Below are positions 1 through 64,000 of a stretch of DNA of 64,000 nucleotides, piece by piece; positions within the stretch are counted from its first letter, which is position 1, and each line of letters begins with the position of its first letter. A model generated the notes under the pieces. The model saw only the letters and a list, made by a program, of their open reading frames with translations, had not been told where the DNA came from and searched no databases. This stretch comes from Draconibacterium mangrovi (GTDB lineage Bacteria > Bacteroidota > Bacteroidia > Bacteroidales > Prolixibacteraceae), in contig NZ_JAAAGB010000001.1 of the NCBI RefSeq assembly GCF_010586825.1, positions 868,001 to 932,000 of the forward strand, in the 5' to 3' direction. The translations under genes and the position numbers were made by a program.

Positions 1-142
1 TAAAAATGGTATCGAATGTTACGGTATCAGCAGAAAACTGAAGTTGCGCATCAGTAGACGTCAAATATCCCTCGTCCTCACATGAGAAGAACATGACAAG
101 CACAAGGGCTGCAGCCAGTATTTGAAGTAAATATTTAACCAA
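1..142 (-). CDS. N-terminus of an exported lipoprotein (partial, runs off the left edge)
   Basis: Forty-seven codons are visible on the minus strand. They begin at a TTG codon at 140-142, the only possible start because an in-frame stop lies three codons upstream. The product starts with Met-Val-Lys, a hydrophobic stretch of about 15 residues and a lipobox (FFSC, Cys near residue 21), followed by an acidic EDEG linker, so it should be a lipoprotein exported by signal peptidase II. The next residues, QLQFSADTVTFDTIF, resemble the N-terminal beta-strand motif (FSxDTVxFDTxF) that I recall from Bacteroidota surface lipoproteins with beta-helix or Ig-like bodies. That similarity is from memory, and the function of the missing body cannot be told. 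A TATATTTG box lies upstream at 192-199 on the same strand. Confidence 0.6.
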   Translation of the reverse strand, partial: MVKYLLQILAAALVLVMFFSCEDEGYLTSTDAQLQFSADTVTFDTIF

Positions 143-191
143 TTCGAATTAATTTATATCCTTATAACGTCCACTTTTCGCCGTTATTTTA

Positions 192-199
192 CAAATATA
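192..199 (-). promoter_or_regulatory. Putative -7 box upstream of the partial lipoprotein gene
   Basis: Read on the minus strand this is TATATTTG, matching the Bacteroidota -7 consensus TAnnTTTG. It sits about 50 nt upstream of the TTG start at 142. No good -33 TTTG is found at the usual 19-21 nt spacing, so the call is tentative. Confidence 0.35.
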
Positions 200-238
200 A
201 AAAATCAATTCACAATTTTTAACATTTCTTTGCAATCC

Positions 239-1690
239 TTAGCTGTTTACGGCATTTTTTTCAGAAATAAGTAATAAACCAAGCATTGTTATTGCCCCAT
301 TTAGGATAAGCAATTCGAATCCAAACTGATAGCCATTAAAAAGTACCTCGGAGTAACTTGAAATAAAGTAGCACAAAACGGGTGCAAAAATGCCGATGTA
401 CGGCACCCACTTATCTTTCACTTTTCGCGATGAATACATGCCAAACAGAAACAACCCTAAAATTGGACCATAAGTATATCCGGCAACGGTAAACACGGCC
501 ACTACAATGCTCTGATTATTAATGGCTTCGAAAACAAGAATTACCGCAATTAACAGCACTGAAAACATCAAGTGCGACAACATTTTTATACGGCGTTTCT
601 TTTCTTCAGGGTATTTATGGATTTTCAGGAAATCGACAGTAAACGATGTTGTTAACGCAGTTAATGCCGAATCGGCACTTGAATAGGCCGCTGCTGTAAT
701 ACCCAACAAAAAGGCAATTCCCACCGGCAACCCAAAATATTTTAAAGCCAACATCGGGTAAAGATCGTCGGTATTTTCAGGTATGCTAATTCCATGCTCG
801 CGGGCAAAAATGTACAACATTACTCCCAGGCTCAGAAACAGCACCACAGTGAACAGAAACGACAAACTAAACACCAGCATATTTTTCTGTGCCTCCCACT
901 TATTTTTGCACGTCAGGTTTTTTTGCATCATATCCTGATCCATACCAACCATAACAATGGTGATAAACATTCCCGATACAAACTGCTTGAAAAAGTTATT
1001 TCCCGAGCGCCAGTCCCAGAAGAAAAGTTGCGAGTTATTATCATCAGCAATGGTTTTCACCAAGCCTGACAGATTCAAATCAAGGCTTCGCGAAATGGCT
1101 ACAATGGTAAAAATAACCGCACTTACCAAAAAGAGTGTTTGCAGCGTATCGGTCCAAACAATGGTTTTAATACCTCCCTTAAAAGTATAAACCCAAATTA
1201 GTGCGATGGTAACAATTACAGTTAACGAAAACGGAATATTAAAAGCATCGAAAAAGGCGATTTGCAACACCCCCGCCACCAAAAATAACCGGAATGCTGC
1301 CCCGATCAGCTTCGAGATCAAAAAGAAAAAGGAGCCGGTTTTGTATGATCGTGGTCCGAAACGTTCATCAAGAAACGAATAGATAGAAACCAGGTTGAGG
1401 CGATAATACAAAGGCAGTAAAATACCTGCTACCAGCCAGTATCCCACAAGGTTTCCGAGAACAAACTGCAGGTACGAAAAGGCCGAATTACCAACTTCTC
1501 CCGGAACAGAAATAAACGTTACTCCCGAGAGTGTGGCTCCAACCATACCAAAGGCTACCAAATACCACGGCGATTTTCGGTTAGCAGTAAAAAAGGCCTG
1601 TGTATCGGCGTTTCGCGCGGTTAACCACGAAATAAAAATCAGTACTAAAAAATAACCAAGTACAATTCCCAGAACAAGATATGGACTCAT
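239..1690 (-). CDS. Sodium:solute symporter (SSS family)
   Basis: A 483-residue integral membrane protein with about 13 hydrophobic segments, the usual size for the SSS family (sodium-coupled uptake of sugars, sialic acids, amino acids and similar). The family-like stretch GATLSGVTFISVPGEVG lies near residues 51-67, and the conserved helix containing AAAYSSADSALTALTTS (about 336-352) is the region that carries the second sodium site in SSS transporters. It starts 9 bp after the stop of the NamZ-like gene on the same strand, so the two are almost certainly co-transcribed. From that context I infer that the substrate is a peptidoglycan-derived sugar such as MurNAc or a related amino sugar. The sequence alone does not fix the substrate. 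Family call is firm. Confidence 0.88.
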   Translation of the reverse strand: MSPYLVLGIVLGYFLVLIFISWLTARNADTQAFFTANRKSPWYLVAFGMVGATLSGVTFISVPGEVGNSAFSYLQFVLGNLVGYWLVAGILLPLYYRLNLVSIYSFLDERFGPRSYKTGSFFFLISKLIGAAFRLFLVAGVLQIAFFDAFNIPFSLTVIVTIALIWVYTFKGGIKTIVWTDTLQTLFLVSAVIFTIVAISRSLDLNLSGLVKTIADDNNSQLFFWDWRSGNNFFKQFVSGMFITIVMVGMDQDMMQKNLTCKNKWEAQKNMLVFSLSFLFTVVLFLSLGVMLYIFAREHGISIPENTDDLYPMLALKYFGLPVGIAFLLGITAAAYSSADSALTALTTSFTVDFLKIHKYPEEKKRRIKMLSHLMFSVLLIAVILVFEAINNQSIVVAVFTVAGYTYGPILGLFLFGMYSSRKVKDKWVPYIGIFAPVLCYFISSYSEVLFNGYQFGFELLILNGAITMLGLLLISEKNAVNS

Positions 1691-1699
1691 AGTTTTTGT

Positions 1700-2869
1700 T
1701 TATTCGAAATCGGGGTATAATAAATATTTTTTTCTCAGTTGTTTAAATTCTTCCAGCCCGGGTTGCCAGCTTTCAATAATTTCAGCTTCGCTTTTCCCTT
1801 CTCTGATTTGTTTGATGATCAAGTCGGTTCCGGCAAGCAAGTTCAGCCAGCGTTCACGTGTTAGGAAATCAGACTCGTTCTCGTATTTATTGTAGAAGTC
1901 GAGGAAGTATTTCAAGGTAAATTTTGGCGATTCTTCCAATGTTCGCAAATCAACACCGTAACATTTTTTGTCTTTGTTTAGCGGATCGATCGCCACACCG
2001 GGAACACTACGAGGGGTAAATTCAAAAGTGCCAAGATTTTCGTTTAAACCACCCAACACCTGAAACGGAAAATCGGTTCCGCGTCCAACGCTTACACTGG
2101 TAGCTTCAAAAAAGCATAACGATGGATATAAACGCACTGAAAGATCGTTGGGCAAATTTGGCGATGGGCGTACCGGCAAAGAATAAACCATCGAATGATC
2201 GTAGTTTTCTACCGGAATAACCGTAAGATCGCATTTTTTACTGGCAGCGTGCCAGCCTTCGTCATTGATCATATTTGCGAGTTCGCCAACCGTACATCCG
2301 TGAACAATAGGAATGGGATCGAGACTTACAAACGATTCAAAACCTTCTTCCCTGATTGGTCCGGCCACATAATCGCCATTCGGATTTGGACGATCGAAAA
2401 CAATTAGCGGAATATCATACTCAGCACAGGCCTCGATAACGTAATGCATGGTTGAAATGTAGGTGTAAAAGCGGCAACCTACATCCTGAATATCGAAAAT
2501 AACCACGTCCAGTCCATCAAAATGTTCTGCAGTCGGTTTTTTGTTTTTTCCGTAGAGCGAAAAAACCGGCAAGCCCGTGTTTTTATCCAGCCCGTCCACT
2601 ACTTCTCCTCCGGCCGAAACATCGCCTCTGAAACCATGTTCAGGCGCAAATATCTTTTTAACATCAACTTCGTGATTCAATAAAAAATCAACCAGGTGCT
2701 GGCCTTTAGCAATAGAGGTGTTGTTTACAACCAACCCCACATTTTTGCCTTTCAAGGCATCTAAATATAGCGAAGTACGCTCCGCTCCTACAATAATTTC
2801 ATTATCTTGCAGTGCCAGGCAACCACTTGCCGAGATCCATAAAACTAACACTAAAAAAATCCTGAACAT
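1700..2869 (-). CDS. namZ: NamZ-like exo-beta-N-acetylmuramidase (DUF1343), lipoprotein or exported
   Basis: The likely start is the ATG at 2867-2869, because it begins a clean signal sequence (MFRIFLVLVLWISASGC, lipobox ASGC). An in-frame start at 2929 would put 20 basic residues before it. The mature protein of about 370 residues is DUF1343: PEHGFRG (about 76-82), FDIQDVGCRFYTY (about 125-137), DRPNPNG (about 159-165) and GRGTDFPFQVLGG (about 262-274) are the conserved blocks. Characterised members (Bacillus NamZ/YbbC, Tannerella) cleave MurNAc from the non-reducing end of peptidoglycan glycans. The gene is followed at 9 bp by an SSS transporter and faces a divergent NagZ-AmiE-like fusion, so the neighbourhood fits stepwise breakdown and uptake of muropeptides. 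The function is inferred by family and context, with high confidence in the family. Confidence 0.88.
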   Translation of the reverse strand: MFRIFLVLVLWISASGCLALQDNEIIVGAERTSLYLDALKGKNVGLVVNNTSIAKGQHLVDFLLNHEVDVKKIFAPEHGFRGDVSAGGEVVDGLDKNTGLPVFSLYGKNKKPTAEHFDGLDVVIFDIQDVGCRFYTYISTMHYVIEACAEYDIPLIVFDRPNPNGDYVAGPIREEGFESFVSLDPIPIVHGCTVGELANMINDEGWHAASKKCDLTVIPVENYDHSMVYSLPVRPSPNLPNDLSVRLYPSLCFFEATSVSVGRGTDFPFQVLGGLNENLGTFEFTPRSVPGVAIDPLNKDKKCYGVDLRTLEESPKFTLKYFLDFYNKYENESDFLTRERWLNLLAGTDLIIKQIREGKSEAEIIESWQPGLEEFKQLRKKYLLYPDFE

Positions 2870-3044
2870 AGGCTTTAAAATATTACATTTGCGCAAGCGA
2901 AGATAGTTTTTAAATTTTTTAAAAAGCAATCATTTAGTTAAAAAATTGAAACGGAAACGAATTAAAATTATCATGCGCTATTTGTACTATTTTATTTCGA
3001 TGAACGTTAAACGTGTAGCACAAATTTTTAGCGAATTTACAACG

Positions 3045-5993
3045 ATGAAACCAACACCTGTAATATTTCTACTTTTTACCATTTTAGTATTATCTCTGGC
3101 GAACTATACCTCGGCCCAGGAACCTCCGTATCTGAAATACAAGAACGATGAATGGGTAAACCAGCAACTCGAAAAAATGAGTTTGGATGAGCGTATTGCC
3201 CAGCTGATGATGATTACCGTTTACCCGAAACAGAACAATGCGGCCAAGGCCATTTTCAGGAAAAGAATACAGGACTGGAAACCTGGTGGAATTCTGGTAA
3301 TGCAAGGCTCGCCCACAAAAAATGCCGATTGGATCAATCAGTTCCAGGAAGCTTCTGAAACTCCACTTTTGGTGGCTATCGACGGCGAATGGGGGCCAGC
3401 TATGCGAACCGACAGCACAATTGTTTATCCTTACGCACAATCGTTGGGGGCGGTGCAGGATACTTCCCTCCTTTACCAAATGGGGCAGGATTTTGCCAGC
3501 CAGTTAAAACGTATGGGAATTCAAATGAATTTTGCTCCGGTTGCCGATATTAACACCAATCCGTTTAACCCGGTTATCGGTTTTCGTTCGTTTGGAGAAC
3601 AAAAACACAATGTAGCTGAAAAGTCGTGGATGGTGGCAAAAGGCATGCAGGACAACAACGTTATTCCGGTGGCCAAACATTTTCCCGGGCATGGCGATAC
3701 CAAAACCGATTCGCACAAAACATTGCCGCTTATTCCGCATTCGAAAAGTCGTATCGACAGCATTGAAAGTTACCCGTTCCGATATTTATCGGATAAGGGA
3801 ATTGCAGGAATTATGTCGGGGCATTTAAATGTTCCTTCGCTCGATGATTCAGGGATTACCTCATCGCTTTCGAAAAAAGTAGTTACCGATTATTTGAAAG
3901 ATGAGATTGGCTACAAAGGTTTTGTGGTTACCGACGCCATTACCATGAAAGGCGTACAAACTACGGAAGGAAGAGCTGAACTGGAAGCCCTGATCGCCGG
4001 AAACGATATGATAGAGTTTGTGGATGATGCCGGAAAAGCTGTGGCAACCATAAAAGCGGCCATTGCCAACGGCGAAATTACCGAAGATGAAATAAACGAA
4101 AAGTGCAGAACCGTTTTGGCGCTAAAACGCTGGGTGGGACTAAACAACTACCAAGCGGTAGATTTAAAAAATATCACTGCCGATCTTAACGCTCCCGAAT
4201 ATCAGGTTACCAACCGAAAACTGATAAAAAAATCGATGACAGTCGTTATAAATAACGACAGTACACTTCCGGTGCAGAACCTAGAGAAACGCAATATTGC
4301 AACAGTAATGATTGGTGGCGACCAAAATTCGGCCTTTCAAAATATGCTGGCAAAATACACTGGCATGGATCATTTTTGGCTGCCAAAAGATGCCTCCGAA
4401 AAAACCTGGGCAAATCTTCGTCATGAACTGAGCAACTACAACTTCGTTATTGCCGGAATTACAGGAATCAATAAATACTCATCAAACGATTATGGCATTT
4501 CTGAAATACAAAAACAAGCGGTTATTGATCTTGTACATGAACAAAACGTGGTATTTACGCTTTTCGGGAACGCTTATGCATTAAAACACTTCGCCAACAT
4601 TCATCATGCCGATGCATTGATCGTGGCTCATCAGGATAATGAACTGACACAAGAACTGGCAGCACAGCTTGTTTTTGGGGCATTCAAAGCCAACGGAAAA
4701 CTTCCGGTTACCTCCGACAGGCGTTTTAAAGCCGGTGATGGATTAGAAGTTGCCTCCAACCAAACGTTTTCATACACCATTCCCGAGGAAGCCGGAATGA
4801 GTTCTGCTATTCTGAACCGGAAAATCGACTCGCTGGCGAATCTTGGAATTTCGGAAGGTGCATACCCCGGCTGCCAGGTTTTGGTGGCCAAAGACGGGCA
4901 GGTGGTTTTTCACAAGTGCTACGGTTTTCAAACTTACGACAGCATTTACCCGGTAAATCAGAATAATATTTACGACTGGGCTTCGGTTACGAAAGTTACA
5001 GGGCCGCTACCTGCAATCATGAGATTGGTTGACGAGGGAAAAATGAACGTAGATGATAAGTTTAGCAAGTACTGGCCTGATTTTATTGGCAGCAACAAAG
5101 AAAACCTAAGCTTTCGTGAGATCTTAGCTCACCAGGCTCGTTTGGCTTCATGGATCGCTTTCTGGACAATGACCGTACAGAAAGACGGCACACTCGATAA
5201 AAATGTGTTTAAAGATCAGCCTTCGCTACAATTTGATGTTCGCGTGTCGGAACATTTGTGTATGAATCACGACTTCAGAACAACAATGTTCGATACCATT
5301 CGCACCTCAAAACTTCTACCCCGAAAAAAATACCTCTATTCGGGATTAAGCTTTTACCTTTACCCAGATATTATTGAAAACCTTACCGGCACTCCGTACG
5401 AATCGTATGTAAAAAACACTTTCTACCGGCCTTTGGGGGCGCATACCATTACCTTTAATGCTTACAAACATTTTCCGCTTAGCCAGATTATTCCTACCGA
5501 AACGGATGACTTTTTCAGAATGGAAAAACTGCGGGGTTATGTACACGACGAAGGAGCGGCAATGATGGGCGGCGTATCGGGAAATGCCGGTTTATTTGGC
5601 TCAACAAACGACCTGGCCAAAGTATTTCAAATGTACTTGCAAAAAGGATATTTTGGTGGACGGCGATATATTTCCGACTTAACGCTTAACGAATTTACAC
5701 GTATCCAGTATCCCGAAAATAAAAACCGCAGAGGGCTTGGTTTCGATAAACCTAAGATCGACAACTATAAAAATAACCTGGAAGATGCCTACCCTGCAGT
5801 GTCGAGCAGCAAAAGCAGTTTTGGGCACAGCGGATACACCGGAACTTTTGCCTGGGCCGATCCCGAAAACGGGCTGCTATACATTTTTATGTCGAACCGT
5901 GTTTACCCTACCCGCGACAACAGCAAACTCTACGAATTGAACATTCGTACAGCGATGCATCAGGCCATTTACGACAGCATTATCTCTGAATAA
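3045..5993 (+). CDS. Exported GH3 N-acetylglucosaminidase fused to serine beta-lactamase-fold amidase (NagZ-AmiE type)
   Basis: I choose the ATG at 3045 because it opens a good signal peptide (MKPTPVIFLLFTILVLSLA, cleavage near TSAQ). Upstream in-frame ATGs would bury it. The product is 982 residues. The GH3 part (about 30-370) has KHFPGHG at 211-217 and DSH at 222-224, the NagZ loop that supplies the His-Asp general acid/base, and VVTDAITM with the nucleophile Asp near 297. A middle GH3 C-terminal-like domain spans about 380-570. The C-terminal beta-lactamase fold (about 590-970) has SVTK (Ser647, Lys650), YSG near 765 and HSG near 928. In Bacillus subtilis, NagZ and AmiE (a beta-lactamase-fold MurNAc-L-alanine amidase) are adjacent separate genes beside namZ. 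Here they appear joined. The enzymatic roles are inferred, the domain architecture is seen. Confidence 0.85.
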   Translation: MKPTPVIFLLFTILVLSLANYTSAQEPPYLKYKNDEWVNQQLEKMSLDERIAQLMMITVYPKQNNAAKAIFRKRIQDWKPGGILVMQGSPTKNADWINQFQEASETPLLVAIDGEWGPAMRTDSTIVYPYAQSLGAVQDTSLLYQMGQDFASQLKRMGIQMNFAPVADINTNPFNPVIGFRSFGEQKHNVAEKSWMVAKGMQDNNVIPVAKHFPGHGDTKTDSHKTLPLIPHSKSRIDSIESYPFRYLSDKGIAGIMSGHLNVPSLDDSGITSSLSKKVVTDYLKDEIGYKGFVVTDAITMKGVQTTEGRAELEALIAGNDMIEFVDDAGKAVATIKAAIANGEITEDEINEKCRTVLALKRWVGLNNYQAVDLKNITADLNAPEYQVTNRKLIKKSMTVVINNDSTLPVQNLEKRNIATVMIGGDQNSAFQNMLAKYTGMDHFWLPKDASEKTWANLRHELSNYNFVIAGITGINKYSSNDYGISEIQKQAVIDLVHEQNVVFTLFGNAYALKHFANIHHADALIVAHQDNELTQELAAQLVFGAFKANGKLPVTSDRRFKAGDGLEVASNQTFSYTIPEEAGMSSAILNRKIDSLANLGISEGAYPGCQVLVAKDGQVVFHKCYGFQTYDSIYPVNQNNIYDWASVTKVTGPLPAIMRLVDEGKMNVDDKFSKYWPDFIGSNKENLSFREILAHQARLASWIAFWTMTVQKDGTLDKNVFKDQPSLQFDVRVSEHLCMNHDFRTTMFDTIRTSKLLPRKKYLYSGLSFYLYPDIIENLTGTPYESYVKNTFYRPLGAHTITFNAYKHFPLSQIIPTETDDFFRMEKLRGYVHDEGAAMMGGVSGNAGLFGSTNDLAKVFQMYLQKGYFGGRRYISDLTLNEFTRIQYPENKNRRGLGFDKPKIDNYKNNLEDAYPAVSSSKSSFGHSGYTGTFAWADPENGLLYIFMSNRVYPTRDNSKLYELNIRTAMHQAIYDSIISE

Positions 5994-6254
5994 AATCCGG
6001 ACGACATTCTTCCCTTAAAAAATGTTAACAGATACCTGAATACAACCTGTTCTACAACATATCGCCAAAATCGAATATCGCTACATACCAGCCTTTTACG
6101 ATAACTAAAAACCTTCGTAATACACATAATTTTCCTCTTGTGTTATAACATTTAACAATCGCTGTTCGTGAAGCTTTTATTATTAAATTATTAATTATAA
6201 TTTTAATGCACGTTCTTTACAAATACAATATTTATTAATTAATACCACAGCGAT
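5994..6254. other. AT-rich intergenic region, no gene seen
   Basis: About 260 bp between the NagZ-AmiE fusion and the small HTH gene. It is strongly AT-rich near 6175-6245, probably the promoter region of the small HTH gene, but no convincing TTTG/TAnnTTTG pair, terminator or small gene was found. Confidence 0.4.
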
Positions 6255-6506
6255 ATGGAAAAAAGAATAACATTTAACGAGCTGCGAAAAATTAAAGACA
6301 GCTTACCTGACGGTTCGATTAGACAAATAGCGCAAGAATTTGAATTAAGAGAAGAAACTGTCAGGAATTATTTCGGAGGCGCTAACTACACCGATGGAAG
6401 AGCAGTGGGAATTCACATGGAGCCGGGACCAAACGGAGGAATAGTTCTCCTGGACGATACGGCAATTTTGGAACGAGCGCAGCAATTAGCTGGTACAGCG
6501 GTTTAA
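6255..6506 (+). CDS. Small helix-turn-helix-like protein of unknown role
   Basis: An 83-residue protein. Residues about 5-40 (TFNELRKIKDSLPDGSIRQ followed by IAQEFELREETVRNYFGG) look like a helix-turn-helix: a DGSIRQIAQEF helix, a turn, then an REETVRNYF recognition-type helix. The C-terminal half (GIHMEPGPNGGIVLLDDTAIL) is a short beta-like segment ending in an acidic helix. I recall similar 80-90-residue proteins in Bacteroidales, usually annotated as DNA-binding or hypothetical, but cannot name a family. It is monocistronic: a strong hairpin terminator follows immediately, and a long AT-rich leader precedes it. The high conservation-like character and isolated transcription suggest an abundant small DNA-binding protein; this is inference. 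Confidence 0.7.
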   Translation: MEKRITFNELRKIKDSLPDGSIRQIAQEFELREETVRNYFGGANYTDGRAVGIHMEPGPNGGIVLLDDTAILERAQQLAGTAV

Positions 6507-6532
6507 TAGAGAAAAAAATAAAAATATTTAAG

Positions 6533-6564
6533 AAACTGTCCTATATTTATGGGGCAGTTTTTTT
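6533..6564 (+). terminator. Intrinsic terminator after the small HTH gene
   Basis: AAACTGTCC and GGGGCAGTTT can form a stem of about nine pairs around a TATATTTAT-type loop, followed by seven T residues. It lies 27 bp after the stop codon. Confidence 0.75.
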
Positions 6565-6592
6565 ATGTCAATTATATCTAAACCATTACCTC

Positions 6593-7387
6593 ATGAAGAA
6601 ATTTACATTTTTTATTTCACTTGCATTTCTAACAGCATTATTTAGTTCGTGCGAAGCACCCTGGCAACCGGTGTTTAATGGCGAAAATCTCGATGGATGG
6701 GAAACATTCATTGGAACTCCGCTTACCGGATTCGAACAGCTACACGAACAGGCTACACCCGAAGAAGTATTTAAAGTTGTTGATGTTGACGGCGAAAAGC
6801 TTATTCACATTTCAGGAGAAGTAAACGGCTCGCTGGCTACTGTCGATACTTTTTCCAACTACCACCTGGAATTGGTATTTAAGTGGGGCGATCAGGTTTA
6901 CACCAATCGAAACAGCGGACTGCTGTATCATAGTTTTGGCGAATTTGGTGAGGCTATTGGCACATGGATGACCAACATTGAATGCCAGCTAATGCACGAA
7001 AAGCTGGGAGACACTTACCTGATGAACAACACTTGCTGCGAAACTGAAATCACAAAAACTGACGAAGGTTTTCAATTTTCAAAAGGCGGAGAACTTACCC
7101 AATTTGGAAAAGACTTTAACGGCCCGGGTATAAAAAAAGCGGTTGATGCAGAAAACCCATTAGGCGAATGGAACACTGTTGAGCTGTACAGTTACGGCCG
7201 CACTACGGTTCATGTGGTTAACGGACAAGTTACCATGGTAAATACCAATACCGGAATTAATGAAGATGGACGTATAAAACCGCTGAGTTCAGGAAAAATC
7301 CAAATCCAGTCTGAAGGCGGTGATTTATTTGTAAAATCAGTCCGGATAAAACCAATTAAGGAAATTCCTGCCGAAATCCTTCAATAA
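6593..7387 (+). CDS. DUF1080 (3-keto-disaccharide hydrolase fold) lipoprotein
   Basis: A 264-residue protein with a lipoprotein signal (MKKFTFFISLAFLTALFSSC, Cys20). The body is the DUF1080/3-keto-disaccharide hydrolase concanavalin-like domain: GWETFIGTPLTG near the start, the core YHLELVFKWGD (about 84-94), NSGLLYHSFGE (about 103-113), a NIECQLMHEK block, and the closing GKIQIQSEGGDLFVKSVRIKP. Characterised relatives hydrolyse 3-keto-glycosides produced by glucoside 3-dehydrogenases, and many others are uncharacterised. Placed between two terminators, it seems to be a single-gene unit. Other genes in the window with possible links are the Gfo/Idh/MocA lipoprotein and the PQQ protein, but they are too far away to be an operon. 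Family call good, substrate unknown. Confidence 0.85.
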   Translation: MKKFTFFISLAFLTALFSSCEAPWQPVFNGENLDGWETFIGTPLTGFEQLHEQATPEEVFKVVDVDGEKLIHISGEVNGSLATVDTFSNYHLELVFKWGDQVYTNRNSGLLYHSFGEFGEAIGTWMTNIECQLMHEKLGDTYLMNNTCCETEITKTDEGFQFSKGGELTQFGKDFNGPGIKKAVDAENPLGEWNTVELYSYGRTTVHVVNGQVTMVNTNTGINEDGRIKPLSSGKIQIQSEGGDLFVKSVRIKPIKEIPAEILQ

Positions 7388-7398
7388 AAAATATACTT

Positions 7399-7433
7399 TA
7401 TACCCGTTTCTTTCGCAAACGGGTATATTTTTG
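7399..7433 (+). terminator. Terminator of the DUF1080 gene overlapping a -7 box for the permease gene
   Basis: TATACCCGTTT (7399-7409) and AAACGGGTATA (7417-7427) form an 11-bp stem with a 7-nt loop, followed by TTTTTG. The last bases also create TATTTTTG (7426-7433), a TAnnTTTG box 27 nt ahead of the next ATG, so terminator and promoter appear to share sequence. Confidence 0.75.
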
Positions 7434-7460
7434 CGCAAATTTTAAACAAATACAAAAAAC

Positions 7461-8666
7461 ATGAGTGGTAAAACTTTACGTGAACAATTAACCTTCAAAA
7501 ACACCGTATTGGGTGTACAGTTCTTATTTGTGGCTTTTGGTGCTACCGTTTTGGTGCCGCTGCTTGTGGGCATCGATCCGGCAGTTGCTCTTTTTACAGC
7601 AGGCATGGGCACGCTGATTTTTCATTTTATTACCAAAGGACAGGTACCTGTTTTCCTTGGTAGCAGCTTTGCTTTTATTGCACCAATTATTGAAGCCACA
7701 AAACTTTATGGCTGGCCCGGTACACTTTCAGGAATTATTGCTGTTGGTGTGGTTTACGGCGTAGTTTCAGCACTGGTTAAATTACGTGGATTAACCTTTG
7801 TCGAGCGTCTTTTCCCAGCGGTTGTTGTTGGCCCCATCATCCTGTTAATTGGATTATCGCTGGCATCCACTGCTGTTGACATGGCAAAAACCGACTGGCT
7901 GATTGCCGTGGTTTCGTTACTTACTGCCGTAACAGTAGTTATTTTCGGGAAAAAAATGATCAAACTGATTCCTATATTCATTGCCATAATTGTTGGTTAC
8001 GTTCTTTCCATAATAATGGGGAAAGTTGATTTGACCCCCATTAAAGAGGCTGCTTGGATAGGTTTGCCCGAGTTTACCGCTCCTAAATTTAGCTGGCAGG
8101 CTATTTTGTACATGATTCCGGTAGCCATTGCCCCGATTATCGAACACGTGGGCGATATGTATGCCATTGGTGGTGTATGCGACAAAAACTTTATTGAAAA
8201 ACCAGGTTTGCACCGTACGCTGCTTGGTGATGGTATTGCCAGCGGACTGGCCGGTTTTTTCGGAGGTGTGCCTAACACCACTTACTCTGAAGTAACCGGA
8301 GCCATAACACTTACCAAGGTTACAAATCCATTTATTTTACGCATAGCGGCAATAACCGCAATTGTTTTTGCTTTTGTTGGAAAAATCAGTGGTTTCCTGA
8401 AAACCATTCCACAGGCAGTGCTGGGCGGAATTATGCTTCTCCTTTTTGGAATGATCGCATCTATCGGTATTAAAACGCTGGTTGATTCAAAAACCAACAT
8501 GAATGAAACCCGTAACCAGGTTATTGTGTCAATTGTTCTGACCGTTGGAATTGGTGGCGCGGTTATTTCTTACGGAACCTTCTCGCTGGCAGGCATTGGT
8601 TTGGCTGCTGCTGTTGGTATCATCCTTAATTTGGTGTTACCTGCAACTAAAAAAGAAGATTTATAA
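7461..8666 (+). CDS. uraA: Uracil/xanthine permease (NCS2 family, UraA-like)
   Basis: A 401-residue membrane protein with about 12-14 hydrophobic segments, the length of NCS2 nucleobase:cation symporters. Visible family motifs include FVAFGATVLVPLLVGIDPA near the N-terminus, GSSFAFIAPI (about 74-83), the helix-8 region PIIEHVGDMYAIG with its conserved Glu and His (about 229-241), and FFGGVPNTTYSEVTGAI (about 264-280), whose NxxTYxE signature is characteristic of UraA/uracil permeases rather than xanthine carriers. It imports uracil across the inner membrane. It is transcribed alone, from a putative promoter overlapping the preceding terminator, and ends in a perfect palindromic terminator. 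Family call firm, uracil likely. Confidence 0.88.
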   Translation: MSGKTLREQLTFKNTVLGVQFLFVAFGATVLVPLLVGIDPAVALFTAGMGTLIFHFITKGQVPVFLGSSFAFIAPIIEATKLYGWPGTLSGIIAVGVVYGVVSALVKLRGLTFVERLFPAVVVGPIILLIGLSLASTAVDMAKTDWLIAVVSLLTAVTVVIFGKKMIKLIPIFIAIIVGYVLSIIMGKVDLTPIKEAAWIGLPEFTAPKFSWQAILYMIPVAIAPIIEHVGDMYAIGGVCDKNFIEKPGLHRTLLGDGIASGLAGFFGGVPNTTYSEVTGAITLTKVTNPFILRIAAITAIVFAFVGKISGFLKTIPQAVLGGIMLLLFGMIASIGIKTLVDSKTNMNETRNQVIVSIVLTVGIGGAVISYGTFSLAGIGLAAAVGIILNLVLPATKKEDL

Positions 8667-8693
8667 GAAGGATCGAGTTGCTTGCTTCGAGAT

Positions 8694-8735
8694 AAAAAAA
8701 GGATCGGATCTTTTAAAAGATCCGATCCTTTTTCT
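8694..8735. terminator. Perfect palindromic terminator after the permease
   Basis: GGATCGGATCTTTT (8701-8714) is followed directly by its exact reverse complement (8715-8728), with an A-run before and a T-rich tract after. It could stop transcription in either direction. Confidence 0.8.
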
Positions 8736-8816
8736 TTTTCCTATAGGAAATTATATCTAAGCTCTATTTCTGACATTCCCTGGGTGCAGACAGCTTGTCA
8801 TAAATTCATTTCCGGC

Positions 8817-8960
8817 TTTCCGCGCCTGCGGAAACTTTGTTTTGAACTCATTTCTAACTTTCCGGAGCTGCGGAAACCCTGTTCCGAACTCATTTCTGAC
8901 TTTCCGCGCTTGCGGAAAGCCTGTTTGCAGTTGAGTTTGGCCTTTCCGGAGCTGCGGAAC
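8817..8960. repeat. 42-bp tandem array, each unit carrying an 18-nt hairpin
   Basis: Four units are spaced exactly 42 bp apart. Their hairpin cores lie at 8817-8834, 8859-8876, 8901-8918 and about 8943-8960. Each core is TTTCCG....(T)GCGGAAA. Units 1 and 3 read CGCG(C/T)(C/T)TG in the centre and units 2 and 4 read CGGAGCTG, so the array looks like two copies of an 84-bp A-B dimer. The spacers share the pattern GAACTCATTTCTxAC. A plus-strand reading frame crosses it as 14-residue repeats (FPRLRKxCxELIS), but it has no start context, and I regard it as a by-product of the period being a multiple of three. Confidence 0.85.
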
Positions 8961-8979
8961 ATTGTTTTCGTATTTTTTT

Positions 8980-10215
8980 TTACTTAATCTTCCAGGCCAT
9001 CAAGGCTTCTCCGTGCCGGATATAAAGTACTCCGTTAGCCACTACCGGATGCGAAAAATGCTCCTGGCTTCCCATCGTTACTTTAAATAAACCAGCCTGA
9101 TTAAGTTTACCGTTTTCGTAATTGAAAAGACGCACATCGCCGTTGGTACCATAAACAATAAATTTATTATCGGCATAAATGGTGCAGCCAAATGACGATC
9201 TTACTCTATCCAAAACACTTCCTGTTTCCTGATCCAGTATATTCAGGTATTTATTTTCGGTAGTAACAAACAATTTATTGTCGTGTAAAACAAAACCTCC
9301 CATATTATTCTTCACCTCTTCATTACTCCACACTTCTTTTACACTGCTCCCGTCGGCCGAGAGTTCCAGTTTTGTGGTACCCTTTCCTTTATCATCGTTG
9401 GTAACAACATACAAATACGGTGCTTTATAAACAGGCGAATTGGCATGATCGCCATCGTAGCGCATGGCAATATCGTATTTCCAAAGCAAGTCACCACTTG
9501 CGCAATCAACGCCAAACACATAGTGCCGCGATACGGAAACAAAAACTTTTCTCGAAGGCAGGTTCACAAGAATTGGTGAAACAAAGTGAGTGGTATCGCC
9601 GGTTGCTTCCGATGTCCAGATGGTTTTTCCGGAAAAGCGGTCGAGCTTGGCTACGCTGATATCTTTTCCTCCTGGGAAACAATAAACCGCGCGCTCGTCA
9701 ATAACCACCGACTCGGCATAACCAAAATCATTCAAATGCCCTTTCAGGTCGTTTACCATATCAACTGCCCACAGTTCTTTCCCGGTATTCAGGTCAAAAC
9801 AGGCCAGTCTTCCCAACCCCGAAGTTGCATAAACCATGTTGTCCACCACGGTTGGTGTTGACCGTGCTCCCGGAAACCGGGCAGAGTATCCGTCTCCTAC
9901 AAATGATTTTCCGTTTGGCGTTTTCCACAATAAGTTACCGTTCAGATCGAAAGCAAACAGTTTGCTGATCCCGTTTTCAACTCCTACAATCAGTAATTTA
10001 TCTAAAGTAATTACCGGGGCGGCATAACCGGGACCAAGGTTTTCGGTTGACCACAATAACTGCGGACCATTCTCGGGCCATTCGTTGAGCAGGCCGGATT
10101 CGTTGTACTTTCCGTCACGGTCAGTACCGCGCCACTGGTAAACGTTTTGTGAAATTGCAAATTGACTGATAAATAATAAGAGAATCAGACAAAATAAAGA
10201 ATTGATTTTTTTCAT
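8980..10215 (-). CDS. Exported PQQ-like beta-propeller repeat protein
   Basis: A 411-residue protein with a signal peptide (MKKINSLFCLILLLFISQF, cleavage after AISQ). The mature part is built of repeated blades of the pyrroloquinoline-quinone-like kind: LFAFDLNGNLLWKTP, LACFDLNTGKELWAVD, VFGVDCASGDLLWKYD and LNILDQETGSVLDRV are aligned blade ends, with strands such as TPTVVDNMVYATSGLG between them. The N-terminal QWRGTDRDGKYNESGLL is the common start of periplasmic outer-membrane-assembly-unrelated PQQ-like proteins in Bacteroidota and Planctomycetes. No catalytic residues or c-type heme motif are visible, so this is probably a scaffold or glycan-related propeller rather than a quinoprotein dehydrogenase. 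It is monocistronic. Function unknown beyond the fold. Confidence 0.82.
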   Translation of the reverse strand: MKKINSLFCLILLLFISQFAISQNVYQWRGTDRDGKYNESGLLNEWPENGPQLLWSTENLGPGYAAPVITLDKLLIVGVENGISKLFAFDLNGNLLWKTPNGKSFVGDGYSARFPGARSTPTVVDNMVYATSGLGRLACFDLNTGKELWAVDMVNDLKGHLNDFGYAESVVIDERAVYCFPGGKDISVAKLDRFSGKTIWTSEATGDTTHFVSPILVNLPSRKVFVSVSRHYVFGVDCASGDLLWKYDIAMRYDGDHANSPVYKAPYLYVVTNDDKGKGTTKLELSADGSSVKEVWSNEEVKNNMGGFVLHDNKLFVTTENKYLNILDQETGSVLDRVRSSFGCTIYADNKFIVYGTNGDVRLFNYENGKLNQAGLFKVTMGSQEHFSHPVVANGVLYIRHGEALMAWKIK

Positions 10216-10356
10216 TTTCGGTTATTTAATTTTCGGTTTGTTGACAGAGTGTTGACTCATGCGAATATAAATAAAAAACAGGTGAGACCATGTTAACGCA
10301 TTCTTAATCACTCTGTCAGAAAACGACTCTGAAAATAACCCTGTAGCTTTATTCTT

Positions 10357-11130
10357 TCAATTCGCCTCCTGTTTTTCGGGCAGATAACGCCAAAAGCGCC
10401 GCGGCATGTGCTGACGTTGTAATTTGAGGTTTTTACGCTCTTCAATAGTGATGTGCTTAAAGTACGAGCGCCATAGTTTTTGATAAAAATCTTCGCCCTC
10501 GTGCAGCAACTCCTCTTTTACCTGGCCGTTGTATGCATTAAACTGCTTTTTTGTAAGCACCACTTCTTCTACCTTATCGTTACCGTACAAAATTCCGTAG
10601 TTGCGCCGCAAATCATAAATCAGCCAGCGCTGGTCGGTAAAACGTTTTTGGTAGTGATTAATGATTAGCGGAATGACATCGTATTTAGGTTCGATACCAC
10701 AAAAATACATCCGGTCTTTGGTGCGCTGAAACCGCACAAACTGCATCATTCGCATGGCCTCCTTTTTCACCTTTTGCGAGGCTTGTGTGAGATACAACAC
10801 ATCCGGATCGCCATAATCGGTTTCCAGGTTCAAATGCCCGCTGAACATACGACGTAAGAAGCGGTATATTTTCATCTCAATCCCCAGCTCTTCCGACAGG
10901 TAAGCATAAAACAATAGTTGTTTGTTTTTCCCCGACAGGTGTTTCTGAATGCCTTTCCAAACCCGCTCGGCTTTTTGGGGATCGGTTGCAATATCAATGC
11001 TTTCAACAAAAAGATAGCGCTGCTCGCCATAACGCGAACATATATCAACCGGAAAATCTTTCCGGCTGTAACAATCGAAAACGCAGGTTAAAAATCCCTC
11101 AAAAGTATTATCGTAGGTGTATATTTTCAT
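10357..11130 (-). CDS. TIGR03915-type protein, partner of the DNA-repair-like radical SAM gene
   Basis: A 257-residue soluble protein starting MKIYTYDNTFEGFLTCVFDCY, the N-terminus typical of the TIGR03915 family (DUF4130 at the C-terminal end: EERKNLKLQRQHMPRRFWRYLPE). This family is found almost only next to the TIGR03916 radical SAM protein, which is indeed the next gene upstream on the same strand. Family descriptions predict a role in DNA modification or repair, and the C-terminal half has been compared with uracil-DNA-glycosylase-like proteins. No reaction has been shown as far as I know. The two genes are separated by 121 bp that hold a hairpin-rich repeat, so an operon is likely but the repeat may modulate it. 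Confidence 0.85.
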   Translation of the reverse strand: MKIYTYDNTFEGFLTCVFDCYSRKDFPVDICSRYGEQRYLFVESIDIATDPQKAERVWKGIQKHLSGKNKQLLFYAYLSEELGIEMKIYRFLRRMFSGHLNLETDYGDPDVLYLTQASQKVKKEAMRMMQFVRFQRTKDRMYFCGIEPKYDVIPLIINHYQKRFTDQRWLIYDLRRNYGILYGNDKVEEVVLTKKQFNAYNGQVKEELLHEGEDFYQKLWRSYFKHITIEERKNLKLQRQHMPRRFWRYLPEKQEAN

Positions 11131-11161
11131 GTAATCTTAAGAACATAAATTTTAGAAATCT

Positions 11162-11217
11162 TCATCCCCTCGCTCCTTCGTCGCGATACCCCCTTCGAAG
11201 GGGGATTTAGGGGGATG
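11162..11217. repeat. Hairpin repeat of the CCCCCTTCGAAGGGGG type
   Basis: A perfect 16-bp palindrome CCCCCTTCGAAGGGGG (11189-11204) lies inside outer arms TCATCCCC (from 11162) and GGGGATGA (to 11217). Sequences of this kind are common intergenic repeats in Bacteroidota. It sits between the two genes of the putative DNA-repair pair. Confidence 0.7.
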
Positions 11218-11251
11218 ATTTACAGTTATCAAGCCTGCTACTTTTTAGCCA

Positions 11252-12541
11252 CTAATGCAACATTGGCAGCACCGGTTTAAAATCGGTGAACAGCTTCAAC
11301 TGCGTATCAAGCGACTTTTTGTATTTCGAATTCATTTCGCACAATAATTTGTGCTTTAATCGCTGCGGTTCCCATCCCATTCCCGGCGATGGTAGTTCGT
11401 TACACGTTATAAAATACTTGGCACGTTTCATCACTATCCCCAGTTTTTTAAGATGCAATGAATTTAGCCGGCGGTGTTTGCGCGCCAGGATAATCTTCTG
11501 TGCCGACTGCACCCCAACTCCGGGAATCCTAAGGATCATTTCGTAATCTGCACGGTTAATATCCACCGGAAACAGGTGCATATTTCGCAGGGCAAATCCC
11601 AGTTTCGGGTCAACGTCGAGATCAAGGAACGGCTGATCATCGCTTAATATCTCTTCGGCTTTAAAATGGTAAAAACGCATCAGCCAATCGCTTTGATACA
11701 GGCGGTTTTCGCGCACCAACGGCGGCCGGTTAATCGCAGGCAAACGCTCATCGTAACTGTTCACCGGCAGGTAGCCTGAAAAATATACGCGTTTAAGGTT
11801 TTGCTTTTTGTACAATCCCGACGACAGCAAAATAATCTGCCGGTCGGTTTCGGGAGTGGCTCCAACAATCAATTGTGTGCTTTGTCCGGCCGGAGCAAAA
11901 CGAGGTGCCTTACGGTACTTTTGCCGTTCTTCCTTCGCCACCAAAATCGAATCGCGGATTTGCCCCATGGGCGTAACAATATCAGGGTAGTTCTTTTCCG
12001 GTGCCAGCTTTTTCAGGTTCGGCTCAGTCGGGATCTCCATGTTCACACTTAGCCGGTCGGCCCAGATCCCGGCCTCATGAATTAACTCGCGGCTCGCCCC
12101 CGGAATTGCTTTCAAATGGATATAGCCGTTGTAATTTTCTTCTTTACGCAATTTTTTAGCCACCAGCACCATTCGCTCCATGGTGTAATCAGGGCTTTTT
12201 ATCACGCCCGAACTCAAAAACAATCCTTCAATGTAGTTTCGGCGGTAAAAACCAATGGTAAGGTCGACGATTTCCTGTGCCGTAAAAGTTGCCCGTGGAC
12301 GGTCGTTCGTGCGGCGATTGATACAGTAAGCACAATCGTAAATACAATTGTTGGTCATCAGTATTTTAAACAGGCTCACACAGCGTCCGTCTTCGGTAAA
12401 ACTGTGGCAAATGCCGCACGCCACACCACTGCCAATTCCTTTGCTGCTATTTGCCCGGTTGCTTCCACTCGACGCACACGACACATCGTATTTTGCCGCG
12501 TCGGATAATATTTTCAGTTTCTCATGTACGGATTCATTCAT
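11252..12541 (-). CDS. Putative DNA modification/repair radical SAM protein (TIGR03916)
   Basis: A 429-residue radical SAM protein. The cluster motif is CIYDCAYC (Cys66, Cys70, Cys73), preceded by a second Cys group (CGICHSF near 42-48) and SSGSNRA typical of this family. The C-terminal region (about 335-390) contains DINRADYEMILRIPGVGVQS, a helix-hairpin-helix element that binds DNA non-specifically, so the enzyme probably acts on DNA. The family is known to occur with TIGR03915, here the next gene downstream. An intrinsic terminator-like hairpin lies upstream at 12578-12604. The chemistry is unknown; repair or modification of DNA is the standing prediction. Confidence 0.88.
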   Translation of the reverse strand: MNESVHEKLKILSDAAKYDVSCASSGSNRANSSKGIGSGVACGICHSFTEDGRCVSLFKILMTNNCIYDCAYCINRRTNDRPRATFTAQEIVDLTIGFYRRNYIEGLFLSSGVIKSPDYTMERMVLVAKKLRKEENYNGYIHLKAIPGASRELIHEAGIWADRLSVNMEIPTEPNLKKLAPEKNYPDIVTPMGQIRDSILVAKEERQKYRKAPRFAPAGQSTQLIVGATPETDRQIILLSSGLYKKQNLKRVYFSGYLPVNSYDERLPAINRPPLVRENRLYQSDWLMRFYHFKAEEILSDDQPFLDLDVDPKLGFALRNMHLFPVDINRADYEMILRIPGVGVQSAQKIILARKHRRLNSLHLKKLGIVMKRAKYFITCNELPSPGMGWEPQRLKHKLLCEMNSKYKKSLDTQLKLFTDFKPVLPMLH

Positions 12542-12573
12542 GCTCGTTTCATCTCATATTGTAGTTTGTAGTC

Positions 12574-12604
12574 AAAAAAATCCCCGGCGTTTATGCCGGG
12601 GATT
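12574..12604. terminator. Hairpin between the radical SAM gene and the XRE-S24 gene
   Basis: AATCCCCGGC and GCCGGGGATT pair over a GTTTAT loop. The A-rich side faces left (TTTTTT when read on the minus strand would follow the stem). The neighbouring genes are divergent, so this may be a promoter-proximal structure or a remnant terminator. Confidence 0.5.
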
Positions 12605-12685
12605 AGGAACCTCAGTTCATTTTGGGTTTAAACATTTAGGAACATTAAGGAAATATGTTGATCAAAAACAAATACACTCTATTTT

Positions 12686-12715
12686 GATAATTATATTATC
12701 ATTTTCGTCGATAAT
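12686..12715. promoter_or_regulatory. Candidate operator (GATAAT inverted repeat) upstream of the XRE-S24 gene
   Basis: GATAAT-TAT-ATTATC at 12686-12700 is a 6-bp inverted repeat with a 3-bp centre, and a third GATAAT half-site follows at 12710-12715. They lie 40-70 bp upstream of a TACTTTTG -7 box (12754-12761). Self-repression by the downstream HTH protein is inferred from position. Confidence 0.4.
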
Positions 12716-12753
12716 AAATTAATCATTTCTTTTTAAACTGCAAGAATATTTTT

Positions 12754-12761
12754 TACTTTTG
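12754..12761 (+). promoter_or_regulatory. -7 box for the XRE-S24 gene
   Basis: TACTTTTG matches TAnnTTTG and lies 19 nt upstream of the ATG at 12781, so the leader would be very short. Confidence 0.5.
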
Positions 12762-12780
12762 AAGAAATAATTTTTCCCAC

Positions 12781-13581
12781 ATGAACTATTTTGGCAAGAA
12801 TATAAAGCTGTTACGAAAAAGAAAAAAACGCACACAAAACGAGGTGGCTGTAGCGATGGAGTTAAAACGAACTTCGGTAAATGCACTCGAAAATGAGATC
12901 AGCCAACCTACAGTTTCGCACCTTCAGGCTTTTTCGAAATATTTTGGCATCGCCATCGACACACTGATTAATGTGGATTTGCAACAATTATCAGAAAGTC
13001 AGTTTGCCGATCTGCAAAATGGTTTTGATGTGTTTATACGCGGCTCCAAGTTGCGGGTAATTGCCACAACGGTTGATTCAGACAACAACGACAATATTGA
13101 GTTTGTAAACGAAAAAGCCAAAGCCGGTTATGTAAATTGTTTTGCCGATCCGGAGTACATCGGGAAACTTCCGGTTTTTCAGTTGCCATTTTTGTCGAAA
13201 GAAAAGAAATACAGGGCTTTTACCATCGAAGGCGACTCGATGTTGCCCATCCCCGCCGGATCGATCGTAATTGGCGAATTCATTCAGGATTTCTTCCATA
13301 TAAAAAGCAACGATGCCTATATTATTGTTACGCGCGACGAAGGCATTGTTTTTAAGGTGGCACATAATAATATTAAAACCGAACGCTCGCTACACCTGGT
13401 TTCGCTGAATAAAGAATTTCAATCTTACGACTTGCCAATAGCAGAAGTTACCGAGGTTTGGAAATTTGTATGTTACCTGAATACCAAAATTCCGGAACCT
13501 GAAACTGACATCGATCGCCTGATGAAACAAATGGACGATATGCAACAGGCCATCAAAAAGCTCGGATCAAAAATTGGATAA
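12781..13581 (+). CDS. XRE-family HTH regulator with S24 (LexA/CI-like) peptidase domain
   Basis: A 266-residue regulator. Residues about 5-60 form a canonical XRE helix-turn-helix (IKLLRKRKKRTQNEVA, then RTSVNALENEISQP). The C-terminal S24 fold has EGDSMLPIPAG with Ser153 and GIVFKVA with Lys192, the serine-lysine pair used for self-cleavage in LexA, UmuD and CI. An Ala-Gly bond (AKAGYV, about 113-118) lies in the linker where such repressors cut themselves. Residues 240-266 are a heptad-like helix (DRLMKQMDDMQQAIKKL) for oligomerisation. No prophage genes surround it. It may be a damage- or stress-responsive repressor in the place of LexA, or a housekeeping regulator that has kept the fold. 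Only the architecture is certain. Confidence 0.87.
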   Translation: MNYFGKNIKLLRKRKKRTQNEVAVAMELKRTSVNALENEISQPTVSHLQAFSKYFGIAIDTLINVDLQQLSESQFADLQNGFDVFIRGSKLRVIATTVDSDNNDNIEFVNEKAKAGYVNCFADPEYIGKLPVFQLPFLSKEKKYRAFTIEGDSMLPIPAGSIVIGEFIQDFFHIKSNDAYIIVTRDEGIVFKVAHNNIKTERSLHLVSLNKEFQSYDLPIAEVTEVWKFVCYLNTKIPEPETDIDRLMKQMDDMQQAIKKLGSKIG

Positions 13582-13639
13582 GACCAAAGCAACTACTCTC
13601 GTTTTCCTTTCGTAACTTTAAAAAAGTTTGACACGGAAA

Positions 13640-14647
13640 ATGCAGGAAGCTTTATTCTATAGCAAAATCACAAACGGACAAGTTCAGTGCGAACTCTGCC
13701 CGTGGAACTGTATTTTATCCGACAGCCAAACAGGAATTTGTAAAGTGCGAACCAACCACGGTGGCGTTTTAATCACCAACGTGTATAATAAAGTGACTGC
13801 GCTTGGTTCGGATCCCATCGAGAAAAAACCGCTTTACCATTTCCACCCCGGCAAAAACATATTATCGGTTGGCGAAGTGGGTTGTAACCTGCAATGCAGC
13901 TTTTGCCAAAACCACCGGATCTCGCAATGCAAAGCTTCTGAGTTCTCAGGCTTTCACAACATCAGCGCTGAGAAGATTGTAAAAGAAGCGCAAAAAACGT
14001 GGAACAATATCGGCATCGCATACACCTACAACGAACCTTTTACTTTTTACGAGTTTCTATTGGACACCGCACAACTGGCTCATTCAAAAGGGTTAAAAAA
14101 TGTAGTGGTTTCCAATGGTTATATCAATAAAGAACCGTTGCAAAAATTGCTGCCATTTATTGATGCTTTTAATATCGATCTGAAAGCTTTCTCGAACCAC
14201 TTCTATAAAAAATACACCAAAGGGAAATTGCAACCGGTTTTAAATACACTCAAACAAATTGCTGAGAGTCCGGCCCATCTGGAAATTACAACCTTGGTTA
14301 TTCCAGGGTTGAACGATGACATAATAGAATTTAAAAACATGGTAAATTGGATGAGCAGCGAATTAGGAGACTCAGTTCCACTGCATCTTTCGCGCTACTA
14401 TCCGCAATACAAGTTAAATGCACCCGCCACGCCAATTGAAACATTAGTTGAGTTGTACGATGTGGCCAAAACACAACTTCAACATGTTTATCTTGGAAAC
14501 GTTAGCGACCAGGAACGATCAACCACTTATTGTACGAACTGCAACGCGCCGCTAATTTCACGAAACCACTACCATACAGATATTACAACGCTTGATGCGG
14601 ATGGAAAATGTAAAAAATGCGGGACTTACGCTTCTGTAATTATTTAG
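13640..14647 (+). CDS. amrS: AmmeMemoRadiSam-type radical SAM enzyme (AmrS, PflA-like)
   Basis: I take the ATG at 13640 as the start. An in-frame TTG at 13628 would add only four residues. The protein of about 335 residues has an N-terminal Cys pair (CELCPWNC, about 17-24), the radical SAM motif CNLQCSFC (Cys82, Cys86, Cys89), the YTYNEPF block (about 132-138) typical of PflA/AmrS, and a C-terminal CTNCNAP...CKKCG zinc-ribbon-like tail. AmrS belongs to the AmmeMemoRadiSam set found with AMMECR1 and Memo proteins; its substrate is unknown. The two usual partners are not in this window. Its stop overlaps by 8 bp the stop of the convergent Ppx/GppA gene. Confidence 0.85.
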   Translation: MQEALFYSKITNGQVQCELCPWNCILSDSQTGICKVRTNHGGVLITNVYNKVTALGSDPIEKKPLYHFHPGKNILSVGEVGCNLQCSFCQNHRISQCKASEFSGFHNISAEKIVKEAQKTWNNIGIAYTYNEPFTFYEFLLDTAQLAHSKGLKNVVVSNGYINKEPLQKLLPFIDAFNIDLKAFSNHFYKKYTKGKLQPVLNTLKQIAESPAHLEITTLVIPGLNDDIIEFKNMVNWMSSELGDSVPLHLSRYYPQYKLNAPATPIETLVELYDVAKTQLQHVYLGNVSDQERSTTYCTNCNAPLISRNHYHTDITTLDADGKCKKCGTYASVII

Positions 14648-15554
14648 CAAGCATTTCGTAAAGCACACCCTCGCGCAAGGCAAAATCGGTTTGCACGATC
14701 TGTTTAATTCCAATGGCAGAAATCAACGTTTCAATCAGGATTACTGCCGGCACAATCAGGTCGACACGTACATAATCCATTCCTTTCATTTGCAAACGTT
14801 CGTGACGGGTAGATTTCAGCAATTTTTCGTAAACCGTATAAAACTCTTCCAACGTAACGACTTGTGTTACCCGTTGTTTCTCCCCCGGATTTACCTCATC
14901 AATCATATCAGCAATCGTATCAAAAGCACCGGAGCAACCAATTAAAGTTGCAACCGTTTTTTCTTTACAGTTATGAATTGCCATTTGATGTTCGGCTGCA
15001 AAAAATTGCTGAAGTTCGCGAATCTGCTCATCCCTTATCGGGTCAGAAAGATCAAACGAATTAATGATCCGCGACATGCCTGTTGGCCGGCTTTCTTTCC
15101 AAAGAATTGCTTCTTGGTGGGTTAATATCAGCTCGTTGCTACCGCCACCAATATCAAGAATTACAGAAGGGAATTCAATTTTTTGAAAAGCCAGCAGAAC
15201 ACCTTTAAAAATGAGTTCAGCTTCTCGTTCGCCGGAAATAACTTCAACGGAACAAGAGCAAATCTTTTCAATTGCGGCTACAAATTCCTCCTTATTATCG
15301 GCTGTACGCACCGCCGATGTGGCAAAAACTTTTATTTCATCAACACCAAAAGTGTCCATCACCTTTTTATGCGAAACAAATGCTGCTTTTGTCCGAAAAG
15401 TAGCTTCATCGCTAATTTGATTATCCCTGATTTTTCCGTCGCCCAGTTTCACCATTTCCTTGCTTTGGTGCAAAAGCTTGAAGTCTGCACCATTTATTTC
15501 GGCAATAAGCAGGTTGCAGGTGTTGGTTCCTAAATCGATAACAGCAATGCGCAT
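14640..15554 (-). CDS. Exopolyphosphatase / pppGpp phosphohydrolase (Ppx/GppA)
   Basis: Start taken at the ATG at 15552-15554 (MRIAVIDLGTNTCNLLIAE), because the phosphate-1 motif of the ASKHA fold must begin here. The in-frame extension of 10 residues carries no family match. The 304-residue product has DLGTNTCNL (phosphate 1), a central VILDIGGGSNELI (phosphate 2, about 129-141) and LIGCSGAFDTIA (adenosine-type motif). Members hydrolyse polyphosphate or pppGpp from the end. The length is that of the short, single-ASKHA Ppx/GppA forms without the C-terminal HD domain. It is convergent with amrS and overlaps it at the 3' end. Family certain, choice between Ppx and GppA open. Confidence 0.86.
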   Translation of the reverse strand: MRIAVIDLGTNTCNLLIAEINGADFKLLHQSKEMVKLGDGKIRDNQISDEATFRTKAAFVSHKKVMDTFGVDEIKVFATSAVRTADNKEEFVAAIEKICSCSVEVISGEREAELIFKGVLLAFQKIEFPSVILDIGGGSNELILTHQEAILWKESRPTGMSRIINSFDLSDPIRDEQIRELQQFFAAEHQMAIHNCKEKTVATLIGCSGAFDTIADMIDEVNPGEKQRVTQVVTLEEFYTVYEKLLKSTRHERLQMKGMDYVRVDLIVPAVILIETLISAIGIKQIVQTDFALREGVLYEMLAK

Positions 15555-15702
15555 AAAATAATTTTGAGATGTTAATGGCGCCAAGTTAATACACCTTTGC
15601 TATAATATCCAAAGCTTTCGATTGATTTCATTCAGGTTTTCCGAACTGCCGCTATTTTTTAGTTCAGGCTGATTGTATTAATTTGCACAACAACATTTAA
15701 GT

Positions 15703-16635
15703 ATGCAGCAGCAACTGAAACAAAAAATACAATCGCTCGGATTTCTCGATCACGCCATTCTTCCGGTTTCGTTTTTGGAGGAAGAAGAACCGCGCCTGAA
15801 AACGTGGCTCGAAAACGAGATGCATGGCGAAATGGGCTATATGAACCGCAATATCGACAAGCGTCTGAATCCTTCGTTGCTGGTTGAAAATGCGAAAACA
15901 ATTATTGTTGTGCTGCTGAATTATTTCCCGGAAACAACGCAAGATGATCCAACAGCGCCGGTGCTTTCGAAATACGCTTACGGTACCGATTATCATTTTG
16001 TGATGAAAGACAAACTAAAGGAGTTACTTCAGTTTATTCAGGAAGAAATTGCACCTTGCACAGGACGACCTTTTGTTGATTCGGCACCGGTTTTAGAGCG
16101 CGCCTGGGCACGAAAAGCAGGTCTTGGCTGGGTAGGAAAAAACAGCAATCTCATTTCGCCGGAACACGGTAGTTTCTTTTTTATTGGCGAACTGATAATC
16201 GATATTGAACTACCTTATAACGACCCAAAACTGGTGCACGACCATTGCGGACGATGCACAAAATGTATTGATTCCTGCCCCACAAAAGCCATTGTTGCCG
16301 AGCGCGTGGTTGATTCCCGGAAATGTATCTCGTACCAAACCATTGAAGTGCGTGGCGAAATGGATGCCAATTTAAAAGGCCAGTTTGAAAACCGGGTGTT
16401 TGGCTGCGATATTTGTCAGGATGTGTGTCCCTGGAATTTAAAATCGGAACCGCACAACGAAGCAGGGTTAAAACCTCACCCCAAACTTTTAACACTTCAG
16501 AAACAGGATTGGGAAAATATGGAACGTCAGTTGTTTAACGAGCTATTTAAAAACTCGGCGGTAGAACGAACCGGTTATAAAGGGTTGCAACGAAACCTAA
16601 GATTTCTGAGAAATGACGAAGAAATTCAAATTTGA
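15703..16635 (+). CDS. queG: Epoxyqueuosine reductase QueG
   Basis: A 310-residue iron-sulfur and cobalamin enzyme that performs the last step of queuosine synthesis in tRNA, reducing epoxyqueuosine to queuosine. The ferredoxin-like double cluster is explicit: CGRCTKCIDSCPTKA (Cys182 onwards) and CDICQDVCPWN (Cys235 onwards). The catalytic Asp lies in VDSAPVLERAWARKAGLGW near residue 126. Length matches the short QueG form without the C-terminal HEAT repeats of E. coli QueG. The next gene starts inside its last 23 bp in another frame, so the two are translationally linked. Window tRNAs with GUN anticodons are not present to say more. Very confident. Confidence 0.93.
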   Translation: MQQQLKQKIQSLGFLDHAILPVSFLEEEEPRLKTWLENEMHGEMGYMNRNIDKRLNPSLLVENAKTIIVVLLNYFPETTQDDPTAPVLSKYAYGTDYHFVMKDKLKELLQFIQEEIAPCTGRPFVDSAPVLERAWARKAGLGWVGKNSNLISPEHGSFFFIGELIIDIELPYNDPKLVHDHCGRCTKCIDSCPTKAIVAERVVDSRKCISYQTIEVRGEMDANLKGQFENRVFGCDICQDVCPWNLKSEPHNEAGLKPHPKLLTLQKQDWENMERQLFNELFKNSAVERTGYKGLQRNLRFLRNDEEIQI

Positions 16636-17083
16636 AACCATCCTGATCAACGGGCCGTTTAAAGGCGTTTATGCTGAATTTCCTTTTGACAGCCGGAAAG
16701 AATTTGGAACGAAACGACATGTGTGGTGCCAGGTTTCTATTGACAATCATGTTGTTTCAATGAATTTATTACCAAACGGAAAAGGCGGCCACTGGCTTCA
16801 TCTGAAGAAAGAAATAAGGGATAAAATTGGTAAACGCGAAGGAGATAACGTAACTATTGAATTGCAACAAGCACTTAAGCCTCGTACGGTTGAAATTCCG
16901 GACTACCTGCAGTGGCTGCTCGACAACGACGGCGACATGAAGAAATATTTTGACAAGCTTCCCATATCCGGCAAGAAATTCTGGGTTCAGCATATTGAGG
17001 AATCAAAAAATGACGATACGAAAGTGGAGCGGATTAACCGCTTTTTTGAATTCCTTCACAAACATTATGCACATAAAAGCTGA
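16613..17083 (+). CDS. DUF1905 / YdeI (OmpD-associated-like) domain protein
   Basis: A 156-residue protein overlapping the end of queG by 23 bp. The N-terminal half (about 6-85: ILINGPFKGVYAEFPFDSRK, then VSMNLLPNGKGGHWLHLKKE) is the small beta-barrel DUF1905. The C-terminal half (about 95-150, with YLQWLLDNDGDMKKYFDKLP and an HIEESKNDDTKVERINRFFE helix) is the YdeI-like helical bundle. YdeI-type proteins are reported to protect against bacteriocins or to have ill-defined stress roles in other bacteria; the molecular role is unknown. Co-translation with queG suggests only shared expression. Domain call confident, function not. Confidence 0.8.
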   Translation: MTKKFKFETILINGPFKGVYAEFPFDSRKEFGTKRHVWCQVSIDNHVVSMNLLPNGKGGHWLHLKKEIRDKIGKREGDNVTIELQQALKPRTVEIPDYLQWLLDNDGDMKKYFDKLPISGKKFWVQHIEESKNDDTKVERINRFFEFLHKHYAHKS

Positions 17084-17140
17084 GCCGGTCTCGCACAAAA
17101 TCCTATTTTTGTTATTCAGAATTAACCTAAACTTTTAAAA

Positions 17141-18601
17141 ATGAAAAATCTAACTTCTCTCATTTTTGCAGCAGTAGTTTTATTCACTGCTTCGTGTACA
17201 CAAAAAAACCAACAAACAACAGCCACGCAGCAATCGCCAAATTTTGTGGTTATTTTTATCGATGATATGGGATATGGCGACCCTTGTTGTTATGGAGGTA
17301 CGGGATACAGCACTCCAAATATCGACAAGCTTGCAGCAGAGGGTATGCGTTTTACCAACTTTTACGCCGCGCAACCTGTTTGCAGTGCTTCGCGGGCAGG
17401 GTTACTCACAGGGTGTTACCCTAACCGCATTGGAATTTCAGGCGCACTGTTCCCTTACAGCAAGGTGGGCATTAATCCGGATGAAACAACTATTGCCGAG
17501 ATGCTGAAAGAAAAAGGTTACGCAACCGGAATTTACGGGAAATGGCATCTTGGACATCATAATGCGTTTTTACCACTTCAAAATGGATTTGATGAATATG
17601 TTGGGCTACCCTACTCCAACGATATGTGGCCACTATCCAATACCGGGCAAAAACTTCCTGAAGGACATGACCGGTTAAAGAACCCGCCTCTTCCGGTGAT
17701 GCATAACAACGATGTGCTTTTTACCATTAACAGTTGGGAAGAACAAGACACACTTACCACTCTTTATACCGAAAAAGCGGTCGACTTTATTAACCGAAAT
17801 GCCAACCAACCGTTTTTCTTATACCTGCCACATTCCATGGCACATATCCCTTTGGGTGTTTCCGATAAATTTCGCGGAAAAAGCGAGCAGGGTTTATACG
17901 GCGATGTAATGATGGAAATTGACTGGAGTGTTGGACAGATTGAAAAGGCGCTTGCTGAGAATGGGCTTAGCGAAAATACTGTTATTATTTTTACCACCGA
18001 TAACGGTCCGTGGCTCAATTTTGGCAACCATGCCGGATCATCCGGGGGATTACGCGAAGGTAAAACCACCAGCTGGGAAGGCGGACAGCGTGTACCGTTT
18101 ATTATAAAATGGCCAGGAAAAACTCCGGCAGGAACAATTTGTAATAAACTTGGCTGCGCCATAGATATACTACCCAGTTTTGCAGAGATAGCCGAAACAT
18201 CGCTTCCTGATTTAAAAATAGACGGTACCAGTATTGCTGAACTTTGGAAAGGAAATACCACCGCCAATCCTCGCGAAACCATTTTGTTTTATTACGGCAA
18301 AAACAACCTGAATGGCGTTCGCAAAGGAAACTGGAAACTGGTTCTCCCCCATACATGGGCATCGTACAACACCGAACCGGGAAGAGACGGGAATGGTGGA
18401 AAGCGTATTCAAATGACCGTTGAAACACCCGAGCTTTATAACATGATGCGCGATCCGGGAGAACAGTACAATGTTATAGAATATTACCCGGAGAAAGCCG
18501 CCGAGTTGATGCAGGTAGTTGAAAAAGCACGTGCAGAACTGGGTGACTTAAACGTGGGAATGGAAAAAGGTTCGGGCAACAGGGATATTGGCAAGTTGTA
18601 G
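17141..18601 (+). CDS. Sulfatase (family S1) lipoprotein, Cys-type active site CSASR
   Basis: A 486-residue sulfatase with a lipoprotein signal (FTASC, Cys19). The metal site opens with FVVIFIDDMGYGD (DD at 41-42) and the formylglycine precursor Cys81 is in PVCSASRAGLLTG. This has Ala where the classical C-x-P-S-R motif has Pro. Other family landmarks are GKWHLGH (about 141-147), HSMAHIPL (about 230-237) and TTDNGPW with the C-terminal metal ligands. It should desulfate sulfated glycans in the periplasm or at the cell surface after maturation by an anaerobic sulfatase-maturating enzyme encoded elsewhere. It has its own hairpin terminator shared with the convergent GH2 gene. The substrate sugar cannot be read from the sequence. 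Confidence 0.9.
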   Translation: MKNLTSLIFAAVVLFTASCTQKNQQTTATQQSPNFVVIFIDDMGYGDPCCYGGTGYSTPNIDKLAAEGMRFTNFYAAQPVCSASRAGLLTGCYPNRIGISGALFPYSKVGINPDETTIAEMLKEKGYATGIYGKWHLGHHNAFLPLQNGFDEYVGLPYSNDMWPLSNTGQKLPEGHDRLKNPPLPVMHNNDVLFTINSWEEQDTLTTLYTEKAVDFINRNANQPFFLYLPHSMAHIPLGVSDKFRGKSEQGLYGDVMMEIDWSVGQIEKALAENGLSENTVIIFTTDNGPWLNFGNHAGSSGGLREGKTTSWEGGQRVPFIIKWPGKTPAGTICNKLGCAIDILPSFAEIAETSLPDLKIDGTSIAELWKGNTTANPRETILFYYGKNNLNGVRKGNWKLVLPHTWASYNTEPGRDGNGGKRIQMTVETPELYNMMRDPGEQYNVIEYYPEKAAELMQVVEKARAELGDLNVGMEKGSGNRDIGKL

Positions 18602-18640
18602 GCTTTCGCCCCTAACCGGAATCCTATTTGTTGATGTATA

Positions 18641-18675
18641 AACCTTCAAGGTTTTAAAAACCTTGAAGGTTTAAA
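18641..18675. terminator. Bidirectional hairpin between the sulfatase and GH2 genes
   Basis: AAACCTTCAAGG and CCTTGAAGGTTT pair around TTTTAAAA-rich bases, between two convergent stop codons. Both sides are T/A-rich, so it can serve both genes. Confidence 0.7.
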
Positions 18676-18680
18676 TTTAA

Positions 18681-22454
<3,774 letters not shown>

Positions 22455-22473
22455 TTAAAAATTTTTTGATTTC

Positions 22474-22510
22474 TGAATGTTCATCCGCCAGCTGGCGGAG
22501 AATACATTCA
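22474..22510. repeat. Compound hairpin with a CCGCCAGCTGGCGG core
   Basis: Outer arms TGAATGT (22474-22480) and ACATTCA (22504-22510) enclose a perfect 16-bp palindrome TCCGCCAGCTGGCGGA (22484-22499). The same core occurs inside the repeat copy at 43601-43620. A second hairpin, TCATTCT/AGAATGA, follows at 22531-22557. Confidence 0.65.
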
Positions 22511-22714
22511 GGAACTCACATAAATTTTTATCATTCTTCTTTGTGAATTTAGAATGAGGAAAATTCATGTTCGTTTCATCATAGTTATTGTTTGTCCGAT
22601 TGTTACCCTTAAAAATACTTTTACTTCCCGAAAAAATACCATAAAGTTCAAATCTTTAACAGAAAAAATGGAAAATTTTATAATCCTCAATCAAAGTGGA
22701 ATAGTATGAATTAA

Positions 22715-22722
22715 TAACTTTG
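22715..22722 (+). promoter_or_regulatory. -7 box for the BNR-4 lipoprotein gene
   Basis: TAACTTTG matches TAnnTTTG. It lies 18 nt before the ATG at 22741, which supports that start over the in-frame alternative at 22720. Confidence 0.5.
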
Positions 22723-22740
22723 ACTCCCAAAATATTTACG

Positions 22741-24081
22741 ATGAAACCTATTCTGCTATTACCTGTTCTTTCGCTTGTATTTCTTTTTGCTTGTAACACT
22801 ACTCCGCAAAAAAGCGCTGAAACAACACAACAACAAAGCCCAGCTATTCATACACTTGGTGATGATGGTGCGTGGTGCTGGTTTTCCGATCCGCGTGCGA
22901 TATACACCGATGCCGATAAAATTGTTACCGGTTGGGTAAAAAAAGACGGATCGATTGAGGTGGCTTCCTTAAATCCGGAAACCGGTGATGCAAAATTCAA
23001 AACCATTTATTCGCAGCTTGAAGTTGACGATCATGATAATCCGGCTTTTACGATGCTTCCAAATGGAAACCTATTTACCATGTACGCCTGGCATTCAACA
23101 GGTAAAGGGGTTTTGAGCAATACCACAACAAAGGGTACTGATATTGGAAGTTTTGGAGAGAACGTGGTTTTCAAACCAAAAACCGAAGAATTGCTGACGA
23201 ATTTTCCAAGAGAAACTTACACCTATGCCAATCCTTTTGTGTTAAGCGAAGAAGATAATAAACTGTTTGTGTTTGGCCGTTGGATTGGCTATAAACCCAA
23301 CCTGATTATTTCGGAAGACAACGGCGAAAGCTGGAACGAACATTATGTGGTAATGAGCGATGTTCCGTTTACACACAACAACCGGCCTTACGTAAAATAT
23401 CATTCCGATGGTAAATCAAAAATCCACATGATATTTACCGATGGGCATCCACGGAATGAACCAACCAACTCGGTTTATTATTGCTATTACGAAAAAGGTG
23501 CATTCTGGAAAGCTGACGGTACAAAAATTTGTGATCTCGGCGGTCTGCCGTTTCAGGTTACTGATGCTACTGTGGTGTACAAAGCCGATGAAGAAACCGG
23601 CCGTGGCTGGATTTGCGATATCGTTGAAAGAGAAGGTACACCTTACATATTGTACTCTCGTCACCCGCAGGAAACCGATCATCGTTACTATTACGCCTGG
23701 TACAATGCCGACACAAAAACCTGGGAAGACCATGAAATTTGCAAAGCCGGGAAATGGTTTCCGCAAACGCCAGAAGGCCAAACGGAGCGCGAACCGCATT
23801 ATATGGGCAACATGACTTTCAACCCGAATAAACCCAACGAAATTTACCTGTCGCGAGAGATAAACGGCGTTTTTGAAATTGAAAAACGTACTACGGCCGA
23901 TGGTGGAAATTCGTGGGACATTGAGCCAATTACGCAAAATTCAACATTGGATAATGTACGGCCATACATCCCCCGCTATCAGCCAAAAGATGCAAAAACA
24001 GTGGTATTATGGATGGAAAACAACAAGTACATTCATTACACCGATTACGATTGCAGCATAAAGTACTACATTGAACCTTAG
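22741..24081 (+). CDS. BNR-4 repeat lipoprotein, candidate polysaccharide lyase or glycan-binding propeller
   Basis: About 446 residues from the ATG at 22741, which begins a lipoprotein signal (MKPILLLPVLSLVFLFAC). The body is a BNR-4-type propeller: DDGAWCWFSDPRAIYTD opens the first blade, followed by DDHDNPAFTMLPNGNLFTMY, then LIISEDNGESWNEHYVV and KRTTADGGNSWDIEP, the last two being Asp-box-like turns. BNR-4 proteins include ulvan-lyase families and many uncharacterised secreted proteins near sulfatases. The sulfatase and GH2 nearby fit a role in degrading a sulfated algal polysaccharide, but I see no diagnostic catalytic set and do not claim lyase activity. It stands alone, with its own promoter-like box. 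Confidence 0.75.
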   Translation: MKPILLLPVLSLVFLFACNTTPQKSAETTQQQSPAIHTLGDDGAWCWFSDPRAIYTDADKIVTGWVKKDGSIEVASLNPETGDAKFKTIYSQLEVDDHDNPAFTMLPNGNLFTMYAWHSTGKGVLSNTTTKGTDIGSFGENVVFKPKTEELLTNFPRETYTYANPFVLSEEDNKLFVFGRWIGYKPNLIISEDNGESWNEHYVVMSDVPFTHNNRPYVKYHSDGKSKIHMIFTDGHPRNEPTNSVYYCYYEKGAFWKADGTKICDLGGLPFQVTDATVVYKADEETGRGWICDIVEREGTPYILYSRHPQETDHRYYYAWYNADTKTWEDHEICKAGKWFPQTPEGQTEREPHYMGNMTFNPNKPNEIYLSREINGVFEIEKRTTADGGNSWDIEPITQNSTLDNVRPYIPRYQPKDAKTVVLWMENNKYIHYTDYDCSIKYYIEP

Positions 24082-24125
24082 AAAGATTAAATCATTGGGC
24101 ATTGGGTTCATAGATTTCTAATCTT

Positions 24126-24150
24126 GATTAACGATTTTTGATTGCAGAAG
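24126..24150 (+). repeat. Short dispersed motif GATTAACGATT...GATTGCAGA, copy 1
   Basis: GATTAACGATT followed by GATTGCAGA after three bases. The same motif occurs at 25743-25767, at 62205-62230 (variant) and inverted at 62606-62629. Always intergenic or at a gene edge. Confidence 0.55.
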
Positions 24151-24281
24151 AAATGGCAGATTGAAAGGTCATGAGTCATTGAACTTTTTAAATTTGGCAA
24201 TTTAACAGTTTTCAATCTTGAGCCATTTTTTCTAAAATAGCATCTTTTTGCCTATTTCTTTTCCAATCAGAATTAAAAGTA

Positions 24282-24289
24282 TAATTTTG
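24282..24289 (+). promoter_or_regulatory. -7 box for the Gfo/Idh/MocA lipoprotein gene
   Basis: TAATTTTG followed by C, a good TAnnTTTG match, 42 nt before the ATG. No clear -33 element at the expected spacing. Confidence 0.45.
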
Positions 24290-24331
24290 CGTGTACGCTA
24301 ACGGAAATCTATTAACTAATAAAATTATTTC

Positions 24332-25741
24332 ATGAAACATCTATCAACTGCGGCCGCCGCACTGGCAATTCTGTTTTCAGCATGCACGGGCAGCAACCAA
24401 AAATCAACTAATTCTGAAAAAGAAAAGAATATGTTTACGGGAGCAAAAGGAGAAGTGAAAATTATGACCCTCGACCCGGGACATTTTCATGCAGCTTTGG
24501 TGCAAAAATCGATGTACGACCAGGTTGATCCGCTTGTAAACGTTTATGCACCTGATGGTGCAGATGTAGAGGATCACCTGAAACGAATTGAAGGCTACAA
24601 CACACGCGCAGAAAATCCTACTTCGTGGGTAAAAAAGGTTTATAAAGGTGAAGATTACCTTGAAAAAATGCTGGCAGAAAAACCCGGCAACGTTATGGTA
24701 ACGGCAGGAAATAACAGGAAAAAAACCGATTATATTTTAAAAACTGTTGAAGCCGGAATTAATGTGCTGGCCGATAAACCAATGGTAATTACGCCGGAGG
24801 AATTTTCGAAACTTGAAAAAGCATTTCAGGTGGCCGAGGAAAATGGGGTTTTGTTGTACGATATTATGACCGAGCGCCATGAAATTACCACCATGTTGCA
24901 GCGCGAATTATCGCAACTTCCTGAGGTTTTTGGCACGCTTGTGAAAGGAACTGAAGAAGAACCTGCAATAACAAAAGAAAGTGTGCACCACTTCTTTAAA
25001 TATGTTTCGGGAAATCCGCTAAAACGTCCGGCATGGTTTTTCGACACAAATCAACAAGGCGAAGGTATAGTTGACGTAAATACCCACCTGGTTGATCTGA
25101 TCCAGTGGGAAGCTTTTCCTGAAGTTATTTTATCGAAGGAAGATGTTGAAATTGTTTCAGCCCGTCGCTGGACCACCGATCTTACTCCCGAGATGTTTAA
25201 AAAGGTCACCTACCTTGATGAATATCCGGAATATTTGAAAAAAGATGTTGACGGGGATATTTTAAAAGTATACTCTAACGGAGAGATCAATTACAAGCTT
25301 AAAGGAATTCATGCCAAAGCATCGGTAATCTGGAATTTTCAGGCTCCGGAAGGTGCGGCTGATACCCACTACTCGATTATGCGTGGAACCAAATGTAACC
25401 TTGAAATTATTCAGGGAGAAGCAGAAGGTTATAAGCCAAAACTGTACATTGAATCGACCAACGCTGATGTGAAAGAATTTGCCGGAAGCCTGAATAATGC
25501 TGTTACCGGCCTTGCAGAAACATACCCGGGGATCGCTGTAGAAAAAATTGGCGATAACAGGTGGATAATGAATATTCCGGAAGAGTACAGTGTGGGTCAC
25601 GAAGCTCATTTCGGACAGGTAACCGAAAAATATCTGAAGTATTTAGTTGATGGTAAACTTCCGGAATGGGAAGTACCAAATATGATTGTAAAATACTACA
25701 CCACTACCGAAGGTTTGAAGGCTGCTTTAAATAACGAATGA
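24332..25741 (+). CDS. Gfo/Idh/MocA-family oxidoreductase, lipoprotein form
   Basis: A 469-residue protein with a lipoprotein signal (MKHLSTAAAALAILFSAC). The N-terminal domain is a Rossmann-like fold of the Gfo/Idh/MocA family in which the usual GxGxxG is replaced by VKIMTLDPGHFHAALVQ. The nucleotide-binding helix region continues with VMVTAGNNRKKTDYILKTVE and LADKPMVITPEEF (the conserved DKP of the EKP motif). The C-terminal half has HLVDLIQWEAFPE and the sheet domain. This matches the putative oxidoreductase C-terminal domain group of Bacteroidota, exported glycoside-processing or oxidising enzymes. Substrate and cofactor use are unknown, and the degenerate dinucleotide loop deserves notice. 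Transcribed alone. Confidence 0.8.
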   Translation: MKHLSTAAAALAILFSACTGSNQKSTNSEKEKNMFTGAKGEVKIMTLDPGHFHAALVQKSMYDQVDPLVNVYAPDGADVEDHLKRIEGYNTRAENPTSWVKKVYKGEDYLEKMLAEKPGNVMVTAGNNRKKTDYILKTVEAGINVLADKPMVITPEEFSKLEKAFQVAEENGVLLYDIMTERHEITTMLQRELSQLPEVFGTLVKGTEEEPAITKESVHHFFKYVSGNPLKRPAWFFDTNQQGEGIVDVNTHLVDLIQWEAFPEVILSKEDVEIVSARRWTTDLTPEMFKKVTYLDEYPEYLKKDVDGDILKVYSNGEINYKLKGIHAKASVIWNFQAPEGAADTHYSIMRGTKCNLEIIQGEAEGYKPKLYIESTNADVKEFAGSLNNAVTGLAETYPGIAVEKIGDNRWIMNIPEEYSVGHEAHFGQVTEKYLKYLVDGKLPEWEVPNMIVKYYTTTEGLKAALNNE

Positions 25742-25742
25742 T

Positions 25743-25767
25743 GATTAACGAATGTCGATTGCAGATT
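25743..25767 (+). repeat. Short dispersed motif GATTAACGA...GATTGCAGA, copy 2
   Basis: GATTAACGAATGTCGATTGCAGA begins directly after the stop of the preceding gene. See the copies at 24126, 62205 and 62606. Confidence 0.55.
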
Positions 25768-25863
25768 TAAGAAGTATCTTCCTTAATAATAATCTGTCAT
25801 CAAAAATCATTAATCGATATACTCAAACCGGGTACCATTGATTTCAATAATTTTGAAAAAAAA

Positions 25864-25892
25864 TAAGGGTTTCACTGTTCGTGAAACCCTTA
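25864..25892 (-). terminator. Terminator of the CoA-disulfide reductase-like gene
   Basis: A 12-bp stem TAAGGGTTTCAC/GTGAAACCCTTA with a TGTTC loop. Read on the minus strand it is followed by TTTTTTTT, so it serves the gene ending at 25946. Confidence 0.8.
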
Positions 25893-25945
25893 ATAATATT
25901 GGCCGCGCAAATCTTTTAAATCTGCGTTCTCAGCGTTCTAATCTC

Positions 25946-28435
25946 TTAAATGAATAAATTCAAATTCGACTGGTCAGCTTCTTCCAAATAAGTAGCCACA
26001 CCGCCAATTTCAACACCTCCCATCAGCTCTTCTTTGTCAACGCCCATAACATCCATTGACATTTGGCAGGCAATCATTTGCACTCCGTTTTCCATGGCTG
26101 TTTGCAGCATGTCTTCCAGCGAGTCCACTTTTTTAGCCAGCATGCGCTTTTTCATCATTTTAGCACCCACTCCCATCATGTTCATTTTCGAGAGTTTCAA
26201 ATCGCCGGCATCTTTGGCCATCATCGAACCAAACATTTTGCTCATTATGTCCTTTTCAACATGTGGCTTGTCTGATTTTTTGATCACGTTCAATCCCCAG
26301 AAAGTGAAGAACAAAGTTACCTTGCTTCCCATGGCTGCCGCTCCGTTGGCAATTACCAGCGATGCCAGCGCACGATCCATGTCGTCGCTAAAAACCACCA
26401 TGGTTTTATTTTTTGCCGGTGCCGCACTTGTCTTCTTACTGCTTTCCTCTTGTTTTTTACCTTTTTCAATCAGGGCTTTTACTTTTCCCTTTTCAGCAGA
26501 AACCGAAACCAGTTTATTACCGGTCATGTTACACCACGACTTCACATCTTTCATAAAACCCATGTCGGTGGCAATTTGCTCCAATCGCTCCCCGGGTTTA
26601 ATATTTTCAATTTCCTGTTTCAGCTTCAAAATCGGGCCGGGACACTGCAAACCGCAAGCATCAACCTGAATGGTTTTTACCGCCACTCCTTCATTAACTA
26701 ACTGTCCATTATCCGCCTTCCCGCGATAGATGTGATCGTTTTTGGTAATGTAGTTGGCCTCGAAAATATCTTCGTTACTCTGTTTGCAAATCGAGTGCTC
26801 GTAAGTTTTGTATCCACCGCTGAGGTTGTAAACCTCGCTAAAACCCGATTGTGTAATAATCCGGCAGGCAATGTAACCGCGCAAACCAACGCCGCAATAA
26901 ACAATTATCTTTTTGTCTTTTGGCAACTCATCCAATCGTCCACGCAAATCGTCAACCGGAATATTCACTGAACCCTCAATATGTCCCAGTTCATTTTCTG
27001 CTGCAGTGCGAACATCAAGCAATACAATGTTTTCTGAATGGAAGTTATGAATCTCATCCCAGCTTACGATTTTAAGTTTGCCGCTCACGATATTTTCTGC
27101 CGCAAACCCCGCCTGGTTTACCGGATCTTTTGCCGATGAGAATGGAGGGGCATAAGCGTGTTCAATATCCTGCAGATCGTAAATGCTTCCACCTTGTTTC
27201 AGTACGGTTGCAATCAGGTCGATTCGTTTGTCAACTCCTTCGTAACCGATCATTTGCGCTCCATACAATTTTCCGTTTTCAGGGTGGAAAAGGATTTTCA
27301 GCGTATATGGCAAAGCATCGGGATAATAACCGGCATGCGAGGCACCGTGAATGATATTTGCTGTGTAAGGCATCATTTCATTCTTCAGCGTTTTTTCAGG
27401 AATACCGGTTGATGCCACAGTAATATCGAACACTTTGGCAATTGCCGTTGCGATGGCACCTTTGTACTTCCGCGTGTTTCCGCTAACAATATTGTCAGCA
27501 ACAATACGGCCTTGTTTGTTGGCCGGACCAGCCAGATAAATATTGCTCAGTTTTCCTGTTATCGGATGCGGGAAAGCCATCGCATCACCCAGTACATAAA
27601 TATTCTCATCGTTGCTCAGCAAGTACTCGTTGGCAATAATTCCGCCATTAGGAGCGAGTTCCAATCCGGCTTCACGAGCCAGTTTATTCTCAGGTTTTAC
27701 TCCAATCGACAGAATTACCAGATCCGTTTCAATCTGTCGTCCCGATTGCAAGGTAACATTCAATACGCCACCTTCACGTTTAAATGAAGTAACACCGTCT
27801 TTTAAGAAGAACTCCACCTGTTTGGTTTTCAGGTGCTGGTGAACTACTGCCGCCATTTCGTAATCGAGCGGCGCCATCACCTGTTTGGCCATTTCCACGA
27901 TCGACACTTTCATTCCCAGATGATGCAAGTTTTCAGCCATTTCTAACCCAATAAAACCGGCGCCAACTACAACGGCTCTTTTAGGTTGATGGTCGTTGCA
28001 GTAGGCCTTAACCTTATCGGTATCGGCAACATTGCGTAAGGTAAAAATCGATGGATCTTTAATTCCGGAAATCGGAGGTTTGATCGGTTCTGCGCCCGGC
28101 GACAATACCAGCTTATCGTACGATTCAGTGTAATCCTCGCCGGTTTCCACATTGCGAACAACAACCGCCTTATTTTCGCGATCAATTTTTACCACTTCAT
28201 TAAAAACCCGAACCTCAACGTTTAGGCGGGCTTTAAAACTCTCGGGTGTTTGCAAAAGCAATTTTTCCCGATCTTTAATAACATCTCCGATATAATAGGG
28301 CAATCCGCAGTTTGCATATGAAATATGTGCTCCACGTTCAAACATTATTATCTCCGCCTGCTCGTCTAATCGACGCAGCCTGGCCGCCACTGTTGCACCA
28401 CCGGCAACTCCTCCAATGATTAAATATTTAGACAT
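25946..28435 (-). CDS. Four-domain sulfur-trafficking flavoprotein: CoA-disulfide reductase + rhodanese + TusA + DsrE
   Basis: An 829-residue cytoplasmic protein. The first 450 residues are an FAD/NAD(P)H pyridine nucleotide-disulfide reductase of the CoADR type: GGVAGGATVAARLRRL binds FAD, and Cys43 in YANCGLPYYIGD is the single active cysteine. Residues about 455-550 are a rhodanese domain with IVYCGVGLRGYIA (catalytic Cys). About 595-665 is TusA (CGLQCPGPILKLKQEI, with the persulfide-carrying CPxP motif). About 680-829 is a DsrE/DsrF-like domain (VVFSDDMDRALASLVIANGA). The chain of four sulfur-handling domains suggests reduction of polysulfide or CoA-persulfide and relay of sulfane sulfur. 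It has its own terminator and a palindromic operator candidate upstream. The exact substrate is not known. Confidence 0.9.
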   Translation of the reverse strand: MSKYLIIGGVAGGATVAARLRRLDEQAEIIMFERGAHISYANCGLPYYIGDVIKDREKLLLQTPESFKARLNVEVRVFNEVVKIDRENKAVVVRNVETGEDYTESYDKLVLSPGAEPIKPPISGIKDPSIFTLRNVADTDKVKAYCNDHQPKRAVVVGAGFIGLEMAENLHHLGMKVSIVEMAKQVMAPLDYEMAAVVHQHLKTKQVEFFLKDGVTSFKREGGVLNVTLQSGRQIETDLVILSIGVKPENKLAREAGLELAPNGGIIANEYLLSNDENIYVLGDAMAFPHPITGKLSNIYLAGPANKQGRIVADNIVSGNTRKYKGAIATAIAKVFDITVASTGIPEKTLKNEMMPYTANIIHGASHAGYYPDALPYTLKILFHPENGKLYGAQMIGYEGVDKRIDLIATVLKQGGSIYDLQDIEHAYAPPFSSAKDPVNQAGFAAENIVSGKLKIVSWDEIHNFHSENIVLLDVRTAAENELGHIEGSVNIPVDDLRGRLDELPKDKKIIVYCGVGLRGYIACRIITQSGFSEVYNLSGGYKTYEHSICKQSNEDIFEANYITKNDHIYRGKADNGQLVNEGVAVKTIQVDACGLQCPGPILKLKQEIENIKPGERLEQIATDMGFMKDVKSWCNMTGNKLVSVSAEKGKVKALIEKGKKQEESSKKTSAAPAKNKTMVVFSDDMDRALASLVIANGAAAMGSKVTLFFTFWGLNVIKKSDKPHVEKDIMSKMFGSMMAKDAGDLKLSKMNMMGVGAKMMKKRMLAKKVDSLEDMLQTAMENGVQMIACQMSMDVMGVDKEELMGGVEIGGVATYLEEADQSNLNLFI

Positions 28436-28451
28436 TTCGTATTGTTATATG

Positions 28452-28482
28452 TAGATATCTATATTTTTAGAGCACAAAAATA
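28452..28482 (-). promoter_or_regulatory. Promoter and palindromic operator candidate of the CoADR-like gene
   Basis: On the minus strand TATTTTTG (28475-28482) matches the -7 consensus, and the perfect 10-bp palindrome TAGATATCTA (28452-28461) lies just downstream of the expected start of transcription, a usual site for a repressor. Confidence 0.45.
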
Positions 28483-28589
28483 TATAATTAACTTTTGCTC
28501 ATTTTAAACACAAATGGCGGGTGGTAAAAATTAACACAAATTTATCAGTCAAAAGTCATGACTTTGAAGGAACGGATTGGAGCAAAAAA

Positions 28590-28625
28590 AAACAGCTCTT
28601 TCAAAATGAATTAAAAGAGCTGTTT
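28590..28625 (-). terminator. Terminator of the M28 peptidase operon
   Basis: AAACAGCTCTTT and AAAGAGCTGTTT pair with a loop of about 12 nt. On the minus strand the stem is followed by a run of T. Confidence 0.8.
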
Positions 28626-28647
28626 CTCTGAGAAGTAATTTTCTAAA

Positions 28648-30219
28648 CTATTTAACCGGCTTATCAACAACCAAGCGTTTCGTTTGATTGGCCAGCTTGT
28701 AAGCTACCGAAAACGCATACTGTGTAACCCTTTTCATTTTATGGTAATCGATTTTATCCAGCTCATCGGTAATTTCATGATAATCGTCGTGCAGACCGGT
28801 TGACAAGCCAAGAATCGGCACACCGTTTTTATAAAAGTGGTAGTAATCACTGCGGGTTAAAAAGGCTTTTGTCAATTCATCGCTCGGTACAAGTCCCAGG
28901 TCTTCACAAACCTCATCGCTGATATCCAGCAGCTCGGAACTTTGCCTTCCCGAAATAATGTACATTCCGTTAGGACCTGCCAGACTTTTTGAGTTCACAT
29001 CCACTGAATCCAGTTCCGTTTCTGCCGAGCGACCGATCATATCAAGGTTAATATCCACCAGTGTATTTTCCATCGGTATAACCGGATGCTGTGAGTAATA
29101 ATCAGAACCCAGCAGCCCCTTTTCTTCGCCGGTTACCCATGCAAAAACGATGCTTCGTTTGGGTTTCTTTTTCATGCTCTGAAATGCCTCGGCAATTTCC
29201 AACAGGGCAACAGTACCTGATCCGTTGTCGTCGGCACCATTATAAATACCGCCTTCGCCGTCGGTTCCCAGATGGTCGTAATGCGCGGTAAAAACAATGC
29301 ACTCTTTCTTTAATTCCGGATCGCTGCCTTCAACCACTGCGATGACATTCTTTCCGACAATTGATTCATTTGCTTTAATCAGGTAAATTTCTGTCGTCAG
29401 GTTGTTTATGGCAAATGATTTTGGGCGCTCACTTTTGCTGATCTCCTGTTGTAAACCGGCTAAAGTTTTCCCTGATCCTTCCAACATTTTATTACCCAGT
29501 TCTTCCGTTCCAAAGATCAATCTTATAGGAAGAATAAGCGAGCTTTTTGCTCCTTTTAGGGTCAGACTACCACCGGTTGCATATTTTCGTATACTTTCAA
29601 TGTATTCGGGATTTGGATTCATTGGATCGTTCACCAAAAGCACCGCTTTTGCGCCTCCCATCATGGCTCTCGACATTTTTTTCATTTCGGTATCCATGTC
29701 AGGCCCGGATCCTTCTTTAGCCTGTTCGAGGGTGCGGGTCATCACCAGCACAATCTTACCCTTTAAATCCAGGTCTTTTGTATCATTGTATTTTGTATCC
29801 TCGTTGTACCAACCATAACCGGCAAACACCACTTCGCCCGAAATGGTGTCGTTTTTTGGAGGCCCTCCCAGCGAAAAAATATCTTTTGTTTGGTAACTTT
29901 TATTTCCGTTGGCGTCTTTTAAACTTAATACCGTCTGGTCAGGATCAGGTGTTACAGCCTGCAATTCAACATTTTGGAAATAGCCTTCAACTCCGGGAGT
30001 CAGTCCCATTTTTGCACATTGAGCTTTCAGGTAATCCGCGGCGAGATCAAGTCCCGGCGTTTCGGTAAAAAAATCGCGACCGCGCATATTATCGCCGGCA
30101 ATAAATTCCAGGTGTGCTCTCAGGTCATTCTCGGTAATGGTTTGTAATTCGTTTTTTTGAGCAACAGCCACTATCGAAACTGCTACACAAAGCAGTGTGA
30201 AAAGAAGTTTGGTGTTCAT
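28648..30219 (-). CDS. Exported M28-family zinc aminopeptidase (second of a tandem pair)
   Basis: A 523-residue exported protein (signal MNTKLLFTLLCVAVSIVAVAQ). The dizinc site of M28 is visible: TAHYDHLG (first His), YNGADDNGSGTVALLEIA (bridging Asp), VTGEEKGLLGS (Glu-Glu, base and ligand), NLDMIGR (Asp), and HDDYHEITDELDKI (last His). A PA-like insert lies between the N-terminal segment and the catalytic domain (about 90-270). It is likely a periplasmic or surface aminopeptidase. The gene follows a paralogue by 24 bp in the same operon. The two are about equal in length and share the same order of motifs, so they derive from a tandem duplication. Confidence 0.9.
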   Translation of the reverse strand: MNTKLLFTLLCVAVSIVAVAQKNELQTITENDLRAHLEFIAGDNMRGRDFFTETPGLDLAADYLKAQCAKMGLTPGVEGYFQNVELQAVTPDPDQTVLSLKDANGNKSYQTKDIFSLGGPPKNDTISGEVVFAGYGWYNEDTKYNDTKDLDLKGKIVLVMTRTLEQAKEGSGPDMDTEMKKMSRAMMGGAKAVLLVNDPMNPNPEYIESIRKYATGGSLTLKGAKSSLILPIRLIFGTEELGNKMLEGSGKTLAGLQQEISKSERPKSFAINNLTTEIYLIKANESIVGKNVIAVVEGSDPELKKECIVFTAHYDHLGTDGEGGIYNGADDNGSGTVALLEIAEAFQSMKKKPKRSIVFAWVTGEEKGLLGSDYYSQHPVIPMENTLVDINLDMIGRSAETELDSVDVNSKSLAGPNGMYIISGRQSSELLDISDEVCEDLGLVPSDELTKAFLTRSDYYHFYKNGVPILGLSTGLHDDYHEITDELDKIDYHKMKRVTQYAFSVAYKLANQTKRLVVDKPVK

Positions 30220-30243
30220 GTTCTTCGGTTTGAAATATTATGA

Positions 30244-31779
30244 TTAAAACTCTATATCTTTTTTGTTGCCCAAATCAAAACCTACTAAAAAGCAAAGATC
30301 GGCAACACGTTTTATTTTTTCAAAGTTTATTCTTTCAATCTCATCACCAACTTTGTGGTAATCGGCATGATAACCGGTGGCATAATTTAAGATAGGTACA
30401 CCATATTTGTGGAAATGGTAATGATCGCTGGCACGTAAAAAACGCTCTTTTGGTAAACTGGTGTCGGGAACCAATCCCAACTCGGCACAGTGTGTTGCAT
30501 TTATTTCAGCCAATTCGGGCCACACATCGTTCGAAAGGGTGTACAATCCATCAAAGTCTTTCACTTTTTTGGGCGAATCTTTCCAAACATCGTCGCGTGG
30601 GCCATCGTAAACGCGGCCTACCATATCAAGATTAATGGAAGCCACAGTTTTATCCAGCGGAAACAGCGGATGATCGCAATAGTAACTCGAACCGAAATGC
30701 CCTTTCTCTTCGCAGGTTACCCACAGAAAAACAATACTTCGTTTCGGTTTTACTTTTAACGATGCAAAAGCTTCGGCCACTTCCATAATGGCCACTGTTC
30801 CCGATCCATTGTCGTCGGCGCCGTTGTATACATCACCATCTTTTCCAACTCCCAAATGATCGTAGTGCGCCATAAATACAACATATTCGTTCTTTAAAAC
30901 CGGATCTGATCCTTCAACATATGCAACAACATTTTTTGCTTCCAGCAATTCAGGTTCTGCTCCTGATTTAAGGCTCAGTGTTTCCGCAACTTCAGTAACT
31001 GCCTCCGATCCGGCAGCCACCTTTTCAAGGTACTTAAGGTATTGTCCTTTTTTACCCAGCAAGGCATCGGCAACTTTTGAGGTGGCCAGTAAAACGGCAG
31101 GTTGCGTGGTAATATCGTCGTTGGTTTTTACGCTGTACCCCGACCTACTCATCCAGCCTTGCAATTGCTTAAAGGTTTTATTTTCCGTGTCTTTCGGATT
31201 GGTAATCATCAGCAAAGCTTTCGGTTGCTTTTCCAATATGGCACTTATTTTTGTGCTCTCTACACTGTTTTGCCACTCAAATTTTTCTTCGCCTAAAAAC
31301 GATTCAGCACTTCCCTGAGCTACAATTACAAGCTTGTCATTTATATCCAGCGAATCAATATTTTCGCCAAAACCAATAAATGTAACGGGTTCCTCATCAA
31401 GACTAAAAATGCCGGAAGTCTGGGTCAGTTTTACCAGCTCTTCCGACCGGTAAACCGACTTCCCCTTTTTATTTTTTACTTCAATAAAATCATCTGTGCC
31501 CGGTACGGTGTGTAAAATCGGAACTATCTGAAAATAGTTATCTACAGCAGGTTTCAGCCCAATTTCTTTTGCATAAGCGGCCAGATAGTTCGCCGTTATT
31601 TCAAGGCCATCAACTTCGGTACCCAATGCGCGTCCCTGCAATTCATCAGACGCAATAAATGTGAGGTATTCTTTTAATTCAGGAATATCAATTTTCGACA
31701 ATGCTTCGTTCTGCGCACTGGCCGAAAAAAGAAACGCCAGGAGGCTAAAATAAACAAGTACAGTTTTACGTATTAACAT
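30244..31779 (-). CDS. Exported M28-family zinc aminopeptidase (first of a tandem pair)
   Basis: A 511-residue paralogue of the following gene. A signal peptide is present (MLIRKTVLVYFSLLAFLFSASAQ). Zinc-site motifs: MAHYDHLG, YNGADDNGSGTVAIMEVA, VTCEEKGHFGSSYY (with Cys where the partner has Gly), INLDMVGR, and GYHADYHKVGDEIERI. The N-terminal motif YLTFIASDELQGRALGTEVD corresponds to LRAHLEFIAGDNMRGRDFFT in the paralogue. Exo-acting peptidase on peptides in the periplasm is the family role; substrate choice is unknown. It is the promoter-proximal gene of the pair and is divergent from the M48 lipoprotein gene across 142 bp. Confidence 0.9.
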   Translation of the reverse strand: MLIRKTVLVYFSLLAFLFSASAQNEALSKIDIPELKEYLTFIASDELQGRALGTEVDGLEITANYLAAYAKEIGLKPAVDNYFQIVPILHTVPGTDDFIEVKNKKGKSVYRSEELVKLTQTSGIFSLDEEPVTFIGFGENIDSLDINDKLVIVAQGSAESFLGEEKFEWQNSVESTKISAILEKQPKALLMITNPKDTENKTFKQLQGWMSRSGYSVKTNDDITTQPAVLLATSKVADALLGKKGQYLKYLEKVAAGSEAVTEVAETLSLKSGAEPELLEAKNVVAYVEGSDPVLKNEYVVFMAHYDHLGVGKDGDVYNGADDNGSGTVAIMEVAEAFASLKVKPKRSIVFLWVTCEEKGHFGSSYYCDHPLFPLDKTVASINLDMVGRVYDGPRDDVWKDSPKKVKDFDGLYTLSNDVWPELAEINATHCAELGLVPDTSLPKERFLRASDHYHFHKYGVPILNYATGYHADYHKVGDEIERINFEKIKRVADLCFLVGFDLGNKKDIEF

Positions 31780-31921
31780 ACGGGTGATTTTAAAAAATGA
31801 AGTAAATATTATCTTTGTATAGAAGCGAATTTAACAATTAAGCGAATACAGGCAAGCTATAAATAACAATTTGACACCTTTAAATGTGAATTCTTAACCA
31901 TACTTCAAAATTTCAGGAAAA

Positions 31922-33388
31922 ATGAAAACAATCAAAACACTTTCGGTAATTCTTTTAACCGTTTCGTTATTACTGCTGATCCCATCGTGCGCCGTTAATC
32001 CGGTTACCGGACAGCGACAGCTCATGTTGATGTCGGAAGAGCAGGAAGTTGCACTGGGAACGCAATACGACCCGACGGTAATTTCAACATTTGGTTTATA
32101 TGAGGATGAAGCATTGCTGAATTTTATTACCAAAAAGGGAACAGAAATGGGGAAGATTTCGCATCGCCCTAACCTGCAATACCATTTCAGGCTCTTGGAT
32201 TCGCCGGTGGTAAATGCTTTTGCCGTGCCGGGCGGATACATTTATTTAACCCGCGGAATTTTAGCCCAGTTTAATAACGAAGCTGAATTGATGGGTGTTT
32301 TGGGACACGAAATGGGACACGTTACCGCTCGCCACACGGCGCAACAACAAACGAGGCAACAACTTAGCCAGGTTGCCCTTGCCGCCGGAATGGTAGCCGT
32401 ACCCGAAGTGGCACAGTTTGCCAATGAAGCTATGGCCGCAATGCAACTTCTATTTTTAAGTTTTAGCCGTGCCAACGAACGAGAAGCCGACCGACTGGGC
32501 GTTGAATACTCATCGAAGATTGGCTACGATGCCAATAAAATGGCCGACTTTTTTGAGGTGTTGAACAAAATGCAGATGGCAAGCAGCCACGAAGGTGTTC
32601 CCACCTGGATGTCGACACACCCCGATCCGGGGCAGCGAAATATTGCGGTAAAACAAACTACTGCTGAGTGGCAAGCTCAATTGCCCCAACAGAATTACGC
32701 GGTAAACACCGACGAATATCTTAAAATGATCGATGGAATTGTGTATGGGGAAAATCCACGCCACGGTTTTGTTGAGAACAGCATGTTTTATCACCCCGAT
32801 CTGGCCTTTCAATTCCCGATACCCAAAAACTGGACACTGATCAATTCACCGCTTCAGGTGCAGATTGTTCCTGAAGACAAAAATGCGGCTATGATTTTTG
32901 AGCTGTCGCAGGAAAAAGGTGCCGACGCGGTTGCACAAAAAACGATATCCGACTTAAAACTTACGCTGGTAGACAAAAGCAACCTGACTCTGAACGGCCT
33001 GAATGCTGTTGCAACAATTTCGGACCAGGTATCGCAAAACGATGCAGGTCAAGAGCAGGTGGTAAAAATCCTGTCGTATTTTATCGAAAAAGATGCAATG
33101 GTTTATACCTTCCATGGCCTTTGTTTGGATGCGAATTTTAGCAACTACAAACCCGCGTTTGAGTCGACAATGAAAAACTTTGCGCGACTTACCGATGCTT
33201 CGAAACTGAATATCAAACCCGACCGGATAAAGGTAATTTCTATCAATAGTGCAACGGTTTCGTTAAAAGATGCTTTCGCTTATTACAAAGTTCCGCAAGA
33301 TAAATTCGAAGAAATGGCCTTACTAAACAACCGCGAATTGAGCGATGTGTTGAAACGTGGAGATATGATTAAAATTTTAGGAAAATAA
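31922..33388 (+). CDS. M48-family metalloprotease, lipoprotein
   Basis: A 488-residue lipoprotein (signal ending LLLLIPSC, Cys23) of the M48/BepA-LoiP-like group. The N-terminal NPVTGQRQLMLMSEEQEVALG motif is typical of the exported forms. Zinc site: HEMGH at 129-133, with the third ligand Glu in NEREADRLGVEY about 50 residues later. A C-terminal extension (about 270-430) contains a PsbP-like or DUF-type domain, and the last 55 residues (SINSATVSLKDAFAYYKVPQ, then a LSDVLKRGDMIKIL motif) look like a LysM-like anchor. It is likely involved in quality control of outer-membrane proteins. The small barrel gene follows at 30 bp. Confidence 0.88.
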   Translation: MKTIKTLSVILLTVSLLLLIPSCAVNPVTGQRQLMLMSEEQEVALGTQYDPTVISTFGLYEDEALLNFITKKGTEMGKISHRPNLQYHFRLLDSPVVNAFAVPGGYIYLTRGILAQFNNEAELMGVLGHEMGHVTARHTAQQQTRQQLSQVALAAGMVAVPEVAQFANEAMAAMQLLFLSFSRANEREADRLGVEYSSKIGYDANKMADFFEVLNKMQMASSHEGVPTWMSTHPDPGQRNIAVKQTTAEWQAQLPQQNYAVNTDEYLKMIDGIVYGENPRHGFVENSMFYHPDLAFQFPIPKNWTLINSPLQVQIVPEDKNAAMIFELSQEKGADAVAQKTISDLKLTLVDKSNLTLNGLNAVATISDQVSQNDAGQEQVVKILSYFIEKDAMVYTFHGLCLDANFSNYKPAFESTMKNFARLTDASKLNIKPDRIKVISINSATVSLKDAFAYYKVPQDKFEEMALLNNRELSDVLKRGDMIKILGK

Positions 33389-33418
33389 ATTAAAATTCAG
33401 AAAACAACTTTTATTAAA

Positions 33419-33904
33419 ATGAAAAAGACATTACAAACAATTGTATTAACAGCCATCTTCGCTGTTACAGGTATTTTTATTGGAAACGCCCAGGAACTGG
33501 GGGTGCGTTTTGGAGATGTTTCGGCCGGTAGCGTTGCTATTGACGGAATTTTTTCGACAGGAGAATTTAACCGCCTGCATGCCGACCTTTCGTTTGGCGA
33601 TGGTGTTGCTGCCGACCTGCTTTGGGATTTCCTGTACCGCCCGATAACCGACGAAGCATTTAACTGGTATATGGGCGTTGGACCGTACCTGGCAATTTTA
33701 GATGAAACGGTGTATAAGGAGGGCGTAAAAGACAGCGAAACCAATTTTAACCTGGGGGCTGCCTTTGAAATCGGACTTGAATACCGCTTTGTGAATATCC
33801 CGATCGCCCTTGGGCTTGACTACCGCCCGTCGCTGGAAGTTATCGACGAAACCAGCCTCCACTGGGGAGGTTTTGGTTTGAATATCCGCTATGTGTTTGA
33901 ATAA
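33419..33904 (+). CDS. Small outer-membrane beta-barrel-like protein
   Basis: A 161-residue exported protein (signal MKKTLQTIVLTAIFAVTGIFIGNAQ). The mature part has alternating hydrophobic strands with aromatic girdles (YMGVGPYLAIL, AAFEIGLEYRFVNIPIALGLDYRPSLEV) and ends in YVFE-like aromatic strand (FGLNIRYVFE), which fits a small eight-strand beta-barrel of the Bacteroidota outer membrane. I do not recognise the family. It is 30 bp after the M48 protease gene and probably co-transcribed; that protease may assist barrels, but any direct link is a guess. A strong terminator follows. Confidence 0.7.
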   Translation: MKKTLQTIVLTAIFAVTGIFIGNAQELGVRFGDVSAGSVAIDGIFSTGEFNRLHADLSFGDGVAADLLWDFLYRPITDEAFNWYMGVGPYLAILDETVYKEGVKDSETNFNLGAAFEIGLEYRFVNIPIALGLDYRPSLEVIDETSLHWGGFGLNIRYVFE

Positions 33905-33926
33905 ACCATTGAAGTAAAATAAAAAG

Positions 33927-33954
33927 AAAAGCGTGCCAGTGGCACGCTTTTTTT
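33927..33954 (+). terminator. Terminator after the small barrel gene
   Basis: AAAAGCGTGCC and GGCACGCTTTT form an 11-bp stem with a loop of six or fewer nt, followed by T residues. The convergent sulfatase gene may use it as well. Confidence 0.85.
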
Positions 33955-33983
33955 ATGCTGTAATTTTTCGTTAGGATTGAACC

Positions 33984-35402
33984 CTATTCCGGTATTGGTT
34001 TATTGTTTTTAATAGCGTCCGTTGCCTCACCAGCCATTGCTAAAATCGTTTCCACCACTTTGGGATTCTTATCAGCAACATTTTCTTTCTCACCCGGGTC
34101 GTTTTCTACATCGTATAGATGTGCTTTATCCAAATTTCCTGTCCAGTGTTCTCCCGGCAAAATCAGTTTCCAGTTTTTGTATCTGACGCTCATTAGCTTT
34201 CCTGTTGCTGTAAAACCATACACAGCCTTATGAGGTGCAGCAACTCCTGCTTCATTTTTCATGAGAGGCAAAATATTTTTACCATCGATTACCCTGTCGG
34301 CAGGAATTTCCGCACCGGCAATGTTGGCAAAAGTGGTAAACAAATCCATTCCGGTTACCGGCACATCGCATTCCGTCTCAGCAGGAATTACATCCGGCCA
34401 TTTCATAATACACGATACCCGGATTCCACCTTCGTAGCGCTCCTGGTATTTGCCTTCGCGCAAAATATGTTCGCGGTCAGGGTCGGTAAAACCAAATTTG
34501 CCATAGCAATTTTCCAATTCTTCGTCGCGGTGCACCAAAGGGCCATTATCCGATGTAAATACAATAATGGTATTGTCTTCAATTTTCAGTCGCTTTAAAG
34601 TATTTAGAATGATGCCAACCGAACGGTCGAGGTATTCAACAGCGTCACCATAGGCAGCCGCTTTGCTTTGCCCTTCGAAACCTTTTGGCACAAACCAGGG
34701 CGTGTGCGTCTCAATATTCGCATATTGCAGGTAGAACGGTTTTTCCTCCTGTGTTGCTCTGTAAATAAACTTGCAGGCTTCGCGTGTAAATAATGCCGGC
34801 AACTCGGCCAGATCATTATTATCACATCGCTTTATAATCTGTGCCTGCTCGATCAACGGAATTTCCGGATCGCTGATGCCATTTGGCCGCCATCCCGAAT
34901 TTCCGATGCGCTCCGGGCCATGGTCGTTGGGATAAGGAATTCCCAGAAACTCGTCGAAACCATGAACACAAGGCAAATATTGCGGCAAGTGCCCTAAATG
35001 CCATTTCCCATATAATCCGGTCGTGTAGCCCTGTTCTTTCAGCAATTCGGTGATTGAAACCTCCAGCTCGTCTTCCAGTCCGTGTTTCGAATGTGGAAAC
35101 AATACGTACAAACCAGTGCCATTATTTACCCTTGGCGCATACCTTCCGGTTAAAGTGGCTGCCCGCGATGGGGTACATGTGCCGTGTGGCGCGTAAAAAC
35201 TCGTAAATTTCATTCCTTCTGCCGCCAGCTTATCCAGGTTGGGCGTATTAATGTCTTTCGAGCCAAAACAACTCAGGTCGTCAAAACCCACATCATCGGC
35301 AAGAATATGTATGATATTGGGCTTCTTCACATCTTGAGCCTGAACTTTTGCAAGTGAGAAAATCCCACAAAACAATAACAACAGTTTAATTTTGAAATTC
35401 AT
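33984..35402 (-). CDS. Exported sulfatase (family S1) with classical CTPSR motif
   Basis: A 472-residue exported sulfatase (signal MNFKIKLLLLFCGIFSLAKVQAQ). The metal-binding DD is in IIHILADDVGFDDLSCFG (about 30-47), and the formylglycine precursor Cys76 lies in GTCTPSRAATLTG, the classical C-x-P-S-R form. Then YGKWHLGHLP, a TDNGPLVHRDEE block and IMKWPDVI are family landmarks. Compared with the sulfatase at 17141 this one lacks a lipobox and should be periplasmic. The GH5 gene follows upstream at 150 bp on the same strand; both may take part in degrading a sulfated glycan. Substrate unknown. Confidence 0.9.
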   Translation of the reverse strand: MNFKIKLLLLFCGIFSLAKVQAQDVKKPNIIHILADDVGFDDLSCFGSKDINTPNLDKLAAEGMKFTSFYAPHGTCTPSRAATLTGRYAPRVNNGTGLYVLFPHSKHGLEDELEVSITELLKEQGYTTGLYGKWHLGHLPQYLPCVHGFDEFLGIPYPNDHGPERIGNSGWRPNGISDPEIPLIEQAQIIKRCDNNDLAELPALFTREACKFIYRATQEEKPFYLQYANIETHTPWFVPKGFEGQSKAAAYGDAVEYLDRSVGIILNTLKRLKIEDNTIIVFTSDNGPLVHRDEELENCYGKFGFTDPDREHILREGKYQERYEGGIRVSCIMKWPDVIPAETECDVPVTGMDLFTTFANIAGAEIPADRVIDGKNILPLMKNEAGVAAPHKAVYGFTATGKLMSVRYKNWKLILPGEHWTGNLDKAHLYDVENDPGEKENVADKNPKVVETILAMAGEATDAIKNNKPIPE

Positions 35403-35552
35403 GATTAATGGATTTGAATTTTTGTATCAGTATTCCTTCTGCGCACTGCAGGATAGGGCGACCAATATCGTCATTCAATTTGGGAAGTTCAAACAAATGC
35501 CAGACTTTTTGATTTTTTTATAAAGTATTTTTTAAAAAGAAAATCAAGATCA

Positions 35553-36818
35553 TTACGGCTCCATAGCCATCGCCAGAATGTAGCCCTCGTTTACTTCAAA
35601 TTTCGACAATTTAATATTCGCGATGTATTCCATCATCACTTTTTTAACCAGCTCCTGATTTGGGCGATTTGCCCGCACTGCTTCGTAGGTATCGCGTGGT
35701 CCTTCGGCAAAATCTACAATCACATCCCAGTTTTCGGGTGTTGGGATAGTTACCATACAACGCGGGCTTCCCATTTTTTTGTAGGGCCAGTAATGATAAC
35801 CGATGTTGTTTCGGATCATCAGGCGGGTCCAGGCAGCAATCCACTCATCGGTATTCTCGCCGGTTTCACCCATATAGATGGGGAGATTCACTGAGTCGCG
35901 GAAATCAACAAAATCCTGAATATTTGCCTGCAAGGTATCGCACCAGTAACGGTGACAAGTGTACATTATCTTATCGTCGAATTTCGAATCGGTAAACACT
36001 GTGAAGTTACCATTCCACTGGGCACCACCCAGCAAAACAATGTGGTTAGTATCCACCTCGCGAATGGACTTAACCGCTTTCATATACAAAGGCTCCAATT
36101 GTTTGTTGAGCATCGCCTCATCTTCAGGAAAATAGGTGGCTATGGGTTCGTTCAACAGATCGTAGCCCAAAATAATTGGCTCGTTTTTATACCGATCGGC
36201 TATTTTTCGCCAGATCTCCACAAACAACTCCTGACTTTCTTCACTGACCATTAACCACGGGTAACCGTAACTGTCGTCGATGTTGGCACCGGTTTGTCCT
36301 CCGGGCGCATCATGCATATCCAGAATAATGTACAGCTCCGATTCGCGACACCACTCCACCAAACTGTCGATGCGCGCAAAACCATCCTGGTTGGAATAAA
36401 GCCCCATGTAATCTTCATCGGTAAACAGTTTATAATGAAACGGCAGGCGAATGGAATTCACACCCGTACTTTTTATGTAGCGGATATCTTCGCGGGTGAT
36501 GTAATTATCTTTGAATTGTTTCCAGAATTGGTTGGTAAAATCGGGGCCCACTGCTTCACGAAACATCTCGTCGATAAGCCGTGCCGAACTTGTTTTTTGG
36601 AACTTGAACATGTAACCTTCCGGATTCAGCCAGTTGCCAAGGTTTATTCCCTGGATAAAGAATTTTTCTCCGTTGGGTGCGATCAGGTCAGGCCCGTTGA
36701 TGGTAATAAATTGTGTCGCGTCAGCCTGAGGTTCTGCTTTTTGCTGCGCCGGTTGACATGAAAACAGAATGGCACTCATAAACAGCACCCAAATTGATAG
36801 ATGAATTTGTTTTTGCAT
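35553..36818 (-). CDS. GH5-family glycoside hydrolase lipoprotein
   Basis: A 421-residue lipoprotein (signal MQKQIHLSIWVLFMSAILFSC). The GH5 fold shows FFIQGINLGNWLNPEGYM near the N-terminus, INSIRLP-like strand (GVNSIRLPFHYKLF), HDAPGGQTG, GYDLLNEPIA with the acid/base Glu near 219 and PIYMGETGENTDEW with the nucleophile Glu near 316. The HRYWCDTL and YHYWPYKKMGSPRCMV blocks supply the active-site aromatics. GH5 enzymes cut beta-1,4- or other beta-linked glucans and mannans. It may act with the downstream sulfatase. Nearest subfamily cannot be decided by eye. Confidence 0.88.
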   Translation of the reverse strand: MQKQIHLSIWVLFMSAILFSCQPAQQKAEPQADATQFITINGPDLIAPNGEKFFIQGINLGNWLNPEGYMFKFQKTSSARLIDEMFREAVGPDFTNQFWKQFKDNYITREDIRYIKSTGVNSIRLPFHYKLFTDEDYMGLYSNQDGFARIDSLVEWCRESELYIILDMHDAPGGQTGANIDDSYGYPWLMVSEESQELFVEIWRKIADRYKNEPIILGYDLLNEPIATYFPEDEAMLNKQLEPLYMKAVKSIREVDTNHIVLLGGAQWNGNFTVFTDSKFDDKIMYTCHRYWCDTLQANIQDFVDFRDSVNLPIYMGETGENTDEWIAAWTRLMIRNNIGYHYWPYKKMGSPRCMVTIPTPENWDVIVDFAEGPRDTYEAVRANRPNQELVKKVMMEYIANIKLSKFEVNEGYILAMAMEP

Positions 36819-36950
36819 GGTATAGTTTAATTGGTTTGTGGTGAAAATAGTAATAATGTTGGGAAAGTGAAAAGCATTTTCAATTCTAAAATACCAAAAC
36901 CAGATAAGCTATTTGCGGAAGATCTTAGCCACTAATACATTTCAGACAGA

Positions 36951-37363
36951 TTTATGCCTTATCAGGCAGATTTTACTATTTGGCTTAGCCCAAATAGTAA
37001 ACACAAAACCCAAGGCTGCGCCCACTTCGCTCGGAAAAGCTACGCGATGTCAGCTAAAATTCCTAAAACTCGTCGTCCCTCCTCAAACAGCAGTAATTTT
37101 TTTACGCTGCCACCGCTTGTTTTCCGGCTCACCGGCCGAGGCCGTTCCACTGATGCAGCTGACATTGCATCAGTGGAACGGCCTCTTTTGGTCTTCGCAT
37201 GGAGTTAAAATAAAACCTTAATGAGAGCGGGAAGCTCCGAGTAAGCGAGGAGATCACCCGTCCGAATTTAGGTTTTATGAAAACGGAGAGTGAAGACTAA
37301 AAGCAGCCTTGAACTTTCTGCTTCGTCTTTGCTTCAAGGCAAAGATGAAGGCCCCCGGCAGGG
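36951..37363. repeat. Structured interspersed repeat, copy A (full length)
   Basis: About 410 bp of intergenic, comparatively GC-rich DNA, nearly identical in order to the copy at 53361-53772 and matching the left part of the copy at 43405-43700. Elements in order: hairpin 1, GCCT-TATC-AGGC (36956-36967); hairpin 2, TTTACTATTTGG/CCAAATAGTAAA around CTTAGC (36972-37001); a block around GGCTGCGCCCACTTCGCTCGG; a perfect 20-bp stem with an 8-nt loop (37138-37185); a nested three-stem domain (37210-37278); and a terminal 12-bp stem, CTTCGTCTTTGC/GCAAAGATGAAG (37321-37350), then GGCCCCCGG. No ORF of coding quality crosses it on either strand. Function unknown. Confidence 0.85.
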
Positions 37364-37493
37364 AAAATTTCTGAATTTACAGGTTTTGCAACAAGTTAAA
37401 TCAATCTCATTACAGAATACTACATGCCCAGCAACAACGAATTCTAAATTCAAAGGCATAAAAAAAGGCCTCACAAATTGTGAAGCCTTAAAG

Positions 37494-37566
<73 letters not shown>

Positions 37567-37570
37567 AATT

Positions 37571-37657
37571 TGGTACCCGGGGGGGGACTTGAACCCCCAC
37601 GATCATAATGATCATTGGATTTTAAGTCCAACGTGTCTACCATTCCACCACCCGGGC
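37571..37657 (-). tRNA. tRNA-Leu (TAA anticodon) with encoded CCA
   Basis: 87 nt with the terminal CCA. Acceptor stem GCCCGGG/CCCGGGT with one G-U pair, anticodon arm TTGGA-CTTAAAA-TCCAA giving TAA, and a long variable arm (TGATCATTATGATCG), which marks a class II tRNA. Confidence 0.97.
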
Positions 37658-37679
37658 ATCCTTTGCATTATCGTGAATG

Positions 37680-37752
<73 letters not shown>

Positions 37753-37792
37753 AAAATATTTTTCAAATACCGATATTCAACTTCTGCCAAAA

Positions 37793-37908
37793 AGTTGTGC
37801 TCTACCAATGCCGAAAAACTCAAATTTATAATTTGATTGATTTTAGAGCATCCTCGGCAAACGATGAAATCAAAGATTTCTGGTTTGTCGGGACTGAGCT
37901 ATTCTCGC
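37793..37908 (-). pseudogene. Broken tRNA-Gly with an 84-bp insertion in the D loop
   Basis: The first 16 nt of tRNA-Gly (GCGAGAATAGCTCAGT, 37893-37908) are intact, followed by 84 unrelated bases (37809-37892), then the next stretch of the tRNA (TTGGTAGAGCAC, 37797-37808), after which the sequence decays into an imperfect anticodon-arm-like AACTTTTTGGCAGAAGTT. It lies directly downstream of the operon promoter, so it is the first thing transcribed ahead of the three intact tRNAs. It is not a functional tRNA as it stands. Confidence 0.75.
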
Positions 37909-37942
37909 ATATTTTAATGAACTTGCTTTTTCAAAAGCGATG

Positions 37943-37973
37943 CAAATATATTGCTATTTTTTTATCTGGCAAA
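37943..37973 (-). promoter_or_regulatory. Promoter of the Gly-Leu-Gly tRNA operon
   Basis: Read on the minus strand, TTTG (37970-37973), 19 nt, then TATATTTG (37943-37950): an exact match to the Bacteroidota TTTG-N19-TAnnTTTG promoter. Transcription should begin near 37936. Confidence 0.75.
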
Positions 37974-37988
37974 AATTATTGAAGTGCA

Positions 37989-40610
37989 TTAAGAAATTCC
38001 TGTCAATTTCTTTATCTCATTTAGCTTATTCAGGGCTTCTATTGGCGTAAGATTATTCACATCAAGCCCGGCTATTTCATCTCTAATCTGCTTTAGCACA
38101 GGGTCATCCAACTGAAAAAAGCTCAATTGCACACCTTCTCGTTTTTCGCCAATCTCCTCTAAAGGTTTACTTAAACTTTCCTTTTCTTTTCCACCTTCCA
38201 GTTTCAATAATATCTGCTCGGCACGTTGAATTACCGATTTTGGCATTCCGGCCATGCCCGCCACATGGATACCAAAACTGTGATTACTTCCGCCTCGCAC
38301 CAGCTTTCGTAAGAAGATAACTTTGTTGCCCACCTCCTTTATGGAAACATTATAGTTTTTTACTCTCGGGAAAGCGCCTTCCATTTCGTTCAGCTCGTGA
38401 TAATGGGTGGCAAACAGTGTTTTTGCTTTGGCGTACGCATGTTCGTGCAGATGCTCCACAATCGACCAGGCGATGGAAATACCATCGTAAGTTGATGTTC
38501 CGCGCCCCAGCTCATCGAAAAGGATCAGGCTGCGATCGGAAACATTATTCAGGATGCTGGCCGCTTCGTTCATTTCCACCATAAAAGTTGACTCGCCCAG
38601 CGAAATATTATCCGAGGCTCCAACACGAGTGAAAATTTTATCCACAAAACCGATTTTCGCTACTTCGGCAGGGACGAACGATCCCATTTGCGCCATCAGT
38701 ACAATTAATGCTGTTTGACGCAACAGTGCCGATTTACCGGCCATGTTTGGCCCGGTGATGATAATGATTTGCTGATCTTCCTGATCGAGTTTAACGTCGT
38801 TTGCAATGTACGACTCACCAATTGGCAACTGGTGTTCGATAACAGGATGCCGCCCCTCTTTGATCTCGATTGAAGTGGCATCGTTCACCTCCGGACGGAA
38901 ATATTTATAAGCTGTTGCACACGTGGCGTACGACAAGAGACAATCGATTTGCGCCAGAATGTGCGAGTTTAGCTGAATAGCCGAAATGTATTCCGACAGC
39001 TCAAAAATCAGCTCGCCAAACAATTTACCTTCCAGCGCCTGAATTTTCTCCTCAGCACCAAGTATTTTTTGCTCGTATTCTTTTAGCTCCTCTGTAATGT
39101 AACGCTCGGCGCTTACCAGTGTTTGTTTACGAATCCAATCGGTGGGCACTTTATCTTTATGCGTATTCCGCACTTCGATGTAGTAACCAAAAACATTGTT
39201 AAAGCTGATCTTTAGCGATGGAATTCCGTGTTTCTCGCTTTCGCGTTTTTGAATTTGCGCCAGGTAATCTTTTCCCGAGTAAGCGATCTTTCGTAAATCA
39301 TCCAACTCCTCCGAGATACCTTCGGCAATCACTTTTCCTTTATTGACGGCTGTTGGCGGATCGGCAACAATCCGCTTTTCAATTCGCGCTCTAATTAAAT
39401 CGCAAGGATTTAACTGCTCGGCAAAACGGTTTAAGGCCGTATTGTCAACACCGGCACACGCAGCTTTTATCGGCACAATTGCCGCCAGCGCATTTTTCAC
39501 CTGCACTACTTCGCGCGGATTGATGCGGCCGACCGCAACTTTTGAGATCAGTCGTTCCAAATCGCCCATCTGGCGAAGATGTTCTTCCAGGTTTTCTTTT
39601 GTATCCGGATCTTTCAGAAACAGCTCCACCACTTCCAGCCGCTCGTTTATCGGATCGATATCTTTTAAAGGCAGCGCCATCCAGCGTTTCAGCAGGCGCG
39701 ATCCCATTGGCGTAATGGTTTTATCGATCACGTTGATGAGCGCTTTTCCACTTTCGTGAAGCGGTGCAAACAACTCGAGGTTACGAATGGTAAACCGGTC
39801 GAGCCATACATAGTGTTCTTCCTCAATCCGGCTCAATCCCGAAATATGACTTAGTTTCTGATGTTGTGTAATATCAAGGTAATGCAAAATCGCTCCGGCG
39901 GCAATAATGCCCAACTGCATGCTGTGCACACCAAATCCTTTTAACGAAGTGGTTTCGAAATGCCGCTTCAGGCGGTCGTTTGCCGCATCGTTGGTATACA
40001 CCCAGTCTTCCAGATTGAAGGTGTAAAATTTGGTCCCGAACAGATCGTTGAACTCCTTCCCTCTTCCGCGTTGAAACAACACTTCTTTGGGCTGAAACGA
40101 ATTCAATAATTTGTCGATATATTCAAAACTCCCTTCGGCCGCCAGAAACTCACCGGTTGAGATATCAAGAAAGGCAATACCTGCCCGCTTTTTATCAAAA
40201 TGGACCGATGCGAGGAAGTTATTCTCGCGGTTTTCAAGGATATTATCGTTGATGGAAACACCGGGAGTTACCAGTTCGGTAATACCGCGTTTCACAATCT
40301 TCTTCGTCATTTTCGGATCTTCCAGCTGTTCGCAAATCGCAACCCGCTGTCCGGCCCGTACCAGTTTGGGTAAATAGGTATCCAACGCATGATGCGGGAA
40401 GCCTGCCAACTCCACATAACTGGCGGAACCATTTGCCCGGCGCGTTAATGTTATCCCCAGAATTTCCGCCGCCTTTATGGCATCCTCTCCAAATGTTTCA
40501 TAAAAATCGCCCACACGAAAAAGCAACACTGCATCAGGATGTTTATCCTTGATGGTATAATATTGCTTCATCAGCGGAGTTTCTACATATTTCTTATCAT
40601 TTTTTGCCAT
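37989..40610 (-). CDS. mutS: DNA mismatch repair protein MutS
   Basis: An 873-residue protein, full length for MutS1. The mismatch-reading Phe-x-Glu is in [12 protein letters not shown] (Phe36, Glu38). The ATPase has the Walker A motif [14 protein letters not shown] (about 618-631), a [12 protein letters not shown] Walker B/signature region (about 694-705) and the ATHYHEL motif after it. The C-terminal helix-turn-helix dimerisation part is present. It recognises base mismatches and starts repair with MutL, encoded elsewhere. The gene lies between the tRNA operon and a DUF4105 gene on the same strand, 87 bp after the latter. Confidence 0.96.
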
Positions 40611-40697
40611 CGTTGAGCAAAGATAACTGTTTCAAAGCATGGAAGAAATCCATGACAAATTTGTTCATCCAAACTTTTCAACAATCGCGATGAATAG

Positions 40698-41882
40698 TTA
40701 TTTGCGTGCGGCTTTTAAAGACTTCAGAATTAGCAGAGAATGTGCCAGTGCGCGGATAAAAAATGTTGCTGCCATAATAAAAAACACCGGATGAAATTTT
40801 TGCGGAATAAAAGGCGATGAAACAAAAAATATGATCATCCACACCGCAAAAACCAGGTGATAATAACGCACTGCCGAACGCCACTTTTTTCGTAAGTAAA
40901 CAATTGCAAACAGCAAACTCAGCGGCACCAACCACATAAGGTTGTAATTCGGGCTCATTGCCGGATGTTCGGAATAAATGGTAAACCAGGTAAGCAATAA
41001 ACCACCCAATCCGTTTATACCGTAAAGCACAATATCAAGCGCGGGCTTCATTTTTTTGTTCTTAAACTGTTTCCAGGTGAAATAGCCTACCACCAGCAAC
41101 AACAACGAAAATACCACCAGCGGCCCCCAAAGCCATGTCAATCCTTGTTTTTGTTCAGGTGCCTGGTAAAGTACCTGAACCGGTTGCGCAATCTCCTGCC
41201 CGTTATCATTTCTTTTTGCCGTTGCAAAATGCTGCATCACATAATCAGGCAAAAACATTTCTTCTTCGAGCGTTGCCTCCCGATCGGATTCAGCAGCCAC
41301 CAAAAAATCGATACCAAAATTCAGCCACCTTATTTTGTGGTGATAATCTTTTATCAGCGTTCGCAGGGTTTTATGGCTGGCACTGTCGGTATATGTTATG
41401 CCTCCATTTACGTTATCGGCAATTACATCGCGTACCCGCGTGGCACAGTTATCAAAGAAAAAATTATAGCGGTACACCCGGTTTTCGGGCTGGGCATTCC
41501 ACACCAAAAAATCAACAACCGCTTGTTTTTCCTGCGCTGTGAGGTTGAGTTCCTGTTCAAAAACGCTGCGTTTATCTTGTCGGTATTCATTCAGAAAAAC
41601 ATCAAAACGATAAGCGCCAAGCAGGTAATCGGTTTGCCCGGCACAAAAACGATACAGAAAATTGGGGCTGCTAAAATCGAATATTCCGTAATTAAAAGCC
41701 ACGTCGTAATTCAGCTGCGGATCTTTTACCCGAATGGCCGAATGACCATAAACCGAATACATTTCGTTTCCCGGACTGCAGGTAATGATGCTAACTGTTG
41801 CATTGGGAGACAATTGAAATGCCAGCCCATCGAATGCGAGGGCCACAAAAACTACAATTAAAAGCCGCTTCAAGAGATTCAT
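40698..41882 (-). CDS. DUF4105 (Lnb N-terminal periplasmic domain) membrane protein
   Basis: A 394-residue protein: an N-terminal signal/anchor (MNLLKRLLIVVFVALAFDGLAF), a periplasmic domain of about 230 residues of the DUF4105 type (SPNATVSIITCSPGNEMYSVYGHSAIRV near the start, DPQLNYDVAFNYGIFDFSSPNF, and NFFFDNCATRVRDVIADNV with the conserved NCxTxxR motif), then four or five membrane helices (about 260-385). The domain is NlpC/P60-like in its Cys-His layout (GHSAIR and DNCATR), so a peptidase or acyltransferase role in the periplasm is possible, not shown. It precedes mutS on the same strand. Confidence 0.82.
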   Translation of the reverse strand: MNLLKRLLIVVFVALAFDGLAFQLSPNATVSIITCSPGNEMYSVYGHSAIRVKDPQLNYDVAFNYGIFDFSSPNFLYRFCAGQTDYLLGAYRFDVFLNEYRQDKRSVFEQELNLTAQEKQAVVDFLVWNAQPENRVYRYNFFFDNCATRVRDVIADNVNGGITYTDSASHKTLRTLIKDYHHKIRWLNFGIDFLVAAESDREATLEEEMFLPDYVMQHFATAKRNDNGQEIAQPVQVLYQAPEQKQGLTWLWGPLVVFSLLLLVVGYFTWKQFKNKKMKPALDIVLYGINGLGGLLLTWFTIYSEHPAMSPNYNLMWLVPLSLLFAIVYLRKKWRSAVRYYHLVFAVWMIIFFVSSPFIPQKFHPVFFIMAATFFIRALAHSLLILKSLKAARK

Positions 41883-42095
41883 GGAAATTTTCTGCCTTAT
41901 TTAATTTTCAATAAAGGAACAAAAAAGCTCATTTCCGGCATAAATAAAATACAATATTTTAATTTAGACTTGTTCCAGATTAGAAAAATCAATTCTTTTT
42001 TCCAATCTTTGCATTGAATTATTTACAGGATGGGCGTGAAGCTCAGTGCAATAAATGCGCAAGCCACGCATCAGACAGAAAGCAGAGAGGATTAT

Positions 42096-43355
42096 ATGAG
42101 TTGTAATGGATGTTCGTTCAATAATTCAACAAGTAGCATAACACAAGGATACGACTGGCTGAGTGATTTGCCAGACACCACCGATAAATCAGATATTGTT
42201 GAAGTTAAGTTTAAGTCAACCCGCAAAGAATACTATAAAAATGTTGAAAATCTTCCGCTAAAACGTGGAGACCGTATAGTAGTTGCCTCCTCGCCAGGGC
42301 ACGATGTTGGCGAAGTAACCCTAACCGGTTACCTGGCCGAAAAACAATTTAAGCTGCGGATAAAAAACCCGTCGCGTTATGACCTGAATGTGGTTTACCG
42401 CAAAGCTTCCGATGCCGATATTCAGAAACTAAACGAGGCACGCAGCCGCGAAAAAGCCACCATGATACGTGCACGCCAGGCAGCACAGGAACTTGGGCTG
42501 GACATGAAAATTGGCGATGTTGAGTTCAGAGGCGACAACAAAAAAGCAATTTTTTACTACTTAGCCGAAGGCCGTGTTGATTTCAGGGAGCTGATTAAAG
42601 TATATGCCCGCGAATTCCGCATTAAAGTAGAAATGAAACAAATTGGTGCCCGTCAGGAAGCCGGTTTGATTGGAGGAATTGGCTCATGCGGTCGAGAATT
42701 GTGTTGCTCGAGCTGGCGAACCGATTTTTCAAGTATTTCGTCGGAAGCGGCATTGAAACAAGGTTTGTCGCCATCGGCGCAAAAAATGGCCGGTGCCTGC
42801 GGAAAACTAAAGTGCTGTTTGCTTTACGAACTTGACGCTTACATTGAGGCAGGAAATGAATTCCCGCGCGAACTACTCGACCTTGAACTGGCATCGGGAA
42901 TTGCCAAACCTTTTAAAACCGATTACCTGAAGAAAGAGATCTGGTACGGGTTGCAAGGAAGTATGGGAACTACTTTTAACCTGTCGTTAAAACAGGTGCG
43001 CGATATCATTCAGAAAAACAAACGGGGCATAAAACCCGAAGTCCAGACCTTCAACGCTCTGCCAAAAGAGCAAAATAGTATGGAAGTTACCCTTGACGAA
43101 AGCCTGGATCGTTTCGATGATAAAAAGCCTGCGCGTAACAAAAACCGACGCAACAACAGGGGAACCAACAAAAAGGGAGGCCGGAATTTCGAAAATAAGA
43201 GCAATACTGCGCAAAACAAACAAACCGCTTCGGAAGGTGGCGACAAAAACAAAAGGCCAAACAAACGAAGAAATAACAATCCGAACAGAAAACGGAAACA
43301 GGGATTTCAGGCTAAAAAGGCACAACCTGCATCGGGGAATAATAATTCCAACTAA
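42096..43355 (+). CDS. ricT: RicT/YaaT-like PSP1 domain protein, iron-sulfur regulatory subunit
   Basis: Start probably at the ATG at 42096 (MSCNGCSFNNSTSS), about 419 residues; an in-frame ATG at 42030 would add 22 residues of no evident function. The PSP1 domain covers about 40-290. The Cys motifs GSCGRELCCSSW (about 197-208) and ACGKLKCCLLYE (about 232-243) are those that bind clusters in the Ric complex (RicAFT), which governs RNA maturation with RNase Y in Bacillus. The tail (about 330-419) is low-complexity, Asn/Lys/Arg-rich, probably RNA-binding and disordered. Bacteroidota RicT proteins commonly have such a basic tail. Role in this phylum not established. Confidence 0.85.
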   Translation: MSCNGCSFNNSTSSITQGYDWLSDLPDTTDKSDIVEVKFKSTRKEYYKNVENLPLKRGDRIVVASSPGHDVGEVTLTGYLAEKQFKLRIKNPSRYDLNVVYRKASDADIQKLNEARSREKATMIRARQAAQELGLDMKIGDVEFRGDNKKAIFYYLAEGRVDFRELIKVYAREFRIKVEMKQIGARQEAGLIGGIGSCGRELCCSSWRTDFSSISSEAALKQGLSPSAQKMAGACGKLKCCLLYELDAYIEAGNEFPRELLDLELASGIAKPFKTDYLKKEIWYGLQGSMGTTFNLSLKQVRDIIQKNKRGIKPEVQTFNALPKEQNSMEVTLDESLDRFDDKKPARNKNRRNNRGTNKKGGRNFENKSNTAQNKQTASEGGDKNKRPNKRRNNNPNRKRKQGFQAKKAQPASGNNNSN

Positions 43356-43404
43356 GGAATTGAGTTGATAAAATTTCAAGTTCTCAATATTAGTAACCGA
43401 GCAT

Positions 43405-43700
43405 AAGAAATCAGTTTTATGCCTTATCAGGCGGATTCTACTCTTTGGCTTAGCCCAAAGAGTAGACACAAAACCCAAGGCTGCGCCCGCTTCTCTCGGA
43501 AAAGCTACGCGATGCCGTCTAAAATTCCTGAAACGCCCCCCCGAAACTTCGGGGCTCCTCAAACATCAGTAATTTTTTAACGCCGTCACCGCTTGTTTTC
43601 CGTCCGCCAGCTGGCGGACGAGGCCCAGCTTCATTGCAGCTTACAATACAACAGTGAAACGGCCTCTTTTGGCCTTTACGCCATGCGGACTCCTTCTAAT
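43405..43700. repeat. Structured interspersed repeat, copy B (truncated)
   Basis: Matches the first two thirds of copies A and C and stops near GCATGG (about 43684-43690), lacking the nested three-stem domain and the terminal hairpin. Hairpin 1 is as in A. Hairpin 2 is TCTACTCTTTGG/CCAAAGAGTAGA, with two compensated base changes relative to A and C. A 20-bp palindrome CGTCCGCCAGCTGGCGGACG (43601-43620) replaces the CCGGCTCACCGG hairpin found in A and C, and a CCCCGAAACTTCGGGG hairpin is added near 43540. It fills the convergent gap between ricT and the O-methyltransferase gene. Confidence 0.8.
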
Positions 43701-43724
43701 GATATATGGAAAGACAGCGACAAA

Positions 43725-44363
43725 CTACTTTTTTCGAATAACAGTCATACCATCACGCAGTGGTAGAATGACCTTTTCCACGCGGTCATCGTTTTTAACC
43801 AGCTTGTTGAATTCAAAAATACCAATGGTCTGCGTATCATCGAAACGGGGTTTATCCAGCACTTTTCCGCTCCACAGCGTGTTGTCGGCAATGATGTAGC
43901 CACCCGGCTGCATTTTATCGATTAGCAGCTGGTAGTACTGCACATACTCGCGTTTATCGGCATCGATAAAAACCAGGTCGAACGATTGGTCGAGCGAAGG
44001 GATCAGTTCTGTAGCAGCCCCTATTTTTTGTTCGATTAAATGCGCCACACCGGCTTTTTCGAAATATTTAGCGGCCAGCGTCTCCAGTTCATCGTCAACC
44101 TCAATGGTAACCAGCTTGCCATCTTCGGGCAAACCTTTCGCCAGGCAAATAGCCGAATAACCGGTAAAGGTTCCCAGCTCAAGAATGGTTTTCGGGCGGA
44201 TCATTTTTGCCAGCATAGTGAGTACCTGTCCCTGCAAATGCCCCGAAATCATGCGGGCACCCAGCACTTTCAGGTTCGTTTCTCGATCCAGTTCAGTTAA
44301 CACCGGATCTTCTTCATCGATATGATCCAAAATATATTGGTGCAATGCCTTCTGCCTGTCCAT
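43725..44363 (-). CDS. Class I SAM-dependent O-methyltransferase (catechol/caffeoyl-type)
   Basis: A 212-residue soluble enzyme. The SAM-binding core shows KTILELGTFTGYSAICLAKG (about 54-73), TIEVDDELETLA (Glu as the ribose ligand, about 82-93) and DLVFIDADKREYVQYY (about 132-147), with the metal-binding Asp. NTLWSGKVLDKP is the conserved closing block. Members methylate hydroxyls of small aromatic or catechol substrates or a protein/metabolite not known here. It follows the M16 peptidase gene by 6 bp, so the two are one operon. Family call confident, substrate open. Confidence 0.87.
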   Translation of the reverse strand: MDRQKALHQYILDHIDEEDPVLTELDRETNLKVLGARMISGHLQGQVLTMLAKMIRPKTILELGTFTGYSAICLAKGLPEDGKLVTIEVDDELETLAAKYFEKAGVAHLIEQKIGAATELIPSLDQSFDLVFIDADKREYVQYYQLLIDKMQPGGYIIADNTLWSGKVLDKPRFDDTQTIGIFEFNKLVKNDDRVEKVILPLRDGMTVIRKK

Positions 44364-44369
44364 TCCCTT

Positions 44370-45599
44370 CTATTTATAAATCAACGTACTCATCTGGTTT
44401 TTGTCCAGTATAATGTTGGCTACTTCCTGGATATCCTCTGCACTAATCGCCTCAATTTTTTTGAAGATCACACGCAAAGGATCCACCTTATCAAACAGCA
44501 TAAAACTTTTTCCGATGGTGAGCATCATATCTTCGCGGCTTTCGGTTGAAATGGCAATCTGGCCAATCAACTGCTTTTTTGCACGACTTAACTGAACGGC
44601 TCCCATTTTTTTGTCGCGCAGCAAATCAAACTCTTTATGCACCAGCGCCACCGCTTTGTTCAGGTTTTCTTTGTCGGTACCGAAATACACGTTAAACAAA
44701 CCGGTATCGGAATACGCCGTGTAGGCCGACTCCACATTGTACGCCATTCCGCGACGTTCGCGCATGGCCAGGTTTAGGCGCGAGTTTAGCGCCTGTCCGC
44801 CCAGTACATTGTTCAGTAGAACCATGGCAATACGCTTCGGGTTTTTAAAATCGAAAGCCAAATTACCCATCACGCAGTGCGCCTGAAAAGTATCTTTTAC
44901 TACCGTTTTTGATTGCGGCTGGTAATTCACAAACTGCTCTCTTTTCAACTGTCGCAAACTTTGCTCCACCTCGCCAAAATACTTCTCCAGCATTTTTAGC
45001 AAAGCCGTAAAATCAATATTCCCCACCGAACTGATCACCATTTGATCGGTATGGTAGTTATTGGCAATAAAGCGGAAAATCATATCGCGGTTAAAAGAAC
45101 GCAGCTTTTCTTTTGTTCCCAGAATATTGCGGGCGATGGGATGGCCATCAAAAACCTGCTCCTCAAACTCATCGAAGATCAATTCGGAAGGTGAATCGTA
45201 GTACGAATTTATTTCCTCTACCACCACCTCTTTTTCGAGGTTGAGTTCTTTCTCGGGGTAAGTGCTGTTAAAAAGAATATCGCTCAGCAATTCGGCCGTG
45301 CGCTCGTAATGCTCGCTTAAAAAAGTAGCATACAGCACGGTTTCTTCTTTTGTGGTATAGGCATTCAGCTCGCCGCCAACACCCTCGATACGGCTCAACA
45401 CATGAAACGACTTGCGCTTGTTTGTGCCCTTAAAAACCGAGTGCTCGATAAAGTGTGCCAGCCCATGTTCATCCTCCATTTCGTCGCGCGATCCGGTATT
45501 TATTAAAACCCCCAGATGCCCCACCGGCGAATCGGTTTGCTGATGAATTATTCGAATGCCGTTATGTAATGTATGTATCAGATAATCAGTATCAACCAT
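44370..45599 (-). CDS. M16-family zinc peptidase (processing-peptidase type)
   Basis: A 409-residue soluble peptidase without a signal peptide. The inverted zinc motif is HFIEH (His49-His53) inside GLAHFIEHSVFKGTNKR, with the third ligand Glu in EEINSYYDSP about 75 residues later. The C-terminal half is the second, inactive M16 lobe. It resembles the small, single-chain bacterial processing proteases (PqqL/mitochondrial MPP-beta-like size), acting on peptides in the cytoplasm. It is the first gene of an operon with an O-methyltransferase. A CAAAAGTA -7 box on the minus strand (45620-45627) fits its promoter. Confidence 0.88.
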   Translation of the reverse strand: MVDTDYLIHTLHNGIRIIHQQTDSPVGHLGVLINTGSRDEMEDEHGLAHFIEHSVFKGTNKRKSFHVLSRIEGVGGELNAYTTKEETVLYATFLSEHYERTAELLSDILFNSTYPEKELNLEKEVVVEEINSYYDSPSELIFDEFEEQVFDGHPIARNILGTKEKLRSFNRDMIFRFIANNYHTDQMVISSVGNIDFTALLKMLEKYFGEVEQSLRQLKREQFVNYQPQSKTVVKDTFQAHCVMGNLAFDFKNPKRIAMVLLNNVLGGQALNSRLNLAMRERRGMAYNVESAYTAYSDTGLFNVYFGTDKENLNKAVALVHKEFDLLRDKKMGAVQLSRAKKQLIGQIAISTESREDMMLTIGKSFMLFDKVDPLRVIFKKIEAISAEDIQEVANIILDKNQMSTLIYK

Positions 45600-45619
45600 T
45601 GTCTTTTAAACTAATCGTG

Positions 45620-45627
45620 CAAAAGTA
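45620..45627 (-). promoter_or_regulatory. -7 box of the M16 - O-methyltransferase operon
   Basis: TACTTTTG on the minus strand, 21 nt upstream of the M16 ATG. A TTGCAAT element lies about 17 nt further upstream. Confidence 0.45.
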
Positions 45628-45915
45628 TAAAAAGTATTGGATTGCAAGCTCATACCGTATACAAAACGCATGAAAGGTTTCTATGTAAAATCGAAAACAT
45701 CGATGATCGCCAAAATTTACGAAATGGCTAGTCTGGAATTTGTAGCGCCACACTAACCCGAAAAAAGAGGTGGAACTATCTCTCTTTGGGAGTTTAAGGG
45801 CTCAAGTAATTCTATTTCAAATAAAAACGTATAAATAAAGCCCAATCCTATACAAATACGACTAATTCCCTGAGCTGAAAAATTCAATTTTTTTTCACTT
45901 TTTTTTGTGTTGAAC
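45628..45915. other. Gene-poor stretch before tRNA-Phe
   Basis: Nothing firm is seen here. A 29-codon frame starting at an ATG at 45670 is the longest plausible small ORF, but it has no supporting context. The last part is a very T-rich upstream region for the tRNA-Phe promoter. Confidence 0.35.
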
Positions 45916-45945
45916 TTTGTGATTTTAAAAAAATGTATACTTTTG
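45916..45945 (+). promoter_or_regulatory. Promoter of tRNA-Phe
   Basis: TTTG (45916-45919), 18 nt, TACTTTTG (45938-45945), followed by CAAC. A good Bacteroidota promoter about 45 nt upstream of the tRNA. Confidence 0.65.
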
Positions 45946-45991
45946 CAACACCAAAATAAAGGGGGTGCTACTTAAAGCCCAACTTTAGAAA

Positions 45992-46064
<73 letters not shown>

Positions 46065-46066
46065 CA

Positions 46067-46103
46067 AAAGGGAAAAACTAAGTTTTTCCCTTTTGTTTTT
46101 TAT
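46067..46103 (+). terminator. Terminator of tRNA-Phe
   Basis: AAAAGGGAAAAACT and AGTTTTTCCCTTTT form a 14-bp stem with an A/T loop, followed by GTTTTTT. Confidence 0.85.
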
Positions 46104-46189
46104 ATGTACTTTGTAATGCGATTGTAAATTCAATGCTTCCCATTTGCACACCAATTCCATCCCCAGGTTACGGAAGGTGCCAACGGAGT

Positions 46190-48001
46190 TTAATTTAAAC
46201 CAACAGGCAATAAAATCTGGAATACGCTTCCTTTGTTTTCTTCGCTGTTAACACGAATATCTCCCTGGTGCATACCTATCAGTTCCTTACAAATAATCAG
46301 CCCCAGCCCGGTTCCGGTTTCGTTGTTCGTGCCGGGCGTACTGCTCGACCCTTCAATGCAAAAAAGTTTTTCACACATCTCGTTGCTAATGCCCACACCG
46401 TTATCCACTATCTGAATGGATACATGTTCAGGCCGGCGCTCGCTGATGATTTTTACCTCCTCGCCTTTTTCGCTGTATTTTATGGCGTTCGAAACCATGT
46501 TTACAATCACAGTTCTTATCATATTAAGGTCGGCTACAATTTTTAATTCGGGCTGCACCGACACCTTTAGCTTTATGTCTTTACTTTGGGCCTGAATAAA
46601 AAGCATATCGGCAGCTTCCTGCACTAAATGATCGAGACGAAACTCGGTGGGCCGGTATTCAATTCGTTTGGATTGAATGCGCGACCATTCGAGCAGGTTC
46701 GTTAAATAATCGTACGACTGCAACAATCCTCTGTTTATGTAGTGCGAAAACTGTTTAATCATACTGTTATCGCTCCGTTTTACTTCCTCCTCGAGTAAAT
46801 CGCTAAAGCCAATCAACGAATTGAAAGGATTTTTCAGGTCGTGTGCAACTATCGAAAAGAACTTATCTTTTGTGGCATTCAGCATTTGCAGTTCTTCGTT
46901 TTGCCTCATTATTTTCTCCTGGTTTTTTACATTCCACATGTGCAGGCCAATAATATCGGCAATGGTATACAACAAACCAATAAAGGCACGATCCCAGATT
47001 CGTTTCTCGTACACATCATCAAATCCGATAAACCCAACCCATTCGTTGCCCGAATAAATAGGAATTACCAGTATCGATTGAATGCCCTGGTTTTTCAGAA
47101 CCTCTTTTTCAACTGGAGGGAAATCTTCAACCAGGCCTTTAATTATCTGTTTCTGTTTGAAATTTTCGACCCAGCGGGATATTACGGGTTCGCTAACCGG
47201 AATGTGCTGCAATGCAGGATTATCGATTTCGGGTTTCACACCTTTTGCACAAACTTCGTAGGTTTGACTTATAAATCCCCCGTCGGCTGAAAGTTCGAAA
47301 ATATAAATGCGCGACACTTTCGATGCATTCAGCACAATACCCAATCCTCGTTTTATGCCGTTATTGCCATGGGTTAAAATCGCCTGCGAAAATTCGGCAA
47401 TGGCATTTTCAAAACGCAACTTCGCCTTTAACAGATCTTCTGATAACTTAATCTTTTTAATAAAGAAAATAAGCGCCAATGTAAACACCAACAGCGAGCC
47501 GAGGTACACCAGAAAATCGATAACACTGTTGAGGGTGAATACCGAATCACTGAAAAAGAACTCGACAATATTAAGGGCAATATAAAGCCCGGCAACGGAC
47601 AATACTGAATAAAACCGCCAACCCCGGATTTCAACAAAAAGCAAAAAATACAGCGATACGGGCAGAATGATGGTAAACTGGAAGTAACCACCGAATTTCA
47701 TTACAAACGTTCCGAGGTAAATGGCCGACAAAAAAATGCCCAGCAGCACTGTTTTGGCCAAATCATGATGTTTTTTATGATTCAGAAACAGCGGCAGCAG
47801 AAATAAAAACAGGTACAGAATATTAAAGTAGAATTCGCCCGGCGAGTAAATAAAATCGAGAATGGAAACCGTTAGCAACACGCCAACCGAAAAAAAGCTG
47901 ATCATGTTTACCAGCGCAATTGCACTCTTTTCAACAATTAAATACGTTTCAGCAGTGCCCAAATAGGCAATCGATTTGAGTAAGGTTTTTAGATTAGTCA
48001 T
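46190..48001 (-). CDS. Membrane sensor histidine kinase with GAF domain
   Basis: A 603-residue kinase. Six membrane helices lie within about 20-185, with no large extracellular domain. A linker helix leads to a GAF domain (about 195-355), a coiled-coil (about 355-382), then HisKA with the phosphoacceptor His387 in FSIVAHDLKNPFNSLIG, and the ATPase with NMVSNAIKYSEKGEEV (N box), VDNGVGISNEM (G1) and ETGTGLGLIICKEL (G2). The signal is unknown: a membrane-embedded ligand or a GAF-bound small molecule. No response regulator is adjacent; the lone receiver at 51711 is 3.7 kb away and on the same strand but separated by other genes. An orphan kinase. Confidence 0.9.
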   Translation of the reverse strand: MTNLKTLLKSIAYLGTAETYLIVEKSAIALVNMISFFSVGVLLTVSILDFIYSPGEFYFNILYLFLFLLPLFLNHKKHHDLAKTVLLGIFLSAIYLGTFVMKFGGYFQFTIILPVSLYFLLFVEIRGWRFYSVLSVAGLYIALNIVEFFFSDSVFTLNSVIDFLVYLGSLLVFTLALIFFIKKIKLSEDLLKAKLRFENAIAEFSQAILTHGNNGIKRGLGIVLNASKVSRIYIFELSADGGFISQTYEVCAKGVKPEIDNPALQHIPVSEPVISRWVENFKQKQIIKGLVEDFPPVEKEVLKNQGIQSILVIPIYSGNEWVGFIGFDDVYEKRIWDRAFIGLLYTIADIIGLHMWNVKNQEKIMRQNEELQMLNATKDKFFSIVAHDLKNPFNSLIGFSDLLEEEVKRSDNSMIKQFSHYINRGLLQSYDYLTNLLEWSRIQSKRIEYRPTEFRLDHLVQEAADMLFIQAQSKDIKLKVSVQPELKIVADLNMIRTVIVNMVSNAIKYSEKGEEVKIISERRPEHVSIQIVDNGVGISNEMCEKLFCIEGSSSTPGTNNETGTGLGLIICKELIGMHQGDIRVNSEENKGSVFQILLPVGLN

Positions 48002-48256
48002 AGCGGTACAAGTTAGTTCTCGCGTGCAATAAAGGTATTTGACAAATAAACTTCCGGTGAGACTGAAATTTTATTGTTTTACCAATGCACAAAAATTAGT
48101 CTTTTTTTGAACTATAAACACACAAATGCACTTTTGGTTGTATGCGCTTGTACCAGATTAAACTTTTGCTTGTTTATTGGTAAAAACCGACTGTTGTTTC
48201 AGCCATGAAAACACAAACAGCAACTCCCTGACGGCCTGAATTCTTACTCATCCTAA
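48002..48256. other. Intergenic region upstream of the histidine kinase gene
   Basis: Contains the leader of the histidine kinase and the 3' flank of the unknown gene. No convincing terminator, repeat or further gene was seen. Confidence 0.35.
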
Positions 48257-48912
48257 TTATTTAAATTCCGTACCTCTGCCAATGAATGAATCTTTCATTT
48301 CAGCTCTAACGAATAGCGCACCAAATACATCCTGAAACATCTGGAGAACGCGGGTGGCATTTTCAGTTAATGCCCGGGTTGTATTTCAACAGGAATATCG
48401 CTCATTACCCGGTGGATATGGAATAGTGACTGAATGATCGGATCGGCTTCAACCACCAACATTCCCATATTTTCGATTGTATCCTTAACATCTTCGGGAT
48501 AAATGGCTGCAGTGGCCAAAAGCCGGGCTTGTACTTTTGCCGAATGCGACCCGGTAATCCGGCTAAATTCTTTTTCGATACACCGGATGAATTTTGTCGG
48601 TGTTGGATTTAGCAACGTAGCAAATTTATTATCGGAAGCAAAGGTGACCTTGATATTTTCGAAGGCTAAATTCTTATAGTGTTTATCATCTACCGAGACG
48701 ATAATATCTAAATTAAATTCGTCTCCTTTTCCAATCGGACTACCATCCTCTTTCCAGGCCTTATAGGCAATTTTTAATTTACTGCTCAGCTCCTCATCTA
48801 TATCATCAATCAATGCCTGTATGCGGTTTGCATGGGCCATCGGTTTAAGTTTTCCGGGAACCGGGATATGAACTATTCGCTCGCGATTTTTTATGTTACT
48901 TGTTGGATTCAT
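48257..48912 (-). pseudogene. Unrecognised gene that appears frameshifted near 48385
   Basis: An uninterrupted frame gives 181 residues from the ATG at 48912 to a stop at 48367, ending VMSDIPVEIQPGH. Moving one base at the GTTGAAATAC site (about 48384-48387) joins the same chain to a further 43-codon stretch (NTTRALTENATRVLQMFQDV, then FGALFVRAEMKDSFIGRG) that stops at 48257 and reads like ordinary protein. A missing base in the A-run would explain this. The combined product of about 220 residues contains helical regions (NRIQALIDDIDEELSSKL) and a basic-acidic beta segment; I do not recognise a family. It could be a real mutation, a sequencing error or programmed frameshifting. No signal peptide. 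Confidence 0.6.
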
Positions 48913-49092
48913 AGCTTTTGATTTAATGTTATAACTTCAAAATATACGGTCGTAAAAAATGATCACTGCGTTACGCAGCAGGCTTTGTTTTATACGCATT
49001 GAGGGGCGTTCTGTTACAAGAGGAAGACGGGCAGCTGACATCAGTATGACGCAATCTCACCGTTCTTGCTGTGCAAGCCACCAACAAAAAAT

Positions 49093-49231
49093 AATAAGGT
49101 TGGCTGGAATTGATAAATACAGGCTACTAAGGTTCCCCAATTCGATAAGGTTTATAATTTCTTCGCGTGAAAACCTTATTTTCAAAATTAACCTTAGTGG
49201 CAACCCACACACAACATTGCAAAACCTTATT
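49093..49231. repeat. Three concentric inverted repeats built on AAGGTT
   Basis: Outer pair AATAAGGTT (49093-49101) and AACCTTATT (49223-49231); middle pair CTAAGGTT (49127-49134) and AACCTTAG (49190-49197); inner pair ATAAGGTTT (49145-49153) and AAACCTTAT (49171-49179). Each pair shares AAGGTT but has its own flank, so the pairs match only each other. It lies between the rSAM gene and the unknown gene at 48912. A CCGAAGCTTCGG palindrome (49256-49267) is near the rSAM stop. Confidence 0.65.
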
Positions 49232-49283
49232 AAGCTTATTCCCAGCGGGTAAGTCCCGAAGCTTCGGAACACTGCAGGGATAA

Positions 49284-50342
49284 CTAAGCACTTCCCTGTT
49301 CTATTTTCTGATGATGACAAACCAAAACATTCTGTTTGTTGCCGTGCCAGTTATGAAATCCGTTTCCCTGGCAATCCTTGTACTCGCGGCACGATTTACA
49401 TTGCCCGGTTTTTGTCCAGTTACGATTTCGGAAAGGTTGAAATTTGTTCTGCCACACTTCGTAAAAATTGTCGGTATAAATATTTCCCTGCGCAAAGCTT
49501 CTATCTATATTTGGGCAAGCCGAAATGGAGCCGTCGATTAAAACCGAGCCAATATTTATACCTGCGCGGCAAAAGAAAGAACTATCGCGCACCAGCGATT
49601 CGTATTTGCCCACGTACCCCTCGCAACTGAATTTCACATCGATGTTTTTTGTCTTTCGTTGTTCAGCAATAAAATCCATCAGCTCAACAAACTGCTTATT
49701 GGTTAATTGCAAGTCGGGATTGTTTGCCGCACGGCCAATCGGAATAATGGTAAATAAACGCCAGGCTTTGACGTTTTTCAAAATTAGCAAGTCTTTAATT
49801 TGCCCCAGTTCCTTTATATTTTTCTGATTTACACAGGTAACCACATCAAAGTTTAAACGCATGGACGAAGCTGCCAACTCAATGGCATTTAGCACTTTCT
49901 CAAAGCTGTTTTTGTTATTTCGCATCCAGTTATGCGAGGCTTCTAACCCGTCGAGACTAATCGTTAATGCGCCCATTCCGGCATTTAGTAAGGAATAATG
50001 CCTTTGCTGACTATACAGTTGCCCGTTTGATACCATCGACCACCGAAATCCTCTCCTCCTCAATTCTGTTCCACACTGTTCCAAATCGTTTCGCAACAGG
50101 GGTTCTCCTCCGGTAAACACAACGGTAAAATTTGGGGCTTTATCTTCAATAATGTCAATTGCCTTCAGAAAATCATTGAGCGGCATATCCTTAAAAGCAC
50201 TGTCTTTTGCACAATCGCTTCCGCAGTGAATACAATTTAAATTACACCGGGTGGTAAACTCCCAAAACAAATAATTTAGTTCGTGCGCACGGGTCTCTAT
50301 CTTTTTAAATTGCCTGAAAGCATATTTTTTAAGCGAAATCAT
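49284..50342 (-). CDS. Radical SAM/SPASM protein of the lipoprotein-associated type (TIGR04133-like)
   Basis: A 352-residue radical SAM protein: TTRCNLNCIHCGSDC (Cys33, Cys37, Cys40) carries the SAM-cluster motif and VFTGGEPLL (about 76-84) the GGE motif. The C-terminal part is Cys-rich (CRAGINIGSVLIDG, CPNIDRSF, CKSCREYKDC, VCHH), a SPASM domain binding auxiliary clusters, as in peptide-modifying enzymes. Its start overlaps by 4 bp the stop of a small lipoprotein gene, which matches the known TIGR04133/TIGR04134 pair of Bacteroidota (rSAM with lipoprotein). The lipoprotein is the probable substrate or partner. The modification is unknown. Family assignment by recollection of the pair and motif. 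Confidence 0.85.
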   Translation of the reverse strand: MISLKKYAFRQFKKIETRAHELNYLFWEFTTRCNLNCIHCGSDCAKDSAFKDMPLNDFLKAIDIIEDKAPNFTVVFTGGEPLLRNDLEQCGTELRRRGFRWSMVSNGQLYSQQRHYSLLNAGMGALTISLDGLEASHNWMRNNKNSFEKVLNAIELAASSMRLNFDVVTCVNQKNIKELGQIKDLLILKNVKAWRLFTIIPIGRAANNPDLQLTNKQFVELMDFIAEQRKTKNIDVKFSCEGYVGKYESLVRDSSFFCRAGINIGSVLIDGSISACPNIDRSFAQGNIYTDNFYEVWQNKFQPFRNRNWTKTGQCKSCREYKDCQGNGFHNWHGNKQNVLVCHHQKIEQGSA

Positions 50343-50710
50343 AGTTTGTCCTTCAACGCGATTTCCAGGTACACCGATTCGCTTATATCCTCAACCGTTT
50401 TGAACAAATCCCGAAAAGCTCCATTTTCGTCCCCATCAATATCCTCAAATCCAATTAGTACATTTTCTTCTTTTTCCGAGTAGAACGAGAATTTCCCTTC
50501 ATCATCAGTTGTTACGTAATAACTGTTATCACCGGCAACCGATACTTTAATCCCCTTTATCGGCAATCCGGTTGTTTCTGAAGTTACCTGTCCTTCAACC
50601 AGTCTATCGTATCCGAAATCCTGCGGGGTACCATAACACGCCTGAAAGATGAACATCGCTGATGTAAAACTGAGGCCTTTTAATACATTTCTGATTCGAT
50701 TGTTTTTCAT
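50339..50710 (-). CDS. Small lipoprotein paired with the radical SAM gene (TIGR04134-like)
   Basis: Start taken at the ATG at 50708-50710 (MKNNRIRNVLKGLSFTSAMF), since it opens the signal sequence; upstream in-frame codons to 50743 add 11 hydrophilic residues. The 123-residue product has a lipobox FIFQAC, followed by CYGTPQDFG right after the lipid Cys, the conserved YGxPxxD-type motif of this family. The rest is one carboxypeptidase-regulatory-like beta-sandwich (VEGQVTSETTGLPIKGIKVS). Overlap of ATGA with the rSAM start implies translational coupling. The motif next to the membrane anchor is the obvious candidate for the modification. Not verified. Confidence 0.8.
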   Translation of the reverse strand: MKNNRIRNVLKGLSFTSAMFIFQACYGTPQDFGYDRLVEGQVTSETTGLPIKGIKVSVAGDNSYYVTTDDEGKFSFYSEKEENVLIGFEDIDGDENGAFRDLFKTVEDISESVYLEIALKDKL

Positions 50711-50939
50711 TTTGTGCTTTTTGTCGAAATTTTTAATGGGCAACTGCTTTATTGCAATAAGAAGAACTTCATTATTTCTGCCTGCAACGGCAAAGGTTTA
50801 ACTTTTGGTGCTATAAATTTAAACATCTTATGTTAATATCAATAGGTATTTCCCGGAATTCAGCGTCTACTTATTCAGAAAGTATTCATTTAAATCAGAA
50901 ATCCTGCTATTTTTAGGTTTAACTACAATCAACTTAACC

Positions 50940-51692
50940 ATGACAACTAAAACCTGTATTTACCGTATTGGCATCGCCACACTTCTATTCGTTTTTGTAT
51001 TGAATTGCAAGGCACAAACCAGTGTTTCGCTGCGTTCGCAATGGCTCGATCCCACCAATTTATTTACCGAAGAAAAACCAACGGGCGAGTTTAGTACTGA
51101 GTTTTCGGTTGGCGGCCCCTGGAGCCTGTATTTTTACTACGCCCACGATTTAAAAAACCTGACTCCGATTTATTTAATTGGCGGAGTGAACCACACGCAC
51201 GAATCGATAAAAGCCGACAGCCTGATTTTTGCGCGACAGGAAGCGCGAATAATACCCAATCGGTCGCGGGTAATTTTTGTCAGTTACCAGTACAGCGAAA
51301 CGGTTGACAACCTATCGTGGATTCAGCCGGTTATTACCTGGAACTGGAACTTTCTCCGGAACCCCTCAAATTCGGTCCATACCTTTACTGCTGAGGTTTC
51401 ACCATGGATGTCGATACAACGCGGAGACCGCTACCAGGACGGCGGCTTTATCAACGCGCAGTACAACTATACCAAACACCTCGATAAATGGATACTTTCG
51501 GGCAACCTAAAAACCATTGCTGTTAAAGTGGTAGAAAAAGAGTGGGATGCTTTTGTTTTAGGCGAAGTTCTTGATCTTTCAGCAGAATTTGTCCCCCTGA
51601 AAACAACGCTTGATATCGTTCTCAACCGGCCACTTATTACCGACGAAGCCGATGACCTGGGATTTACCATCGGAATAGTTAAAGAGTTTTGA
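50940..51692 (+). CDS. Outer-membrane beta-barrel-like protein of unknown function
   Basis: A 250-residue exported protein (signal MTTKTCIYRIGIATLLFVFVLNCKAQ). Alternating strands with aromatic belts (WSLYFYYAHDLKNLTPIYLIGGVN, VIFVSYQYSETVD, WIQPVITWNWNF, AEVSPWMSIQRG) and a final strand ending in FTIGIVKEF with C-terminal Phe are the pattern of an outer-membrane barrel of 10 to 12 strands. I do not recognise a named family. It stands alone between the rSAM pair and the receiver gene, with a TATTTTTA -7-like element in its leader. Confidence 0.7.
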   Translation: MTTKTCIYRIGIATLLFVFVLNCKAQTSVSLRSQWLDPTNLFTEEKPTGEFSTEFSVGGPWSLYFYYAHDLKNLTPIYLIGGVNHTHESIKADSLIFARQEARIIPNRSRVIFVSYQYSETVDNLSWIQPVITWNWNFLRNPSNSVHTFTAEVSPWMSIQRGDRYQDGGFINAQYNYTKHLDKWILSGNLKTIAVKVVEKEWDAFVLGEVLDLSAEFVPLKTTLDIVLNRPLITDEADDLGFTIGIVKEF

Positions 51693-51710
51693 TTTTAAGT
51701 TGAAATAGTT

Positions 51711-52106
51711 TTAAAAATGTTTCCCGATAATCTTTAAAAGGTCGGCTTTACGAATGGGTTTGCTCACGTAATCGTTAAAATCGTTTCCGTTTGATGCTGC
51801 CTTCTGCGTTTCGGGGGCAAAGGCCGATAAGGCAAATATTTTTATCTCCTTATCCAATTCCCTTATATTTTTTACAGCCTCGTAGCCATCCATTTCGGGC
51901 ATCTTTAAATCCATTAAAATTAAATCGATATCAGAATGTTCTTTATGCATATTTATGGCTTCTACTCCCGTTGAAGCAATAAGTAGTTCTTCGGCAATAT
52001 CGTTTAACATATACGAAAACAATTTCTGATTAATCTGGTCGTCTTCAGCCAGTAGAATTCTTAGTTTTTTTATGGCAGGTCCACTGCCCGGGTTATTCGT
52101 TTCCAT
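51711..52106 (-). CDS. Single-domain response regulator (CheY-like receiver)
   Basis: A 131-residue receiver: acidic pocket LLAEDDQINQ (about 18-27), phosphorylation Asp in DLILMDLKMPEMDGYEAV (about 64), Ser/Thr-switch FALSAFAPETQ (about 92-102) and the Lys in YVSKPIRKADLL (about 116). It has no output domain, and the motifs resemble the C-terminal receivers of hybrid kinases. It may accept phosphate from the orphan GAF kinase at 46190 or from another kinase; no evidence links them beyond the same strand and 3.7 kb distance. Convergent stop with the barrel gene upstream of it. Confidence 0.88.
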   Translation of the reverse strand: METNNPGSGPAIKKLRILLAEDDQINQKLFSYMLNDIAEELLIASTGVEAINMHKEHSDIDLILMDLKMPEMDGYEAVKNIRELDKEIKIFALSAFAPETQKAASNGNDFNDYVSKPIRKADLLKIIGKHF

Positions 52107-52273
52107 AGGGTCATTAGTTTTTGTGAATAGCTAACAAAGCACAGTAAAGACAGTATTGTGCCGGGCAAAGAATCCACAATTTAATTCGTCCTTATTTTAT
52201 CTTTTTTTGTATAACACATTAAATATAGAGCTTTCATTTCGATTCGCGAAATAAGCGGGTTGCTCATTTTGTT

Positions 52274-52281
52274 TATTTTTG
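52274..52281 (+). promoter_or_regulatory. -7 box of the D-2-hydroxyacid dehydrogenase gene
   Basis: TATTTTTG, TAnnTTTG consensus, 23 nt before the ATG. Confidence 0.5.
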
Positions 52282-52304
52282 ACAAGAAATAAAAAATTAG
52301 AAGT

Positions 52305-53255
52305 ATGAAGATCGTTGTTTTGGATGGCTATGCACTAAATCCCGGAGACTTAAGCTGGGAGAAAATGAAAACATTGGGAGAATTAACCGTTTACGACCGC
52401 ACCGCTCCGGAGCAAACCCTCGAGCGGGCTGCAGATGCTGAAATTGTTTACACCAACAAAGTTATCCTTAACCGCGAAATTATTGGCAAGCTGCCCCGGT
52501 TAAAGTTTATTGGGGTACTGGCAACAGGTTATAATGTGGTTGATACAGCTGCCGCAAACGACGCAGGAATTACCGTTTGCAATATTCCGGCGTACAGCAC
52601 GCAGTCGGTGGCGCAATTGGTTTTTGCCCACATTTTGCATTTTACGAACAACGTGGCCCTGCACGCCAAATCGGTTGGCAATGGCGAATGGGCTTCAAGT
52701 AAGGACTTTGCCTACTGGCTGTCGCCGCAAAGCGAGCTGGCCGGGAAAACACTTGGCATTATTGGTTTTGGGCAGATTGGACAAGCCGTTGCCCGCATAG
52801 CACAGGCTTTTGGAATGAAGGTTATTTTTAACAACCGCAGCAAAAAAACTACCGATCTGGATGCGCATCAGGTAGATCTTGACACCTTACTTGAAACCAG
52901 CGATTTTATTAGCATCAACTGCCCGCTTACCAGCGAGAACCAGGGATTCATAAACAAAACAAGCATTGCAAAAATGAAACCAACGGCTTTTCTGATAAAC
53001 ACCGGCCGCGGACCACTAATAAATGAACAGGATCTGGCCGATGCGCTAAACACGGGAAAGATTGCCGGTGCCGGCCTTGATGTATTGTCGGTGGAACCTG
53101 CCTTACCCGAAAATCCCTTACCCAAAGCAAAGAATTGTTTTATTACGCCACACATTGCCTGGGCAACGCTTGAGGCCCGCCAACGGTTAATGCAGATTGC
53201 AGTTGATAATCTAAAGGCGTTTATTGACGGGCAACCAATTAATGTGGTCACCTAA
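52305..53255 (+). CDS. D-2-hydroxyacid dehydrogenase (glycerate/hydroxypyruvate reductase-like)
   Basis: A 316-residue NAD(P)-dependent dehydrogenase. The Rossmann motif is LGIIGFGQIGQAVARIAQ (about 149-166). The catalytic Arg lies in INTGRGPLINE (about 231-241), Glu in DVLSVEPALPENP and His in TPHIAWATLEAR (about 283-294). Sequence features such as LATGYNVVDTAAANDAGITV and EARQRLM point to the glycerate dehydrogenase/hydroxypyruvate reductase group (HprA-like), which interconverts hydroxypyruvate or glyoxylate and the D-hydroxyacid. It is monocistronic. Subgroup likely but not certain. Confidence 0.86.
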   Translation: MKIVVLDGYALNPGDLSWEKMKTLGELTVYDRTAPEQTLERAADAEIVYTNKVILNREIIGKLPRLKFIGVLATGYNVVDTAAANDAGITVCNIPAYSTQSVAQLVFAHILHFTNNVALHAKSVGNGEWASSKDFAYWLSPQSELAGKTLGIIGFGQIGQAVARIAQAFGMKVIFNNRSKKTTDLDAHQVDLDTLLETSDFISINCPLTSENQGFINKTSIAKMKPTAFLINTGRGPLINEQDLADALNTGKIAGAGLDVLSVEPALPENPLPKAKNCFITPHIAWATLEARQRLMQIAVDNLKAFIDGQPINVVT

Positions 53256-53360
53256 AATTTACTTTATAACAATACAGTTAACCTGACACTAAGATTCTTC
53301 ACTTGGCAATCAGTATTATAATCTACCGGACAAATAAAAGCTGTCAACAATAAGAAATAG

Positions 53361-53772
53361 TATTCGCTCTATCGAGCAGATTTTACTATTTGGCTTAGCC
53401 CAAATAGTAAACACAAACCCCTAGGCTGCGCCCACTTCGCTCGGAAAAGCTACGCGATGCCGGCTAAAATTCCTGAAACTCGTCGTACCTCCTCAAACAT
53501 CAGTAATTATATTACGCCGTCATCACTTGTTTTCCGGCTCACCGGCCGAGGCCAGGCTTCGATGCAGCTGACATTGCATCAGTGGAACGGCCTCTTTTGG
53601 TCTTCGCATGGAGTTAAAATAAAACCTTAATGAGAGCGGGAAGCTCCGAGTGAGCGAGGAGATCACCCGTCCGAATTTAGGTTTTATGAAAACGGAGAGT
53701 GAAGATCAAAAGCAGCCTTGACTTTTTTACTTCGTTTTTGTTTCAAAACAAAAATGAAGGCCTCCGGTAGGA
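53361..53772. repeat. Structured interspersed repeat, copy C (full length)
   Basis: Colinear with copy A. Hairpin 1 is GCTC-TATC-GAGC (53366-53377), two pairs changed together relative to A and B. Hairpin 2 is the same as in A. The central stem has the A-type right arm but an older, only partly matching left arm. The nested three-stem domain (about 53618-53686) is almost identical to that of A. The terminal stem is CTTCGTTTTTGT/ACAAAAATGAAG (53730-53759), again with two compensated changes. The repeat lies between the hydroxyacid dehydrogenase and a small membrane protein gene. The remainder to 53992 holds a GCACGA/TCGTGC hairpin near 53938-53964 but no gene. Confidence 0.85.
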
Positions 53773-53992
53773 ATTGTAATAAAGATTTCTTCAAACCTAA
53801 TAGCCATATCATTGACTCAAATCTAATCTATAAAAATCAATCTTATTTTCTTATTCGACAGACTTTGTACAAAACTGAACGAATGTATTTGGCTAAGATG
53901 TTTAATAATCGTTAAGAATATATAAAGCCCGTCCGGGGCACGAAACCTTTTCCACCCCTCGTGCGTTTTATCAGCACACGAAAAGGGTAATT

Positions 53993-54496
53993 GTGTTGCT
54001 TAAAATACTACATATCGTATTGCTGGCATCGGTGAAGTATATTGTTACTCTTCCTTATGCCATGATTATCGGACTTGATTACAAGTACGCGCTGCTGGCT
54101 GTACTTACCGGGGGCATCGGCGGATTTCTGTTTTTTTACTACATCAGCAAACCCTTAAACCGCGAATTAATGCGTTTATGGCCATGTTTCTGCAAAGCTA
54201 TTCCGAATTCAATGCGGGGGCGTTACCGTAACTGGTGCATCAACAGAATGAAGAAAAAGCCCAAAAGAATATTTACCCGCCGAAACCGTTTTATTTCCCG
54301 AATGAGATCGAACTACGGATTTTGGGGTATTATAATTGCCACCCCCGTACTTTTGACCATCCCCATTGGTGCCTTTCTGGCCAATAAATATTATGCCCAA
54401 CGACGGCACACGGTTTTGTATATGATTTTATCGATAATTGGCTGGGCGGGCGTGTTGTCGGGACTAGTGCATCTTTTCCCCGGCGTATTTCTTTAA
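53993..54496 (+). CDS. Small membrane protein of unknown function
   Basis: A 167-residue protein, probably from the GTG at 53993. Two or three helices in the N-terminal 55 residues (LLASVKYIVTLPYAMIIG, ALLAVLTGGIGGFLFFYYIS), a basic cytoplasmic loop (about 60-105: RGRYRNWCINRMKKKPKRIF, RNRFISRMRSN), then two more helices (GIIIATPVLLTIPIGAFLA, LYMILSIIGWAGVLSGLVHL). It resembles the small-multidrug/DUF-type Bacteroidota proteins with a central arginine-lysine-rich loop, but I do not recognise a named family. Its 3' end overlaps by 33 bp the 3' end of the convergent NUDIX gene. Confidence 0.65.
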   Translation: MLLKILHIVLLASVKYIVTLPYAMIIGLDYKYALLAVLTGGIGGFLFFYYISKPLNRELMRLWPCFCKAIPNSMRGRYRNWCINRMKKKPKRIFTRRNRFISRMRSNYGFWGIIIATPVLLTIPIGAFLANKYYAQRRHTVLYMILSIIGWAGVLSGLVHLFPGVFL

Positions 54497-54880
54497 ACGA
54501 TAGCGGTTCTCCGGCATCTGAATCAACACCTTATCGGCCTCGGCCAGTTCAAGCTCATCCAATTCGTCAATCGTCACCCATTTTACAGCGTTATGATCGT
54601 TCAATTTTAGATTACCTGAAACCCACTCACAAATAAAGGGAATCAAACGAATGACTTTAATTTTATAATCGTATTCTACCGGAGTTAGTGCTACCTGAAC
54701 TTCCACTGTCAGATTTAATTCTTCGACTATTTCGCGAACGATACACTCTTTTTCAGCTTCGTCGGATTTTACTTTTCCACCGGGAAATTCCCACTGAAAA
54801 GGATGATCGGAACTTTCGTTATTTTGAGCAACAAGGATTTTCCCCTGATGGATTATTATGGCGCAGGTAACTTGAATCAT
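54464..54880 (-). CDS. NUDIX hydrolase (MutT/8-oxo-dGTP diphosphatase-like)
   Basis: The ATG at 54878-54880 is chosen (MIQVTCAIIIHQGKILVAQN), because a 34-residue extension upstream has no NUDIX character. The product is 138 residues. The Nudix box is complete: Gly35, then E41, R49-E50 and E53-E54 (WEFPGGKVKSDEAEKEC followed by IVREIVEELNL). This size and the start VTCAIIIHxGKILVAQ fit MutT-type pyrophosphohydrolases that clean 8-oxo-dGTP or CTP-related pools. Convergent overlap of 33 bp with the membrane protein gene. Nucleotide preference unproven. Confidence 0.87.
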   Translation of the reverse strand: MIQVTCAIIIHQGKILVAQNNESSDHPFQWEFPGGKVKSDEAEKECIVREIVEELNLTVEVQVALTPVEYDYKIKVIRLIPFICEWVSGNLKLNDHNAVKWVTIDELDELELAEADKVLIQMPENRYRLKKYAGEKMH

Positions 54881-54945
54881 TCGGTAAAAATAGAAACTTG
54901 AAGAATATTTTCTATCTTTTCTGCGTACTTGAAAATCAACCGCCG

Positions 54946-55482
54946 ATGACTGAACAAGAACTTTTCGAACATCTCGACGCATGGGAGAATATTGAGATTA
55001 TTGCCGCAGCAATGCTTAACGATCCGGCACAGTTTAATACCCTCATCCACCTTGCCCTAAACGACACGCGGCAAAAAAGTTGGCGTGCCGCTTACCTGGT
55101 CGATAAAATCCATGACCAAAAACCGGAATTGTTGCAGCCTTATCTCCAGGCGCTGGTCGCCCAATTAAAAACAGAAAAGAATGCCAGCAAACGCCGCCAC
55201 TGGTTAAAGCTTATCAGCATGAATGCTATACCTGAAGAGCATAGTGGTTTTCTGTTTGATTATTGCATTGATACATTTACCTCGGGCAGCGAAGCAGTGG
55301 CTGTACGCGTGCATGCCATGCAAATTCTGTACAACATATCAGAACTGGAACCCGACCTAAAACCGGAGGTACTGCAGTTAATCGAGCAGGAAATGGAGTT
55401 CCATCCTACGGCCGGCATTCGGTCGCGGGGTAAAAAACTAGCCACTAAATTATTCCGACAAATTCAACAAAACAGCGATTAA
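54946..55482 (+). CDS. HEAT-like helical repeat protein of unknown function
   Basis: Start taken at the ATG at 54946 (MTEQELFEHLDAWENIE), about 178 residues; an in-frame ATG at 54898 would overlap the NUDIX promoter area. The protein is all-helical with about 30-residue periodicity (WRAAYLVDKIHDQKPELLQP, then ASKRRHWLKLISMNAIPEE, then VAVRVHAMQILYNISELEP), like short HEAT/ARM repeats. Similar Bacteroidota proteins are often mis-annotated as adenylosuccinate lyase; there is no lyase signature here. No signal peptide. Ends overlap by 4 bp with the DUF2723 gene. Confidence 0.7.
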   Translation: MTEQELFEHLDAWENIEIIAAAMLNDPAQFNTLIHLALNDTRQKSWRAAYLVDKIHDQKPELLQPYLQALVAQLKTEKNASKRRHWLKLISMNAIPEEHSGFLFDYCIDTFTSGSEAVAVRVHAMQILYNISELEPDLKPEVLQLIEQEMEFHPTAGIRSRGKKLATKLFRQIQQNSD

Positions 55483-58400
55483 GAACCGGCTTTATTCTGA
55501 AACTTAACAATCAATTCCTGCAATTTAGCATCCAGCTCTGTATTCAATTCCTCTTGTTTGTAGTTTCGCGTAAGAATTATCATGTTTTGCAAATGTGAGA
55601 TCTGGCGATTTTGTTCGCTTTGTACTGCTGCCGCAAAATTGTCGGGCAACGAAGCATAATAATCAAGCAAAGCAAAACAGTTGTCAGCCATTATACGCAC
55701 TTTTTCATTTCCTTTTTCTGTGGCCCCGGCACCGTAATACTGTGCTGCCATTTGGAACGAACTGTAATCGAGCGGAATTTTCTCGTTCGGGAAAAGCTCA
55801 AACATTTTATCCGCCACCTCAATGGCTTTTTCTCTTTCTCCCTCGGCGAGCAAGGCTTGCGACAAACGCGTAAACATATATTGCGCCTGCATAATGTTTA
55901 TCTGCTTGCGGTTATACTCGTCCATATGAATATCCGGGTCATTTACATTTCCCCAAACAAATTTATTCATCACATTATCGTAAAGAATATCACTGTCGAT
56001 TCGTCCGGCAGTTACTCCTTGTTTTGGTGTGCGTATCGGCACAAACCGATAAGCTAATCCTTCAAACTGTAACCAGTCGAGGAAGTGAATATTTCCGGTA
56101 AACACCAAACTGTGATCGATATATATCGGGCGTTCCCAGTTGTTGGCAGCAATCATATTCAGCACCGCCATTTCGCTTTTCGAGATCAAATTATCAGAGA
56201 TCTTAAAACTCACCCTGTCGGTAATAAGGTCTGCATCTTTTTGTCTTACAGTTCCCGAATCCAGCACTTTTTGCTTATCAACCGTAATATGAAAATCGCG
56301 CGACGGCAGGTAATCCATCATATCTCCACTGGTAACTTTTACTTTTGTACGCACATCGTCGCTACCTAAAAACTCCATAGCCTCGCTCAGCTCCACCGAT
56401 CCTTTTATCCGATCCTGGAAAAGCACTGCATCCATACGCCCCATGTAGTATTTATCTTTTGTGAAAGTAAATGGTACCGGATCGGCATCGTATGTTTTAA
56501 ACTGCTGCTGATTGATGTACCAGTCCATACCCAGGTAACTGATATTTATGATTTTTATATCCCGGCGTACGCCCTCCACTTCCTGCACATACCACAGCGG
56601 GAAAGTATCATTATCGCCATAAGTAAACAGAATGGCATTTGGCGCACACGATTCCAGGTAGTCGATCGCATAATCGCGTGTCATGTATTTTCCCGACCGG
56701 TCGTGGTCGTCCCAGTTTTGCGAAGCCAGCACACCCGGTACGGCAACCACCGAAATTACGGTTGCCAACACTGCTCCCGGCGCTCCTTTCAGCACCTTCT
56801 TTAAACCGGAATATATGGCCAGCACACCCAGTCCAATCCAAATGGCAAAGGCATAAAACGAGCCGGCGTAAGCATAATCGCGCTCGCGTGGCTGGTACGG
56901 ATACTGGTTGAGGTAAACCACAATGGCAAGACCGGTAAGGATAAACAGCAGCATGGTTACGGCAAAAGTTTCTTTGCCTTTTTTGCCCTGGTTATATTGA
57001 AAAAACAAACCCAGAAGTCCCAATAATAGTGGCAAAAAGTAGTACACGTTTCTGCTCGGATCATTTTTCATCCACTCGGGCATGTTATCGCGCGGCCCTG
57101 TTTTTGGCTCATCAATAAACGAGATTCCGCTTACCCAGTTTCCATTCTGAAAACCTCCGTGGCCCTGTACATCGTTTTGCCGGCCCACAAAATTCCACAT
57201 AAAATAACGCATGTACATATGCCCAACCTGGTAACTAAAAAAGAAGCGCAGGTTTTCGCCAAAAGTTGGCTTTTGCATGGTTTTTACTTCGCCTCGGTCA
57301 CGCACCCTTACCGGAGTTCCTTTTACTTTTCCCCAATCTTTATAAGCCTGAATGTGGTTGGCTTTATCGCTGTACATTCGCGGAAAAATGGTTTCCATTT
57401 TTGGCTCGTACACCGAACCACCCGGCATTGTTCCGGTAATTTTGTATTTCCCGTCTACTCTATTGTATTGTTCTTTTGGAGCTTTCGATGCAATACGCGG
57501 CGCATTGTAATACGGTCCTTTTGCCAGTGGTCGGTCGCCATACTGTTCGCGGTTCAGGTATCGAACCAGCGCAAAGGCATTATCCGGACTATTCTGGTTC
57601 ATTGGAGGATTGGCCGATGCACGAATAACGATGAGTGCAAACGACGAATAGCCGATCAGAATTACAATAACCATTGTTAGTGCAGTGTTCAGTACTACCT
57701 TGTTTCTTTTTCGGGTATAGTTGATTCCCCAAACCGAACCAGCTACCACCAGGGCGCCCATAAACAATATTCCCGAGTTAAACGGCAAGCCAAATGCATT
57801 CACAAAAATGCGGTCGAAGATAAAAGCAACGTGCGGAACTCCGGGTATAATTCCATATTGAATTCCCAGCAAAATACCCATCGAGGCTGCCAGCGCATAA
57901 AACACACCTTTCCACGAGAATTCGTATTTTTTGAAATAGTAAACCATTCCGATAGCCGGTATAGCCAGCAGGTTCAACAAGTGAACGCCAATTGACAAGC
58001 CCATTAAATACGCGATTAGCACCAACCAGCGGTTTGCGTATTTTTCGTGCGCCACATTTTCCCATTTCAAAATGGCCCAAAATACCATGGCCGTAAACAG
58101 CGATGAAAGTGCGTAAACCTCTCCTTCTACAGCCGAAAACCAAAACGAATCGGTGAAAGTAAAAGCCAGCGCTCCAACCAAACCACTACCCCACACGGCA
58201 ATCTGTTCGCCGGTGCTTAATTCATCCTCCGGGAATAGTTTACGCGCAAGGTGTACGATCGTCCAGTACAAAAACATGATGGTTGCGGCACTTGCAATGG
58301 CCGATAAGGAATTAACCATAACTGCGGCTTTGGTAACATCGGGAGCAAACAGTGTAAATATCCGTCCCAAAATCATAAAGGTAGGCGCACCCGGGGGGTG

Positions 58401-58547
58401 ACCAACCTCCAGTTTAAATGCACTTGTTATAAACTCTCCGCAATCCCACCAGCTAACCGTGGGTTCAAGAGTAGCGAAATAGGTTATACAAGCGACAGTA
58501 AAAACAAGCCAACCAAGAATGTTATTGATTAATTTTGTGTGTTGCAT
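55479..58547 (-). CDS. DUF2723 membrane protein (GT117-like glycosyltransferase)
   Basis: Start chosen at the ATG at 58545-58547 (MQHTKLINNILGWLVFTVAC); the track of in-frame codons continues to 58595 without another good start. About 1022 residues. The N-terminal half has some ten membrane helices with the family motif PTVSWWDCGEFITSAFKLEVGHPPGAPTF, in which the acidic WDCGEF plays the part of the catalytic DE motif of GT-C transferases. VEGEVYALSSLF, PRERDYAYAGSFYAFAIWIG and YGDNDTFPLWYVQEVEGVR are DUF2723 landmarks. Family members have been linked to O-glycosylation of exported proteins in Bacteroidota. The C-terminal soluble part (about 870-1000) is TPR-like. Convergent overlap with the helical gene. 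Confidence 0.85.
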   Translation of the reverse strand: MQHTKLINNILGWLVFTVACITYFATLEPTVSWWDCGEFITSAFKLEVGHPPGAPTFMILGRIFTLFAPDVTKAAVMVNSLSAIASAATIMFLYWTIVHLARKLFPEDELSTGEQIAVWGSGLVGALAFTFTDSFWFSAVEGEVYALSSLFTAMVFWAILKWENVAHEKYANRWLVLIAYLMGLSIGVHLLNLLAIPAIGMVYYFKKYEFSWKGVFYALAASMGILLGIQYGIIPGVPHVAFIFDRIFVNAFGLPFNSGILFMGALVVAGSVWGINYTRKRNKVVLNTALTMVIVILIGYSSFALIVIRASANPPMNQNSPDNAFALVRYLNREQYGDRPLAKGPYYNAPRIASKAPKEQYNRVDGKYKITGTMPGGSVYEPKMETIFPRMYSDKANHIQAYKDWGKVKGTPVRVRDRGEVKTMQKPTFGENLRFFFSYQVGHMYMRYFMWNFVGRQNDVQGHGGFQNGNWVSGISFIDEPKTGPRDNMPEWMKNDPSRNVYYFLPLLLGLLGLFFQYNQGKKGKETFAVTMLLFILTGLAIVVYLNQYPYQPRERDYAYAGSFYAFAIWIGLGVLAIYSGLKKVLKGAPGAVLATVISVVAVPGVLASQNWDDHDRSGKYMTRDYAIDYLESCAPNAILFTYGDNDTFPLWYVQEVEGVRRDIKIINISYLGMDWYINQQQFKTYDADPVPFTFTKDKYYMGRMDAVLFQDRIKGSVELSEAMEFLGSDDVRTKVKVTSGDMMDYLPSRDFHITVDKQKVLDSGTVRQKDADLITDRVSFKISDNLISKSEMAVLNMIAANNWERPIYIDHSLVFTGNIHFLDWLQFEGLAYRFVPIRTPKQGVTAGRIDSDILYDNVMNKFVWGNVNDPDIHMDEYNRKQINIMQAQYMFTRLSQALLAEGEREKAIEVADKMFELFPNEKIPLDYSSFQMAAQYYGAGATEKGNEKVRIMADNCFALLDYYASLPDNFAAAVQSEQNRQISHLQNMIILTRNYKQEELNTELDAKLQELIVKFQNKAGS

Positions 58548-58669
58548 GATCTGCATTTTATTTTTGAACAAAGGCAAATATAAGCTTTTATACAAGAATG
58601 CTTAGAACATAATTATCAAAAAGAATTTCACCTTTTTTTCGAAAGAGGGAATTTTTTTTTGCCCAGATA

Positions 58670-58699
58670 TTGCAGAATAAAATTTTTTTATACTTTTGC
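58670..58699 (+). promoter_or_regulatory. Promoter of tRNA-Gln
   Basis: TTG (58670-58672), 19 nt, TACTTTTG (58692-58699), then CACCG. Consistent with the Bacteroidota promoter, 32 nt before the tRNA. Confidence 0.65.
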
Positions 58700-58730
58700 A
58701 CCGTCTTTAACGAAAAGACGCAATAAGGAC

Positions 58731-58806
58731 TGACCCGTGGTGTAATTGGCAACACGTCTGATTTTGGTTCAGAAGAGTCCAGGTTCGAGCCCTGGCGGGT
58801 CAACCA
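58731..58806 (+). tRNA. tRNA-Gln (TTG anticodon) with encoded CCA
   Basis: 76 nt with CCA. Acceptor TGACCCG/CGGGTCA, short D arm GTGTAATTGGCAACAC, anticodon arm TCTGA-TTTTGGT-TCAGA giving TTG, T arm CAGGTTCGAGCCCTG. Terminator follows. Confidence 0.96.
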
Positions 58807-58808
58807 CC

Positions 58809-58839
58809 AAAGCCTGCAGTTTTACTGCGGGCTTTTTTT
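58809..58839 (+). terminator. Terminator of tRNA-Gln
   Basis: AAAGCCTGCAG and CTGCGGGCTTT pair (one mismatch/wobble) over TTTTA and are followed by a T-run. Confidence 0.8.
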
Positions 58840-58892
58840 ATGGCAAAAAAATCATACAAAATAAGCCCGTCAAATTAATGGGCCACTTATAA

Positions 58893-58925
58893 AAATAAAA
58901 AGCTCCGACCAATGGCCGGAGCTTC
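58893..58925 (-). terminator. Terminator of the carAB operon
   Basis: AAGCTCCGACC and GGCCGGAGCTT pair around AATG-type bases. On the minus strand a T-rich tract follows. It lies 22 bp after the carB stop. Confidence 0.8.
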
Positions 58926-58946
58926 TCTAATATCGAAATAAAGCTT

Positions 58947-61900
58947 CTACTCTTTGTATTCGTCCCAGCTCACCACTTTAATGTCCTCGAGACTGTATTT
59001 GCAAATTCCGTAAAGGAATGCACTTGCAACACGGGCATTGGTAATTAGCGGGATGTTATAATCGATTGCACTACGGCGAATCGTATAACCATTTTTCAAC
59101 TCGCGGTTGGTATGGTTTTTCGGGATATTAACCACCAGATCAATCTTTTTATTCTTGATCATTTCAATGGTATTAGGCGACTGATCTTCCTCGTCGGGCC
59201 AGTGCACCAGCGTATTCTCAATACCATTATCGCGGAAGAACTTGTGCGTTCCTTCAGTAGCGAAAATATTGTAGCCTTTTTCAACCAGCATTCTGGTGCT
59301 GTTCAGCAACTCCACTTTACCTCTCGATGGTCCTGACGAAATCAAGATGTTCTTTTTCGGGAAATTGTACCCTACCGACAACATCGCTTTCAGAATCGCC
59401 TCGTAGTAGGTATCGCCGATACATCCAACCTCTCCGGTCGACGACATATCAACACCTAAAACAGGGTCGGCTTTCAGCAATCGTGCAAACGAGAACTGCG
59501 GTGCTTTAACACCCACATAATCCAGCTCAAACAACGATTTATCCGGTTTTGGCACATCGATTCCCAACATTACTTTCGTTGCAATTTCGATCAGGTTCAA
59601 TTTCATCACCTTCGAAACGAACGGGAAGCTTCGCGATGCGCGCAGGTTACACTCAATAACTTTTATGTCGTTATCTTTTGCCAGGAACTGCATATTGAAA
59701 GGTCCGGTAATTTCCAGTCCTTTTGCAATCTGACGAGCAATTTTCTTCACCCTGCGAATGGTCTCAACATATAGTTTTTGCGGCGGAAAAACGATGGTAG
59801 CATCGCCCGAGTGAACTCCGGCAAACTCCACGTGCTCCGAAATGGCATAAGCAACCATTTCGCCTTTATTGGCCACTGCGTCAATCTCAATTTCTTTGGC
59901 CTGCTCGATAAACTCGGTAACAACCACCGGATGTTCTTTCGATACATTGGCCGCCATTTCAAGGAAATGCTCCAGCTGATCGGGGTTGGAAACTACATTC
60001 ATGGCTGCACCCGAAAGTACGTATGATGGACGAATCAACACCGGATAACCCACTTCGTCCACAAACTTGTGAATCTCTTCGATGGTTGACAGGCGTGCCC
60101 AACGTGGCTGATCAACACCCAGCTCATCAAGCAGTGATGAGAATTTCTCGCGGTCCTCGGCATTGTCGATCTTTTTGGCCGATGTACCAAGGATTGGCAC
60201 ATTTTGGCTGTCGAGTTTCATGGCCAGGTTATTCGGAATTTGTCCTCCCATTGAAACCACAACTCCATGCGGATTCTCCAGGTCGTAAACATCCATTACA
60301 CGTTCAAAAGTCAGCTCATCAAAATAAAGTCTGTCGCAGGTATCGTAATCCGTACTCACCGTCTCCGGGTTGTAGTTGATCATTACTGAACGATATCCCT
60401 CTTTTTTAATCGTATTAATAGTATTTACACTACACCAGTCGAATTCTACCGAACTTCCGATACGGTAAGCACCTGATCCAAGCACCATTACCGATTTATG
60501 ATCGCCTAAGTAAGTAACGTCGTTCTCCGTGCCATTATGCGTCAGGTACAGGTAGTTGGTTTGAGCAGGATACTCACCTGCAAGTGTATCAATTTGTTTA
60601 ACTACCGGCACAATTCCGTTAGCTTTACGGAAAGCCCTTACTTTCAGAAGATCTTCATTGATGTTTGCATTCTTGCTCCTCATCACCAAACGTGCGATCT
60701 GAAAATCGGAATAACCGGCTTGTTTTGATGCTTTTAACAGTGGAATTGGCAATTTCTCCAGCTCGTTAAACTTCTTCAGCTCCAGTTTTATTTTGTAAAT
60801 ATTATTCAGCTTTTGCAGGAACCAGCGATCGATTTTTGTTTTCTCGTGAATCTGATCGATAGAATAACCTTTGTTGAACGCCTCCGCAATGGCAAATATT
60901 CGGCGGTCGGTAGGATTTGTCAACTCCTCCTCGATTCCCTCAATGGTAATCTCCTCCCTATTGGCCACAAAACCGTGCATTCCCACACCAACCATTCGAA
61001 TACCTTTCTGAATGGCTTCTTCAAAAGTTCGTCCGATGGCCATAATCTCGCCAACCGATTTCATCGAGCTTCCGATATTTTTCGAAACACCTACGAATTT
61101 GCTCAAATCCCAGCGAGGAATCTTTACCACACAGTAGTCGAGCGCAGGCTCGAAACATGCAGTTGTTACTTTGGTAACCGAGTTTTTAAGTTGGTGCAAA
61201 CCGTAACCCAAACCCAATTTTGCAGCAACAAATGCCAGCGGATAACCGGTAGCTTTCGAAGCCAGTGCCGATGAACGTGATAATCGGGCATTCACCTCAA
61301 TCACACGATAATCTTCTGAGTAAGGATCGAGCGCGAACTGAACGTTACATTCTCCGATTACTCCAACACGGCGAATAATCTTAATTGATATCTCGCGCAG
61401 TTTGTGATATTCTGAGTTCGACATTGTTTGCGATGGAGCTACAACGATACTCTCGCCGGTGTGAATTCCCAGCGGGTCGAAGTTCTCCATGTTACAAACC
61501 GTAATACAGTTGTCGTATTTATCGCGAACTACTTCGTACTCTACTTCTTTCCATCCTTTAATTGATTCTTCAACCAGGATTTGCGGCGAGTAAGCAAATG
61601 CGCTTCCGGCCAGTTTTTCCAGTTCCTCTTCGTTTTCGCAGAAACCGGATCCTAAACCTCCCAGCGTATATGCTGCACGGATGATAATTGGGAAGCCAAC
61701 CTCTTTGGCAGCAGCTTTCGCTTCAGCCATATTTGATGCCGCAATACTTTTACATGTCTTAACATTAATTTCATCAAGCATGTTGGCAAAAATATCGCGG
61801 TCTTCGGTGTCGATAATCGACTGAACCGGCGTACCAACTACTTCAACATTGTATTTTTCGAGAACTCCCGATTCGTATAGTGCAACCCCGCAGTTCAGCG

Positions 61901-62180
61901 CAGTTTGACCTCCGAACGCCAGAAGTATTCCCTGTGGTTTTTCTTTTTTAATCACCTCTTCAACAAAATGAGGCGTAACAGGCAAAAAATAAATTTTGTC
62001 TGCAATGTCTTCAGATGTTTGAATGGTTGCAATATTCGGATTGATAAGAACCGTTTCAACACCTTCTTCTTTCAACGCTTTTAGCGCCTGCGAACCGGAA
62101 TAATCGAACTCACCGGCCTCTCCAATTTTTAGTGCTCCCGAACCAAGAACAATTGCTTTTTTAATATGTGTTTCTATCAT
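58947..62180 (-). CDS. carB: Carbamoyl-phosphate synthase large subunit CarB
   Basis: A 1077-residue enzyme, full length. Two ATP-grasp halves: the carboxy-phosphate half begins KKAIVLGSGALKIGEAGEFDYSG and contains IIRAAYTLGGLGSGF; the carbamoyl half begins SVMVLGSGAYRIGSSVEFDWC and contains LIRPSYVLSGAAMNVV. The C-terminal 130 residues are the MGS-like allosteric domain (ISSGPSRGKVELLNSTRM, then a VVNIPKNHTNRELKNGYTIR block that holds the effector site). With CarA it makes carbamoyl phosphate for arginine and pyrimidines. The operon is interrupted between carA and carB by a four-helix-bundle gene. Very confident. Confidence 0.96.
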   Translation of the reverse strand: MIETHIKKAIVLGSGALKIGEAGEFDYSGSQALKALKEEGVETVLINPNIATIQTSEDIADKIYFLPVTPHFVEEVIKKEKPQGILLAFGGQTALNCGVALYESGVLEKYNVEVVGTPVQSIIDTEDRDIFANMLDEINVKTCKSIAASNMAEAKAAAKEVGFPIIIRAAYTLGGLGSGFCENEEELEKLAGSAFAYSPQILVEESIKGWKEVEYEVVRDKYDNCITVCNMENFDPLGIHTGESIVVAPSQTMSNSEYHKLREISIKIIRRVGVIGECNVQFALDPYSEDYRVIEVNARLSRSSALASKATGYPLAFVAAKLGLGYGLHQLKNSVTKVTTACFEPALDYCVVKIPRWDLSKFVGVSKNIGSSMKSVGEIMAIGRTFEEAIQKGIRMVGVGMHGFVANREEITIEGIEEELTNPTDRRIFAIAEAFNKGYSIDQIHEKTKIDRWFLQKLNNIYKIKLELKKFNELEKLPIPLLKASKQAGYSDFQIARLVMRSKNANINEDLLKVRAFRKANGIVPVVKQIDTLAGEYPAQTNYLYLTHNGTENDVTYLGDHKSVMVLGSGAYRIGSSVEFDWCSVNTINTIKKEGYRSVMINYNPETVSTDYDTCDRLYFDELTFERVMDVYDLENPHGVVVSMGGQIPNNLAMKLDSQNVPILGTSAKKIDNAEDREKFSSLLDELGVDQPRWARLSTIEEIHKFVDEVGYPVLIRPSYVLSGAAMNVVSNPDQLEHFLEMAANVSKEHPVVVTEFIEQAKEIEIDAVANKGEMVAYAISEHVEFAGVHSGDATIVFPPQKLYVETIRRVKKIARQIAKGLEITGPFNMQFLAKDNDIKVIECNLRASRSFPFVSKVMKLNLIEIATKVMLGIDVPKPDKSLFELDYVGVKAPQFSFARLLKADPVLGVDMSSTGEVGCIGDTYYEAILKAMLSVGYNFPKKNILISSGPSRGKVELLNSTRMLVEKGYNIFATEGTHKFFRDNGIENTLVHWPDEEDQSPNTIEMIKNKKIDLVVNIPKNHTNRELKNGYTIRRSAIDYNIPLITNARVASAFLYGICKYSLEDIKVVSWDEYKE

Positions 62181-62204
62181 GATAATTTTTGAATTTCGAA
62201 TTAT

Positions 62205-62629
62205 GATTAACGAATTAAGATTTCAGATTTATCATACATCTGCTACTTGTTTTTATTCTTTTTGGCAGTTTCAATACTTTTCACGAAGATCGATATCAAC
62301 TCGTTATTCTCGTTGTAACAATCCTGGAGCATATTTAAATTTTTAACCAAACCTGAATATTTAATAATCTTTATTGCCACAAAAGTTTCTCTTAATTCTT
62401 TTAAACAAACACTCATTTTATGAATAAAGTCGTTTTTGCTTTCAGCACTTTGAGCTTCTCCATAGTTGAGTGCAGGTGAAGTACCTGATCTAACGATTTG
62501 ACCTTTCATATGATTGCCGATGGGAGTATTTGGAAGAGCATCTGCCAGCCTGATAATCATGGCGGCAAATCGTATTAGTCTCTCTTCCAAATCAAACTTG
62601 TTCATATCTGCAATCATAAATCGTTAATC
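62205..62629. mobile_element. Candidate miniature element: IVP-like gene bounded by imperfect inverted repeats
   Basis: GATTAACGAATTAAGATTTC (from 62205) and the reverse of ATCTGCAATCATAAATCGTT (62606-62629 region) are imperfect inverted repeats of about 25 bp. They enclose the four-helix-bundle gene and sit exactly in the carA-carB gap. The same motif also stands without such a gene at 24126 and 25743. No transposase or target-site duplication was recognised. Confidence 0.45.
62243..62605 (-). CDS. Four-helix-bundle protein of the 23S rRNA intervening-sequence type
   Basis: About 120 residues from the ATG at 62603-62605 (MNKFDLEERLIRFAAMIIRL); an ATG at 62617 adds four residues that belong to the flanking repeat. 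The helices NKFDLEERLIRFAAMIIRLA, TPIGNHMKGQIVRSGTSPAL, NYGEAQSAESKNDFIHKMSV and LKELRETFVAIKIIKYSGLV match the S23/IVP (TIGR02436) family. The conserved SGTSPALNYGEAQSA motif is typical. Members were first seen in 23S rRNA intervening sequences, but many are free-standing; their role is unknown, possibly nucleic acid binding. The unusual point is its place inside the carAB operon. The lysine-rich tail KKNKNK is common. Confidence 0.85.
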   Translation of the reverse strand: MNKFDLEERLIRFAAMIIRLADALPNTPIGNHMKGQIVRSGTSPALNYGEAQSAESKNDFIHKMSVCLKELRETFVAIKIIKYSGLVKNLNMLQDCYNENNELISIFVKSIETAKKNKNK

Positions 62630-62649
62630 GTCATTCTGCGGTTCAATTC

Positions 62650-63729
62650 TTACTTCTTGCTCTCTACGATATTTTTAATGAACTCGTCAAATAAAAACTC
62701 GGTATCTACCGGACCACTCGATGCTTCGGGATGGAACTGAGTTGAGAAGAAAGGCTTGGTTTTGTGCCTGATTCCTTCGTTGGTTTCATCGTTTACGTTT
62801 GTAAATAATGGTTCCCAGTCGCTTGGCAACGTTTCGGTTGCTACCGCAAAACCGTGGTTTTGAGAAGTGATATAACATTTGTTTGTTCCTTCCAACAACA
62901 CAGGCTGGTTGTGGCTGCGGTGCCCAAATTTCAATTTATAGGTCTCGGCGCCGGCGGCACGTGCCAGCAATTGGTTACCCAAACAAATTCCCATAATTGG
63001 CTTCTCTGCTCCGATTACATTTTTAATATACTCAACAGTTACATCACAATTTGCGGGGTCGCCCGGGCCGTTCGAGATAAACAATCCGTCGAATTCTTCA
63101 TTGGTAAAATCGTAGTCCCATGGCACACGAATTACCGTAGCTCCGCGATTAAGCAAACAACGGATAATGTTGTTTTTCACACCGCAATCAATTAATACCA
63201 CTTTGTGCTCTCCGTCTCCGTATACCTCACGTTCTTTGCAACTGGCAACAGCTACCAGGTTTTCTTTATTCGGATCGTAGAAGTCAATCTCATCCCCGAA
63301 TTCGATCTTTCCAAGCATCGATCCTTTCTCACGTAAAATTTTCGTTAAGGCTCTCGTGTCGATGTCGAATAAACCCGGCACTTCGTATTCTTTTAGCCAA
63401 TCGCTCAAACTTTTCTCAGCATTCCAGTGGCTAAACTCAAACGAGTAATCAGAGATTATCAGACCGGAAATGTGCAATTTGTGCGATTCGTAATATTTGT
63501 GTATTCCGTTCTCTTTTCTGTTAAAAGGAACGCCATAATTCCCAATCATTGGGTAGGTCGACACCAGTATTTGCCCGGTGTAAGATGGATCGGTCAAACT
63601 TTCCGGATACCCCGTCATTGCTGTATAAAAAACGACCTCTCCGGCCACCGACTTTTCGCTTCCGAAGGATTTTCCCATAAAAACCGTCCCGTCTTCAAGC
63701 GTTAATTTTGCCTGTTTTACTTTGTACAT
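62650..63729 (-). CDS. carA: Carbamoyl-phosphate synthase small subunit CarA
   Basis: A 359-residue glutamine amidotransferase subunit. The N-terminal domain starts VKQAKLTLEDGTVFMGKSFG and contains GEVVFYTAMTGYPESLTDPSY. The class I GATase domain has the nucleophile Cys in GICLGNQLLARAAG (Asn where many relatives have His), and the His-Glu pair in TQFHPEASSGP near 329. It supplies ammonia to CarB. Promoter-proximal gene of the operon, divergent from argR. The leader of about 130 nt contains a short ORF and a terminator-like hairpin directly before the ATG. Start fixed by alignment to the family N-terminus. Confidence 0.95.
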   Translation of the reverse strand: MYKVKQAKLTLEDGTVFMGKSFGSEKSVAGEVVFYTAMTGYPESLTDPSYTGQILVSTYPMIGNYGVPFNRKENGIHKYYESHKLHISGLIISDYSFEFSHWNAEKSLSDWLKEYEVPGLFDIDTRALTKILREKGSMLGKIEFGDEIDFYDPNKENLVAVASCKEREVYGDGEHKVVLIDCGVKNNIIRCLLNRGATVIRVPWDYDFTNEEFDGLFISNGPGDPANCDVTVEYIKNVIGAEKPIMGICLGNQLLARAAGAETYKLKFGHRSHNQPVLLEGTNKCYITSQNHGFAVATETLPSDWEPLFTNVNDETNEGIRHKTKPFFSTQFHPEASSGPVDTEFLFDEFIKNIVESKK

Positions 63730-63746
63730 ATTCCGATTTAATAATT

Positions 63747-63786
63747 AAAAAAAATGCGCTTGCCCTAAAATAGTTCAAACGCATTT
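63747..63786 (-). terminator. Terminator-like hairpin in the carA leader (attenuator candidate)
   Basis: On the minus strand AAATGCGTTTG and CAAGCGCATTT pair over 11 positions (one G-U) with a 13-nt loop, followed by five more T residues. The last T is 17 nt before the carA ATG. No gene upstream on this strand would need it, so it stands in the carA leader as an attenuator. Confidence 0.6.
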
Positions 63787-63830
63787 CAGTTATTCTTTAT
63801 ACTTATTTTCAAATACACTTTCTCAGCCAT
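63786..63830 (-). CDS. Candidate 14-residue leader peptide of carA
   Basis: ATG at 63828-63830 to TGA at 63786-63788 encodes MAEKVYLKISIKNN. The stop abuts the first base of the hairpin. The peptide contains no arginine, so control by charged tRNA-Arg is unlikely; translation-transcription coupling at a U-rich leader as in pyrBI is an alternative. Evidence is positional only. Confidence 0.3.
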   Translation of the reverse strand: MAEKVYLKISIKNN

Positions 63831-63843
63831 AATGTTAAGAACA

Positions 63844-63857
63844 TGATATTAAAATCA
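63844..63857 (-). promoter_or_regulatory. Degenerate ARG-box-like palindrome in the carA leader
   Basis: TGATATTAAAATCA keeps the TGA and TCA ends and 11 of 14 positions of the ArgR core TGAATnnnnATTCA. It lies a few bases downstream of the predicted carA transcription start. Confidence 0.4.
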
Positions 63858-63867
63858 TTTTCCGATG

Positions 63868-63875
63868 CAAAAATA
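63868..63875 (-). promoter_or_regulatory. -7 box of carA
   Basis: TATTTTTG on the minus strand, followed by CATCGG. It sets the start of transcription near 63862 and a leader of about 130 nt. The -33 element is weak. Confidence 0.5.
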
Positions 63876-63918
63876 GAAAATATTCTGAAATTCTTACCTG
63901 TTCTTTTATGAAAATGTA

Positions 63919-63926
63919 TATTTTTG
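63919..63926 (+). promoter_or_regulatory. -7 box of argR
   Basis: TATTTTTG followed by C on the plus strand. Transcription would start near 63932, inside or next to the ARG box. Confidence 0.5.
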
Positions 63927-63933
63927 CATTACA

Positions 63934-63951
63934 AATGAATATTTATTCAAT
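63934..63951 (+). promoter_or_regulatory. Perfect ARG box at the argR start
   Basis: AATGAATATTTATTCAAT fits every position of the ArgR consensus WNTGAATWWWWATTCANW. It spans the expected transcription start and ends at the argR start codon, so it should mediate autoregulation by ArgR with arginine. Confidence 0.75.
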
Positions 63952-64000
63952 GAAGAATAAAGTACAACGACAACGAGAAATCCGAAAAATAATCCAGAGA
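63950..64000 (+). CDS. argR: N-terminus of arginine repressor ArgR (partial, runs off the right edge)
   Basis: Seventeen codons starting MKNKVQRQREIRKIIQR, the opening of the winged-helix DNA-binding domain of ArgR, which in this phylum begins MKNKxxRxxxIKKII. An in-frame ATG at 63935 (MNIYS) would add five residues coded by the operator, and is less likely. The upstream ARG box and divergent carA support the identity. ArgR binds DNA with arginine and represses arginine biosynthesis. Confidence 0.7.
   Translation, partial: MKNKVQRQREIRKIIQR

Follow-up and report, generated by a model that had tools for sequence, protein, structure and literature searches.

Three copies of a structured element in the window and in its genus

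The window, a 64,000-nucleotide stretch of the Draconibacterium mangrovi genome, contains three copies (A, B and C) of an interspersed element. A preliminary description of this DNA had placed them at 36951-37363, 43405-43700 and 53361-53772, and on re-reading the sequence we found these positions to be correct. The stems quoted there were exact to the letter: GCCT/AGGC in hairpin 1 (hp1) of A and B and GCTC/GAGC in that of C, TTTACTATTTGG in hairpin 2 (hp2) of A and C versus TCTACTCTTTGG in B, and the terminal hairpin stems of A and C. The hairpins shared by the three copies, and the paired changes in them, are real. Consistent with its span of 43405-43700, copy B lacks its 3' end. Decayed flank sequence, its homology judged by eye, extends further than these spans in B (about 43371-43420) and in C (from about 53321). 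The following features were assigned.

36951..37363, plus strand: copy A, found by blastn; full core with 5' module, middle hairpin, 3' arm and right hairpins
43371..43676, plus strand: copy B; outer flank remnant, hp1, hp2 and 5' arm, the 3' arm being lost
53321..53772, plus strand: copy C; outer flank remnant and full core
36956..36967, plus strand: hp1 of A; 4-bp stem with a TATC loop (43421-43432 in B, 53366-53377 in C)
36972..37001, plus strand: hp2 of A; 12-bp stem with a 6-nt loop (43437-43466 in B, 53382-53411 in C)
37012..37019, plus strand: closing stem, 5' strand AAGGCTGC; it overlaps the downstream segment that is complementary to the hp2 loop
37033..37125, plus strand: 5' arm including the apical stem, GGAAAAGC to GCTTGTTTTCC
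37067..37089, plus strand: apical loop AACTCGTCGTCCCTCCTCAAACA
37138..37185, plus strand: middle hairpin GAGGCC...GGCCTC, with perfect 20-bp arms in A and variable in other copies
37186..37302, plus strand: 3' arm, TTTTGGTCTTC ... GAAGACTAAAA
37303..37310, plus strand: closing stem, 3' strand GCAGCCTT
37321..37350, plus strand: hp3, the right hairpin of A (53730-53759 in C)

Open reading frames (ORFs) of 84-102 amino acids overlap copy A; such short frames over the element are probably spurious. A tRNA-Gly, tRNA-Leu, tRNA-Gly cluster lies directly downstream of copy A, at 37493-37752 of the window.

To denote sampled genomes and the loci studied we use G and L numbers, G000 being the genome of the window (27 contigs). 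In G000, 19 blastn matches fell at 17 separate places, one of the matches being a reverse match within A and another a fragment adjoining a further copy; some comprised the 5' half or the 3' half alone. When about ten candidates were scored per genome, the family was matched in 29 of 61 sampled genomes, namely its own, 28 of 36 relatives from the same genus and none of 24 genomes from the same order. The 3' module, sought in 198 genomes of the order with four candidates scored per genome, was detected in the own genome, together with one weak 41-base match. Copy A as a query gave zero matches among plasmids and phages. At locus B, presence of the element varies between species: the orthologous locus holds a full-length copy in G005, the same truncation in G002 and an internal remnant in G008, and no recognisable copy was seen at the orthologous place in G006 and G012. 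In G013 the orthologous locus (L385) carries what is, by eye, a different and diverged family member, with hp1 GTCT-TTCC-AGAC and with an hp2 and a right hairpin both its own.

The loop pattern located 79 copies, none of which lay within an ORF of at least 600 nt as judged with a rough ORF caller. The orientations of neighbouring genes relative to the plus strand of the element were (-,-) in 31 cases, (+,-) in 25, (+,+) in 14 and (-,+) in 9, copies within one genome not being independent in these counts. The downstream neighbour faced the element in 56 of the 79 cases, and the plus strand was antisense to 31 of 45 same-direction neighbours; this orientation bias stems in part from avoidance of promoters. 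Among neighbouring cores less than 1 kb apart, 13 pairs were tandem, 7 of 22 tail-to-tail and 2 head-to-head. The tail-to-tail inverted cores, about 190-640 bp apart, have a REPIN-like arrangement (L329, L364, L335, L327, L158, L186 and L308).

Candidate gene partners were sought by clustering the ORFs of 115 loci and considering families present in at least five loci. The clusters were mainly frames over the element itself; one family, with seven ORFs in seven loci, was response-regulator-like. A RAYT-like fragment at L239 was rejected as a partner, the gene being interrupted, by eye, by an insertion. An integron-like cassette array in G298 was also rejected because its gene orientations are mixed.

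Transposon ends shared with an ISAon1-type insertion sequence

The pattern GGATCACN{8,11}GGTGGA was present in 13 of 16 genomes, often as inverted pairs enclosing units that measure 410-680 bp or 1441 bp. Four such pairs in G008 enclose 1441-bp units, and the unit examined codes for the ISAon1 N-terminal protein (NF049916, E 1.9e-41) and the ISAon1 family transposase (NF049917, 3.1e-145; PF01610, 3e-52). This 1441-bp insertion sequence and the core-bearing units of sister species have 24-bp inverted repeats in common. Six core-bearing units with ISAon1-type ends measured 549-576 bp (those of G008, 550-576 bp), and their 8-bp duplications were perfect in four, matched at 7 of 8 positions in L290 and were missing in L285. 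Units of 619-680 bp in G009 have the same ends, with clear 8-bp duplications at three of four loci; L280 and L282 of this genome, printed in full, combine the same ends with another 5' arm and a similar 3' arm. The four 1441-bp units showed no clean duplication at the listed ends. Two further units in G008, L276 (411 bp) and L277 (410 bp), have ISAon1-type ends and no AACTC...CTCAAACA motif, and the interior of L276 is different and palindrome-rich.

We then scanned the flanks of 86 copies, recognising ends by PWM at a threshold of -4.0. Both ends were found in 27 copies, one end in 19 and neither in 40. Among the 27 two-ended copies, which include two pairs that look orthologous, 14 had 8-base flanks matching at six or more positions (seven of them perfectly) against a shuffled expectation of 1.3 (maximum 6 of 1000); the other 13 fell below six. 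Insertion of the IS200/IS605 type, which makes no target duplication, is not the case for Draconibacterium-type units. The 8-bp duplications make transposition testable.

A core unit with a perfect 8-bp duplication splits a gene in D. orientale (L286:515-1063; also L023 and L239). By eye this gene codes for a RAYT/Y1-type transposase, with its parts on either side of the insertion. Another Y1 (IS200-type) gene, with one internal stop, lies amid family copies at L375/L403 (G148:C1:893826-894188) and apparently cuts into one of them.

The copies in the window have no end above threshold: outer inverted repeats were unrecognisable on copy A (-12.4 left, -18.8 right), the left end of copy B scored far below the threshold, and the best left end of copy C (-4.6) was just under it. 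They are placed in the family by core homology only. Of 37 genus genomes, four gave an ISAon1 match over the cut-off, full-length in G008, G032 and G018 and partial in the fourth; the ISAon1 transposase had no match in G000.

The preliminary description had named descent from a known transposon end as grounds against its reading. In this genus the copies are indeed transposon-derived, having 24-bp repeats in common with an ISAon1/ISL3 insertion sequence and 8-bp duplications. This origin leaves the fold of the interior unexplained. The mobility of the element is ordinary in kind: it is a new ISAon1-dependent MITE family, and like MITEs of ISL3-family insertion sequences (ISAon1 type) its members have 24-bp repeats, 8-bp duplications and no internal transposase gene, with the intact insertion sequence in some sister genomes. 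They differ in their interior, which is no deleted insertion sequence; it is a folded module, and relatives of it occur in distant taxa. This novelty of the interior is a variation on the cargo that MITEs are known to carry, and its role is putative.

The folded interior and its relatives in distant Bacteroidota

RNAalifold on 91 full copies returned a single fold, which begins with hp1, the 12-bp hp2 and the closing stem AAGGCTGC/GCAGCCTT around the 5' arm and continues with the middle GAGGCC/GGCCTC hairpin, the 3' arm, the mirror hairpin hp3 and, at the right end, a short hairpin. Its energy was similar on both strands (-205.7 plus, -199.5 minus). The structure exceeds the three hairpins first described by the closing stem and three arms. 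In hp1, alignment columns 6/15 and 8/13 covary. The hp2 loop is complementary to a segment shortly downstream in many relatives, and loop and segment covary (CTTGAT/ATCAAG, CTTGAC/GTCAAG, CTTGAA/TTCAAG, CTTGAG/CTCAAG and GAGCAG/CTGCT). The longest complementary run averaged 4.17 over 121 distinct copies versus 3.57 (sd 0.066; maximum 3.80 of 500), and 4.13 versus 3.53 over 63 distinct hp2 loops; for CTTAGC, a common loop in Draconibacterium, the downstream match is partial (4). Provided that the pairing forms, the hp2 loop and the downstream segment can make an H-type pseudoknot.

Covariation was analyzed in 75 copies of less than 95% identity, using the 116 of 127 pairs that were at least 75% Watson-Crick. 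In the null, columns evolved independently along a FastTree tree, with the number of changes per column kept. Summed covariation over the 116 pairs was 15.9 versus 1.9 expected (sd 0.35; maximum 3.0 of 200), in a test somewhat biased in favour of the structure because this was taken from the tested alignment. Individually, 28 of the 116 pairs reached p<=0.01, and 31 pairs had at least three changes on both sides.

Similarly, 22 apical hairpins from widely separated taxa (one of 23 representatives was dropped for an unpaired-looking stem) had a covariation score of 0.593 versus 0.181 (sd 0.029), which 0 of 500 shuffles reached; the best slid control scored 0.364, and paired cells made up 70.2% versus 43.7%. 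Two of five measures were within the shuffle range, namely pairs changed on both sides (all 11, versus 9.9; reached by 109 of 500 shuffles) and further pair types (28 versus 26.4; 169 of 500). The representatives were picked via the loop pattern, so the conservation of their loops is by construction. The preliminary description had proposed a covariation test on collected and aligned copies; in ours, the paired changes of several helices exceed chance by a wide margin, under the tree-based null as well as among very distant relatives.

The 21-base pattern of the apical loop matched at least 115 stretches in the genome collection. Among the matches listed are Mariniphaga, Maribellus, Tangfeifania, Mangrovibacterium, Flavobacteriia MAGs, Fluviicola and other Crocinitomicaceae, Reichenbachiella, a MAG labelled Chitinophaga pinensis, a Chlorobiota MAG and a MAG labelled Proteobacteria. 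The early guess that other Bacteroidota hold similar fragments was right: the 5' module has relatives in Flavobacteriia, in Crocinitomicaceae, in Reichenbachiella and on Parabacteroides plasmids. The same architecture, consisting of hp2, a loop-complementary segment downstream (in most copies) and the apical stem, was present in ten inspected genomes (G298, G407, G395, G279, G148, G372, G399, G128, G331 and G192). The stems flanking the recurrent loop differ in sequence across taxa yet still pair. The middle of the loop is variable, as AACTC-(mini-hairpin)-CTCAAACA, for example AACTCGCTTCGCTCAAACAG in weak covariance-model matches. TIRs and target duplications are documented within the genus, and outside it the module is known from its core alone; at L164, outside the genus, the ends appear different by eye.

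Distribution across the phylum is patchy, as the exact loop CTCGTCGT (at most two mismatches) was found in the own genome and in 0 of the other 394 among 395 phylum genomes. A covariance model (R1), applied after a lossy first look, matched 6 of the 395 including the own genome. A loose loop pattern matched 57 of the 395, a tally that carries no weight because a reversed control also matches many genomes once; from this pattern only multi-copy or inspected genomes were used as evidence. Three plasmids of Parabacteroides distasonis matched the element at L366, over 62% of the query and at about 76%. Viral contigs gave 0 matches for the CTCGTCGT loop and two sequence matches for a CTTCG loop.

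In L120, L038, L025, L061, L084, L015, L062, L031 and L033, the apical loop and other places are replaced or interrupted by short palindromes (CCCCGAAACTTCGGGG, CCCGAT..ATCGGG and CCTGCC..GGCAGG). These seem to form a class of their own, mobile and very short.

Searches of Rfam 15 at the gathering score with the window and 11 distant loci matched tRNAs only, and five further loci gave nothing at E up to 0.5. The middle hairpin of copy A had weak sub-threshold matches, the best being mir-128 (E 0.0011; 25.1 bits versus 49), which we took as chance. In the open-licence literature we found no description of the module, and nothing relevant on ISAon1, Bacteroidetes MITEs or the loop sequences; PMC6006769 and PMC3733652 treat REP elements.

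RNA, DNA and template switching as possible reasons for the conserved fold

To read the helices by strand, we counted G-T and A-C cells, which represent sequences and not events. In the 3' arm of the 75 copies, 86 cells were G-T versus 7 A-C, with 19 columns favouring G-T and 0 favouring A-C, so this arm behaves like plus-strand RNA. It was absent from the preliminary list of hairpins, and it is the better evidence for a folded RNA. A reverse leaning is seen both in the 5' arm (53 A-C versus 18 G-T; columns 12 to 5, p 0.14) and in the closing stem (27 A-C versus 7 G-T; columns 6 to 2, p 0.29). G-T and A-C cells together amounted to 4 of 900 in hp2 and 5 of 824 in hp3; hp1 had 3 G-T and 7 A-C in 300 cells, matching the rate of the arms. 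Apical stems in 75 distinct copies had 702 Watson-Crick, 6 G-T, 4 A-C and 29 other cells. As a yardstick, which is crude because a different scoring rule favours G-T there, 27 tRNA acceptor stems gave 170 Watson-Crick, 12 G-T, 1 A-C and 6 other. Tolerance of G-U was thus seen in the 3' arm and not in hp2, hp3, the 5' arm or the apical stems. In their cell counts, the hp2, hp3 and apical stems resemble DNA palindromes or the outcome of template switching.

On balance, we favour the reading that A, B and C are old MITE copies, moved in trans by an ISAon1-type ISL3 transposase, in which the internal fold has been kept, most likely as RNA. The transposase would recognise the 24-bp TIRs, GGATCAC(11)GGTGGA, and transposition would make the 8-bp target duplications, ends and duplications both being shown in sister species. 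The folded module inside would consist of hp1, a pseudoknot-capable hp2, an arm with AACTC-(variable middle)-CTCAAACA as its cap and, in this genus, a second arm and the mirror hairpin. Source copies that keep the fold may spread best, or may be best tolerated within host transcripts, and we infer that the module most likely acts as a folded RNA, most clearly in its 3' arm, that offers the loop to a putative host or transposition factor. Several observations sit uneasily with this reading. The apical stems are almost purely Watson-Crick, as in DNA, and the 5' arm and closing stem lean to A-C; 40 of 86 copies have neither TIR, and L285 and the four IS units have no clean duplication; an ISAon1 match over the cut-off was found in only 4 of 37 genus genomes and not in the own genome, the ends of A, B and C being decayed; and in some copies a short palindrome takes the place of part of the apical loop.

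A broader proposal is more tentative. The copies may belong to phylum-wide selfish structured RNAs, bacterial-SINE-like and marked by a pseudoknot and an AACUC/CUCAAACA two-strand loop, in which an ancient RNA module would have been carried by different transposon ends in different lineages (ISAon1 in Draconibacterium and relatives) and would be bound by a conserved cellular partner. Drift is the expectation for the interior of a MITE. In this family, a part of it is found again in distant relatives, where the same loop caps very different stems that still pair. If this loop is recognised by something, a factor conserved in Bacteroidota is to be expected, which could be sought directly with the alignment and the covariance model.

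The fold could instead be kept at the DNA level, as extruded or single-stranded hairpins of the kind used by HUH/Y1 enzymes, serving propagation with no RNA involved. We regard this as possible but improbable. The near-perfect Watson-Crick pairing of hp2, hp3 and the apical stems, with no G-U preference, speaks for it, as do the tail-to-tail inverted pairs and the Y1 transposase genes that we found in 35 of 37 genus genomes. Furthermore, PMC6006769 describes Bacteroidetes TnpA-REP genes flanked by "atypical secondary structures" with copies elsewhere. Against a DNA-level fold stands the strong strand polarity of the 3' arm. The loop motif, sought as a sequence motif only, was found in the flanks of 0 of 30 genus Y1 loci and 1 of 24 others, where a Y1 gene with an internal stop sits between copies, so that copies do not generally flank a TnpA-REP (Y1) gene; a genus Y1 locus (L256) had a weak match, 38-39 bases long, with the right-hand portion of the core (E 2e-4). 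When Y1 genes were sought in ten non-genus genomes, G298 had no match despite ten copies in the stretches read. The 8-bp duplications of the genus units are also unlike HUH transposition. Compared with REP/BIME/REPIN elements and their TnpA-REP (RAYT) genes, including Bacteroidetes subclass 2.6 in PMC6006769, the family is likewise palindromic and sometimes in inverted pairs, but its core measures about 200-410 nt, its genus members show target duplications and its loop motif is generally unlinked to Y1 genes; the structures reported in that paper were set beside ours by description.

Covariation would also arise in the absence of selection if the two arms of a short hairpin served as templates for one another (template switching, or quasi-palindrome correction), each change being copied across the stem. 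As an account of the whole fold we consider this mechanism unlikely. In its favour is the near lack of one-sided intermediates in hp2 and hp3 noted above, for example at columns 374/391, which read CG in 31 copies, TA in 36, AT in 8 and unpaired in 0. This bears on the preliminary claim that six covarying pairs reveal a selected structure: their covariation is real, and selection is unproven for these six, since four of them lie in hp2/hp3, where template switching could explain them. The remaining two sit in hp1, where intermediates (10 of 300) are as frequent as in the long arms, contrary to this mechanism. It hardly explains the covariation of the long arms (columns 268/314, 253/329 and 83/173), the polarity of the 3' arm, the complementarity between the hp2 loop and the downstream segment, or stems that are unrelated yet pair around the loop across taxa. 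That the family is an ordinary dead MITE, its fold merely inherited from one master copy and without a role, is very improbable, for although copies are patchy, many are cut to one half and 0 of 79 lie within an ORF of at least 600 nt, the covariation is far above the tree-based null, extends across distant taxa, and accompanies an identical architecture with unrelated stems in them.

Enterobacterial and streptococcal elements such as ERIC, BOX and RUP are intergenic, MITE-like, hairpin-rich and present in many copies. Compared by description, the family here resembles them in all four respects, but differs in its predicted pseudoknot, in an apical loop that recurs on different stems in distant taxa, and in its two modules. 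In G395, tandem units of about 300 bp (L360 and L361) contain, besides the core, a second interspersed repeat, GTCATCCTGACG...GAAGTGGAGTGGAGAAATCT.
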